A stretch of 64,000 nt of DNA from Neoarius graeffei. Its lineage: Eukaryota > Chordata > Actinopteri > Siluriformes > Ariidae. A program made the translations under genes and the position numbers. The first letter of the stretch is position 1; the number at the start of each line of letters is the position of its first letter. The stretch is taken from positions 38,233,835 to 38,297,834 of the forward strand of contig NC_083589.1 in the NCBI RefSeq assembly GCF_027579695.1, read 5' to 3'. The notes beneath the pieces were generated by a model. That model saw nothing but the letters and a program-made list of their open reading frames with translations. It had not been told where the DNA came from and ran no database searches. Of this stretch, positions 1-64,000 are shown piece after piece.

Positions 1-275
1 CCCCGGACCAGCAGGAAAAATTTGTGGGCGAAGGTGTGAATGAGCAGTGCTTTCCCTTCCCTCTACATCCATGACTGAAGTGCCCTTGAGCAAGGGTGCC
101 CTTGAGCCCCAATACTGGGGGTTAGGTGCCTAGCTCATTACACACATACTGCTCTGGGTATGTGCATGTTCACTACTTCAGATGGGTTAAATGCAGAGAA
201 ATAATTTCACTGTGTTGTAATGTATAAGTGACAAATAAAGGCTTCTTCAAAAGCCCTATTCTTCGTCTTCTAAAC
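1..275 (+). repeat. SINE 3' part (long-tail subtype), truncated at window edge
   Basis: This stretch holds the phrases 'gcccttgagcaagg' and 'cagatgggttaaatgcagag' and then an A-rich end near 'gacaaataaagg'. The same phrases occur in order at 18759-19080 and 55690-56040, where a tRNA-like head precedes them. I read it as the tail half of a dispersed SINE whose head lies outside the window. The tail abuts the Tc1 relic that follows. Confidence 0.6.
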
Positions 276-1060
276 AACTGCAGATTTCAAGATCAACAAT
301 TCAAACAATTGTACGCAAGTTTAGCCACTTTGCTGGAAGACCCAAACGGTCACTCTCAGCTTAGAAGAAACTGGTTCGGATGGTCAGGAACAACCCAGGC
401 ACAGGCCTACCATAAACTAGAAGCTGCTGGAACACTAGCGTCACTGTCTACAGTCATGCGAGTTTTACATCACCATGGACTGAGAGTCTGCTGCCCAAGA
501 AAGAAGCTCCTGCTCCAAAATCTACACCTTCAAGCTCAACTAAAGTTTACAGTGGACCACATGGACAAAGAAAAAGCCTTCTGGCAGAAGGTTTAATAGT
601 CAGACGAGACAAAGGTTGAGTTGTTTCGCCACAATGGCCCGAGGTACAGAGAAACACTGTACCAGTTGTTAAGTATCATGGTGGTAGCATCATGTTCTGG
701 TGCATTGCACAATGTGGATGGAATAATGAAGGACGATCACTACCTCAGAATTCTTCGGTATAAGCTCAAACCATCAGACTCTTGGACACAACTGGAAGTT
801 CCAACAGGACACTGGTCCCAAATACACATCAAAGCTGGTTGCGGAATGGATAAAACAGGCTAACGTTAAGCTTAAACAAGTCCTCACATGAACCCTATTG
901 AAATTAAAAGTCAAGTCTGTGCCAGGAAACAAAATTTTAATTGAACTCTCCCAATTCTGTCAAGAAGACTGGTCAAATACCCAACTAGAATTCGGCCAGA
1001 AGCTTGACGATGGCTACCAAAAGTGTTTGGTCAAGGTGAAACTTACTGACTGAAATTTAA
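228..1060 (+). pseudogene. Tc1-like transposase relic
   Basis: Two reading frames recall Tc1/mariner transposases. The first (228-596) ends with residues resembling the helix-turn-helix/linker region and 'DHMDKEKAFWQKV'. A TAA stop then precedes a frame continuing 'SDETKVELF', the block around the first catalytic Asp. A further frame contains 'QDTGPKYTSK', matching the block around the second catalytic Asp. Stops and frame changes show that it is dead. It lies downstream (3') of the brd1 coding exons seen here. I did not find clear inverted ends. Confidence 0.7.
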
Positions 1061-1695
1061 CCAGATGTTAAATATATAGCAGTGTGTTATTTTGACCATA
1101 TGTCGATTTCAGAAAACCCTCCCCCCCAAAAAAAATTAAAACTTCTGCACCAAACTCATGGGGTTCTAATCTCTCTGCCACAGAAAAAGAACAGTTCAAA
1201 GCAAAAATCACTGAAAGCCCAATATTGCCATAACATTCATGTCTGTGTATGTCAACTTCTGACAGCAACTATAACTTGTCTCACTGACATTCCATAACAA
1301 TAAATGTAAATATAAACATTTAAAAAGTGATACACATCAATGAATTAAATAGGCAAATTGCTGTGGTATAAAAGGAACAAAACACTTCAAGATGTGCTGT
1401 TAAACGAAAACAACCCACTTCTTCAGGGTGGTAACAATAACTCGGATGTTTTTTTTTTTAATAACAGCACACGTTTTATTCCTTATTTAAATCATATAAA
1501 TTATTAACACAATGGGATACTTCCACACATACATATTGGCCGACTGAAAGTCCTAGTTGAATAAACACTTTCAAAAGGGAATCAGGATTACAGAAGTACC
1601 TCTCTGCTTAAACAGTCTCAACAATGGTGTTTCCAGGGTATTAAAACCTCAACAACAAACAAACTAGTTTTTTCATGTGCTCAGCTTACACTAAC

Positions 1696-4669
1696 CTTCC
1701 TCAGCTGGGCTGGGCTCTGCTACTGGCTCCTCTGCTGGTCTTCCGTGTTCAGAGGAGTGAGGCAAAGTGCTTCTTAGGCTCATTTCCATCCTCACGTCAC
1801 TGATGGTCTTCTTCAGCAGCTTCAGCCGTTTACTGCGTGAAGGACTCGTCTTCATGGCCGTGGTCAGATCCAGCTTCTCCAGAAGCTCCTTTAGCTGCTC
1901 CTCAAGAGACATGTGCTGCCTGTTGGCGGGGATCAGCAGCCGGTCCACTGATGGAGAAAAGGAGAAAGTTGTGCTTTTAATAATGGCTGTGTATTGAGTA
2001 AACAGTGCTAACTAGGGGCGGAGACTACCGTTTTACATGAGGGTGCAAGCAAGCAAGTTGCAGATTTTATAGAAGGTGTTGATTAATTTTCTATACCAGC
2101 AGCTCTGACAGGCATCTGGGATCCACGGACAACCTTGGGACATTACGTTATAGGAAAATAATCAACTTTGAGGTGGCAACGGTAAAACTCGACGTCAAAT
2201 GTCATACCACCCCACTGTTAATGAATTTCCTATAACAGCACATCGCACAGTATTTCATTCCTTTCTTAATAAAGCCTGCACCAATGAAAATCAGGTTTAA
2301 GTTCACTGAAAGTGTCTTCAGCTTGTGTCCTGCTCACAGGAATTATTATGTCAGGCATCTGTATTACATTACTGAAGTCACTGTTCAGGTATTCGTTATG
2401 CCCTACATCCACATAGAGTGAGAAAACGAAAAATGACTAGCTCGTTAATCCAAAAGAGGTATTTTTCGCTAAATTCGGCTGGAACATTGACAAAGTTTGA
2501 ATTACAACAGCAGGCTAGGCTGAAGTACTGACCTGACATTGAGTCAAGCTTTTGCTTTGTGTTTAATATTTCTGCTTATTATGTCTCTATATTGCATCTC
2601 TCAAACACAAACACCATGAGACTATCAACACATTGCGAGGAAATTATAGCTACATTTAAATGCTGTTAAATTAAGTTCAAATGCTAGCAGTAATCTTTGT
2701 TTGTGTTATCAAAACATGACCAGAAATTTAGGTTTCTCACCCATCTGTACAATATCAAAAACCACACCACTTGTGCTCACCATCTTCCCAAGAGAAAGGA
2801 GGAGGTGCCTCGACCTTGGGTGGTTCACACGTGTGCATGCCTGTGCCTGGTTCGAAGCCGATGCGTTCTGCATGGCGGCGTGCCTTCCTGAGCAAAACTC
2901 CTCCCTGGTCCCTCAGTCTGGCAGCCGCACGGTAAAAATATGTGTCCTTGGCATTGTATTTCATACAGTTTGCAATGATGAGATCGAAATCGGCCTCGAA
3001 GTCGTCCAGACTACCGTAAGCCTGTCCATCTATACGTTTCCTCATGGTGGAGAAGTCCATGGGGTGCTTAATGTGGTCCAGGTAATCAGGTACCTGAAAT
3101 GAACAGAGAGATATTCAAATCCAGTTCTCTTTGACAGGATGACAGGATTTCTCACTGTCATAACTACAAGAGAAAGGATATTTAGGGATTTTATACCAGG
3201 AGAAGTAGAAGCTACAAGACCAGGGCTTGACATTAAGGACTGCCCGATTGCCTGGGGCAAGTGAAACACGCATTCAGGCAAGTGGGATATGTCCCCAACA
3301 TGCCCGACTGGGCAAGTTGGAATGGGCATATATTGCAAACTAGCACCACAAAAATTAGGCTTTTGGATCTTTTATTTCAGGTCCTAAAAGCGTCCCTCAC
3401 TACATGTCCGCCATTATGTCTTGGCTGTTTTCTTAGTCTCGGTTTCATTTACTGCTTTGCAAGTTATTTTATATCCCCCCGCTGTTGTAGTATGGTACGC
3501 GTACTGTTTATAGACCCCTTGTGCATGACGTCATGCATCACGTGATAATTACAGCTGGGGTCAGACAGACACTGTCTTTCATGCAAGCAAGGCTTAATCT
3601 GTCTTCAGTATGGTTAATTTTTGTGCTGTTTTTGCTCATTCAAACAGAAAATTGATAAAAGGCATTACCGTCTCCCTGCTATCAAGAGAAATGTTAACAA
3701 ATAGAAGCAAATGCTTCAAGAACAACGAGGAAATGAGTGGCTAAAGAATACGATGAGAGGAGCTCAGCCTGCAAACTCCAGAGAAATTCACGACTGTATT
3801 TAAAATGTATTTTACAAAAACAGAAAGTTGGAAGTGAGGATGGAAGAGTTTGCTTAAAAATCTCTTTTTTTTTTTTCTGCTCGCATTTGAGTTAGCTCCC
3901 TCATGAAAGTGGTTGATTTTCTTAAAGGTGAAGCCGCTTCCTTATTCGACACAGAAAACCCAGATTGGTTTCAAACAACTCGGGCATAAAAAAAAAACTC
4001 AACAAGGAGCGACATGCGTGAAAAATCCTGAAAGGAAAAAACAGATTAAGAGCAGAGAGAGCTGGAGCTTTGTTTCTGTTATCAGAGGAACACAGTCCTG
4101 TGCAAAATATATGCATATATATTTTTTTATTAAAAAACCCCACACTGTCCCCCAACAGGCTGACTGTACCGATTCAGTTACAGGTTGCCAGGTCTGTATA
4201 AGGCACCCACAACCTACACACTAAATTTTAAACTCAAACATTATCCTGTCTATCATGAGACAGTGTGTTTTTTGTTTTTTAATCTAGAGGTGGATAATAT
4301 CGCAAAAAAACAATATATAAATATTCTCAAACACTGTACTGTTCAAAAGTATTGGCATCCTATTATTTTCTTCATACAAACTTTGTTATAGATTTCTATT
4401 TCATGATTTCTACATTATCGAGTAATGAACCTACAGTCTGAAAGAGTTCTACACAAACACACTGAACTTTACAACAGCTGCATGCATGTGAAATGGAAAT
4501 AAATTGACTAAAAAGTAACCAATTACCAAACTTAATAATAAACTTAATCAATAACCAAACTTCAACTCAACGCATGATAATTTTATGTTGCAATTCATAA
4601 CTATTCTATGGTTTTCCAAATAAATAAATAAATAAATAAAGTACTCGCAAAATAGGGGGCAAGTGATAA

Positions 4670-4703
<34 letters not shown>

Positions 4704-4896
4704 AAAAAAAGCTAAATGTCAAGCCCTGAAGTCTATGGCAGAGTCTCTGATATCCATATAGAGTAGGCATATTTGTGAATGAAGATACTGGGTGAAATTT
4801 ATGAGCCATCTCATCAAGCAAGTGAAATGTCCAGTGTGTGTCAAATCCCATGTTTTGGTTGCACAGAAGTTGCACAGAAACATAACTGACTTTTTA

Positions 4897-4942
<46 letters not shown>

Positions 4943-5303
4943 CGGCACGGTGGTGTAGTGGTTAGTGCTGTCGCCTCACAGCAAGAAGGTCCTGGGTTCG
5001 AGCCCCAGGGCCGGCAAGGGCCCTTCTGTGCGGAGTTTGCATGTTCTCCCCGTGTCCGCGTGGGTTTCCTCCGGGTGCTCCGGTTTCCCCCACAGTCCAA
5101 AGACATGCAGGTTAGGTTAACTGGTGACTCTAAATTGACCGTAGGTGTGAATGTGACTGTGAATGGTTGTCTGTGTCTATGTGTCAGCCCTGTGATGACC
5201 TGGCGACTTGTCCAGGGTGAACCCCGCCTTTCGCCCATAGTCAGCTGGGATAGGCTCCAGCTTGCCTGCGACCCTGTAGAAGGATAAAGCGGCTAGAGAT
5301 AAT

Positions 5304-5344
<41 letters not shown>

Positions 5345-8300
5345 GGTGGTAGCACACAAATGTCATGCAATGTAATGCATGGTAAGCTAGTTAACTAGTT
5401 AAGTGCATTAATATAGACACAGAAATGAACAAGTATACATACTCCTGGACAGAGGATAATCAGAGCCTAATCTAGGAATTTGAAAATAGGGGACAGATCC
5501 CTCACTAGTTGTAGAAACAGGGGACAGAAAATATTAACATGGGTAAAAATATCCCTCATTTGTTCCAGTTAGTGGGGACAGAAAAATAAGTAATACACTG
5601 GTAGATATTTTCAAGAGTACATCTATAAACAGAACAGTTTTATTAATCTTTACTTTTAGAATATCATTAACATAATACTAAATTGAACTTTCAACAAGAA
5701 AAATTAAACAAATTACTAAAAAAAAAAAAACTAGCAATCATGTAGAATGTGTAAGATTACCAGGACTACAAAAATGCAGAAAAATAGGCTTTACTTATCC
5801 AAATGCAGCTGTTGGTTCAAAAGTTAAAGTGCATAGAACCTCACAGCACAACATGAAGTTACCTTAAAATATAATATAAATGCCTCAGCTTTCATGTAAG
5901 AAAAAAACCCCTATTAATACTAGTACTGTGTGCAGGCAGTCTCTCCTGAAGACTAAATTAAACAATAATTATAAACTAATAAAATAAATGGATCAGGCTT
6001 CATAGAAGAAAAAAAACAATCTGAACAGACTCTCACAGTATGATGCTGAAGCTGCCTAAACAATGGAAAATAAAATACCATTTTGGCAAAAATGTTGGCA
6101 TCCATTAATTTTTAAGTAAAAAAAAATAAAGTGCACACAGTGCTTCACTGTAAACATCACACTTTCAGTAACAGAATTTAAGCCTATTCATGCAATGTTG
6201 CCAGATACTGCTGACGTTTTCCAGCCTAAATATGTTCAAAACCTGCCAAAATGCACTTAAAACCGCCCAATCTGGCAACACTGCGCACATGCTGCTTCTC
6301 TTGAACGTATACACGGAAGTAAGGCGGAAGGTAGAGCCCTGCACTCCCGCGGGAGTCCTGCAGGACTTGCGGGACCCGCCGCAAAGCAGTGCGGCACGGG
6401 ACAAATTTTGAAAGCTCATTGCGGGCGGGACCGGAAGTGCACATATGCACGCGCGGGCGGGAGCAGGAGTGCACATATGCGGCGCGGGCGGGAGCGGTGA
6501 TAAGCTGCAGTCCCGCTAACTAAAAACGTGTTTGAAATAAAATGCATAAATTATTAATTTATGTCTATCATATATAATTTGTGCTGGATATTTTATTTGG
6601 CATTAATAAAAACATTTTAAGATGCCTAAATTTGCAGAGAGAGTCAGATTGCCAGACTGAGCGAGGAATGGCATCTTAAATTTGCCATTGATCACCCTAA
6701 CAGGAAATCCTTTGATCGCTCTAATGCAGGGGTCACCAAACTACGGCCCGCGGGCCAGATCCGGCCCGCCACTCCCCTTTGACCGGCCCCCCAGCCCCTC
6801 TGCCCCCCATCACTTGAACCGGCCCTATGAGGCAATCCCCAAAAGTGGTCATGGCCTATTTTTTTAAATTGCTTTTTGGCAAATAATAACATGTCTGCAT
6901 CTTGTATTTTGTTGATTTTATCAATTAAAATTGATATTTAGTTATAAAATGAACAATTCATATTTTCCGAATTTTCGTCATATGCTCGCGATCAAGCAGT
7001 GACAGGCAGCGCATGCGCAGAGAACTGTCAGTGTTCAGGACAGCAAAATGGCGAGCGGTAAGCGAAAAGCTGACAGAGAGTGCAGAGTTTTTAAAGAACA
7101 GTGGACCGCCGATTATTTTTTCGTTCGGTGTAAGGACCGTGCAGTTTGTCTTGTATGTAAAGAAAGTGTGTCGGTTTTCAAAGAATATAATCTGCGTCAG
7201 GCTGCTGTCCAAGCAAGTATGCATGCTTGCTGTGGCCGAGGAGGTGTGTCCCGACAAGAAGGATGCGCTCAACGCGGTGAGTCTCTCCGCACCTACTATG
7301 ACCAGGCGAACCGAAGATTTGGGGGGCAACGTGTATGACCAACTGAATGAGAAAGCGTCAGAATTTGAGTTTTTTACTTTGGCCATGGATGAGAGCAATG
7401 ACGTGCAGGACACAACACAACTGCTGTGATCTATTGATCTATTGCTCATATTATTATAATTTCACTGTTTTTTAAAATGTATTTATTTCATAGGCCTATT
7501 TATTTGACCTTTATTAAGTGCTGCACACAATTATTATTAATAATATCAACAGGCCTACCTACAATTTATAATTTTCCACTCACCTTTGCCAGTGTCAATC
7601 ACCTCAACTAGGCAGATGTTTCTTACCTTGACAGCTTTGATGTTATTTTTATTAGAAAATAAATAAATGGAATATCTGTGGTATTTTAAATTAAAACAAA
7701 GTGTGAAGACTCGATTACTACTTTTGCAAACCACTAGTAAAGATAAACAAATATGTGCCAGGAATCAAGTGTTGATATAGTAGTGGGGATATAGTAGTGT
7801 GGATATAGTAGTGGGGCTAAAGTAGTGTTGATATAGTAGTGTTGATAGAGTAGTGGGGATAGAGTAGTGGGGATAGAGTAGTGGGGATGGCTGTGCCAGG
7901 CTAGTAATCTCTACTACACAATGAGGCCTGCTGGTGGTCATATTTGTCTGGGTCATACAATTCTATGTTATATAGCTGACCCGACCCCGGCCCCCATCAC
8001 AGTCAGGAACGACAATGTGGCCCCCAGAGAAAAAAGTTTGGTGACCCCTGCTCTAATGACTCGCAGTTCACACCCAGCTAGCAAGAGAACCATGAGTAAA
8101 GTGATTTACTGCTTGCGTTAGTCTACAACTCTAAATCAGAGAGACAGGTTACACAGTGACGGTAGGCTTGACTCAATGCTATCCCAGAAATCCTTCCTGT
8201 AATACGCAAATTTGGCTGTCCAATCAGAGGCGGCCAAATTTGCATATTACAGGAAGGATTTCTGGGATAGCATTGAGTCAAGCCTACCGTCACTGTGTAA

Positions 8301-11300
8301 CCTGTCTCTCTGATTAGAGTTGTAGACTAACGCAAGCAGTAAATCAATTCACTTCTCTTACTAGCTCTGCTTTGCAATTTAAAAAAAAAAAAAAAAAACA
8401 TTGGTACAAAGCAAGCCCTAGCCTGGGCCCGCCCATCCTAAGCGTGACGCAACATGAGGGCCTGTTGCGAGCTTAGTCTGGCCAGGCAAGCTATCTACAG
8501 CTCTTCCAAGCTCCCGAAAAATCGGGAACCAATCAACTTTGAGCATCTCCAACGGCCCTCGGTAGAGGCGTGTTCAAGGCACTGACGTAGTAGAACTGCG
8601 ACCGGAAGCCATAGATTGTTTACAGAATCTATGCCGGAAGCGCTTCATTCACGAATGCTGTATTGAAAGCATTCAATGGGAAGTTCTCATTGTAAACGGA
8701 GCAAAGAGCAGCCCTGGAGGTATTTATTGAAAGGAAGGACGTTTTTGCCTTGCTCCCGACCGGCTTCGGTAAGAGTTTAATCTACCAGTTAGCCCCGTCG
8801 CGTCGCATACGTCAGAGGAAAGAGTGATGTGATTGGTTTAAGCTTCGTCACAGCCTTTTCTGGCTTCGACCAGTAGCAAACTGAGGCATTTCAGGGAGGC
8901 GGGTCAACCACGGGCTCTGGGAAACGGTTGGGCTTAATATCTTGGCCAGACCAATAGCTCGTAGAGCTTTACAGTCGCGTTAGCCAGACTAAGCAAGCCC
9001 ATCCACTTTTTTATGCTGATCAGAGAATTACAATAGTTTCTCATGTGATAAAAATGTGCGATTCACGATTTAATATTTTAATCGCTTGACAGCACTAATT
9101 ATTATTATTATTATTAGAGACACTACATGCTGAATTCAGAAACAAGGTAAATAATAACAAACATGAACGTGAGCTGTAGATATTTATGCTCAAATCCACT
9201 CAAAGTAGGGGGCGGGGCACCATCACGCTGTGTCAAGACAAGAACTTTCCTGAGAAATAACGCGAACGTCTGCATCATGTGGGATTTGCGGGCGGGAGAG
9301 GGACAAAATATGGCAGGCGCGGGCGGGAGCGGGACTGAAAATCATAATTCTTTGCGGGCGCGGGCGGGAGCGGGACTGAAAATCATAATTCTTTGCGGGC
9401 GCGGGCGGGAGCAGGACTGCACAATGCGGGTGCGGGCGGGAGCGGGACTGAAAAATCCGACCCGCGCAGACCTCTAGCGGAAGGTAGTTTGTCGACGTCA
9501 CCGCAAGACGACGCCAACGATTGGTCAAATTTGCGGGAAAGTTGCGGTGATTGGATAGAATTGCAACACCGCCCTGAATTCACGGGGATTGGTTGAATTT
9601 GCATTGATGTTGCAAATCGCGAAATCCTGGAGGCTCTGAATGTTATGTTTGGATGAGACAGAACGATATGCCATGTGCTTTTGGGTATTTTTAAAACACT
9701 TCACACGATTGGTTGAGATACACTGTCTTCCGGTTCAGTGACCAATGATATAATAGTTCACAAAACTGTTTTACCCGCTAAATAAACCATTCGGAATACT
9801 TCGGTCCTTTCCGATATTTTCCGATTGGTGTGTAAACAACGCTATATTTACCGCACTGCTTGCTAGCGGGTGCTGACAAATTGATATGCACAAGATTCAG
9901 TAAAACGCAACTATACGCTCTCTACTTATAAATGCGCGACAAAATGAATAGATACGCGATATCACTCTCGCGCCCAAAAAGTGGATGTGCGACAGACAGA
10001 TAAAAAACGCGTATTATCGCGTATTACGCGCCCTAGATTAGGCTCTGATAATGTGATGCATCCTCTCCTAAAACGGTCCTGAAGTTTTTGCCCTTGACAG
10101 AGTCAACAATGTTAGTTATTGGCATTGTTTTAGCGACGACACGTGGCATTCTCTCCTCACATAAAAATATTCGAGTCTTCCAGTCAGTCTTGCCTCGCAA
10201 AAACCGTTGTACTGTCAGCCACATTGCAGCTTAGCTGAAGTGTGTAGTGCAGCAGGCGGTGGGTTTCAAAAGTATGCGCTATAGTTACAGCATCAAGGTG
10301 CGTCACATTTTAAACGTACACAACAAATAAAAGCAAAAGAGATGAAAACACTCGTGACTGCTACATAAGCAGCATCCTGATCTACTTCTCCACAAGCCTG
10401 GACAGAATTTGCTTACCCGGGCTAGTTTGCCTGCAATGAGCGCACGCTTGTTTTTGCTGGTGTTTAAGTCTGGGGTTAACTGAGCCGGTCAGCATTAAGA
10501 CTTCCACCATAACGGATGTGCCATTCAGCATTGTGAAACCTGACTGGCTGTTAAGTTTTGCTAAACCTACATGGTGCATGATCATGCTGCAACCAGTGGC
10601 CATTTCACTGAAAACAGAAAGGACAGTTTTATTTAATTTCAATACCCTAAAATTATCATCATGAAGGAAAACTTCAGCAAGTTGATCCAACGATGTGATT
10701 CCCCCCCCCACACACACACACCCAGTACTACACTCACCTCCTCGATGCTAACTGGCTGTGCAAAGATCTTGGCCTGGTCTTTTTCCTGCAGCTGGTCCAA
10801 CACTGCCAGCAACAAAATGTTTAACGGGGAGAGCTGCACTTCTAAAATCGACTGCTGCAGTTTCATCTGTGGGGAAACCAAGAAACAATGAACATACAAA
10901 GTAAACGAATAATGCAAACGGTAAGCCTATGCGACTCAAATTTACGGTATCCATTGGTATGAAGGACCCAACCGGTTCTCTGAAATTAGGTTGATCTGAG
11001 GAAATGCTTTCTATGCTCTCAGTAAACCTACTACTTCTACTGCTTCACTTTCAATTTGTATCAACTCTGAAACTGCATTTAACAGAAAAATAAATAAATA
11101 AAATCAACCCTGAATGACACATCTTTATTATAATTACCACCTGATCTTCAATAGCATCCAAGATTTATTTCGTAATTAATTTCCAAGATTACTTTTTTAG
11201 TTTAAAGGCAAGGTAAGTAATTTTGGAGAAGCCAGCAAGAGCAAGTTAAGGCCAATTTATGCTGACAACACAGTCCTCACAGATGGCGTCGCAGACAGCG

Positions 11301-14300
11301 TCTGCGTAGCCCCCCCCCCCCCACCTTCGCAGATGCTCTGCGCGCACCTTCCAAAAATTGTGACCACCGCAGACAGCGTCGCAGACAAGAGGGCTCTGAT
11401 TGATCCACTCTACATCCGCTGTACACGCACTTCCGCTTCCCTACTTTCCCGGTTTGGTTTGTTTTCACGACCGCCATTTTTAAAAACACGAGCGAAGATG
11501 GAGCAGCACGAAGAGCGGTTGATCGAGGAAGTACGTACATCTATACGACTCCAGTTCTAGTCATTATAAGTAACCGGAGGATAAACACTCCACTAACCAC
11601 ACCCACCAACTACTCCTAGCGATTTTGCGACTTCGCGCCCCCTTGTGTTGTGGCGGTGAATAACATCGCGCACGCCTATTACTCCCCGCTCAACGATAAA
11701 TTACAACTGTCTGCGAAAAGCTATCTGCGAAAGCCTTGTCGCAAGAGCATGCAGAGGCCTTTAGATTCTGAACGTATCTAACTGAGAAATCCCCCTCCTT
11801 CAGGCCACCCTCCAAGACACTGCCTGACAGTGTTGTGCAAGTTCACACTTTTTTTGAACTAGTTCAAGTTCAGTTCAAACATGTTAAAAGTGAACTGTTC
11901 ACGTTCATAGTTCAGTTTTAATTCTGAACTAGTTCAAAGTTCAGTTCATTTTACTTTTAGGTGGGATATGAAAATAAAGACTAAAATCATATGCTACATT
12001 CTAGCTCAAAACTACTCACATATTATAGATATTATATTCTATCACACAAAATGGAAGTTATTGTACATACTATATATGGAAAAAAGGACAAAATATTTTG
12101 ATTTCTTCACTGACTCAACCACTGCACCAAAACGTTACACGTGACTTCAAACAAATGCTTTCAGTTTCAACTAACAGTAACTTCTAATAAACGACAACTA
12201 GACTTCCTCATAAATGTGTGTGTTTCTAAAAAGATGACTGCCAATATGTATATACACTGAAGGAGTGCTATTTTAAGATCCATATCAACAGCATTGACCA
12301 TATCAACCATATTGATCAGACAGAGGGATGCATGCTCAAGGGCTTTTTATTTCTCAAAATACAAAACAGGAAAACTTCAGATAGCCTCATTCTTCAGTAC
12401 ACATCTGTGTATGCACACAACAATCAAATTTCTAAAATTATTTGGCATTGTACTCATCTGTGTTCTCCGTGCCGCTACTTGAACTTTCACTGGCCATGTT
12501 GCTGTGAGTGTGCGCCGGCTGTGGTGTGCGCGCTGTCTGCTGCCTGTAGCTAGGGAACGCTGGGTTACGCCTACTCTGCTCTGCTGCATCATGGGTAACG
12601 TAGTATGGAGCCAAATCATAGAGCCATCCACTATCTCCGGCTTCACACTACGTTATCCATGATGCATTGCACACACGCGGCACCTCAGGGCAGTGAGTGA
12701 CAACAACATCAGACTGACAGTGAAGTAGTAGAACGTAAAATATCTTGCAAGTAGACGTGCCACTCGATTCATCAGGTTTCATGTTTCGTTCATCTTCATG
12801 TTTGTCGTTCATGTCGCATAATTTGAACAAATTCACGTTCAAGTTCTTTCATTACAAAGTTGTTGCGTTCAGTTCAAAGTTCATGGAAAAACGAGCGTGT
12901 TCAGTGAACGCGTTCTTTTGAACGCGTTCATGCACAACACTGCTGCCTGATTACCGCCGAAGGACGAGTCTACGAGAGACGACGTAGCATGTTGTCATAT
13001 CCAACTACCTCGTGTCTCATTCACATGTAAGAAAACACTTCACGTTATCATAACAAATGTAAACGAGCATGGCTATTGTTAGTACTCAGAGCTGTTGACT
13101 AGCTCACTAGCTTTAGTAAAATGTCTGCCTAGCCTTGTGGAAAGGCCAATTTATGCTGACAACCCAGTCCTCGCAGACGGTGTCGCAGACAGTGTCTGCG
13201 TAGCCCCCCCACCTTCGCAGACGCTCTGCGCGCACCTCCCAAAAATTGTGACCACCGCAGAAGCCTCGCAGACAAGAGGGCTCTGATTGGTCCACTCTAC
13301 ATCCGCTGTACACGCACTTCCGCTTCCCTACTTTCCCGGTTTGGTTTGTTTTCACGACCGGCATTTTTAAAAACACGAGCGAAGATGGAGCAGCATGAAG
13401 AGCGGTTGATTGAGGAAGTACGTACATCTATACGACTCCAGTTCTAGTCATTATAAAAAAAAAAAGTTCTAGTCATTATAAGTAACCGGAGGATAAACAC
13501 TCCACTAACCACACCCACCAACTACTCCTAGCGACTTCGCGCCCCCTTGCGTTGTGCCAGTGAATAACATCGCGCATGCCTATTACTCCACGCTCAACAA
13601 TAAATTACAACTGTCTGCGAAAAGCTATCTGTGAAAGCCTTGTTGCAAGAGCATGCAGAGGCCTGAAGACTCCAGCGATGTGTGTACGAGCAGAGTGTGT
13701 GCAGATAGAGAGGTAGACAAGTTGAATCTGTGGGTCATATAGCTGCACTGCATTCTGGACCTTTGGGTCCAGTGCCAGCTGTGTCCACTACTTCAGTGCT
13801 GGATTTCTCTTCAATATGATATTAAAGTGCATATTTTGGACCAATTTCGTGTTTTGGTTTTTTTTTTTAATATCAAAGTATGTCCCTTTACACACTCATC
13901 CAGAAGGGTGATTTTGCACAAGGCCATCTGTCTACAGCAGAAAAAAATAAAATAACAAAACGCGTCTGGAAAAATCCCAAGGGAGTCTGGAGCCAGATTC
14001 GTGACTTTATCTGCGGAAGCGCCAGCAGGCTGCGCGAGCTTTGCACAGAAAACGATGAGTACTAATCCCATCAAGATTGGTGTTGCTACACCCTCAGGAT
14101 TCAGAGGGAGGCGTCCCACAGATGACGTCGCAAAAATCAATGTTTGCTGGGAAATCCAAATGCCAAGTTTTTTCAGAGGCGGACCAATTCACCACAAATG
14201 ACTTGATTTCAACTGAATTTTTCTGGTATTGCGCAAGGTAAAAAAATTGCACAAAATGCAAAATGTGACAGATATTTGACCAAAGTTTAATATAAAATAG

Positions 14301-17300
14301 GAGAATTACATTGATCTTGCTCCTGAATTTACCCGTGATATGCACTTTAAGCCTCGGTCACAACCGGCCGTACGTGCTCCTACGGCCGGTCTACGTGCAA
14401 AAAACGCAAGAAACGCACGGAGGGCGCGCATGAGACGTGCTGATTTTCGAGCCGTAGACTGGCCGCAGAGGTTCTTTGTCATGTCAAACAAACTCTACGG
14501 GCGCTTACGTTTTTTTCAGGTTGCAAGACAAACATACCGTACGGCCAACGTGCGTCTTTCTCCACGAACAAAAAAAACGCAGTGATTTGGGAAACGCCAA
14601 AAATCACATGGCCAAAAAATTGTATGTCTGGTTGTGACCTAAGCTTTAAGCATCACTGGAAACCGGTGAATGAGAAAAGAAGCTCTCGCTCTCTTGTTCT
14701 CAGGGACTATTGTAACTTCGCTAGTGACATCAGCGTGGCACACAACTGCTAACTTCTCATAGGAATACTGAAAATACAGCAACAAACAAACAAACAAACA
14801 AACATCAAAAATCACTAAGCGTATCACGATTATTCTAATATAAAGGGTGGAGTTTCTCTTTCGGTTCCTTTGGGTATTTCTGCAGTTGCGTCACTGACCC
14901 TTTATAGGCTTCCTGAGTTCTGAACTGTTCATAAAAGTAGCCGAGTGAAACAGCGAACCAGGTCATTACCTCTTCTCTCTTGAGTTTCTCTCTCTTCCTG
15001 ATAAGCTCCAGCAATAGCCTGGCTCTCTCGAGGTCATGCCTCAAACGGTGCCACTCCTTCAGCTGCTCCTTCAGCGCCCGGCTCTCCTCTTCGCTGTGCC
15101 TCTGAACAAATTAAACATGATGGTTTCAGATAACATTATTCAACATTTTCAAGCCACTGAAGCGCAGGGTCTCATCAGACTCACAGGCTGGGCACTTTTC
15201 TGAGACTGTAAGCTGGAGTGCAGTCGTCTGATCAGCGGCAGCCCGTTGCGCGATTGTCTCTTCAGGGTCCAGTAGTTCAAGACCAGCTCGACAAATACCT
15301 TCTTTCTCTGCAGAGAAACTTGACTGAGGATCGAGTCCAACCTGTTGCATGTAAGAAGAGATTAGAATGAATATGAACAATCACTCAGCTCTCATATTTA
15401 ACTCCGGCCTTGATGCAAAAACCGTCAGGAAGCAAATCCTCTTGCTACAGACATTTACACACACTCCGCTCTAATCTTCTTTGTAGATGAAGCTCCACAC
15501 ATTAAAGAAATGTTCCAGTGATTAGACAAAAAAAACCAAATCAATCTCTATCCATCTACCACATCTGAAAGTGTGCAATTACTTTGGACAATTATTTGCC
15601 TGTACTGAGAACTTAAAACATTTATAAAATACTTATAAAAGACGACTAAAGGCATGGGAAGTGACTGTCAAAATGATTACGCAAAACATGTATTCGTAAA
15701 TGACACTGAAATCTGTAAAATTTATCATCATAGGCTGGTACTAATGTTTTTTAATTCTATCCACATTCACTGGATATGGGCGAACATGTGCTCTGATTAG
15801 CTATTCTACCACTAGGATATCAGTTCATGTACTGTGAGTAGACAAAAACAAAATGACGGTGCACATCAAGTCAGATATATCACCTTATCAAGTATTTAAA
15901 AGAAAAAGAAATAGCTAAGGGCGGCACGGTGGTGTAGTGGTTAGCGCTGTCGCCTCACAGCAAGAAGGTCCGGGTTTGAGCCCCGTGGCCGGCTAGGGCC
16001 TTTCTGTGCGGAGTTTGCATGTTCTCCCCGTGTCCACGTGGGTTTCCTCCGGGTGCTCCGGTTTCCCCCACAGTCCAAAGACATGCAGGTTAGGTTAACT
16101 GGTGACTCTAAATTGACCGTAGGTGTGAATGTGAGTGTGAATGGTTGTCTGTGTCTATGTGTCAGCCCTGTGATGACCTGGCGACTTGTCCAGGGTGTAC
16201 CCCGCCTTTCGCCCGTAGTCAGCTGGGATAGGCTCCAGCTTGCCTGCGACCCTGTAGAAGGATAAAGCGGCTACAGATAATGAGATGAAATGAGAAATAG
16301 CTAAAAGAATATAGTCCTCCCCATATCACCTGCTCCACACTCCAGCCCAGTCGGTGGCAGTAATGCACCTTTAAGTTGGTTTGCCAACCATCAAAAAACC
16401 CTAAAGAAGAAGAAACCGGCGGACGGTGTTACTGAACTAACCGAGAACGAAATAAAAACTCTACTCGAAAACAACCACCCCCCTCAAAAAAAAAAAAAAA
16501 AGCAACAAAACATGGAATGAAAGTATTATGGCAAGAACATATCTTTTTTTATTTTTCAAGAATTATTATAGCATTTTTCACAAATTGCTACTGTCATTTC
16601 GCTGGTTCGTTTACATTCTAAGCGGAAATTATTTTGTTGGATGTTTTGTACAAAGTTTTTATTTATCGAATTTGCAAAAAACAAAAATAATCCAGTGAGT
16701 GTGGTCAGAATAAAACAGTTATTAATAACTTTCAAATGTAGACATGTAAACGCGATAGCACGTCATGTACCACCTGACATGGAAACACAACATTGCTGAA
16801 ACTGGTCTTTACGGCATCCAGGGGGTCTCACATTTCTGCAGACCCCTTTAACTGTAAAATAAATATCACACTGGCACCATCAGTACAGAGTTACTTTATG
16901 AACAATCAGGCTATTTTCACCAGTGGGACAAAATCTAAATAAATAAATCTGACGACACCCACCCACCCCACCAAATTAAAAAAAATAAAATAAATAAATA
17001 AAAAAAAGGCTTTGACAAAGAAAATTTCTCTTCCTTAAGCCTCAAAGCCATCATCAGTAAAACAGTTGCAGTCTTGCATTTTTGAAGTTTACGTTAGCAT
17101 CTGCTGTCAGGCTTTCATTATAAGTGAGTTTTGATGGTCCTGAAATTCATCTGTGTGGTTACATCACTCGTGCTACAGACTTACTATAACGTGATTCAAG
17201 AGTATTTCTTTAATGCATCAGCAATTCTCTGTACATTCATGACTCCCTCTTTCCCTCTAATGCTTACCGATGAGGTGGAAAACTACAAACAGTCATAGCT

Positions 17301-18613
17301 GGGACTGCTGCTACAGACTCTACACTCTTTTTGTTCTTTTTGTTCTTCTGCTTTTTTGTCAGACTCATTTTCTTCTTCGGTGTCCGACAGAGTCCGTTCT
17401 TGTTTTTGGGGTCGTCGTATATAGCGAGAGGCCTCTTGATGCACCCGTTGGGGGTGTGGGCTCCGCAGTAGGCTGTCTTCTTCACAGTGAAGGTAGCACT
17501 GCCCGAATCGTTAGTCTCTTTAACGGGCTCCATCTTCAAGAATAAGCCAGCTTTCTGTGCACAGCTGACGTGGAAGGCGGTGTAGCAGTTGGCCTTGTGG
17601 CACTGGATGCAGGCGCCGATGCCTTTCTCCTTACAGAGGTAGCAGGTGAGTTTCCAGCGGGCGGGTGGAATGTTGGCTACGCCGTCGATGGGCTCGATGA
17701 AGACCGTGTTAGAGAAGCCAACCTCAGGCACCCACAGAGCACAGACCACATGGCCCCAGCGGTCATCCTCAGTCTTCTTCACGGCGCCACCCTTGTTGGG
17801 GCAGAGGATGCACTCGGCGGGCTGTTTTGGAGACTGCAGGCAGTGGCGGCACAACCACTGGCCTTCAGGGATGTAAGGAACTCCGTAACACTCCTGATGC
17901 ACTGCGAGATTACACATGTCGCAGAAAAGGATGGCGTTGCTGTCCTGACATTCTCCGTCCATACAGATGCAGCATACTGCGTCCTCGTCCACCAGCGACT
18001 GTGGATCCTGCTGACCCTCACTCTCTAAGAACGACTCCTTCTCAAAACGGTCCACAAGGAACTCGAAGACATTGGGAGACACCTGGCTGAAGCCGTCACT
18101 CCGTCTCTTTTCGTTGACCAGCTCCAGCCAGGCGTAGTCCTCCTCATCCATGTCGTATTCCACTTCCTCATCTAGCTCCTCTGGAGTTTTCTCTTCGTAG
18201 CTGTAATACGCCTGAGGTCTTCGTGGCACCGCTGGTAGGTTATACTCCACGGTGCAGAATTTTGGTTCAGGCAGGGTGCAGGATGATGCCTGAGCCCCTT
18301 GCGTGGTCACAGCAGCGTTCTTTTTCAGACGGTTGTTTTTGAGACGCGCTGACCGCAACGGGGCCTGCTGAGGTTTCTCTCTGTTCTCCTTATTGCTGGT
18401 GCATTCCATGATCTCCTGAGCCACAGGGTCGTCATCGGTGATGACATCGAGCTTGTCGAAGATGCTGATCCGGTGGATGCGGCCATCGACCTCCAGCTCT
18501 ACCATGCGTTGGGCTTGTGCGTATGTCAGGGTCTCCCTGTTCGGAGACGGTTTGATAGGAGAGGGCGCCCGTTGCAGTGCGGGGATCCTGTTGTTCCGTG
18601 CTTTCTTCCCCAT
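1696..18613 (-). CDS. brd1: BRD1 (BRPF2) chromatin scaffold, 5' six coding exons, 3' end outside window
   Basis: Exons (minus strand, transcript order): 18613-17268, 15341-15185, 15101-14970, 10866-10738, 3093-2781, 1947-1696. All junctions have GT donors and AG acceptors and keep frame for 776 codons. The start ATG at 18613 follows an acceptor at 18631, so at least one 5' UTR exon lies upstream. Exon 1 gives 449 residues: '[14 protein letters not shown]' near 27-40, the acidic '[15 protein letters not shown]' near 150-164, PHD finger 1 at ~214-258, then Zn knuckle and extended PHD at ~268-383. Exons 4-5 hold a bromodomain split by a 7.6-kb intron, with 'NCMKYNAKD' carrying the acetyl-lysine-binding Asn. 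Known of the family: BRPF proteins tether HBO1 or MOZ/MORF acetyltransferase with ING and MEAF6 to histone H3 in the nucleus. The PWWP domain should follow left of base 1696. BRD1 is chosen over BRPF1/BRPF3 from sequence and from the zbed4-alg12-creld2 neighbourhood. A recent fish paralogue (a/b) cannot be told apart here. Confidence 0.93.
3221..4728. mobile_element. hAT-like element in brd1 intron
   Basis: The ends are inverted: CAGGGCTTGACATT at 3221 and AATGTCAAGCCCTG ending at 4728. The 'CAG...CTG' form is typical of hAT elements. The eight flanking bases on each side (tacaagac / aagtctat) do not match, so a clean target duplication is missing. Around 3690-3800 short broken frames look like transposase remains, but I cannot assign them firmly. 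A 32-base G run sits just inside the right end. Confidence 0.6.
4671..4702 (+). repeat. 32-base poly-G tract
   Basis: An uninterrupted run of 32 G on the plus strand, preceded by a (TAAA)n run near 4618-4640. It is C-rich on the transcribed brd1 pre-mRNA. The assembled length should be treated as approximate because homopolymers of this size are often miscounted. Confidence 0.85.
4941..5308 (+). repeat. tRNA-derived SINE, full length
   Basis: The head 'ggcggcacggtggtgtagtgg' region contains an A-box-like 'TGGTGTAGTGGTTAG', and 'GGTTCGAGCCCC' matches an internal B box. The body ends with 'ataggctccagcttgcctg' and 'gataaagcggctagagata'. It is bracketed by (TA)n runs (about 4905-4940 and 5305-5338), so it probably landed in a TA microsatellite. 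Related copies lie at 15919, 40468, 41806, 42256, 49112, 50998, 52985, 55166 and 63775. From memory it resembles the fish 'Mermaid' SINE family. Confidence 0.85.
5345..6331. other. brd1 intron, AT-rich, no gene seen; small inverted-end element at 6195-6284
   Basis: I see no exon or ORF of note here. Bases 6195-6284 start 'TGTTGCCAGAT' and end 'ATCTGGCAACA', enclosing about 70 bp. A second copy of the same unit lies at 26014-26100 inside another transposon. This is consistent with a very small non-autonomous DNA element. Confidence 0.5.
6727..8050 (+). mobile_element. hAT (Charlie-like) element with internally deleted transposase
   Basis: The TIRs are CAGGGGTCACCAAACT and its inverse AGTTTGGTGACCCCTG in near-perfect form. 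An 8-bp target duplication CTCTAATG lies at 6719-6726 and 8051-8058. Frames at 7048-7190 read '[19 protein letters not shown]' and '[20 protein letters not shown]', matching the N-terminal zinc-finger region of Charlie/GTF2IRD2-type transposases. A later frame has '[19 protein letters not shown]', the start of the catalytic core (D of 'MDES'). The middle and the C-terminal dimerisation region are missing, so the copy is non-autonomous. Confidence 0.85.
7774..7886. repeat. 14-bp minisatellite
   Basis: About eight head-to-tail copies of a 14-bp unit, consensus GGATATAGTAGTGG with variants such as GGATAGAGTAGTGG and GGCTAAAGTAGTGT. It lies inside the Charlie-like hAT, in its non-coding right half. 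Confidence 0.85.
8072..8368. repeat. Long, nearly perfect inverted repeat (hairpin)
   Basis: The core arms 8101-8216 and 8233-8346 are reverse complements with only a few mismatches, separated by 16 bp. Pairing continues less perfectly out to about 8072 and 8368 ('agctagcaagag' against 'ctcttactagct'). It directly abuts the right target duplication of the Charlie-like hAT. There is no coding potential. It may be a fold-back element or an inverted duplication. Confidence 0.85.
8412..8996. repeat. Probable non-autonomous repeat with inverted ends
   Basis: The left side has 'AGCCTGGGCCCGCCC' and 'TTAGTCTGGCCAGGC'; the right side has 'TTGGCCAGACCAATAGC' and 'GCCAGACTAAGC'. These give short inverted matches around AGYCTGG. 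GC content is higher than around it. I find no ORF. Boundaries are approximate. Confidence 0.4.
9281..9470. repeat. GC-rich tandem repeat, ~41-bp unit
   Basis: Units begin 'GCGGGCGCGGGCGGGAGCGG' and end 'CTGAAAATCATAATTCTTT'. Two are nearly identical at about 9350-9435, with degenerate units on each side. Related units occur at 6420-6500, 36840-36880 and 37437-37550, always inside the same hAT family, so the array is part of that element's ends. Confidence 0.7.
9485..10737. other. brd1 intron, no feature recognised
   Basis: I see short unsupported ORFs only, no exon, no clear element boundaries. A short CA/C-rich run (about 10701-10722) lies next to the brd1 exon donor at 10737. Confidence 0.6.
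11249..11760 (+). mobile_element. Harbinger-type MITE, copy 1
   Basis: It begins AGGCCAATTTATGCTGAC and ends GCATGCAGAGGCCT, giving short imperfect inverted ends (AGGCC...ATGC). The flanking triplet TTA is duplicated (11246-11248 and 11761-11763). An ATG at 11498 opens a 20-codon frame starting '[12 protein letters not shown]', the usual opening of MADF-domain proteins encoded by PIF/Harbinger transposons. Two sisters lie at 13143-13664 and 24367-24878. Confidence 0.75.
11828..12942. mobile_element. Non-autonomous hAT element, GTTCA-rich ends
   Basis: The target duplication CTGCCTGA (11820-11827, 12943-12950) is exact. The inverted ends read CAGTGTTGTGCA and TGCACAACACTG. The first 120 bp and the last 120 bp are crowded with GTTCA/TGAAC motifs, which resemble subterminal transposase-binding repeats. 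No intact transposase frame is present, at 1,115 bp in total. Confidence 0.8.
13143..13664 (+). mobile_element. Harbinger-type MITE, copy 2
   Basis: Same ends as copy 1 (AGGCCAATTTATGCTGAC / GCATGCAGAGGCCT), with the triplet GAA duplicated at 13140-13142 and 13665-13667. The MADF-like start (ATG at 13385) is followed by the same truncated frame as in copy 1. A local duplication of 'agttctagtcattata' has been added after it. Confidence 0.75.
14353..14643. mobile_element. hAT-type MITE, 291 bp
   Basis: It is flanked by an exact 8-bp duplication CTTTAAGC (14345-14352 and 14644-14651). The inverted ends are CTCGGTCACAACC and GGTTGTGACCTAAG. The interior is GC-rich and repeats 'tacggccg'-type words. 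It ends about 325 bp before the brd1 exon at 14970-15101 and does not touch the splice sites. Confidence 0.8.
15919..16292 (+). repeat. tRNA-derived SINE, full length
   Basis: Same family as 4941-5308, with A-box 'TGGTGTAGTGGTTAG', body and 'gataaagcggctacagata' end followed by a 'gagatgaaatgag' tail. It lies in brd1 intron 1. The flanks 'aaatagcta' at both ends suggest a target duplication (AAATAGCTA, 15910-15918 and 16296-16304). Confidence 0.85.
16305..17267. other. brd1 intron 1 proximal part, no feature recognised
   Basis: AT-rich intron sequence with homopolymer runs, reaching the brd1 donor at 17267-17266. I see no exon or transposon boundary. Confidence 0.6.
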
Positions 18614-18758
18614 CGTGGACCCTCAAAAATCTGCACAGGAAAATAGAGTTAATTCACAGACGCAATTTCCAGTCGCAGTATACCTTTGACACAGTGCACA
18701 CACTAACCCAAAACAAAACAAGCAGTCTGAACCAGTGATTCATGCACACATCAAATTT

Positions 18759-19080
18759 GGCAGCACAGTGGTGTAGTGGTTAGCACTGTCGCCTCACAGC
18801 AAGAAGGTCCTGGGTTCGAGCCCAGCAGCCACCTTTCTGTGTAGAGTTTGCATGTTGTCCACGTAGGTTTCCCCCACACTTCAAAGACACGCACGTGAGG
18901 CAGCCTTGGGCTGAAGTGCCCTTGAGCAAGGTACTTAACCCCTGACTGCTCCCAGGGCACCGTAGTGTGGCTGCCCACCGCTCTGGGTGCGTGCGCACAT
19001 GTGTTCACTGCTTCATATGGGTTAAATGCAGAGGTGCTTGAAGTGTGCATGTGACAAATTAAGGTTTCTTCTTTGTCTTC
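18759..19080 (+). repeat. tRNA-headed SINE, long-tail subtype
   Basis: The head 'ggtgtagtggttagcac' and B-box 'GGGTTCGAGCCC' match the main SINE. After about 150 bp the body switches to 'cccttgagcaaggtactta' and 'ttcatatgggttaaatgcag', as at 1-275 and 55690-56040. The same head is therefore joined to two alternative bodies in this genome. Confidence 0.75.
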
Positions 19081-20949
19081 TAAATGGTTTACTTTTGCTG
19101 CAAACAAATCATCAGAGATCAAAAGTTCAAGAGGTTTTATAAATACTACTTTCATCTGATTTGAGACTTCTATCAAGTATCTGCAGCAGGTATTGCTGTT
19201 GTAATAACCGCAGAGTAAAATCTATCAAGATTCACAGAGAACAGCCAGACTGTTTCAGTAAACAAAACAAGACGGAAAAATTCAACACGCTGTCAGTTTG
19301 TGAGACTGACTAACACTGAGCTGGTGTGAACCCATCAGAGTTGTACTCTTCAGAGAGGAAACTTGTAGCAGCAGTAGTAGTGTACACACAAATGAATGGA
19401 CGTCGGGGTGGTTACTGAACATGAATACAATCTGATGCACATGTAAGGTGAAACAGAAGTGAGCAGAAAACCTGAAGAAGAGAGGAATCGTTTCCATGGT
19501 AATTACTACTGACAGATTTTGTTGCATACCACAGTGTGGTGGTGAAGGGGGGGCGGAGAAACACTCACGACCCCAAACCTTGATCTCATTCAGGTCTTAA
19601 CCGGAATACTTGTGTATTTTTTTTTTTTTGTTCACGTTAGAAGAAACACCTGAACTGCTCCTAGTAATAAAACATTAAAGCACCAAATGGCGCCATAGCA
19701 AAACAAAACCGGGCACTAATCTCACTATTCTCTCCTGCCCTTTAAATCCATGTCACAACATCGAGCAGATCTCACAGTCTTGTGTCTCTACGCTGATCAC
19801 ATCAGATCAGTACAACTCCAGCTGCTCAGACCGCCATCATTCTGTAGAAAAGCAGTGCATGATTACCTGGGAGGCCCCTATGCTTTTAACTGGAGAAAGA
19901 AGCAGCGGCTGCTGAAAGCAATGGCGATCCGGCCTGCTCGGCGCCTCGCGCACAATCTTCTCATCCAAAGGGCACAGACTGAGCTTCCGGTTCACGAATT
20001 TGAATTACGCCAAAAAGTATCCACGACGCTCTCCAAAACTATACTTCTCAAAACATATAAAATGGCTGAAACCTGGGTTTAAAAGCCATCCGTGAAAACA
20101 CCACCGTCCTCTTCCCTGTTCACGCAGACACACTGCTGCTGCTACAAGCTTCGCCTTCCCCCCCACAACAATGCGGACGGGTTTGCTCCACAAAGCACCG
20201 CCCACTACGCACGACGTGATGACGTTTCACGTTGCACGGAACAGAAAACACGTTGTCCCAGTGGCTGCATGCCAAATAAATTCAAACTCCCTATGCAAGT
20301 GCGCTTAGCTGTGGCACCAAATAATAGGTTTCTACGATGTACATAGTGCGCTTATATATAACACAGCGAGGTATTTGGAATATAGCCAAGGTGAATTTTC
20401 ACAGCCGTTTGTTTCCTCGCCCTTTGTTGAGACGTATTTGTCCGTTGTGGGTTATTTTGCTCTACCCTACAGAACACATCAAAGGTTACAGAACATAATT
20501 ATATATTAACTTAGTATTACAGACGTATTCTTATAATAGGAAATATTATTATTATTAATGATATACACGTTTATAAACATATTTGCACTTTCTGTTACCG
20601 TCCTTTCCGAGGATCAGAAGATATATTTAAATCCCCCAAAGAGCCCCTGTTTGCCCCACCCCTGCTGGCGCCTTGGTGCCCCTGAAAGAGACCCTCGGGT
20701 CAAGAAACCCCGTACGTTTGCTTTCCTAACCCGATAAGACTGTTTCCAACACATTTCCTTTAAAAAAAAGATAAATAAAGCTCTCTGTGTGAGGACACTG
20801 ATAGTATTCATGTTTCTTAAACTTGTTTATACACCAACAAGGCCACGATTACCCCCGGCTTTCTCTCAATGGAATAAATAACGCTGCTGACGAGTTTTTG
20901 TTTTCCTTTTTTTTTTTTTTTGCCCCTTTCGCTGCCATGTTGAAAACCC
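19081..20949. promoter_or_regulatory. brd1 / zbed4 divergent upstream region
   Basis: brd1 (minus) and zbed4 (plus) diverge from here. brd1 needs a 5' UTR exon upstream of its acceptor at 18631. The CpG-containing stretch 19900-20260, with TGACGT inside 'gatgacgtttcacg' near 20217-20230, is a candidate for its start, but I cannot place a donor with confidence. No ORF longer than about 110 codons is credible. Confidence 0.4.
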
Positions 20950-20960
20950 TGATACCCTCG

Positions 20961-20968
20961 TGACGTCA
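20961..20968. promoter_or_regulatory. Palindromic CRE (TGACGTCA)
   Basis: An exact TGACGTCA lies within 'ctcgtgacgtcactag', about 180 bp upstream of the probable zbed4 5' UTR donor. CREB/ATF factors bind this palindrome in TATA-less CpG promoters. Function here is inferred from position. Confidence 0.6.
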
Positions 20969-20989
20969 CTAGAGCACTTCCTTCCGCCC

Positions 20990-21142
20990 GACGCTGAGTG
21001 GAGCTGTAACTGCTGCTGAGTGTTTTAACCCGCACTGGAGACAAAGCCACGAAAATAATCACCTCGCTTTGGATCAATCACACGTATTTATTTACCTTAT
21101 TAAATAACTCCTGTTGATTGAAATACGCGCCAGTAACTGAAG
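20990..21142 (+). other. zbed4: Probable non-coding first exon of zbed4
   Basis: A good donor, AAG|GTATGTGG, sits at 21142/21143. It follows a CRE and GC-rich sequence, and the zbed4 coding exon is preceded by an acceptor at 26843. The start coordinate is a guess. The resulting first intron would be about 5.7 kb. Confidence 0.4.
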
Positions 21143-22982
21143 GTATGTGGGATTTTCTGAATTTCTGAACTGAGACCTTAAACGGCCGTTATAATGAAAG
21201 GCGCTGTGTAGGGTTTCGGTTAGATCCATTTCTCTGGTTGGTTCTACCAACACTAGGATCTGGTTCTGCCCCGCCAGGCAGGTTATTGCCCCCTGTACTG
21301 TGGGCCGCGCTAGTTAGCTAACTAGCTAAAAAGGCCCTTCTTGTGCATGATGTTTTCCTAACCCTAATCCACCTGGACCTATAGAACACCTCTCATGTCA
21401 TGCTGATGGATGGATGGATGGATGGATGAAGTCTTGCTCTCCTCTCCTTTAGTTGCTCTGTCAGTGTGTGATTTTAATCCATGTGACAGTGCGGTGGCCA
21501 GCATTAGCTTCAGCCATTAGCTTGAATAGCTGAAATGTGTTCCTCTAAGCTAACAGGCTAACCTCATAATAATAATAATAATAATAATAATAATTACTAC
21601 AAACCATAATGCAGACTTGATTTAAATCACGCAGTTGGATACAAAAACGTGACTTTTTTAAAATATTTTAATCATTTAAAAAAAAGTCACGTTATCATTA
21701 TTGACAAAAAATGAGTGGTTGCTTTGGAAACTTAGCATTATTATTATTATTATTATTATTGCTACTGTTTGTGTATTATCCATTTGTAGCTGAAAGCGTT
21801 CAATTTCATCGAGATGGTAGTTTTTTTTTAAATTTCCTTTTTACAAACTGTTTAGTAGACGAAAGAAGCAAAATAAAACCTGTTAACCTTGTACCTGATA
21901 GCTTTTAAACAAGCGAAAAGTAGGAAGACGTTGAGGAAAATGTCGTTTGATTAGCTATCTACTCATACAAACACAAACCGCGACAAGGCTAGCTAGCATT
22001 AATTCACTTACCGGATGTGAGGTAATTATGGCTGAAGCCCTTTGTCTGTGCTATTCTACACATTTAACATTCATTGCTGTGCGTTTATTCCACCACATAG
22101 CTGCTCTTTTGAGTTTTATTATTTAAGCCTTATCGCTTTTGTTTCGGTGTAACCCGAGGAGGAAATAAAGATAGGACGTGTCCTCCAGTTCCGGGTTCAT
22201 GGAGCCGGCGGTGTCACACAGCAGCTCCTGCATCTGCGAGGTCACAGCTCCAGATTACAGCTCAATACTGTTTAAAATGTACCTCGTATTTATCATCCAT
22301 TATCTTTCCTAAATAAGATATGAATTGCAGCTGAGATGTGGCTTAGAATCGAGTTCTCTTCAGCTCAGTGCAGAAACTTCTTTGAGGTATATTTTATGTA
22401 TTTGTTCAGGTTGGTTCTTCTGTAACTCGGATAAAAACTGAAAGACAAGCAGCTGTTGGTGAAAACCTGACTCAAGACCATAATAGCAGCTTACTGGACT
22501 GTTGTACTGGTTCACGGAGCTCAACCGGCATGTCAGATAAGCCTGTTTTCAACAAGTTACTGTATTTTGTTTGTCTTTTTAAATTGTAATACCAGGTCTG
22601 CTGGCAGTCCTGGGATGTTAATCCGCATCCTTGTATTAGCACTAACTTGGACTTTATTTCTGTTTAATGACCGATGTGTTGAATTCTCAGACCTGATTGC
22701 GAGGAAGGTGTTGATTTAATGTTACTCTGACAGTAATGCTGGCTGTAATTCAAATTCAGTTCACAGGTTTATATTAACGCGCTTATTATTACCTCTGCCA
22801 ACTTTTGTTGGAGGAGGTTGTTTTCCTTTTTTTTTTCTGTTCCCAATGTAACTCAAAAAGTCGTGAATGGATTTTGAGGAAAGGTGAGCCATGGCTCAAG
22901 GAACAGTTAATGAGATTTTAATGCAAATCAGAATATGTGGCTTGGCGGAGGTGTGCGCTCTATCCAGTGCCCTTCTAGTTTT

Positions 22983-23620
22983 TATGTTATTGTTTCTATA
23001 ATTATAAAACATGGGGCAAATTACTCAATTCTGATTGGTCAATCAAGGAGGGCTTTTTTTTCCCTTAACACGGGCCGTATTTCTGAAATGCTATTGGCTA
23101 GTTCGTTGCTTAGTTATGGTTACAAAAATTAGCAAATTTTGTCAACAAAACGGCTGACTCAGCAATGCCGCGTTTCACCATATTTGACGAAGAAATGATA
23201 AACCAATTGAAAGCTGCAAGCGAAAATGAAAATACCAAAAGACGCTTTAGAAACTGATTGAAACGTGCAAGATAGTCTTGCACCCTGATTGGTTCAGAAA
23301 ATGTGAATGACAAATGCTGTGAACTTGAATGGCTTCCAAAGTATGAATTTGGCCCTATATATATTATAAACAAGTAATCATATGGCTCCTCGTAAAATTA
23401 AGGATTAATTTCACAAGTGATTTCGAAGTTTTGAAATTGCCCTCGTCGCAAATTTTCAAAACTTCGAAATCACTCATGAAATTAATCCTTAATTTTACTC
23501 GGCCCCATATGATTGCCTCTACTAACAATTCGAAAGGAACTAGTATACAGTGGATGAGCGACAATTTACACTTAATAGTTAAACATTATTTATTTAACAA
23601 ATATATAATAATGTGAGATG
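22983..23620. repeat. Repeat with 67-bp near-palindrome (arms 23373-23440 and 23447-23515)
   Basis: The arms 'aagtgatttcgaagttttga' and its inverse form a near-perfect hairpin with a 6-bp loop, flanked by 'atcatatgg' and 'ccatatgat'. The surrounding AT-rich sequence in zbed4 intron 1 looks like a dispersed element, though I could not fix its outer ends. Confidence 0.6.
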
Positions 23621-23654
23621 CTTATTTTAATGAAGGAGTTGCAGGTGTCAGCCT

Positions 23655-24340
23655 TTTTTAATGGTCAGGTCAACTTGATTTATATAGCACTTTAACAACA
23701 GCCCTTGCTGACCAAAGTGCTTTACATAGATCGTTGAATCATAATATGATTAAAAAGGTGTAAAGTACACACACACACTCGGCTCTGTAAGATGAGTTAA
23801 GTGTAAATTTAAGGGCTAAAATGGAAGAACACCTAATGCGCAGTGGTAAACTGTTCCAGAGTTTCCACCACTGTGAGCGCACGGTCACCTTTTGTTTACA
23901 ACCGTGCCCTTAGAGTGGGCAAAATAAGCTGGTCAGAGGACCTCGGCGATCTTGATGCAGTATGAGCTAACCAGTGCAGGGCTTGAGAAACAAACCATCT
24001 TAAACTGAAACCTGCACTAAACTGCAAGTCAGTGATGGGAAGCCAAAACTGTAGTAATATGGTGGTTCTTTGCACCAGTTAAAAATTATGTAGCAGCAAT
24101 TTTGACTACCTGTAGGTGGGTTAAGCGTGATAGACTGATCCCAATATACAGTGAATTACTGTAATCTAAACTAGACAAAATAAAAGCACAAACAAGTTTT
24201 TCCCTGTCCTGAGAAGAAAGGTATAGCTTAATTTTTTTTTTAAATTGCCCTAAGTTTGCAGGGAGGACTACCTTTAACAACAGCATTTTTTGTGTATCAA
24301 ATTGAAAACTGGACAAAAAAAAGTATACTGAGGTTTCTGG
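23655..24340. repeat. Dispersed repeat relic ('tatatagcactttaacaac' type)
   Basis: It opens with 'ttgatttatatagcacttta' and 'aagtgctttacatag', words common at the 3' ends of fish retroelement relics. No coding frame survives. Assignment to a class is uncertain. Confidence 0.35.
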
Positions 24341-24366
24341 CATAAGGCCTAATGTATGGAGACAAA

Positions 24367-24878
24367 AGGCCAATTTATGCTGACAACGCAGTCCTCGCAG
24401 ATAGTGTCGCAGATGGCGTCTGCGTAGCCCCCCACCTTCGCAGACGCTCTGCGCGCACCTCCCAAAAATTGTGACCACCGCAGAAGCCTCGCAGACAAGA
24501 GGGCTCTGATTGGTCCACTCTGCATCTGCTGTACACGCACTCCCGCTTCCCTACTTTCCCGGTTTGGTTTGTTTTCACGACCGCCATTTTTAAAAACACG
24601 AGCGAAGATGGAGCAGCACGAAGAGCGGTTGATCGAGGAAGTGAGGAAGTACGTACATCTATACGACTCCAGTTCTAGTCATTATAAGTAACCGGAGGAT
24701 AAACACTCCACTAACCACACCCACCAACTACTCCTAGCGATTTCGCGACTTCGCGCCCCCTTGCGTTGTGGCAGTGAATAACATCGCACACGCCTATTAC
24801 TCCCCACTCAACGATAAATTACAACTGTCTGCGAAAAGCTATCTGCGAAAGCCTTGTCGCAAGAGCATGCAGAGGCCC
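24367..24878 (+). mobile_element. Harbinger-type MITE, copy 3 (best MADF fragment)
   Basis: Ends match copies 1 and 2 (AGGCCAATTTATGC / GCATGCAGAGGCCC), with AAA flanking both sides (24364-24366 and 24879-24881). The ATG at 24608 opens 27 codons to 24691, starting '[20 protein letters not shown]'. The 'LIEEVRKY..LYD' spacing is that of a MADF domain. Copies 1 and 2 lack eight bases (GTGAGGAA) here, which shifts their frame. Copy 3 is the least decayed of the three in this short coding part. Confidence 0.78.
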
Positions 24879-25404
24879 AAAGAACCCAGGTTTCCCATAA
24901 TCCTTTGTCAGTTTAGGAGAGCTGACTCCTAAAAAGTATGGTGTGATGTTCTCTAATAATTATTTAAATTTTTTTAAGTAATAATTACCAAATTGGTGTT
25001 GTATAAGATGAATAAAACACTTTAGGGCTTGCTGTTAGAGGAAAGTGATCAACCTCAGTCATAACAGGAACTATGCTTCATGTCAAGCCACATCACACCA
25101 CCCCATCACCGATTATTTTCCTATGAACAGCACACCCTGAAGTAGATAAGTTTTATACTTTATCTAGTACATGTGTATAGGATGTAGTATATCATGTCCA
25201 TTGATACAGATTACTTTGTTTTCTTTAGATAAAATGTAGATCAATTTTATTCGTTCTAAAACTCAAAATAGTTAATCAAAAAGCATGAACAGAGTAAAGC
25301 TTGTCCGCGTGTTTTTGTAACTTGAAAGAGATTCTCATTGCACGTTAAAATGAACTGTAAACGTTTTCTTGAAAATATGCCGATCATGACTTTTTCAATA
25401 CATC

Positions 25405-25660
25405 TGCTTAGTCAAGTTTATTTCTATAGCGCTTTTAATAATAGGCATTGTCACAAAGCAGCTTTACAGAATTTGAATGATTTTAAACATGAGCTAATTT
25501 TATCCCTACTCTATCCCCAATGAGCAAGCTTGTGGCGACGGTGGCAAGGGAAAAACTTCTCTCAGACGACATGAGGAAGCAACCTTGAGAGGAGCCAGAC
25601 TCAAAAGGGAACCCATCCTCGTTTGGGCAACAACAGACAGCATGATTATAACATTAACAG
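25405..25660. repeat. Dispersed repeat ('tttctatagcgcttttaat...' type)
   Basis: It contains 'caagtttatttctatagcgc', 'cacaaagcagctttacag' and 'gccagactcaaaagggaacc'. The last part recurs at 37782-37860 ('accagactcaaaacggaag'). It is a multi-copy fish repeat without coding frame. Confidence 0.5.
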
Positions 25661-25824
25661 TTTTAACATGAAGTCACTTTTGTTGGTGTTATAACGTTGT
25701 CAGTACTGAGCATTCAGATATCCCAGAAAATAAATCAGTACAAATAGAAATATTTGTTAAGCAACACAGAAATAACTGGGCTCTGGTTTGTTTGAATAAA
25801 GTTTGTTATACTCATCACTGACTA

Positions 25825-26777
25825 CGTTTACATGCACGTCCAAATTGAGCTGCTGTTGGTAATCGAGCAAAGGGTCCCAGCAGGGGTGCCAGAGAAATCC
25901 AATCCTACATGCACAAGTGAAATCGGGCTATTGTGCACCCAAGCCACACGTGGCGCTACACGCCCCATTGTGTTGGTACACTTCCGGTTGTCGTCATGAA
26001 GAAGAGCTATAGTGTTGCCAGATACTGCTGATGTTTTCCAGCCCAAAACATGTTCAAATCCGCTAAAATGCACTTAAAACCCCCAATCTGGCAACACTAG
26101 CAGTTCTGTGTTCAAGCTGTTAGGCTTGCTCTAACAGACTATGGCTACAAACTGTCCGGCGCAGACCACTGTTTTGTAAGACAACTTATTTTGCACAATA
26201 ATATTTTTCTAAAGTCCATTTTTTGCTTACAAAAAAATATTTTTTTTTTCTTACAATTTAACTTGTCTTAATAAACACACAAAAAGTTCAATTGTTTTGT
26301 TTTTATTGACATTCTTCAGATGTTGGACATATATACACACACACACACACAAATACAATGACTTGTTTATGTACACAATTCACAGCTATGCAACAGCTGT
26401 ACAGATGTATTTGGTGATACAGTAAGTGAGCTAAATTTTAACAGTGCAAACAATGCCACAAAAAGAAAAGATTCATGCCGTTGTCATGATTCATTGTCAT
26501 GCCGACCGAGGCTGTTGTGTTTCCCGCTTGTGGTCTCATCACTCGTCACTTCCGGAAGGGGCAGTGCTGAAGTAAGTAGCTCGACTACGTAGCTCAATAG
26601 GGTTTACATGCACTAAGTAGCTCGGCAGAAATCGCATAATCTAGGTCGTGTAGCTCGATTCCGAGAAATCAAGTTCGGTTCAATTTCAGCCGAATTAAGG
26701 TGTATACATGGCATTTTGAACTTCGATTTCAGTCGAGCAACGGCAGAAATTCGATTCTCTCTATGTGCATGTAAACG
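25825..26777. mobile_element. Non-autonomous DNA transposon, copy 1 (CGTTTACATGCAC ends)
   Basis: The inverted ends are CGTTTACATGCAC and GTGCATGTAAACG. The right interior carries repeated 'gtagctcg' words. It contains an 87-bp insertion (26014-26100) absent from the second copy at 58554-59185. There is no clean target duplication at this copy. It lies immediately upstream of the zbed4 acceptor. Confidence 0.75.
26014..26100. mobile_element. Small inverted-end element nested in the above
   Basis: It reads TAGTGTTGCCAGAT at the left and ATCTGGCAACACTA at the right, 14-bp inverted ends around about 60 bp. Comparing the two host copies defines the insertion. A relative is at 6195-6284. Confidence 0.7.
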
Positions 26778-27043
26778 TAGTGACTGAGTAATTGCGTCTT
26801 TCGTGGAAAACTCTCTTAATTCTCTCCCTTGTCTTATTTACAGATTCCCCTAAGTAAAGAAGTTTTCACTCTCCTACATGGATATGTTTCATGTCTTCAT
26901 CATCTGGATTTGAATCTAACGCGCTGCTGTAGCCGTTCAACTGGATGTTTGAAGAGACCGCCACACAGATGACACTGGAACACTCGACAAGCTGCTTTCA
27001 TTAGAGAAAGTTTAGTTTCGGAGCAGAAATTCAGTCTGCTAAA

Positions 27044-30000
27044 ATGGATGGGGAGGAAGGCCTTTCTCAAAAAACTGATGATGTGCACTTGGAACATAAC
27101 GGTTCTGTGGAGAATGGCAAGAGAACAGAGGTCAAAGGCACTTGTTTGAAAATCGAGGGGCAAGACGGTTATGTTTTTAAATCCTACAGTATGACCCCTT
27201 ATGAGATTCCACTGCTAAAACAGTCTTCACTTGTGTCTTCGTCCCTGAAGGGGACACTCAATAATATATCTTCTCAGGTTGATGGACATTTAGTAGATGG
27301 TCCAGGGGCAGAAACCTGTGATAAGCAGGACTATTCAGTTTCTCCAGCCATTTCAGATGATACAAGTCAGACTACTATAGTAGACAAAGACAATTTGATA
27401 AGCGATACAAGTGTACATATCAAAGAGGAACCAATTGAAACGGGTGAAAGTTCTCAGGAGGATGATAAGTTATTCTTTGATGGTGCTGTAGGCCCTTTTG
27501 TCACTCGAAGTAACGAGGAAGATTATGAAAACCTACTGAGCGGCTACGCAAGTACTCTTTACGATGTCGCAATGGACGCAGTCACACAAAGCCTTCTGAC
27601 ATCTATTAGAAACCCGCTTAATCCAAGAAAAAAATCTCCTGCATGGAACCATTTTTTCATCTCTCCTCGTGATAGTACCAAAGCTATCTGTATGTATTGT
27701 ATGAAAGAGTTCAGTCGGGGTAAAAACGAGAAAGACCTCAGCACAAGTTGTTTAATGAGGCATGTGCGGAGGGCTCACCCTACTGTACTTTTACAAGACA
27801 GTGACGCACCAAAAACCCCATCTTATTCTGCCTCATCTCTAATACCTCCTGTAAAATCACCAAAAAACGATATGGCAGCTAGCAGTAAATCCCACTCGAT
27901 CAATCACACCTCACCGTCCACCTCTACAGCAGAAGCCGCAGATGTAGCATCCAAAGAGGCATTCCAAAAAGTCAAGCCAAAAGTGGAAAAGAGTGCCAAG
28001 GCTGAGTCTAGTATAGCCCCATCCCCTCATTCAATTAACAACCACAGTGATGATGCCATGGACATTGGGTCTGACTGTTCTACCCCTAAGAGCGCAAATT
28101 CTCGAAGGCGGTCAGCCGTGTGGAAACACTTTTACCTGTCTCCTGCTGATAGCTCCAAAGCAGTGTGTATTCACTGTATGAACGAGTTCAGTCGGGGTAA
28201 AAACGGGAAAGACCTAGGGACAAGCTGTCTAATTCGCCACATGTGGCGGGCCCACCGAGACATCGTCATCGAAGAAAACGGACAGGGTTCAACAATTCCT
28301 CCACCATATACAACACCGCCAACTCTGTTATCACACTCGCAGATGCAGGACCCAGCAGAAATCAAAAAGGAACCCCCTTGTACTTCCTCATCCCCTGAAA
28401 CCATGTCCGATGAAGTGCCCATGGATGACTGTGAAAATATTGATTTGAAGGAGGAATTGAATGATGCCTCGTATCATTCTGGACAAGAGTCTTCACTGAA
28501 CATGGCTTTTGGTCTAAAGAGTGAAAGTATCCAGCTGTCGTCCTCCCCAGAAGATTCTGCTGAAGTCTCGGGCCTAGCTCAAGAGCCAAGCTCAGTTTTC
28601 CAACAAAACAAAAAGATAATGAAAAGAGTGAAATCTGAAGTGTGGCACCACTTCATCGTCTCCCCAGTTGACCAACTCAAGGCCTTGTGTCGGTACTGTC
28701 CATGCGTCATTAGTCGTGGCAAACGTGGAGACTTCGGCACGAGCTGTTTGATGCGTCATCTGATGAGACGGCATCCTGATGTCCTAAAGAACCAAAAAAG
28801 CACAAGTGACAAAGCGAGCTTACCTCAGTCACTCCACAGCACCCTTGCTGCAGAGGAGGACGTGTCGTCAAATGCAACTGACAGCCCTGCTAGCGAGAAG
28901 AAACCGCACACGCAAACCATTTTTAGCAAAAAGACTTCCAAGCTGTGGAATCATTTTTCTCTTTCTTCTGCAGACCCCACTAAGGTGGTCTGTTTGCACT
29001 GTAACCGCACAATAAGCAGGGGGAAAAAAACGACAAACCTGGGCACTAGTTGCTTGTTTAGGCACATGCAGAGGTTTCATGGACACGTGCTTGAAAATAA
29101 TAGTAATATCTCAGGTGCTGCTTCGTCTGCTGAAATTCAAGTAAAACCGAAGCTCATGGACACGTCTACATATGTGGAGAGTAGTGCAAAATTTGATGAT
29201 TGTCACCCAGTTGCCAAAAAAATCACCAAACTTGTTGCTGAAATGCTTGCACTGGATCTCCAGCCATCAGCTGTGGTGGAAAACGTTGGACTGAACCGAT
29301 TACTGGAATACCTCCAACCACAGTATTCTCTTCCTTCTTCATCATACTTCACCAGCACTGCCATACCAGAAATGTACGAAAGCGTAAAAGAGGTCGTCTT
29401 GACGCACCTCAAAGAGGCTGAGAGTGGAATTATTCATTTCACGTCAAGCATATGGGTAAGCAGCCAAACGCGGGAATACCTGACTCTTACAGCCCACTGG
29501 GTGACGTTTGAGTCGCGTGTCCGACCTCAGGGGCAAGATTTCCACTGCTCAGCTCTGCTCGCTGTCTCCCCAATAGACTGTGATTATAACATGCTCAGCA
29601 TACAGAAGCAACTCGAGTACCTTTGGGACACCTGGATCGTCTCCTCAGGCCTGAAGCTTGGATTCACAGTCACTGATAATCAAGCCATTGGAAATGTCCT
29701 GGAGGACCATGTTCACACCCTCATGAACTGTTTTGGTCATAACATAGATCTCATTGTCAATGAAGCCATAAAGAGCCAGAGGATGGTCCAGAGCTTGTTA
29801 AGCATTGCACGGAAGATCTGCGAACGAGTCCATCGTTCGGCAAAGGCAAAGGAGAAGCTGGCAGAACTTCAAAAAACCTATAACTTGCCTGAAAATCAGC
29901 TGATCCAGGATGTTCCCTCCAAGTGGAAGACCTCATATTTTATGCTTGAAAGGTTAGTTGAGCAAAAGAAAGCCATTGACGAAATGTCTTTAGAGTGCAA

Positions 30001-30790
30001 TTTCAGGGAACTTATAAGCTGTGACCAGTGGGAGGTGATGCAGTCAGTCTGCAACGCGCTGAAACCCTTTGAGGTGGCCTGCAGGGAAATGAGCAATCGA
30101 ACGGCCACGCTCGGCCAGGTCATACCACTCATTCATATCCTCAACCGCAAGATAGACATGCTTTTCGACGAGACTATGGGTATCGACAACATGCTTAAAT
30201 CTCTGAAAGAGGCCATGGTGACCAGAATGTCACCTACACTTCACGATCCACGTTATACATGGGCAACAATGCTGGACCCGAGATACAAGACCTCTCTGTT
30301 CACCGAGGAGGAAGCAGAGAAGTGTAAGCAGGAGCTCATACGAGAAGTTCAGAGGGTCTCCGTATCCGCGTCTGCAGAAATGAAACCGCCGTCGTCTAGC
30401 GAGTGCAGCGAGGACCCAGCTCCATCGAACAGTTCAACCACAAACAGGGACAACCTATGGGCCCTGATGGATGACATAAGGCAAAAAATTAAGCAAGATG
30501 ACCGTCCAAAGTCATCCGAGCTTGCTGTTCTGGAGTATTTGGAGGAAGATATACTTGACCAGAGCTGTGATCCTTTAGACTACTGGAATCTCAAGCTGTT
30601 CTTGTGGCCTGAGCTTGCCAAAGTAGCTGTACGTTATGTGGGTTGCCCACCTAGCATTGTACCAGCAGATACACTGTTCAGCACATCAAGTGTGAACTGT
30701 GCCCTGAATCAGTCTCGACCATTGCTCGAAAATCTTGAAAGACTCTTATTTTTAAAGGTCAACCTTCCTTTGATATATTTTCAGTACTAA
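27044..30790 (+). CDS. zbed4: ZBED4, BED-type zinc finger protein (domesticated hAT transposase)
   Basis: One uninterrupted exon of 1,248 codons; the acceptor TTTACAG at 26843 precedes it and the ATG at 27044 is the first of the frame. Four BED fingers lie at about residues 195-245, 354-405, 529-579 and 629-679, each with the W...C..C...SRGK...GTSCL.RH...H pattern (the first has STSCL). A hAT-like catalytic-core fold follows (about 720-1080), and a dimerisation region at about 1157-1245 contains '[12 protein letters not shown]' and '[18 protein letters not shown]'. Human ZBED4 is slightly shorter (about 1,171 aa from memory). The family is a vertebrate gene derived from a hAT transposase that acts as a DNA-binding nuclear protein. 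Base use is even and there are no stops, in contrast to the hAT fossils around it. It is divergent from brd1 and convergent with alg12. Confidence 0.95.
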
Positions 30791-32760
30791 GAATTTTGTG
30801 TGCAAGACTTTCTTCGACCCGAATGAACCCTGACCAAGGACCAAATCGCTTCTGAGATGGCCCTTTTAAACTTTACACTGAGGTTTAGATTTGGTATATA
30901 GAACATGTTAACTTAATAAATGTTTTGTATGCATACTACTGTTCAATGCTTGATAACTGGAGTTAGTCTTCTACCCGGTGAAAAGTGTTTTCAGGGAGCG
31001 AGTGTGAGGGGAGGGATTCTTAGACACTGGTTACACTTGATTTTATGACGCGTCTTTGCTGATTGGGTAACAAATGGACAGCGCTAAACATAAGCGTTTA
31101 GACGGATCTGGTCTGTGGTGCATTTGACCACATCCTTTGTAGTGTAGAAGCTGATGCATCCTGACGCATGTCTGACAGGTATGTAACGGGACAATGCGTT
31201 ATGAATGCAGGTTGTGGTGGTTTTGGGGACAGTGCACCAACGTTCGTCTTGCTCTCTTTTTTACAACTTGCGAATTAATTAACTTTCTCCTGCCAGTCTC
31301 AACAGTTTGAATTAATGCTTAAACTTATTTTTCTTTTTTTAAATTGGTGCATTGCTGCCTCCCGCCGGTTAAAAACAACTCCTCATTTGGTCTTTGCAAA
31401 CAGAAATGTTTTATTTGCATATCGAGCAGGGAAGTGAGCTCTCATCACAAGTAGTCACTTGAGATGCATGTGGAGAGGCATTCTAATGCCAGGTGTGAAC
31501 TAATGTACTTGGAGCAGTCCTCTTGCTGCCAGATGTGAACAGTGCCATAGCCACAGGTGTAACTGGCGATGCGTCTTGGCTGTCTACCCGTGATCGGATC
31601 ACCCGAGATGTGTTTGAAAACCAAGTGTAAACAGGGTTTGTGTGTGTTGCTGTACACTTTTTTTTTTTTTTTTCCCTTCTCTCTCTCCATGTGCCTTATA
31701 AGAACTACTTCAGGTCAAAATGCTGTGTATATATTATTTGATGTGCAACAATGTTTTTGTCTTCTGATTTAACGATTTATGTACAATGCAAACAGATGCT
31801 GAATACTGTTTTTATATAATACACAACCCAAAAAAGAGATGCTGTGACTGGAAACTGTTTAAATGTCTTTTAATTTAATTATTTCGTTGTGATATGGATT
31901 ACGGTACTGTCCATTAGAATTAGTACTTTTTTTTTAATTATCTGAAGAATTATGTAAAATGGTGGTGTAATTTCAGGGTGAGCAATCTGTTTAAAAATTA
32001 ATTTCTCAGGCACAAGTCTTTCTTTCCCCTCCCCCTTACACTGGGGTATTAAATTATGGATCAATGTCAAGATGATGTACATTTTATAAAATGATTTCCA
32101 AAAATTAATTTGCTAAAGTCAGACAAGCCATGCAATTCTGGTGGTTATTTGTTAATAAAATGTTTACCATTTCCTTGTTTTTAAACTTGTAAAAGGTTTT
32201 CTTCCCACTATTGGATAACTGCTTCACAAGTACAGTATGAATCTGATTTCAGTGTAGTGAAGTAAATGTGACAGCTTTTCTATTCTTAGACAGGAAACTA
32301 TGCTAATAACAGTTTGCTTTCACTTTGGAAAGGGAAGCGGTGAGCAGATGACCAAGCCGTTACACAACCCAGGTGGCTCTTGGTAGGCAATTACACATTC
32401 GGCCCACACAAACCAGTTTTTCTTGAGTGTCGAGAATGGGTGTAGTGTGGTATCACAGTCTGAGTAAACACCGTGTTCACTCAGCTCCAACCGTTGACAA
32501 AAGAATGACAAAAAAAAATACGTGGACATCTAATCTGAAATTCATGGCATTAACCGTCTCAGTATAAATGCTAATGAAGAGGAATAATGTGTAGTCTCAG
32601 ACTGGGGGAAAAGAATAAAAATGACTACTTCCAGTTTATTGCATTTTCAGTAGTCCTTTTACAAATCTGACCCTTTGTAGAAACCGTGCGATGTTCGCAC
32701 ACCACTAATTCCTCCCCAGTAAATATATAAAAAGTGCTTAATAGGCAAGTATACAAATAT
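30791..32760 (+). other. zbed4: zbed4 3' UTR region with two poly(A) signals
   Basis: AATAAA occurs at 30915-30920, only 125 bp past the stop, and again at 32154-32159. Between them the sequence is AT-rich without ORFs or obvious transposons, consistent with a long 3' UTR using alternative ends. Which one is used cannot be told from sequence. Confidence 0.5.
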
Positions 32761-32784
32761 TAGCCAAAGTTGAACAAAAGACAT

Positions 32785-32790
32785 TTTATT
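32785..32790 (-). terminator. alg12: Probable alg12 poly(A) signal
   Basis: AATAAA on the minus strand, about 350 bp past the alg12 stop codon (33141-33143). If used, the alg12 and zbed4 transcripts end tail to tail a few hundred bases apart or overlap, depending on which zbed4 signal operates. Confidence 0.45.
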
Positions 32791-33140
32791 TCACATTAAT
32801 GAACTCAAAACAAAACATTCACCCTGTAGCTCGACAGCACACACAGGTGCTGAATATTTCAAGCAGGGGGAGGGGAAAAAAAAAAAAAAAGTTGAGCACC
32901 AGACAAACCATTACTAACATGAAACTGGAGGAGGACGGAGCTTTCAGAAGGTGTCAGTTAATAGAGCTCAGACAACCTACGTACGCAACCATCAGCCGCT
33001 GTACATTCCAGGTTCATGTCAATCAGCTCTGCTGCCATCATCATCATGGGAGAAAAAGATGATTGTTCATTTAGGCGTTAACTCGTACCAGCATATTCTG
33101 ACCTCCTACACAGACACGAAGAAAGGTTGGCACTTCCACA

Positions 33141-36100
33141 TCAGCTAGGCTCAGAGTGCGTTAAACTCTTGAGAAGCACAAGCTTATTGGTTAATTTAAC
33201 ACTGAGTGGAGGAAACTGGGAAGCGTTGACTAGCAAGCGTTCGTAACCCTGGATGTAGATGAGCGGTTTGTGAGAGCCACCAAGTAGTGATATCAGTGTC
33301 ATGTTTGCCTCCATTAGTATATGCGAGTACGTCTTCATGAGTGGGTCTGTAGGCAGCAGATCTTCTCTCTTATCATACCTACAGGGTAGAGAGAGAGAGA
33401 TTAATTAAAAAAAAAGGGGGGGAGGGGTGTGTACTTCAACATACATACAGTATGACACCACTATGTTGCAGCTTTTTTTTTTTTAATCTTTACTCACCTC
33501 CACCTACTATTCAGCTCCAAGAAGCGCGAGACGCCTGTCTGTGCAGCGAGTACATCTATGTGCAAGTTCACGTCTTAACGAGAATCCGTATAGTCATGTT
33601 ACTGGATTTCACAGTATTTTTCTGGGTAATTTCCAAGTATTACAGGGTGTTTCAAAAAATTTGATATCACTTCAATTCTCGTTTAACTGAATTTTAAAAG
33701 CACGTGTGGAAACAGGTCAAAATTGTTTAATTTTTGTCCTTTTAGATATAGAAAATGCCATTCACTGGAAAAGAAAAGGCGTTTGTGCACGTTAGAGTAC
33801 GCTCCAACAAGACTGCAGCGTGCATTTATGGGAGAATTCTTTAAAAATGCACCAACTGCAGTGCAGATTTGGACATGGAACAAAAAGTTCAAAGAGGAAG
33901 GTTGACTGTGTGCGCGCACCTCAGGCGGCATGTATATTGAAAGTCTGAAATTGTTTATGGAATTCATGTACCTTTTGAATTTCTCATTCAAATTTTGAGG
34001 AATAAATCTTCTATCGCTCAACATTAAGCCTGTTCAGTTTCATTTGCAGAGACTATGTAGCTTCTGGGATATTTACAGCTCAAATAATATCAAACTTTTT
34101 GAAACACCCTGTATTTGTTACTACCAGAATGAACGTACCTGAATCAGCTGGTACTAACATGTGCAGTTCCTGCATGGCTTTGCCTCCTGGGTAGTTGTGA
34201 TGTGAAACGTATAATGAAATACTTGAATAAACACCATTTACCACCAAATGGCCAATTACAGCAAGAGACCCCATTTTATACAGCCACGACTTGTGATAGT
34301 TGTTTAAACTGAAACAGAAGGGGGAGGGGGAGAGAGACATTTCCTTAATCATGGTTTTTCACACCACTTTATATATATTATACTCTACTCATTAATAAGT
34401 GCTTCAACTCCAAAATAAAAGCCACAAAATCAGAGTACAAAGTATGTGAAAATTGGACACATTCATTCTACTGAAGCACAGCAAATAGTCAATCCAGTCA
34501 TTCGGTCACTTGCATGAAGGAACAGCCACGAGCCGCGACGACATTAAAGACGGGGAATGTGTAAATAATGAAGCGGAGTTCCTTGTGGGGCAGGAAGGAG
34601 TAAAGCAGGATGAAGCCCACGACGGGCATCAGCATCGTGTGCATCCGCCTGTCCAACAGACCAAATGGAACAAATATGATGGTGGCACCAAGAGCACGAG
34701 GAAGAGCCGAATAGAAGTACCAGAGAAAAGGGGAGGTTTATTGAGGGGAGATGGTCAAGGAAATACAGGAGGAGTGTTTTAGCAACTATCCAACAATTAG
34801 GCTCAATCTTCATGGATTACGGCGTTAGATAACGTAAAATAAGCAGAATCTTCCTCAGTAGAATTTGACTCCGATACTAAACGGAGCTCATGAATATACT
34901 GTAAAACATGCAACCCTTTTCTTCAGGCTATCAATTTTCTACTACAAATCCTCAAATTAATAAAATTATTCTGCTTTGGTTAAATTTGTGCACTCATCAA
35001 AAGAAAACATGCCCATGGTTTACCATGCATAACTAAAACTGGTTACAGCAGGAAAAAAGTATTGCTTTAGTATCTTTTGCAATATTAAGTAAGCACATTT
35101 TGTACACAGAAAAAAAAAAAAAGTTTTAGTATCCTCTCCAGAGCTCTGCACTATCCTCATTATTCAGTAGACTTAAGGCCCGGTCCCACAACACTGATAA
35201 CTGTAACTCCAACTATGACCGTCCCTATGGCCGAATTCAGTTCCAGTCTGGAGCAGTCACACCACAACTGTAATCCTGACTATAATATCGGTTGGTCCTG
35301 CCACTCAGGGAAATAAAACACATGCAACTTAGGAATAGTCATGGAAGTTTTTTCCAAGTAGTAGCACATTATTCCGGGTCACGCTGTACAGCTTGGACTT
35401 AAACAGCCTATGTACATACTCTAGCGGTTGATAAAATAAGGACAGGTCATGGACTACAGAAGTAAAACAAACAAGGTACAAAATACAGAGTGGTTACGGA
35501 TTTTAATACGGATGCTAACAAGATCAACTGTGAGCTACTGCTCACTTACGTATCCCCCCCGCTCTCGTTTGTATCAGAATGCAGGCAATCGAAGGAATAG
35601 GACACTTATGAATGTTGACTTCAATAAATAATTAACCCTGAAACAAGTAAAGAGCTGTGTCTCTCCCCAGGGATTTCAAATAGCATCCTGGTAAAATGTC
35701 ATTTTGAAATAGCATCAAAATCCACCGTGTGTTTCGTAAATACATTCAGTCGGTAAACAGGAAGTCGATGTGTGACAGACCTGAAAATGGTGTACGCGGT
35801 ATAGAACCCCAAGCTGAAGCTCGGTACCAAATATCAAGCAGTTGTGATTTGTAGTTGCTGAGAAAAGTTAAAGATTTTGTAAATCCACCCTATACGTTTC
35901 ATAAATAGATTAAGTCGGTAAATAGGAAGTTGATGTGCGACAGACCTGATTGGGGAGAAAAAGTATACATGGGTTAGAACCCCAAGCTGAAGTTTGGTAC
36001 GAAGTAGCTATGATTTGTGGTTGCTGAGAAAAAGGGTGTTTCGGACAGACAGAAATGCGGACGACCGCAAACCAGTATACGTTCCCCCCCGGAGCAGGAG

Positions 36101-39100
36101 TATAAATAATAATTTACGGCTTGGTCACGGATGTTTCAGTATATTACAGACTGGTTACCAATTTCATACAGATGATGCATCATGAATAAAAATTAAAAAT
36201 CTAAAAAACAGTTAAACATTTGGACTGCCAAAGTTCATAATTAAAATATCTTGTCTGCATTTTTTGTTTACTTTTAAGTTTACTATTGATATTTAATGGA
36301 AAAATCACATCTGTGAATAAAAGAGCTGTGCTTTGTATTATTTTTATTTTCCGTGAATCCATATTGCGTGACTTCATGATGCAACAAGGATGTACAAAAA
36401 TGCCTGGGGAAAACAGCATGTGCTCAGACAACGTCACATGTGAACAATTACCTGATTGGTCAGATGTTTTACCAGATCAGGTCCAGGCCTGGAAAAATGG
36501 CTCCAGAAGCACGCTCACCGATACGGATAAACCCAGGCCTGGGCTATAGGTATCGTTATCGGTCTGGTGTGGTGTGACCACCAATCACAAACTGCAGGGT
36601 ACTGATTTATTTATAATTATCGTTATCGGTATTGTGGGAGAACTTTTAGAAGCAGACATCTGAGAAAGCAGCTGTACAAACAGCCATCAGGTATGTAAAT
36701 GAACATTTAGATCATCAAGGAGCAAGCCAGAGGGGACAATACCAAGAATAACTAGAAAAGCACTCAGAGCGCAGACTCCCTGGACTCCCGCGGGACCTGA
36801 CGCAAAGCAGTGCGGTGCGGGACAAATTTTGAAAGCTCATTGCGGGCGCGAGGGGGAGTGCACAATGCGGGAGAGGTGATGAGCTGCAGTCCCACTAACT
36901 AAAAACGTGTTTAAAATAAAATGTATAAATTATTAATTTATGTCTATCGTATATAATTTGTGCTGGATATTTTATTTGGCATTAATAAAAACATTTTAAG
37001 ATGCCTAAATTTGCGGATGTGGTCCAATCTCGCATACGTTTCCAATTCCTTTCCGCTCTTCCGTGTTTGAGATCTCCGATCATGGCAGAAGAGCAGAGCT
37101 CCTCTAGTGAAGCTCACAGTGCTTCAGAAGTAAGTGCTGCTTTAAATTATAATTATATTAATTTCTTATAGGCCTACTTGTATTTCCTAAAATGTAAATG
37201 TGAGGAGTGACATAAGCTATGTGCAATGTACAATATCCTCAATATGCACTGTAGATTTTGGTAGGTGTGTTGGGTATCTCTGTAAAGCCTCAGCTGCGCA
37301 TGCCGCCTGGCAACGCGCACCCTCGCTACGTGCGCTAGGTGAAGGATCGGTCAGTGAAGAGCTCAGCATGTTTAATTCCCCAAGCCAATGACAAGAACTT
37401 TCGTGAGAAATAACACGAACGTCTGCATCATGCGGGATTTGCGGGCGGGAGCGGGACAAAATATGGCAGGCGTGGGCGGGAGCGGGACTGAAAAATCATA
37501 ATTCTTTGCGGGAGCGGGACTGCACAATGCAGGAGTGGGACTGAAAATTCTGTCCCACGCAGATCTCCGCCAAGAATCCTTTAAAAAAAAAAAATCCGGG
37601 ATCCAGAAGGTGATCCGGATCACCGCCAAAATTTAATGGATTGTTACTTGTGCCCAGTCACACCTCTGGAAAAAGTTTCAGAGCAATCCGTTCATAACTT
37701 TTTCCGTAATGTTGCTAACAGACAAACAAACAAACAAACAAACGCTACTGAAAACATAACCTCCTTGGCGGAGGTAGAAATTCCTAAAACGACATGAGGA
37801 AGAAAGAAATAAGAGGAACCAGACTCAAAACGGAAGCCGTCCTCTTCTGGGCGATAAGAGATAATATGACTAAATCATTACTACTTCACAACTGTACAGT
37901 ATAGTGTAAAGTCTTGCAATTGTTACAGGGTATACACAGAACAAGACTGTTTTTAAATGGCCGAAAGGATATTCCCCAGTTGGAGCTTTTGTTCAAGATG
38001 GTGTTGTACCAGAGAACCTGGCCTTCAGGCCACAGCAGCCTCCTCCAGAACACAGAGTCAACACCAACAGTGAAACCTGCAAAAATAAAAAGTACGCTTA
38101 CTGCAAAGCTGCACATAAAAACAAGCAGCCCGTACATTCAAAATAGCACTTACCCAGTGACAAAATGCCAGCAGGGACAGCAAAATAAAGCAGCTTTTTA
38201 ATACTGAGTTTCCTGGACATAAGTGACATCAGCAGCATGAGTCCGAGCAGGAGGCACAGCTCGGAGCGGAACACGATGATAACAAAAGCGGACAGCATTA
38301 TGAACGGGCCGTGCCTTTGAGCCATCCAGGATGTGAATGCCAGCAAAACTGTGAAATAAAAGTGTGTCAGGTTCACATACAGCTTTAGCTTCATAAACTA
38401 TTTGTATCCCGAACAATACAACATGGAAAAGTAATGTGCAATTAGTACGACAAACAGTAACTAATTCTCATAACATACACTGCCCTGCCAAAAAAAAAAA
38501 ATCATGCACTTTAATATTTCCTTGGCCTGCCTTTAGCTGTCATTACAGCATGCATTCACCATGGCATTGTTTCAATAAACTTATGCAATGTCACAACAAG
38601 TCCAGAGTTGTATTAATTTTTCACCAAGATCTCATGTTGAGGCCGGGAGAGTTGAACCACTGTGTAAAGTCTTCTCCAGCACATCCCAAAGATTCTCAAT
38701 AGGGTTAAGGTCAGGACTCTGTGGTGGCCAATTCACGTGTGAAAAGGATTCCTCATGTTCCTTGAACCACTTTTTCACAATCCGAGCCCCAATTTTAATC
38801 CCGTGCCATCGGGGGGGGGATTAAATAAATAAAATTGACATGATAACCTGGTCATTTAGTGCATTCAGATAGTCTGCGGACTTCATTTTATTACCCCATA
38901 ACGTTACTGAGCCTCAACGTGACCAACTGAAGCAACCCTGGATCATAACATTGCCTTCAGAGGCTTGTACAGCAGCCACTATGCATGATGGGTGCATCGC
39001 TTCATGGGCTTCCCTTCTTACCCTGACATACCCGTCACTCAGGAATAGGGTAAATCTGGACTGATCAGACCACATGACCTTTTCCCATTGCTCCAGAGTC

Positions 39101-41390
39101 CAAGCTTTATGCTTCCTAGCAAATTGAATCCTTTTCTTCTGATTAAATCTCAAACAAGTGGTTTTCTTATGGTCATACAGCTGTTTAGTACCAATCCTGT
39201 GAGGTCTCATCACATTGCAAGTGTGGAAATGCTTTTACTTTCACTATTAAACAGTCATGAGTTCTACTGTCGATTTTTTTTATGATTCAACTTCAAGTAT
39301 TTAAGTTATCTCTGATCATAGTCAGTCAGGATCTTTCTCCGACCACATTTTTAAAAAATTTTTTTCCACGAAGTTGACGGTTCACCACTATCCTTCCAGG
39401 TTGTAATAATGCCTTGGACAGTTCTTAACCCAATTCCAGTAATCTCCTTAGTTGTTTTCTTTAGTTGATGCAGGCCAATTATTTAGCCTTTCTGAAACAG
39501 TAACATCTTTTCCATGAGCACGGGATACATTTTCCGACATGTTTAAGAAACGAGAAGCTACTCACTGCATCAGTGATGGATAAAAGAATTGCTTCCAGCT
39601 GAAACACATTAATCACTACAGTAACTATCCAACCAAGGGCTCTTGTGTATGTGCTTATTTAAATCCAAAAAGAGACTTTTTTTTGCCAGGCAGTGTACAT
39701 TATTCCTTGATGTTATATGCACACGTACTTCCAGTTTAAAAAAAATATATAAAATAAACTAAATTAAAAAAAAAAAAAAAACACACCTATAGGCAGAGCG
39801 AATATGTTCGGTAGAGTCCTTGTGCTGTAAAACATCAGGTGAAACTGTGACGCACACATCAGGCAGAAAAGGCCAGAGACCAGCGATCCAAACTGTCTCC
39901 GTACCTGTTGCTGCATGTGCCATAGAGCCAGGCAGACGCACATCCCCAAAACAGTACGCACTGTGGAGAACACAATATCAATACCAACCACATGCCAGTG
40001 TGCACAAGAAAACTGGATTGAAAAAGCACACTCTGGGTAGTCCTTTAGAACTGACACACATACCAATAGTCTGTGTGTAAAACTTTGGAGCCTCAAGGTG
40101 GGAGAGTAAAACGGTCATAGGTGCGCTGAGCACCGAGACAAACAACGGTCCAAGGAAGGTACGAGGAACCACACCAGGGAATTCATGATGATCATACTGA
40201 AAGGAAGAAAACACAGTTAGGTACTACAGACAAACTAGTGAACATCATGGACGATGCCAGTCACCCTCTGCACACCGTCATCAGCAACCAGAGGAGCCTG
40301 TTCAGTGACAGAATGCTCCTTCCCAAGTGCAGGACGAACAGACTTAAAAACTCCTTTGTCCCTCACGCCATCAGACTGTACAACTCCTCTCTGGGACAGA
40401 GGACGGGAAGGAGCAGTAGCCTAGTCTGACAATGTGCAATACCTCTGGACTTTTTTTCATAGCTTTTCATCTCATCTCATTATCTCTAGCCGCTTTATCC
40501 TGTTCTACAGGGTCGCAGGCAAGCTGGAGCCTATCCCAGCTGACTACGGGCGAAAGGCGGGGTACACCCTGGACAAGTCACCAGGTCATCACAGGGCTGA
40601 CACATAGACACAGACAACCATTCACACTCACATTCACACCTACGGTCAATTTAGAGTCACCAGTTAACCTAACCTGCATGTCTTTGGACTGTGGGGGAAA
40701 CCGGAGCACCCGGAGGAAACCCACGCGGACACGGGGAGAACATGCAAACTCCGCACAGAAAGGCCCTCGCCGGCCACGGGGCTCGAACCCGGACCTTCTT
40801 GCTGTGAGGCGACAGCGCTAACCACTACACCACCGTGCCACCTAATATACTTGTATATTTAAATTTATTTATCTAGAAGTTTTCTAAAGACTTAATTTAT
40901 CTAGAAGTTCTCTCTTTTCTATTCTCTGTTTATACTATAATGATGCTATTGATGGATTTTAATTTCCCTGAGGGAACCCTCCCAAAGGGATCAATAAAGT
41001 TCCATCTAATCTAATCTAATCTAATGGAACAGATCTCAGGATGGAGGATGTCTGACCCATAGAAATCTGAGTGCATGCTAGACTTTAGACTTGGGTCCAT
41101 AAGCAATGTTAAACAACTTTCCATCAAACTAATAAGACAAAATGGAACTAAGCCAGGACTCACTCCAGGACTGAAATAATACAAACCATCATTTCACTAG
41201 AATTATGAAAAGTATAATTCCAGGTGCTCACCTTCTCCAAATCAAACCTGTGATAAAGAATATCATGAATGGCTTGCAAGTTGAAACTCTCTTCGACTTT
41301 GGTAAAAGGACACGCTATTAAATGCAGAGAAATTACAGAGATCAGTAAGATAAACTGAGGGAGCTGGGGAACGCTTCGCTTCCGCGCCAT
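33141..41390 (-). CDS. alg12: ALG12, dolichyl-P-Man:Man7GlcNAc2-PP-dolichol alpha-1,6-mannosyltransferase
   Basis: Nine coding exons in transcript order: 41390-41232, 40196-40064, 39960-39787, 38348-38154, 38076-37973, 34737-34514, 34308-34139, 33573-33498, 33378-33141. Together they give 1,473 nt, 490 codons plus stop, close to the human 488 aa. The enzyme is a GT22 multi-pass ER membrane protein adding the eighth mannose on the lumenal side during N-glycan precursor assembly. The diagnostic first lumenal loop '[10 protein letters not shown]' is at residues 30-39; '[10 protein letters not shown]', '[11 protein letters not shown]', '[10 protein letters not shown]' and 'NYPGGKAMQ' follow as in vertebrate orthologues. 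The start at 41390 (MARKRSV...) matches the orthologue length; an in-frame ATG at 41498 would add 36 residues and is less likely. Exon 5-6 has a U12-like donor and exon 6-7 a GC donor; both choices are forced by frame and homology. creld2 lies divergent at 52.1 kb. Confidence 0.93.
33643..34111 (+). mobile_element. Mariner-like 469-bp element in alg12 intron 7
   Basis: The ends CAGGGTGTTTCAAAAA and TTTTTGAAACACCCTG are inverted and flanked by TA on both sides. Inside, a frame (with one shift) reads '[10 protein letters not shown]' and then '[18 protein letters not shown]'. That is the N-terminal helix-turn-helix segment (Pfam DUF4817 type) which I know mainly from arthropod mariner-family elements. 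The catalytic part is missing. Confidence 0.8.
34508..34513 (-). other. alg12: GC-type 5' splice site of alg12 intron 6
   Basis: Exon 6 ends 'TCCTTCAT' followed by GCAAGT, the standard form of GC donors. The nearby GT (CAA|GTGACC) would break the frame with the only acceptor in front of 'LNNYHKSW'. GC gives 'CSFILNNY', matching 'CSYLLNNY' in the human protein. Confidence 0.75.
34754..34762 (-). other. alg12: U12-type branch site of alg12 intron 5
   Basis: TTCCTTGAC matches the U12 branch-site consensus TTCCTTRAY at every position. It lies 17 nt before the exon start at 34737. There is no polypyrimidine-AG acceptor here, as expected for a minor-class intron. Confidence 0.75.
35176..36645. repeat. 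Probable DNA transposon with eroded inverted ends (GGTCCCACAAC...)
   Basis: The left end 'CCCACAACACTGATAACTG' resembles the inverse of the right end ('CGTTATCGGTATTGTGGG'), about 17 of 22 positions. Between them lie two direct repeats of about 155 bp (around 35720-35878 and 35879-36040) sharing 'aggaagt.gatgtg.gacag' and 'aaccccaagctgaag'. No coding frame is present. It is in alg12 intron 5. Confidence 0.45.
36772..37565 (+). mobile_element. Relative of the 6332-9476 hAT, shorter copy
   Basis: It shares 'gactcccgcgggacc', 'gggacaaattttgaaagctc' and the 'taaaaacattttaagatgcc' stretch with the 6.3-kb copy, and ends with the same 'gcgggcgggagcgggac' units. An ATG at 37082 starts '[16 protein letters not shown]' followed by a GTAAGT donor, possibly the first transposase exon. 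The ends are not flanked by a clear duplication. Confidence 0.55.
37580..37780. repeat. Dispersed repeat with 'cctccttggcggagg' end
   Basis: It contains 'ccgggatccagaaggtgat', 'gagcaatccgttcataac', a (CAAA)n run and the terminal 'aacctccttggcggaggtag'. A related sequence ('ctctgccaacttttgttgg...cttggcggaggtgtg') lies at 22790-22955. It is a multi-copy fish repeat, class uncertain. Confidence 0.45.
37964..37972 (-). other. alg12: U12-type (AT) 5' splice site of alg12 intron 5
   Basis: Exon 5 ends 'AACTGGGGA' (N W G), then ATATCCTTT, an exact match to the AT-AC class U12 donor. No GT donor exists near the place where homology to ALG12 stops. In frame the next exon must start ACC at 34737, giving the dinucleotide AA (34739-34738) at the intron end; using the adjacent AC (34737-34736) would shift the frame by two bases. 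Confidence 0.75.
38478..39695 (-). mobile_element. Tc1-like transposon, decayed, in alg12 intron 3
   Basis: The ends CACTGCC(CT)GCCAAAAA and TTTTTGCCAGGCAGTG are inverted and bounded by TA on both sides. On the minus strand, 39213-38914 reads a transposase piece with '[20 protein letters not shown]' containing the first catalytic Asp. Stops and a short total length mark it as dead. Confidence 0.8.
40237..41030 (+). mobile_element. LINE 3' end (Rex1/L2-like), interrupted by a SINE
   Basis: The last codons of an RT-type LINE ORF read '[20 protein letters not shown]' and on to '[19 protein letters not shown]' before a TAG. The 3' UTR ends 'gggatcaataaagttccatc' and then (TCTAA)n. A SINE (40468-40842) splits the UTR. 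It lies in alg12 intron 1. Confidence 0.75.
40468..40842 (-). repeat. tRNA-derived SINE, full length
   Basis: Reverse orientation: 'catctcatctcattatctc' tail first and 'accactacaccaccgtgcc' (the A-box side) last. It was inserted into the LINE 3' end that surrounds it. Confidence 0.85.
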
Positions 41391-41805
41391 ACTGGAACAG
41401 CAGGGTAAGCTGCGCATGCGCACCATATACTGGTTTGCCCAGCCGGCCATGTACGTCATCAAGTCGGACATAAACAGGATTTTCGCCATGTCCGCCATTA
41501 CTTCTCAGGATTTCTGTATTAGCTCGTGTATTGTAAGATTTTTTTTTTTTTGAATGAGGTTTTCGCTAACGCATGTAAAACTTGGGAATATTATACTTTT
41601 GGTCGATTTCAGGAACTACATAACTTGAGTATCGCGGTGTCATCTGGACAAATCAGAAACCTGGTGCACATCCGGGCATTAGCGCTACTGTGTGTTTATG
41701 GGATTTGTAGTTTTCATCAATGTAACTCGACACATATTGCAAATTATGTTAAATTTACGTAAAAGAGTGTTGTCTGTGACTGTGTTATGAACTGACACCA
41801 TGTAA
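41391..41805. promoter_or_regulatory. alg12: alg12 5' flank / promoter
   Basis: CpG-bearing sequence directly upstream of the alg12 ATG (41391-41520), with an in-frame upstream ATG at 41498. I find no ERSE here. In human ALG12 and CRELD2 are close head-to-head neighbours; here transposons begin within about 420 bp. Confidence 0.45.
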
Positions 41806-42180
41806 CATCTCATCTCACTATCTCTAGCCGCTTTATCCTGTTCTACAGGGTTGCAGGCAAGCTGGAGCCTATCCCAGCTGACTACGGGCGAAAGGTGGGG
41901 TACACCCTGGACAAGTCGCCAGGTCATCACAGGGCTGACACAGACACAGACAACCATTCACACTCACATTCACACCTACGGTCAATTTAGAGTCACCAGT
42001 TAACCTAACCTGCATGTCTTTGGACTGTGGGGGAAACCGGAGCACCCGGAGGAAACCCACGCGGACACGGGGAGAACATGCAAACTCCACACAGAAAGGC
42101 CCTCGCCGGCCACGGGGCTCGAACCCAGAACCTTCTTGCTGTGAGGCAACAGCGCTAACCACTGCACCACCGTGCCGCCC
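41806..42180 (-). repeat. tRNA-derived SINE, full length with target duplication
   Basis: Reverse orientation, flanked by CACCATGTAACA on both sides (ends near 41805; restarts at 42181). The body matches the family throughout. Confidence 0.9.
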
Positions 42181-42440
42181 CACCATGTAACATAATCATA
42201 GAAATACACAGGTTATGCGTTTTCTAAGTTTATATAATGTTGTTTATTACAACCCATCCATCCATTATCTGTAGCTGCTTATCCTGTTCTACAGGATCGC
42301 AGGCAAACTGGAGCCTATCCCAGCTGATTATGGGTGAGAGGCAGGGTACACCCTGGACAAGTCGCCAGATCATCGCAGAGCTGACAAACAACCATTCACA
42401 CATACAGTCAATTTAGAGCCACCAATTAACCTAACCTGCA

Positions 42441-45400
42441 GTCCAGCCACTGGGGGTGCATAAGCGTACTCTTGGTGCCGGTCCCAAGCCCGGATAAATT
42501 GGAGAGGGTTGCGTCAGGAAGGGCATCCGGCGTAAAACTGTGCCAAATCTAACGTGCGGAATGAAAAGAGAAATACCATACTGGATCGATCAGGGCCCGG
42601 GTTAACAACGACCGCCTCTGGTACTGTTGGTCAACAGGGTGCCAGTGGAAAGTGTGCTACTGTTGCGCCAAAACGGAGAAGCAGAAAGAGAGTGGGGAGG
42701 CGTGTTAGGAGAGAGCGTGAAAGATGGAAGGGAAGGAGCTTAGAATTGAGGGTAGGAACACTGAATGTGGGAACACTGACTGGCAGAGCGAGAGAGTTAG
42801 CAGGTATGATGGAAAGAAGGAAGTTGGACATTTTGTGTGTGCAGGAGATGAGGTGGAAAGGAAGCAAGGCCAAGAACATTGGAGATGGATGCAAGTTGTT
42901 TTATTACGAAGTCGATGGAAAGAGAAATGGTGTTGGTATTGTTTTGAGGGGAGAGTTGGTCAACAGTGTGATTGATGTGAAGAGGGTGTCAGATAGAGTG
43001 ATAGGCCTGAAGTTGGAGATTCAAGGAGTGGTAATTAATGTTGTGTGTGCGTACGCCCCACAGGTTGGATGTGAGAATGAAGAGAAAGAGTCTTTCTGGG
43101 AAAAGATGGATGAAATGGTAGGAAGTATACGAGGGAGGAGCGCGTGCTGATAGGAGCAGATTTCAACGGACATGTTGGCGAGGGAAACAGATGAGATGAG
43201 GACGTGATGGGCAGATATGGTGTAAGAGAGAGAAATGTGGAAGGGCAAATGGTGGTTGATTTTTCAAAGAGGATGAATTTGGCAATAGTCAATACATACT
43301 TTGAGAAGAAAGAGCAGCACAGGGTGATGTTTAAGAGTGGAGGAAGATCTACACAGGTGGACTACATACAGTGGTGCTTGAAAGTTTGTGAACCCCTTAG
43401 AATTTTCTATATTTCTGCAGAAATATGACCTAAAACATAATCAGATTTTCACACAAGTCCTAAAAGTAGATAAGGAGAACCCAGTTAAGCAAATGAGACA
43501 AAAATATTATACTTGGTCATTTATTTATTGAGGAAAATGATCCAATATTACATATCTGTGAGTGGCAAAAGTATGTGAACCTTTGCTTTCAGTATCTGGT
43601 GTGACCCCCTTGTGCAGCAATAACTGCAACTAAACATTTCTGGTAACTGTTGATCAGTCCTGCACACCGGCTTGGAGGAATTTTAGCCCATTCCTCCGTA
43701 CAGAACAGCTTCGACTCTGGGATGTTGCTGGGTTTCCTCACATGAACTGCTCACTTCAGGTCCTTCCACAACATTTCAATTGGATTAAGGTCAGGACTTT
43801 GACTTGGCCATTCCAAAACATTAACTTTATTCTTCTTTAACCATTCTTTGGTAGAATGACTTGTGTGCTTTGGGTCATTGTCTTGCTGCATGACCCACCT
43901 TCTCTTGAGATTCAGTTAATGGACAGATGTCCTGACATTTTCCTTTAGAATTCACTGGTATAATTCAGAATTCATTGTTCCATCAATGATGGTAAGCCAT
44001 CCTGGCCCAGATGCAGCAAAACAGGCCCAAACCATGATACTACCACCACCATGTTTCACAGATGGGATAAGGTTCTTATGCTGGAATGCAGTGTTTTCCT
44101 TTCTCCAAACATAACGCTTCTCATTTAAACCAAAGAGTTCTATTTTGGTCTCATCCATCCACAAAACATTTTCCAGTAGCCTTCTGGCTTGTCCATGTGA
44201 TCTTTAGCAAACTGCAGACGAGCAGCAATCTCGTTTTGGAGAGCAGTGGCTTTCTCCTTGCAACCCTGCCATGCACAACATTGTTGTTCAGTGTTATCCT
44301 GATGGTGGATTCATGAACATTAACATTAGCCAATGTGAGAGAGACCTTCAGTTGCTTAGAAGTTATCCTGGGGTCCTTTGTGACCTTGGTGACTATTACA
44401 CGCCTTGCTCTTGGAGTGATCTTTGTTGGTCGACCACTCCTGGGGAGGCTAACAATGGTCTTGAATTTCCTCCATTTGTACACAATCTGTCTGACTGTGG
44501 ATTGGTGGAGTCCAAACTCTTTAGAGATGGTTTTGTAACCTTTTCCAGCCTGATGAGCATCAACAATGCTTTTTCTGAGGTCCTCAGAAATCTCCTTTGT
44601 TCGTGCCATGATACACTTCCACAAACATGTGTTGTGAAGATCAGACTTTGATAGACCCCTGTTCTTTAAATAAAACAGGGTGCCCACTCACACCTGATTG
44701 TCATCCCATTGATTGAAAACACCTGAGATCTAATTTCACCTTCAAATTAACTGCTAATCCTAGAGGTTCACATACTTTTGCCACTCATAGATATGTAATA
44801 TTGGATCATTTTCCTCAATAAATAAATGACCAAGTATAATATTTTTTGTCTCATTTGTTTAACTGGGTTCTCTTTATCTACTTTTAGGACTTGTGTGAAA
44901 ATCTGATGATGCTTTAGGTCATATTTATGCAGAAATATAGAAAATTCTAAAGGGTTCACAAACTTTCAAGCACCACTGTACTCTGCAGAAGGGGTAACCT
45001 GAAGGAGATTGGAGACTGAAAAGTGATGGCAGGGGAGAGTGTAGCTAGACAACATCAAGTGGTCGTGTGCAGGATGAGCTTGAAAGCAAAAAAGAGGAAG
45101 CGTGAAATAGTGGAGCCAAAGATTAAGTGGTGGAAACTAAAACAGGTTGAACATCAGAAGGAGTTTAGGGAAGAAATGAGACGAGCATTGAGTGGTCATG
45201 GAAGTCTGCCAGAAGGTTGGAATACTACTGCTGTACTAGTAAGAGAGGCAGCAAGGAAGGTGTTAGGGTGGTCATCGGGAAGGAGGAAGGAAGGCAAGGA
45301 GACATGGTGGTGGAACAAAGAAGTGCAGGAAATTATAAAAGAGAAGAGGCTAGCAAAGAAGAATTGGGACGATCAGAGAGACGAGGAAAGCAGGCGGTTA

Positions 45401-47176
45401 GAGAGACGAGACAGAAGGCAAAAAGAGTGGTAGCGAAGGCGAAAGCAGATGCATACCAGGAGTTGTACGAAAGACTGGAGACCAAAGAAGGAGAGAAAGA
45501 CCTGTACAGACTAGCTAGGCAGAGAAACAGGGAAGTGAGGGATGTACAGCAGGTAAGAGTGATGAAAGATGGAAATGGAAATGTGCTGACAAACAAAGAG
45601 AGTGTATTAAGAAGGTGGAAAGAGTACTTTGAGGATTTATTAAATGAGGAGAATCCAAGAGAGAAAAGGTCAGATTCATTGGAGACAGCAAATCAGGAAG
45701 CAGAGTTGGTTAGTAAGGATGAGGTGAGGGCAGCCATGAAAAGAATGAAGACTGGGAAAGCAGTCGGACCAGATGGTATCCTGATTGAGGCTTGGAGATG
45801 TTTGGGTGAGACGGCTGTGGAGTTCCTAATGAGATTGTTTAATAAGATCCTAGAGAATGAGAAAATGCCAAATGAATGGAGAGTGTGCTAGTCCCAATAT
45901 ACAAGAATAAGGGAGATGTACAGAGCTGCAGTAATTACAGAGGAATAAAATTGATGAGCCACACCATGAAGCTATGGGAAAGGGTATTGGAGGCGAGATT
46001 GAGAAGAGAGGTAGCAATCTGTGAACAGCAGTATGGGTTTATGCCAAGGAAGAGCACGTCGGATGCAATTTTTGCTTTAAGAATTTTAATGGAGAAGCAC
46101 AGAGAAGGCCAGAGAAAGCTACATTGTGTGTTTGTAGACCTGGAGAAGGCATAAGATAGAGTGCCGAGAGATGAGTTATGGTATTGTATGAGAAAGTGTG
46201 GAGTGTATGAGAAGTATATTCGAGTGGTGCAAGACATGTATGAGAACAGTGAAACAGCAGTGAGGTGTGCAGTTGGAACAACTGAATGGTTCAAGGTGAA
46301 GGTGGGACTCCATCAAGGATCTGCTTTGAGTCCTTTCTTTTTTGCCATAGTGATGGGTAGCTTGATGGACAAAGTGATGCAAGAGTCACCATGGAACATG
46401 ATGTTTGCAGATGAGATTGTGATATGTGGTGAAAGTAGAAAGGAGGTTGAGTTGGGTTTGGAGAGATGGAGGTATGCATTGGAACGAAGAGGAATGAAGG
46501 TGAGCAGTAGCAAAACAGAGTACATGTGCATCAGTGAGAATGGGGATGAGAGTGTAGTGAAGACACAAGGAGTAGATGTAAAGAAAGTTGGGGAATTCAA
46601 GTGCCTGGGGTCAACTGTGCAGGAAAATGGGGGCTGCGATAGTGAGGTGAGAAAGAGAGTGCAGGCAGGGTGGAGCAGTTGGAGAAGGATTTCAGGAGTC
46701 ATTTGTGATAGGAAAGACCCAGCAAAAGTGAAAGGTAAGATGTATAAGACAGTAGTGAGATCAGCTGTGATGTATGGATTGGAGACCGTACCCTTAACAA
46801 AGAGACAGGAGGCAAAGTTGGAGGTGGCGGAGTTGAGGATGTTAAGGTTTGCGATGGGAGGTTGGACAGGATAAGGAACGAGCACATCAGAGGAACAGCA
46901 CATGTGGAGAGCTTGGGAATTAAGCTCAGAGAGATGAGACTGAGATGGTATGGGCACATCCTGAGAAGAGATGCAGAGCATGTTGGAAGGAGAATGTTGA
47001 GGATGGAGCTGCCAGGCAAATGAAAATGAGGAAGGCCAAAGAGGAGATATGGATGTGGTGAGAGAAGACATGAAATTGTCAGGTGTGGTAGAGAAGAATG
47101 CGGAAAACAGTGAGCAATGGAGACGAAAGATCCGCTGTGGCAACCCCTAATTGGGAGCAGCCAAAAGAAGAAGAAG
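42441..47176 (+). mobile_element. RTE-type LINE, near full length, inactivated
   Basis: It spans about 3.1 kb net of a Tc1 insertion at 43369-44978. An APE-type endonuclease lies at 42740-43360 and on past the Tc1, with 'LRVGTLNVGTLTGRARELAG' and 'LDILCVQEMRWKG'. The reverse transcriptase runs 45100-46870, including 'TGKAVGPDGILIEAW', 'YKNKGDVQSCSNYRGI' and 'QYGFMPRKSTSDAIFALRI'. The catalytic YADD/FADD box reads FADE, and there are stops or shifts at about 43150, 45888 and 46153. The 3' end is 'ggagcagccaaaagaagaag', followed by the target duplication. RTE (RTE-X/Rex3-like) is my class assignment. Confidence 0.88.
43369..44978 (-). mobile_element. Tc1-like transposon (family A, copy 1) inside the LINE
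   Basis: The 1,610-bp element has TA at both ends and inverted ends of about 210 bp beginning CAGTGGTGCTTGAAAGTTTG. The transposase on the minus strand starts at about 44609 (MARTKEISEDLRKS...), contains the helix-turn-helix 'YKTISKEFGLHQSTVRQIV', and later 'DETKIELFGLNEKRYVWR' with the first catalytic Asp and 'KHGGGSIMVWACF'. A frameshift near 44230-44160 breaks it. It interrupts the LINE endonuclease. Confidence 0.9.
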
Positions 47177-47776
47177 AATTAACCTAACCTGCATGTCTTT
47201 GGACTGTTGGGGAAACCGGAGCACCCGGAGGAAACCCGCGGAGAACATGCAAACTCCAAACAGCAAGGCCCTCGTCGGCCACTGGGCTCGAACCCAGGAC
47301 CTTCTTGCTGTGAGGCGACAGTGCTGACCACTACACCACCATGCCGCCCGTTTATTACAACCCTGTTTCCAAAAACTTTGGGACACTGTGTAAACTGTAA
47401 ATAAAAACAGAATGCTATGATTTGTAAATAACGGCAACCCTGTTATTTTTTTAAAACATTACAAAGACAATGTATGAAATGTTGAAACTGAGAACTCATT
47501 ATTTATTGAAACAATTGTTAGGACAGGGGCAGCAAAAGACTGGAAAAGTTGTGTAATGTTAAAAAAAATAATAATTTGTTTAATTGGCAGCAGGTCAGTA
47601 ACATGATTGGGTATAAAAAGAGCATCCCAAAGAGACAGAGTCTCTCGGAAATAAAGATGGGGATGGGTTCACTGCTCTGTGAAAGACTGCATGGGGAAAC
47701 AGTGCAACAATTTATGAATAACATTCCTCAATGTAAAATTGCAAAGAATTTGGGCATCACATCATCTGTGGTACAT

Positions 47777-48060
47777 CAATCAAAGTCCTTCCCATGGCAT
47801 GTGGCGCATAGGGTGGCGCCAATCTCCATTTCCGTAGCCTTCGGCTTCTCGCATAGCTAGGGTTACAGTGGGGGGCTGGTTCTCTGGTAACCGCGAGAGT
47901 TTGACTCCTCACTCGCATCTGTATTGCAGTGTGCCTTGCTAGATGGCAGTAGGTACCATTTTTATTATGGTCTTTGGTATTACCTGACCATGAGTAGAAC
48001 TTGCAATCTCCCGATCGAGAGGCGGACACGCTAACCACTAGGCCAACTCGTGGTGGGATC
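47777..48060 (-). repeat. Second tRNA-derived SINE type
   Basis: On the minus strand the end reads 'CGAGTTGGCCTAGTGGTTAG' (A box) and then 'CGATCGGGAGATTGCAAGTT' (B-box region), unlike the main SINE head. The flanks 'tggtacat' on both sides (47769-47776 and about 48061-48069) look like its target duplication in the Tc1 host. Confidence 0.7.
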
Positions 48061-49111
48061 TATGGTACATAATATCATTTAAAGATTCAGAGAATCTGGG
48101 GAAATCTCTGTAGGCAAGAGACAAGGCTGAAAACTGACATTGGATGCCTGTGATCTTCAGGCCCTCAGGCGACACTTCATTAAAAGCAGACGTGTGTCTG
48201 TAGTGGAAATCACTGTATGGGTTCAGGAACACTTCAGAAAACCATCATCTGTGAAAACAGTTCATTACTGCATCCACAAATGCAAGTTAAAACCAGGTAT
48301 AAACAATATCCAGAAATACCGCCATCTTCTCTGGGCTGAAGCTCTTTTACGATGGACTGAGGCGAAATGGAAAATGGTCCTGTGATCCGACAAATTGAAA
48401 TTTGAAATTCTTTTTAGAAATCATAGACACCACGTCCTCCAGGCTAAAGAGGAGAGGGACCATCTGACTTGTTATCAGTGCACAGTTCAAAATCCAGCAT
48501 CTGTGATAGTATGAGGGTGCCTTAGTGCACATGACATGGGTAGCTTGTACATCTGGGAAGGCATCATTAATGCTGAATGATATATACAAGTTTCAGAGCA
48601 ATATGCTGCCATCCAGACAAGATCTTTTTCAAGGAAGGCCCTCCTTCTTTCAGCAAGACAATGCCAAACCACGTTCTGCACATCTTAAAACTGCATGGCT
48701 CTGTAGTAAAAGAGTCTGGGTGCTAAACTGGCCTGCCTGCAGTCCAGACCTGTCTCCCATTTAAAACATTTGGTGCATTATGAAGTGTAAAATATGACAA
48801 AGGAGACCCCGAACTGTTGAGCAACTGAAATTGTATATCAGGCAAGAATGGGACAACATTTCACTTTCAAAACTACAGCAACTGGTCTTCTCAGTTCCCA
48901 AACATTTATAGAGTGTTGTTAAAAGTAGAGGTGATGCAACACAGTGGTAAACATGACCATGTCCCAACTTTTTTGAAACGTGTTGCTGACATCAAATTCA
49001 GAATGAGCATAGATTTGTCAAAAAAAACCCAAAAATGTTCTCAGTTTCAACATTTGATATGTTGCCTTTGTACTATTGTCAATTAAATCTAGGGTTTCCA
49101 TGATTTGCAAA

Positions 49112-49455
49112 TTATCATCCATCCATCCATCCATTATCTGTAGCCGCTTATCCTGTCCTACAGGGTCGCAGGCAAGCTGGAGCCTATCCCAGCTGACTAT
49201 GGGCGAAAGGCGGGGTACACCCTGGACAAGTCGCCAGGTTATCACAGGGCTAACACAGAGACACAAACAACTATTCACACTCACATTCACACCTACAGTC
49301 AATTTAGAGCCACCAATTAGCCTAACCTGCATGTCTTTGGACTGTGGGGGAAACCAGAGCACCCGGAGGAAACCCACGCGGACACGGGGAGAACAGGCAA
49401 ACTCCGCACAGAAAGGCCCTCGGTGGCTGCGAACCCAGGACCTTCTTGCTGTCTC
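49112..49455 (-). repeat. tRNA-derived SINE
   Basis: Reverse copy starting with (ATCC)n 'atccatccatccattatctg' instead of the usual 'atctcatctcatt' tail, and lacking the outermost head bases ('ccttcttgctgt' end). The same ATCC tail occurs in the split copy at 42256, so this is a sub-lineage. Confidence 0.8.
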
Positions 49456-49548
49456 AACTTTTTTTAAATTATTATTAACTTTGTTTTTTTTAATGTGTAT
49501 TGAGCTTGAAAATGGTTAGTTAATAAATAATCCAAGACTCCTGAAGTA

Positions 49549-51538
49549 CAACCCCAATTCCAAAAAAGTTGGGACAAAGTACAAATTGTAAATAAAAACG
49601 GAATGCAATGATGTGGAAGTTTCAAAATTCCATATTTTATTCAGAATAGAACATAGATGACATATCAAATGTTTAAACTGAGAAAATGTATCATTTAAAG
49701 AGAAAAATTAGGTGATTTTAAATTTCATGACAACAGCATATCTCAAAAAAGTTGGGACAAGGCCATGTTTACCACTGAGAGACATCCCCTTTTCTCTTTA
49801 CAACAGTCTGTCAACGTCTGGGGACTGAGGAGACAAGTTGCTCAAGTTTAGGGATAGGAATGTTAACCCATTCTTGTCTAATGTAGGATTCTCGTTGCTC
49901 AACTGTCTTAGGTCTTTTTTGTTGTATCTTCCGTTTTACAATGCGCCAAATGTTTTCTATGGATGAAAGATCTGGACTGCAGGCTGGTCAGTTCAGTACC
50001 CGGACCCTTCTTCTACGCAGCCATGATTCTGTAATTGATGCAGTATGTGGTTTGGCATTGTCATGTTGGAAAATGCAAGGTCTTCCCTGAAAGAGACGTC
50101 GTCTGGATGGGAGCATATGTTGCTCTAGAACCTGGATATACCTTTCAGCATTGATGGTGTCTTTCCAGATGTGTAAGCTGCCCATGCCGTACACACTAAT
50201 GCAACCCCATACCATCAGAGATGCAGGCTTCTGAACTGAGCGCTGATAACAACTTGGGTCGTCCTTCTCCTCTTTAGTCCGAATGACACGGCGTCCCTGA
50301 TTTCCATAAAGAACTTCAAATTTTGATTTGTCTGACCACAGAACAGTTTTCTACTTTGCCACAGTCCATTTTAAATGAGCCTTGGCCCTGAGAAGACGTG
50401 TGCGCTTCTGGATTATCTTTAGATACGGCTTCTTCTTTGAACTATAGAGATTTAGCTGGCAACGGCGGATGGCACGGTGAATTGTGTTCACAGATAATGT
50501 TCTCTGGAAATATTCCTGAGCCCATTTTGTGATTTCCAATACAGAAACTGCCTGTGTGATGCAGTGCCGTCTAAGGGCCCGAAGATCACGGGCACCCAGT
50601 ATGGTTTTCCAGCCTTGACCCTTACGCACAGAGATTCTTCCAGATTCTCTGAATCTTTTGATGATATTATGCACTGTAGATGATGATATGTTCAAACTCT
50701 TTGCAATTTTACACTGTCGAACTCCTTTCTGATATTGCTCCACTATTTGTTGGCGCAGAATTAGGGGGATTGGTGATCCTCTTCCCATCTTTATTTCTGA
50801 GAGCCGCTGCCTCTCCAAGATGCTCTTTTTATGCCCAGTCATGTTAATGACCTATTGCCAATTGACCTAATGAGTTGCAATTTGGTCCTCCAGCTGTTCC
50901 TTTTTTGTACCTTTAACTTTTCCAGCCTCTTATTGCCCCTGTCCCAACTTTTTTGAGATGTGTTGTTGTCATGAAATTTCAAATGAGCCAATATTTCATC
51001 TCATCTCATTATCTCTAGCCGCTTTATCCTTCTACAGGGTCGCAGGCAAGCTGGAGCCTATCCCAGCTGACTACGGGCGAAAGGCGGGGTACACCCCGGA
51101 CAAGTCGCCAGGTCATCACAGGGCTGACACATAGACACAGACAACCATTCACACTCACATTCACACCTACGCTCAATTTAGAGTCACCAGTTAACCTAAC
51201 CTGCATGTCTTTGGACTGTGGGGGAAACCGGAGCACCCGGAGGAAACCCACGCGGACACGGGGAGAACATGCAAACTCCACACAGAAAGGCCCTCGCCGG
51301 CCCCGGGGCTCGAACCCAGGACCTTCTTGCTGTGAGGCGACAGCACTAACCACTACACCACCGTGCCACCATGAGCCAATATTTGGCATGAAATTTCAAA
51401 ATGTCTCACTTTCGACATTTGATATGTTGTCTATGTTCTATTGTGAATACAATATCAGTTTTTGAGATTTGTAAATTATTGCATTCCGTTTTTATTTACA
51501 ATTTGTACTTTGTCCCAACTTTTTTGGAATCGGGGTTG
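49549..51538 (-). mobile_element. Tc1-like transposon (family B, copy 2), nearly intact structure
   Basis: TA flanks and inverted ends CAACCCCAATTCCAAAAAAG / CTTTTTTGGAATCGGGGTTG. The transposase on the minus strand runs about 50842-49800: 'MTGHKKSILERQRLSEIKMG', helix-turn-helix 'QCKIAKSLNISSSTVHNIIK', then (after a stop at 50351) '[13 protein letters not shown]', '[10 protein letters not shown]' and 'PACSPDLSSIENIW', i.e. the D, D and E blocks. Two stops (near 50351 and 49988) inactivate it. A SINE sits between the transposase and the right end. Confidence 0.88.
50998..51369 (-). repeat. tRNA-derived SINE in the Tc1-B copy
   Basis: Reverse copy flanked by ATGAGCCAATATT on both sides (about 50984-50997 and 51370-51383), the target duplication within the Tc1 sequence. 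Confidence 0.9.
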
Positions 51539-51760
51539 TAGATGGAATGTTCTAAAGAATAGTTTCTGTTTAAATCCTGGTCTTATTGAGAATTATATCT
51601 TCCACCTTTGTTATTATAACGATTATGAATACTTATAAGTCGAATATTTCCACAGTTTATATGTTTTGCTAAAGCAGCCCTGAGAGCTGAAGGTGTGTAA
51701 ATCTGCATGTTTTGTGACCAACCCAACGCCTCGCACGCGGTTTGAAATGGAGGGCCCGCG

Positions 51761-51779
51761 CGTGGCGGAATCCCATTGG
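51761..51779 (-). promoter_or_regulatory. creld2: ER stress response element (exact)
   Basis: On the minus strand: CCAAT, nine bases (GGGATTCCG), CCACG. This is the exact ERSE form CCAAT-N9-CCACG bound by NF-Y plus ATF6/XBP1. It is 315 bp upstream of the creld2 ATG. Mammalian CRELD2 is an ER-stress-induced gene with an ERSE, so the assignment fits. Confidence 0.85.
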
Positions 51780-51808
51780 TTCTCACGTTGACTGATCGGG
51801 ACAGTCAT

Positions 51809-51827
51809 CCAATCAGAAGAAGCCACA
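51809..51827 (+). promoter_or_regulatory. creld2: Second ERSE-like element (one mismatch)
   Basis: Plus strand: CCAAT, nine bases (CAGAAGAAG), CCACA. Spacing is exact and only the last base differs from CCACG. It lies 29 bp from the exact ERSE in opposite orientation. Confidence 0.65.
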
Positions 51828-52093
51828 ATCGTAACACGGGAACTAATGCGGAAGTGGAACGGTGTTGTTAGCCGGCATGAGACTTCAGAGTTGTGAAGCT
51901 TTGCATAGCCCTGAATATACATAGCAGTCCACTAGCGGGTTCAGTTTCCTGATGATAATGGAAGCTATGTGTTAACAGGGAGTTGATGCTGTAAAACGTT
52001 TTGGCTTTGTTTGCTTTTCTTCCTTTATACTACTTTTTTTTTTTTAATCTATCATGATTTTTGGAGTTTGGTAGTTGGGCAGCTTCTCTAAAC

Positions 52094-55000
52094 ATGCCAC
52101 TGTCTCACATGGCCAGTCTGCTCTTTTTTTGTCTTATTTTTGTTTTATCCTTTGGATATGGTAACGCAAAGGATTTGGGATCCCTGTGTACCACATGTAA
52201 ACAAATAACTGATAATTTCAACAAGGTAGGTTCTGTGTTCACAGTGTAAGTGCTCAGGAAGAGCATTAAGTGACTGTTTAGTCACTAAAATGAACAATAG
52301 ATTATCTGATGGCTAATAGAATAGAATCTTTTTATTGTCGTTGCACATCAGGTATACAATGAAATTGCAGTGCTTCTCTGGCCGGTGCATAATAAATATA
52401 AAAAAGAAATAAAAAAAAACAGTAAAATAAGAATAAGAAAGGAGTAAAATAGAAATAAGAAAGGAATGCATATTTACATCATTTACACATTACACTAGTA
52501 TACACTCTCTTATGAGTTCAGGGACCTGATAGCCCAGGGAAAGAAACTGTTTTTAAGTCTGTTTCTTTGCTGTTTTTATCCATGCAGGGGTTTGAAAAAA
52601 CAGCCAAGAAAAATTTTGGTGGTGGAAATACAGCATGGGAAGAAAGAAAACTGTCAAAGTATGAGACCAGGTGAGGTTGAGTTCACTACAGATTTGATTA
52701 AGCCCTTTTCTGCAATGCACATTTTAAAGGTTGAGTTTGCATGCATGCATGCATGTGAAGGTGTGTATACTGCTGTTACTTTATTCAGAGTTAACACGCA
52801 TTGTTTGTTTGTATGCTGTGACATCCTTGAGTGACGCTGTCTATGATGTGTTTCCAGTGAGATTCGGTTGGTGGAGATTCTGGAGGGCTTGTGTGAGAGC
52901 AGTAGTTTCGAGTGTAACCACATGGTAGAAGAATATGAGGAGCACTTTGAGACATGGTGGTTCAAGAGGTCAGGACTTGAGATCATTCATTTTCTATACT
53001 GCTTATTCATTGTGGGTGAGCTGGAGCCAATCCCAGCTGACATCAGGCAAGAGAAGTGGGTACACCTTGGACAGGTTGCCAGTATATCACAGGGCTAACA
53101 CATGCCCCTTTTCCACCAAAGCAGTTCCAGGGCTGGTTCGGGGCCAGTGCTTAGTTTGGAACCGGGTTTTCTGTTTCCACTGACAAAGAACTGGCTCTGG
53201 GGCCAGAAAAACCGGTTCCAGGCTAGCACCAACTCTCTGCTGGGCCAGAGGAAAGAACCGCTTACGTCAGCAGGGGGTCGGAGTTGTTAAGACCAACAAC
53301 AATAACAAGACCGCGAAAGATTGCTACTTTTAAGTGACGAGAAGCAGCAGCTGTACAAACGCGAAGTCATTTATTATTATTGTTGTTGTTGCTGATGCTG
53401 CTTCTTCCGTATTGTTTTTGCTTCGATATTCACGCCAAGGTTTATGCAAACATAGTGACGTAACTGACATATACAGCGACGTAATGACGTGGCTTCCCTT
53501 AGCACCGCGAGCTATGGAAAAGCAAACTGCTTCTCAGCTGGCTCGCAAGTTGAACGAGTTGTGAACCAGCACCAGCACTGGCCCCGAACCAGCCCTGGAA
53601 CTGATTTGGTGGAAAAGGGGTAACAGAGAGTCAGACAGCCATTCACATTCCCATTCACATCTATGCGTGATTTTAGAGTAGCCAGTGAACCTAATGCACA
53701 TGTCTTTTGGATTGTGGGAGGAAACTAGAGCACGCAGGCATGAAGAGAACATGCACACTCCACACAGAAAGGTTCCGGTCAGCCAGCAGGTCCGAACCCA
53801 AAACCTTCTTCCTGTGAGGCGATGGTGCTAACCACTGCACCACCGTGCCATCCGACAAGATCTGTCTCTTGAAGAACATGCAATATTATTTGTTTAATTT
53901 GTAAAATGTAACGCTCCATAGGTTGCTAATGTTTCACTTTCATTCCATCTTAACTGGTTGCAGGAAAACAAACCACCCGGATCTACATAAATGGTTTTGT
54001 ATTGAAACAATCAAAGTGTGCTGCCCTAAAGGAACATTTGGACCAGATTGTAACTGTAAGTCAGTACAATTGCTTCTGCTCTGTTTAATGGTGTCCTTTT
54101 AGTTAAGTTCCATTTACTTGTGTTCACTAGCTTGTGTCGGAGGATCTGACAGACCTTGCCATGGAAACGGTCAATGTGACGGTGACGGGACGAGAGGAGG
54201 AAGCGGTAAATGCACGTGTGACCATGGATATGAAGGGGAGTTTTGCCTGGACTGTGCTGAGAGATATTTTAATGAGGAGAGGAACGACACCTTCTCCTTA
54301 TGTAAAGGTAAGCAGCACAGATCATTTAAAGAGCATTAAGGTCAGTGTAAACTGATATTAATTAGCATCTGATCACCCCAATGAACCCCCTCCAAAAAAA
54401 AAAACCAAACAAACAAAAAAACCTCCCTGCAAAATAAAGTTCCTACTGACAGTGCATTCTTGTGCCACCAAGGAGCATATGAACCAAACTGAAAGAGTTA
54501 CATTTAAGTAAACTAAACAGTTTTCTTTTGTGAAAGTCAACAGGGATTAGATTTTTTTTTTTTTAATTCGTTTCTCTAGTGGTTGGTTGCGTGAAGTAAA
54601 AACATGCTTGACAGTAGCTGGGTTTCTATTGCATCTTTGCACAAAATAAACAAGTTTTAAATAATAAAAAGTTGACAAAATACAATTGCGAATAGTCTGT
54701 TTCCATTGAGTGATGATATGTGATTTAAGGCTGGGTTTTGTCCTCCTGCAATAGTCATTCTAATGAAAAAGACCGAAGTGTTGGCACAGTCATTTCAGAT
54801 GCATGTCATGTGACTTAAATGCGAAAAACGTTCTAATTTCCATTTCTCAAAATATTGCTTTGTCAAATCGTCTGAAAAACCACCTTATGCAAGTGTATAG
54901 GGGAGACTTGGGACAGTTTGTATTTCCATAAATTAATTTCAACCAATCAGGTTTTAAGTTATCAGAAGTTAGATGTTGCCCCTTAGAGTAACCGAATTCC

Positions 55001-58000
55001 TTTGGATCCACGAAGCTGGACACTGCCGTAAGGTCTGTGCAGTTCAGTATTTTTATCAGCCAAAACTTATTTTCTACTTCACCTTCATCTTCATTCTATG
55101 GTGTAATGTACGCTGGTGAATTGGGGATTTGTTAGGAATTAACGTATGAAAGTATGTAGCATAGGGTGGCACGGTGGTGTAATGGTTAGCGCTGTCGCCT
55201 CACAGCAAGAAGGTCCGGGTTTGAGCCCCGTGGCCGGCGAGGGCCTTTCTGTGCGGAGTTTGCATGTTCTCCCCGTGTCCGCGTGGGTTTCCTCCGGGTG
55301 CTCCGGTTTCCCCCACAGTCCAAAGACATGCAGGTTAGGTTAACTGGTGACTCTAAATTGACCGTAGGTGTGAATGTGAGTGTGAATGGTTGTCTGTGTC
55401 TATGTGTCAGCCCTGTGATGACCTGGCGACTTGTCCAGGGTGTACCCCGCCTTTCGCCCGTAGTCAGCTGGGATAGGCTCCAGCTTGCCTGCGACCCTGT
55501 AGAACAGGATAAAGCAGCTAGAGATAATGAGAAGTATGTAGCATAGCGTTACCATATATAGTATTATTTATTACACTTAAATTCTAGGGGAAACATTGAA
55601 AGATTTTTTTTTTTTTTTCAAAATGGCTAGATGGGGAGAGCTGGGATAGTTAATGTTACAGGGTTTTTTTTTCTTGTGGTTTACAAATAGGTCCTGGGTT
55701 CGAGCCCAGCGGCCGGCGAGGGCCTTTCTGTGTGGAATTTGCATGTTCTCCCCATGTCTGCGTGGGTTTCCTCCGGGTGCTCCGGTTTCCCCCACAGTTC
55801 AAAGACATGCGGTTAGGTTAATATGGGACGCCCTTGGGCTGAGGTGCCCTTGAGCGAGGCACCTAACTTCCAACTGCTGTCCGGGCGCTGTTAGCATGGC
55901 TGCCCACTGCTTTGGGTATGTGTGTGTGTGCTCATTGCTCACGTGTGTTTGTGTCTGCATGCATGTGTGTGTGTTCACTGCTTCAGATGGGTTAAATGCA
56001 GAGAGGAATTTCACAAGTGTGTGATGAATAAAGTTGTGCGTGCTGCTTTGCTGCTTTAAAAATATGAAGTTGTTTAAAAATGTGGGAGTGTACCTACATG
56101 AAAATTTAAGCTTATTTCAGTCCTTCTTGAGACTGGAACTGTTTTGTCTTGTCAGGTTTTGGGTAAACTGATGTTTTTCTATCGCTGTACCAGCATTGTG
56201 TGTTCATACGTTACAAGTTTTGATTATAAATAAAAATTAAACATGTAGGCCTAGGCAGTGTTCTCCACTTTACAAAAATAAAAGGTGGTGGCAGGGGTTA
56301 TAAAATGGGGTCAAGGGGCGGAGCCCTGGTAGGGGGTACTTTACGCAGGGATAGACCTCAGTCTGCAGAGCTCGGTGTCACAATCTGTATGCTGCCAGGC
56401 AGATGGTTTTCTACTGCAATTGCGTGGACACTTCAGGTAGCCCTGTATGCATTCGTTTAATGGTCTCCTGCGTGTTAATAGTTACAAAATTATAATAAAA
56501 CGAACACTTTATGATTTATCTGGTGTATACTGAAGAAGTTATGGGGGGTTGTTTTTTTTTTGCCAAGGGAAGGGCGGTGGGCCAGAATTATAACGTGGCG
56601 GTGCGCCACTTTAAAAGTGCCTGTGGAGAACACTGCTAGGGTTTTTATTTTTGTCTCATGTCTCCCTGCAAAAAAATAATGACCGAAAGAATGAAGCTTG
56701 AAGGCCAGTATACATGAGAAGGTAATGTTGTAGTAAGAGGGTACAGTAAATACTCTAATGCAATACGAATGTGATGCTACCTGCGAAGAATTTCACACAA
56801 TCTACAAAAGCTGAAAACTTGTCCCAAGTCTCCCTGCGTTTCCCTAACCTTTTTTTGCGAATGAGTGTTTTCGAAATTCACGTTTCCATTACTCTTTTTA
56901 GTTCACAATTTCAAATTGTACATTAGGTGGATTTAGTGATTCATTCACCCTGTTTAAAACCCTTTGGTGACTGACCCCTTGAAAATGGTTCCTCCAGGAA
57001 CGATGACTTTTCAGTTGTCAAGACAACGGAAAAAACTAAAATACAAAAACAGAAAGATACGTCACAATGCTCTTGTGCACAAAACAAAATGCTCTTGTAT
57101 TTTAGTTTTTCTGTTGTCTTGACAACTGAAACGTCATCGTTCCTGGAGGAACCATTTTCAAGGGGTCAGTCACCAAAGGGTTAAACACTTTGCCTTACAA
57201 TCAAGCTTGTGCAAGTGGCTTGTGAGTTGTGATCTGTGTGCAGAGTGTCACTCATCTTGCACGAGCTGCACTGGAGCCACTAATAAGGACTGCAAGGATT
57301 GCAGAGACGGCTGGGAACAAGATGAGGAGGAAGCCTGCATTGGTGAGGAACACTGGTGATGCAGATATCCTCATTTTACTCTATTTGTTGACAACTGTTT
57401 TGAGCTTTTAGATGTGCTGGCATCCCTGGCTAGTGTCGGCATACACCTGCACCTTTAGACGAGAGTTTAGACTTGGACCTTAATGTGTCCGAAAATGATC
57501 TCCTCCTCTCATCTCTCTTTCACATTGTTTCAGACATTGACGAGTGCTCCAAAGACCCTCCTCCATGCAAAGACAAGGAATACTGCCTTAACACGGATGG
57601 CTCATATTCCTGCAACGGTGAGTAAACACTTCTTCAGTTTTTTGTTATTGTACACAAAGTTTCCAATAGCTCCGCTTTATCTGTAGTATTTATGATTTTT
57701 GACTCCGTGCCAAATTGATACGGCAGAAAATACTGAAAGCTAGACTTTTCTGCTTTCTCAGCTAAAGCAGTGATCAGACTAAATGCGAAATAAAATGAAG
57801 GGGAAAGGATGTGGGATGTGAAAGACATGTTTGCTTTTAGTCGTGGTTACTTTCACTTCTCACCAGCTTTATCTAGGGAAACTGGTGACCCTCTTTTGTG
57901 AAAAAAAAGAGGGAAGGACTATGGTGTCTTTCTTCAGTAAAGACTGAAATTATGATCTTTTTCTCTCTGCCTGCTAAGATTTTCTTATTAGCAATGTTGG

Positions 58001-59679
58001 CGCCTTTGGATACATTTTTGCATGTGTGTAGACTCGCTGTGTTTACCCATTCCACCCATTCACAGTGTGTGACAGCAGATGTTCAGGCTGTAAAGGGCCA
58101 GGACCTGGGAACTGCCTGGCCTGTGCTGAAGGCTACAAGGACGAAGAGGGCACCTGTACAGGTACACGTCGAATTCTGACGGCAGCTTTAACTCAGTCAG
58201 CGTGTTTGTTTTGTGTTTTATAGATCTGATAATGTTACCGCTTTGTTCTTTCTCTCAGACGTGGACGAGTGCGAGCTGCCTGACGCAGTGTGTACAGAGG
58301 AACACCAGGAGTGTGTCAACACTAATGGCAGCTATAAGTGTCAGTGTGCAGGAGGATTTGAAGAGCATGATGGAGTGTGTGTTGAGCAAGCACAACCAGG
58401 TATCTTTTAGAATTAACCTTGAAAAGTTATTAGATATTTACTTGAGGCTGTTATTTCGGATCTAGCACGTGTCGCATGTACATTTCGGTTTTCAATCCAG
58501 AGTTACTTTCAGTCTTTGGTCACAGGCACAATGTAAAAATATTTCACTGAATGCGTTTACATGCACATCCAAATCGAGCTGCTGTCGGTAATCGAGCTAA
58601 GGGTCCCAGCAGGGGTGCCAGAGAAATCCAATCCTACATGCACACAAGGAAATCGAGCTGTTGTGTGAGGTACATTGTGTACCCGAGCCACAGGTGGCGC
58701 TACACGCCCCATCGTGTTGGTACACTTCCGGTTGTCGTCATGAAGAAGAGCTATTCAAGAGTGTAAACAAAGTTATCAGTTCCGTGTTCACAAGAAGAAC
58801 GACGACGAGGACAGCAACGTCGAGATATATTTTATATATTCAACTCCTTAAGCTGAATGAGCATGAACTCTATCTCCTCATTGCTCCAGAAGTGCATGTT
58901 TCTACTACTGTTGTCATGCCGACCGAGGCTGTTGTGTTTCCCGCTTGTGGTCTCGTCACTTCCGGAAGGGGCAGTGCTGAAGTAAGTAGCTCGACTACGT
59001 AGCTCGATAGGGTTTACATGCACTAAGTAGCTCGGCTACAATCGCATAATCTAGGTCGCGTAGCTCGATTACGAGAAATCCAGTTCGGTTCGATTTCAGC
59101 CGAGCTAAGGTGTTTCCATGGCATTTAGAACTTCGATTTCAGTCGAGCTACGGCAGAAATTCGATTTTCTCTGTGCATGTAAACGCACTGAATGATATTA
59201 GCTAGACATGTAAATATCCAGCAATTCCTAAATGGAAAAAAGAGAGAAATCTGATCAGAAACTGCTGATCTGTCCAAGTGTCCTAACTTAAGCATGCTTG
59301 ATTGAAAGCCCATTGCCACGCCAGTGAAGCAGAATTCAAATTCAGAATGAGTGTATATTTGTATAAAACAATAAAGTTAACCAGTTTGAACGTTGCAATA
59401 CAAGGACAAGATATTTATTCAATTGACTATAGGTCGAAAAGGATTTGCAAATCATTGCATTGTTTTTATTTTATTTGTTTTACACAGCGTCCCAACTTTT
59501 TTTAAATCTCTTGTCATATGATGATGAAGATGGTGGTTGTTGTTATTATCAGCTTTTGCTCATTACTTTCTCAGACTGAGACTAATTTTTCCTATTTTGT
59601 GTCCTCAGGGGACAGTCAGGAAGGACCTGTTGAGGATACTGTGGACACACAAACTTTAACAGAACACCAAGACCTGTGA
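52094..59679 (+). CDS. creld2: CRELD2, ER-resident cysteine-rich EGF-like protein
   Basis: Ten exons: 52094-52225, 52588-52670, 52858-52968, 53964-54055, 54131-54307, 57244-57342, 57534-57617, 58066-58161, 58259-58399, 59609-59679; 1,086 nt, 361 codons plus stop, all GT-AG and in phase. Start at 52094 (MPLSHMASLL...) gives a signal peptide of about 25 residues; the alternative ATG at 52109 would also do. The mature start holds CxxC 'CTTC'. Next come the WE-rich region 'KKNFGGGNTAWEE' (~50-110), an EGF module in exon 5 ('HGNGQCDGDG...CTCDHGYEGEFC'), CxxC-rich furin-like repeats in exons 6 and 8, and two calcium-binding EGF modules in exons 7 and 9 ('DIDEC', 'DVDEC'). The C-terminus HQDL resembles the REDL retention-like tail of human CRELD2. 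Known role: UPR-induced disulfide/folding factor in the ER and secreted in part. Introns 1, 3, 5 and 9 carry transposons. Confidence 0.95.
52319..52560 (-). mobile_element. LINE 3' UTR fragment in creld2 intron 1
   Basis: It begins 'agaatctttttattgtcgtt' and ends 'gggaaagaaactgtttttaa', parallel to the start of the LINE fragment at 61674 ('gattctttattgtcattgca ... ggggaagaaactattttgg'). Only the 3' UTR is left. Confidence 0.65.
52985..53860 (-). repeat. Old SINE split by a DNA transposon, creld2 intron 3
   Basis: SINE words 'gtgagctggagccaatccca' (52985-53104) and 'cattcacattcccattcaca ... aaccactgcaccaccgtgcc' (53621-53855) are separated by the 516-bp element at 53105. It is more diverged than the other copies. 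Confidence 0.75.
53105..53620. mobile_element. Non-autonomous DNA transposon with ~47-bp inverted ends
   Basis: CCCCTTTTCCACCAAAGCAG... at the left is inverted at the right as ...TTTGGTGGAAAAGGGG, continuing through 'TTCCAGGGCTGGTTCGGGGC'. The flanks 'taacacat' and 'taacagag' may be a diverged 8-bp duplication, which would suggest a hAT. No transposase frame. Confidence 0.75.
54590..55160. other. creld2 intron 5, no feature recognised
   Basis: AT-rich intron sequence without ORFs, recognisable repeats or inverted ends that I can support. Confidence 0.5.
55166..55531 (+). repeat. tRNA-derived SINE with 15-bp target duplication
   Basis: AAGTATGTAGCATAG flanks both sides (55151-55165 and 55532-55546). 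The head, body and 'gataaagcagctagagata' end are complete; it is one of the least diverged copies, so recent. Confidence 0.92.
55690..56040 (+). repeat. tRNA-headed SINE, long-tail subtype, head truncated
   Basis: It starts inside the B-box region ('gtcctgggttcgagcccagc') and runs through 'cccttgagcgaggcacctaa' to 'cttcagatgggttaaatgca' and an 'aataaagttgtgcg' end. Same subtype as 1-275 and 18759-19080. Confidence 0.75.
56952..57186. repeat. Long inverted repeat (hairpin) in creld2 intron 5
   Basis: Arms of about 95 bp: 'GTTTAAAACCCTTTGGTGAC' onward to 'AACTAAAATACAA' (56952-57047) are inverted at 57095-57186. The loop is about 47 bp. Only a few mismatches or small gaps occur. It ends 57 bp before creld2 exon 6. 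Confidence 0.85.
58554..59185. mobile_element. Non-autonomous DNA transposon, copy 2 (CGTTTACATGCAC ends), 9-bp duplication
   Basis: CGTTTACATGCAC and GTGCATGTAAACG ends are bounded by CACTGAATG on both sides (58545-58553, 59186-59194). A 9-bp duplication fits Mutator-like elements better than hAT, although 8 bp cannot be excluded. Lies in creld2 intron 9. Confidence 0.78.
59330..59520. mobile_element. Tc1-B terminal relic
   Basis: 'gaatgagtgtatatttgtat', 'ttgcaaatcattgcattgtt' and 'cagcgtcccaacttttttta' correspond to the right end of the Tc1-B family at 48990-49110 and 51470-51520. It ends about 90 bp before the last creld2 exon. Confidence 0.6.
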
Positions 59680-60443
59680 ACTGTGTTTGGCGTTCTCAAG
59701 TCAGCCACTAGCAGGCAGTAATGGCTCTGAAAATATTTTGACCACCACATGGTATTTACTGTACGTATTTGACAAACTGCACTTGCGTACCGGGCAAACA
59801 TGGGTAACTCTTTATTCCGGTGGAAAATGGGACCGTGTCAAACCCAAGCACTGCTGCTCAAACAAGAAAATGTTGTCTGGTTTTTAAATATTTTTTTTTT
59901 CCTTCCTTTGTGAAGTAAAATAGTCGCACCACACTGTCTCCTCTTCATTTTGTGTAGAAGTTTCTTTGTTAGAGTTAGTCATTTTGGGTCCTGGTGGTCT
60001 GGAGTAATTTGTATGTGAGAATGAGAAATAATACAATACTGCATTAAGAAAAATGAAATCTATTTAATGGTATGCTTTGGTCCTTTTGGTGAAAGTATTT
60101 GCAAATTCAGAGGGTTTTTTTTCTCCTCTCTTTTCCCTCCCTCCCTGGACACATTCAGAAAGAATCTTACCTTTGTAAGAGTTTCTTTTTAAAGCTTATT
60201 CACAAAACTGCTGCAGAAACATTAACTGAGGAAATTCTATGCGAAGAAGAATGGTGGAGTTGGCAGTGCTGTGGATGTTTTTCCATGAATGAATAATAAT
60301 AATAATAATAATGTTGAGTGATAGACAAACAAAATCCCCATGCTTATAATAATTACTTGGGTGATTTTATTAATTAAAAGTAAAGAAAGATTAGGTCCAA
60401 TATAAATTATTTTATTAATGATCTGTACTTATTAACAACTCTG
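59680..60443 (+). other. creld2: creld2 3' flank / 3' UTR
   Basis: No ORF of note. I see no canonical AATAAA before the next transposon; the variant AATACA near 60031 might serve. An (AAT)n run lies at 60294-60311. Confidence 0.4.
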
Positions 60444-62946
60444 CAATGGTACTTGAAAGTTTGTGAACCCTTTAGAATTTTCTATATTTCTGCATAAATA
60501 TGACCTAAAACAGCATCAGATTTTCACACAAGTCCTAAAAGTAGATAAAGAGAACCCAGTTAAACAAACGAGACAAAAATATTATACTTGGTCATTTATT
60601 TATTGAGGAAAGTGATCCAATATTACATATCTGTGAGTGGCAAAAGTATGTGAACCTCTAGGATGAGCAGTTAATTTGAAGGTGAAATTAGAGTCAGGTG
60701 TTTTCAATCAATGGGACGACAATCAGGTGTGAGTGGGCACCCTGTTTTATTTAAAGAACAGGGATCTATCAAAGTCTGATCTTCACAACACATGTTTGTG
60801 GAAGTGTATCATGGCACAAACAAAGGAGATTTCTGAGGACCTCAGAAAAAGTGTTGTTGATGCTCATCAGGCTGGAAAAGGTTACAAAACCATCTCTAAA
60901 GAGTTTGGACTCCACCAATCCACAGTCAGACAGATTGTGAACAAATAGAGGAAATTCAAGGCCATTGTTACCCTCCCCAGGAGTGGTCGACCAACAAAGA
61001 TCACTCCAAGAGCAAGGCGTGTAATAGTCGGTGAGGTCACAAAGGACCCCAGGGTAACTTCTAAGCAACTGATGGCCTCTCTCACATTGGCTAATGTTCA
61101 TGAGTCCACCATCAGGAAAACACTGAACATCAATGGTGTGCATGGCAGGGTTGCAAGGAGAAAGCCACTGCTCTCCCAAAAGAACATTGCTGCTCGTCTA
61201 CAGTTTGCTAAAGATCACGTGGACAAGCCAGAAGGCTATTGGAAAAATGTTTTGTGGACGGATGAGACCAAAATAGAACTTTTGGTTTAAATGAGCAGCG
61301 TTATGTTTGGAGAAAGGAAAACCCTGCATTCCAGCATAAGAACCTTATCCCATCTGTGAAACATGGTGGTGGTAGTATCATGGTTTGGGCCTGTTTTGTT
61401 GCATCTGGGCCAGGATGGCTTGCCATGATTGATGGAACAATGAATTCTGAATTATACCAGCGAATTCGAAAGGAAAATGTCAGGACATCTGTCCATGAAC
61501 TGAATCTCAAGAGAAGGTGGGTCATGCAGCAAGACAACGACCCTAAGCACACAAGTCGTTCTACCAAAGAATGGTTAAAGAAGAATAAAGTTAATGCTTT
61601 GGAATGGTCAAGTCAAAGTCCTGACCTTAATCCAATCAAAATGTTGTGGAAGGACCTGAAGTGAGCAGTTCATTGATTGATTGATTCTTTATTGTCATTG
61701 CACATTACTATACAACGAAACGCTGTTTGAGGGCTCAGATCACAGCAGCATATCAATAAATAAAAAAAATTATGTGTATATTTTACACACACACACACAA
61801 CCTTTTAAAAGCAGCATAATGGCATATAAGCAGCAGTATAAATTGTAGTATGTAATTATTTAACCTAGCAAAACACAGCAAGGTGCAGAGTGAGAGTCCA
61901 AGTCCGGATCAGGCCTCCAGCAGAGTTTTTACAGCCCTGGGGAAGAAACTATTTTGGTGTCTTGCTGTTTGTGACTTTATGACCCTAAGCCTTCCAGAGG
62001 GAAGGGTGTCAAAAAGACATTGTCCGGGGTGAGTGCAGTCAATCCTAATTTTTGTGGCTCTGTTTCTCAGCCTGCCAGATTAGATCTGTTCCAGGGATTG
62101 GAGAGGGGTACCAATAATTTTAGATGCAGTCTTGATGATCCGCTTCAGATCTTTCCTCTCCTCTGAGGTGCAGCTGGAGAACCACACTATGCATCCATAG
62201 CTCAGAACACTTTGTATGGTGCACTGGTAGAAGTTGGTGAGGAGCTTCTGTGAGAGCCCAGTTTTCCTCAGGGATCGCAGGAAGAAGAGTCTCTGCTGGG
62301 CCTTCTTCAACATCTCTCTGGTGTTCACTCCTCATGTCAGGTCCTCTGAGAGGTGAACACCGACATACTTGAAGGTCCCCATCTGTTCCACCTCCTCTCC
62401 AGGGATCACCAGGCTGGCATTTGTTTTATCCGGTCGTTTGCTGAAGTCAATGACAAGCTCCTTTGTTTTGTTGGTGTTGAGGAGCAAGTCATTGTTCTGA
62501 CACCAAGATGTGAGGGCCTGAACTTCCTCTCTGTAGGCTGCCTCATCGCTGTTGGTTATCAACCCCACCACATGTGAGGAAACCCACCAACATCCCAGAG
62601 TTGAAGCTGTTCTGTACGGAGGAATGGGCTAAAAATCCTCCAAGCCGGTGTGCAGGACTGATCAACAGTTACCGGAAACGTTTAGTTGCAGTTATTGCTG
62701 CACAAGGGGGTCACACCAGATACTGAAAGCAAAGGTTCACATACTTTTGCCACTCACAGATATGTAATATTGGATCATTTTCCTCAATAAATAAATGACC
62801 AAGTATAACATCTTTGTCTCATTTGTTTAACTGGGTTCTCTTTATCTACTTTTAGGATTTGTGTGAAAATCTGATGTTGTTTTAGGTCATATTTATGCAG
62901 AAATATAGAAAATTCTAAAGGGTTCACAAACTTTCAAGCACCACTG
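60444..62946 (+). mobile_element. Tc1-like transposon (family A, copy 2), carrying a LINE fragment
   Basis: The ends match copy 1 (43369-44978) with CACCACTG(TA) at the right and an eroded CAATGGTACTTG at the left. The transposase on the plus strand (about 60811-61664) starts 'MAQTKEISEDLRKSVVDAHQ' and stops at a TAG (W position of the 'RKF' block), then continues in other frames to '[20 protein letters not shown]' and 'PDLNPIKMLWKDLK' (second Asp and final acidic block region). A 0.9-kb LINE fragment is inserted at 61674-62570. Confidence 0.88.
61674..62570 (-). mobile_element. LINE 3' fragment (Rex1/L2-like reverse transcriptase C-terminus)
   Basis: Minus strand, 62571-62080, reads (with a shift) 'SWCQNNDLLLNTNKTKELVI', 'FKYVGVHLSEDLT' and 'KKAQQRLFFLRSLRK', the RT thumb/C-terminal part. 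The UTR ends in a (TCAA/TGAT)n tail at 61674. Removing it rejoins the Tc1 sequence 'gtgagcagttcat|gtgaggaaaccc'. It is 5' truncated. Confidence 0.82.
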
Positions 62947-62948
62947 TA

Positions 62949-63774
62949 CCTTGTAAATGCGCAGTATACAGTAACTGATAGCAGGTTTGCCAGGTAGCTA
63001 CTGTAAATGATAATGAAGCTCTCTACTTTATCATATTCTCTAACGCATTGACCTGATTTTTGATGGTTTTTGCAACCGTATGACATGCGTATGAACGACG
63101 AACGTGCACCAGCACAGGGAACGTGATCGTAAGTGCAAGGCAACATACTGTATCTCATTAACACTTGACCACCGGACAATGAAATTTCTATCTTTATTTA
63201 CATAAGATAGATGGGTTTTTATCCAGCACTTATTTTTAATTTGTTTTTTCAAAATAATGTGGGATTATTTACTAAAACATTTTGTGGAAAATATTGATGG
63301 GGGGGGATTTATAGCAGGCAGTGTATCTTTTGCATTGTATGCTTTTTTTTCTTTGACCCCGAGCGTTTTTTTTTTTAACTCTACACATTTGTGTAAACAT
63401 AATTATTGTATGGTTCAATAGCAATTATGTGCATTTTTCCTTAGTTTTGGATAATCTAAATCTACCCTGGATCGATATCGATTAGTTTTTATGTTCAGTA
63501 GTAACGATATAGTAATGGTGTAAGGTGAAAGTGCTGGTTCACTCCTGTCCACCAGGCACCCAGCAGAATCCTATCACAATAAATGTTGTGGTGTTTCTGC
63601 TGCATGGCATGCAGTGTTAGAGAGAGGAATAAATATGTATTTGTAACTGCAGTGCGCATCTCATCATTGGTATCACTGTCACAAGACAATGCAGCAATTT
63701 ATTGATGCAAAATTCACTACACAATTCATTGTTTCATACGCTTTAATATTATTATTCTATTCAGGTTGATTTTC
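62949..63774. other. Intergenic, no gene recognised
   Basis: AT-rich sequence with homopolymer runs. No ORF or repeat with definable ends. PIM3, expected next by human gene order, is not present up to the window edge. Confidence 0.6.
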
Positions 63775-63974
63775 ATCTCATCTCATTATCTGTAGCCACT
63801 TTATCCTGTTCTACAGGGTCGCAGGCAAGCTGTAGCCTATCCCAGCTGACTACAGGCGAAAGGTGGGGTACACCCTGGACAAGTCGCCAGGTCATCACAG
63901 GGCTGACACATAGACACAGACAACCATTCACACTCACATTCATACCTACGGTCAATTTAGAGTCACCAGTTAAC
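63775..63974 (-). repeat. tRNA-derived SINE, cut by the next element
   Basis: The 3' half in reverse orientation ('catctcatctcattatctgt' to 'agtcaccagttaac'). The SINE stops at 63974 where foreign sequence begins. Confidence 0.85.
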
Positions 63975-64000
63975 AGAGGTGGAAAGAGTACTAAAATATT
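63975..64000. mobile_element. Probable hAT end at window edge
   Basis: 'CAGAGGTGGAAAGAGTACTA' immediately follows the broken SINE. 'CAG(A/G)GGTGGAAAGAGTACT' is a TIR I associate with fish hAT elements. The rest is outside the window. Confidence 0.5.

Follow-up and report, generated by a model that had tools for sequence, protein, structure and literature searches.

Intron 5 of alg12, as found in a 64-kb stretch of the Neoarius graeffei genome (hereafter the window), starts with AT and apparently ends with AA, with an AC lying two bases further downstream, out of frame. This raises two questions: whether the intron is removed by the minor spliceosome and, in that case, whether it truly has AT-AA termini.

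The alg12 gene of Neoarius graeffei

We rebuilt alg12 on the minus strand of the window, picking the exon boundaries by homology and splice consensus. The resulting model has a coding sequence of 1,473 nt in nine coding exons, with no internal stops and consistent phases, and its product is a protein of 490 aa.

33141..41390, minus strand: alg12 coding region, nine coding exons, 490 aa, Glyco_transf_22 family
41390-41232, minus strand: coding exon 1 (rebuilt model)
40196-40064, minus strand: coding exon 2 (rebuilt model)
39960-39787, minus strand: coding exon 3 (rebuilt model)
38348-38154, minus strand: coding exon 4 (rebuilt model)
38076-37973, minus strand: coding exon 5, 3' end AAC TGG GGA (NWG)
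34737-34514, minus strand: coding exon 6, 5' start ACC TCC CCT (TSP)
34308-34139, minus strand: coding exon 7 (rebuilt model)
33573-33498, minus strand: coding exon 8 (rebuilt model)
33378-33141, minus strand: coding exon 9 (rebuilt model)

Pfam comparisons found an Alg9-like domain in the protein, PF03901 (Glyco_transf_22), with 155.3 bits. Its best structure match is 9s6t_A, a solved structure named Mannosyltransferase, which aligns over residues 2-485 with 692.6 bits; the ALG9 chain 9s6s gives a weak match (19.7 bits, E 0.0036). We take this 490-aa mannosyltransferase to be ALG12. Its nine coding exons are consistent with the exon layout of human ALG12 as described in the available text of PMC11846398, where coding starts in exon 2 and the cDNA amplicon spanned exons 1 to 10.

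Exon 6 is flanked on both sides by introns with non-GT donors, because intron 6 (34513-34309, minus strand) looks GC-AG, with exon 6 ending in ...TTC AT followed by GCAAGT. The donor AT/GCAAGT is the sole placement by eye that keeps the frame, and gives ILNNY, matching 9s6t. A frameshift between exons 6 and 7 had been suspected, as would fit an assembly error, but was rejected because the junction resolves with this GC-AG donor.

The locus also contains several repeats. Intron 7 holds an inverted repeat with arms of 32 nt (33641-33672 and 34082-34113) that are 91% complementary, lie 409 nt apart and begin with TACAGGGTGTTTCAAAAA; the arrangement resembles a short non-autonomous transposon. Intron 3 carries, at 38632-39234 on the minus strand, the remnants of a DDE_3 transposase, presumably Tc1-like, in which the ORF 38632-38820 matches PF13358 with 38.1 bits and the neighbouring ORF 38914-39234 has no Pfam match. 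The minus-strand ORFs 40578-40817 and 41869-42195 have a long similar stretch in common, so that a repeat element occurs twice, once within intron 1 and once ahead of the alg12 coding start.

Exact minor-spliceosome motifs lie at both ends of intron 5

The features that define intron 5 are as follows.

34738..37972, minus strand: alg12 intron 5, 3,235 nt, phase 0, U12-type, apparent AT-AA termini
37964..37972, minus strand: U12-type 5' splice site ATATCCTTT, exact match, per-position chance 1.7e-5
34754..34762, minus strand: U12-type branch motif TTCCTTGAC, exact match, branch A taken as 34755
34738..34739, minus strand: AA terminal dinucleotide of intron 5, last intron base 17 nt from the branch A
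34736..34737, minus strand: AC two bases downstream of the AA end, out of frame

The junction reads GGGGA / ATATCCTTT...CTCAATAA / ACCTCC. The donor ATATCCTTT, sited at the point where the homology breaks, agrees with the consensus RTATCCTTT in 9/9 positions. Likewise, TTCCTTGAC agrees with TTCCTTRAC in 9/9 positions and is the sole match to it inside intron 5 with no mismatches. The intron contains only one other donor-like sequence (1 mismatch, 2,004 nt in) and only one other branch-like sequence (1 mismatch, 609 nt from its end). An earlier note on this DNA had reported an exact donor at 37972-37964 and an exact branch motif at 34762-34754, and both are indeed present there on the minus strand; it was also right that the codon preceding 34737 is TAA and that use of the AC two bases further, at 34737-34736, would shift the frame. 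The distance from the branch A to the 3' end is 17 nt with the AA and 19 nt with the downstream AC, both longer than the 11-13 nt given as optimal for U12-type introns in PMC3584512.

Single motifs are unremarkable across the 64-kb window, where RTATCCTTT was found twice vs 1.09 times expected and TTCCTTRAC once vs 1.30, so that the argument depends on where they lie, one at each end of a forced break. When intron 5 was subjected to 300 dinucleotide shuffles, the per-position chance of an exact match was 1.7e-5 for the donor and 1.3e-5 for the branch motif. Finding a donor precisely at the break together with a branch motif in one of the ca. 30 allowed positions before the exon has a chance of roughly 7e-9, calculated as a product of shuffle frequencies that assumes independence.

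The protein is continuous across the exon 5/6 junction

The alignment of alg12 with 9s6t_A is ungapped through the NWG/TSP junction, and the weakly matching ALG9 chain 9s6s (E 0.0036) shows GT at the same spot. A search of prokaryote genomes for relatives of exon 6 returned 73 pattern matches, three of which were confirmed, all of them bacterial; none of the 14 pattern matches from a search of viral contigs was confirmed. The three bacterial relatives (L001, L002 and L003), which we assumed to be without spliceosomal introns, come from metagenome-assembled genomes (MAGs), two of them labelled as myxobacterial, and are mannosyltransferase relatives with a common HKELRFII motif; they served solely as a check on the junction. 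The tblastn match spans the junction in L003 alone, and L001 and L002 were translated further upstream before pairwise alignment. All three are ungapped at the junction in the pairwise alignments, reading WGTAP (L003), YGTSP (L002) and WGVQP (L001). At the position that opens exon 6, four of the five relatives thus have Thr (9s6t, 9s6s, L003 and L002) and the fifth has Val (L001).

The ungapped alignments to 9s6t and to the three bacterial relatives indicate that nothing is missing between exons 5 and 6. The earlier note had argued that the frame and the homology (NWG/TSP) set the start of exon 6 at 34737, and this agrees both with the ungapped 9s6t alignment and with the best junction score described below.

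AT-AA is the best of the in-frame junctions

We enumerated a grid of 18,271 pairs, formed by donors at -60 to +60 and acceptors at -90 to +60 relative to the proposed ends, and retained those that were in frame, had no stop and belonged to one of the classes GT/GC-AG, AT-AN or GT-AC/AT/AA. This left 33 junctions, which were ranked by their score against the corresponding 9s6t stretch. The AT-AA junction at the proposed ends obtained the top score (174), followed by an AT-AC junction with both cuts displaced by +2 (168), which changes Thr to Ile; the remaining junctions scored 156 or less. Pfam gave 155.3 bits to the Thr version vs 153.0 to the Ile version.

The grid contained no GT-AG or GC-AG junction that was in frame and stop-free, in line with the earlier claim that U2-type sites are lacking at the ALG12 break. 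Upstream of exon 6, the closest AG starts at a distance of 50 nt, and the exon itself has none within its first 60 nt. Joining the consensus donor to the AC at 34737-34736 produces a frameshift with a stop after 318 aa, and retention of intron 5 adds 28 residues before a stop.

Intron 5 is almost certainly U12-type and probably ends in AA

The motifs, the frame, the homology over the junction and the lack of an in-frame U2-type junction in the grid are direct observations. The exactly matching motifs at the break, the absence of U2-type junctions from the grid and the minor intron reported for human ALG12 make it almost certain that alg12 intron 5 is U12-type, and the protein fit points to AT-AA as its most likely termini; we consider it probable that these are its true ends, with the exact cut deduced from the sequence. 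What speaks against AT-AA is the branch-to-end distance of 17 nt, the smallness of the Pfam gap between Thr and Ile, and the Val found at the Thr position in one of the three bacterial relatives.

As a member of the A-type (AT-AN) subclass of minor-spliceosome introns, intron 5 would be processed as expected from established knowledge: ATATCCTTT would be recognised by U11 and then by U6atac, and U12 would pair with TTCCTTGAC around the branch A at 34755. Cleavage by the minor spliceosome would presumably follow the AA at 34739-34738, so that GGA and ACC are ligated with the frame kept and encode NWG-TSP. The downstream AC, the usual partner of AT, is only two bases off and could compete with the AA end, and splicing at non-canonical ends is described as often less efficient in PMC3584512.

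The earlier note had left two options, a true AT-AA intron or an AT-AC intron masked by a sequence difference, and these stay the main ones. In the second, the intron would be AT-AC and an assembly error or the allele of this individual would mimic AT-AA, which we judge unlikely. A single base change would presumably suffice, and table 2 of PMC7367187 assigns 22% of zebrafish U12 introns to AT-AC and 2.7% to 'other', AT-AC being far commoner than the other non-GT endings; however, the rest of the 1,473-nt alg12 coding sequence is free of frame corrections, its boundaries having been picked by homology and splice consensus.

To these we add a third option, an AT-AC intron in which each cut falls two bases further downstream (the donor being GGAAT / ATCCTTT and the acceptor AATAAAC / CTCC), resulting in NWG-ISP. 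This junction keeps the frame, is stop-free, ranks second of the 33 and loses only 2.3 Pfam bits, and the Val of L001 shows that a branched hydrophobic residue is possible at the Thr site. Nevertheless, it appears quite improbable, because its donor, ATCCTTTCG, fits only 3/9 consensus positions, a Thr is shared by 9s6t, ALG9 9s6s and 2/3 bacterial relatives, and the branch-to-end distance grows to 19 nt.

It is also conceivable that the consensus donor is mostly joined to the downstream AC, leaving much of the transcript frameshifted and unproductive. AT is usually paired with AC, and 3' splice-site choice in U12-type introns is reported as error-prone in PMC3584512, but the distance of 19 nt is further off the optimum and alg12 is otherwise intact, so that sufficient in-frame product is probably made; we thus regard predominant use of this AC as very improbable. 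Some use of it, with frameshift, is nonetheless plausible given the error-prone 3' choice, the lower efficiency of non-canonical ends (PMC3584512) and the distances of 17 and 19 nt. The chance is similarly slim that the minor spliceosome recognises the downstream AC while the cut falls at the upstream, in-frame AA. A similar offset has been put to the test in AG-less sites of the U2 type, where, according to the available text of PMC10853781, the upstream site turned out not to depend on the downstream AG, which counts against such a separation of recognition and cleavage; in the literature examined we found no test of it for a U12-type intron. Finally, a U2-type intron, or an additional exon within 34.7-37.9 kb, is highly improbable; nothing was found in its favour, the grid lacks in-frame GT-AG/GC-AG junctions and no residues are missing at the junction relative to 9s6t and the three bacterial relatives.

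Comparison with known minor introns

Human ALG12 is also reported to contain a minor intron, whose raised retention in Roifman syndrome is listed as 38.5% in affected vs 8.0% in unaffected individuals (PMC4667643, table 3). Its likeness to alg12 intron 5 is at the gene level, both being minor-class introns of the same gene. By analogy, the two are likely to share their position as well, since 91% of human minor introns are cited as conserved in zebrafish in the available text of PMC10639083. The ALG12 intron-1 variant described in PMC11846398, as far as its available text goes, is unrelated to intron 5.

Neither ALG12 nor AT-AA appears in the main text of the minor-intron papers PMC7367187 and PMC6717393, and ALG12 is absent from the main text of PMC10853781; our literature search returned no papers on U12 introns under the spelling AU-AA. 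The AT-AA ending is, however, a documented subtype: the available text of PMC10639083 gives it as the commonest non-canonical ending of minor introns in animals, and that of PMC8280824 lists it in the A-type class, which needs CENATAC for its splicing. The word "rare" in the earlier description of a "rare AT-AA U12 intron" therefore needs to be qualified.

With its perfectly matching donor and branch motifs, a non-canonical AA that lies beyond the optimal distance and a frame-breaking AC two bases off, alg12 intron 5 is a clean candidate for studying how the minor spliceosome chooses its 3' end. It has the AT donor, the U12 branch motif and the apparent AA end of the AT-AA subtype of A-type minor introns, and its particulars are the 17 nt from the branch A to the end, where the optimum is 11-13, and the out-of-frame AC two bases downstream. 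In all, it is most likely one more case of a documented subtype, found in a gene for which a minor intron had been reported before, and a modest addition to these systems.
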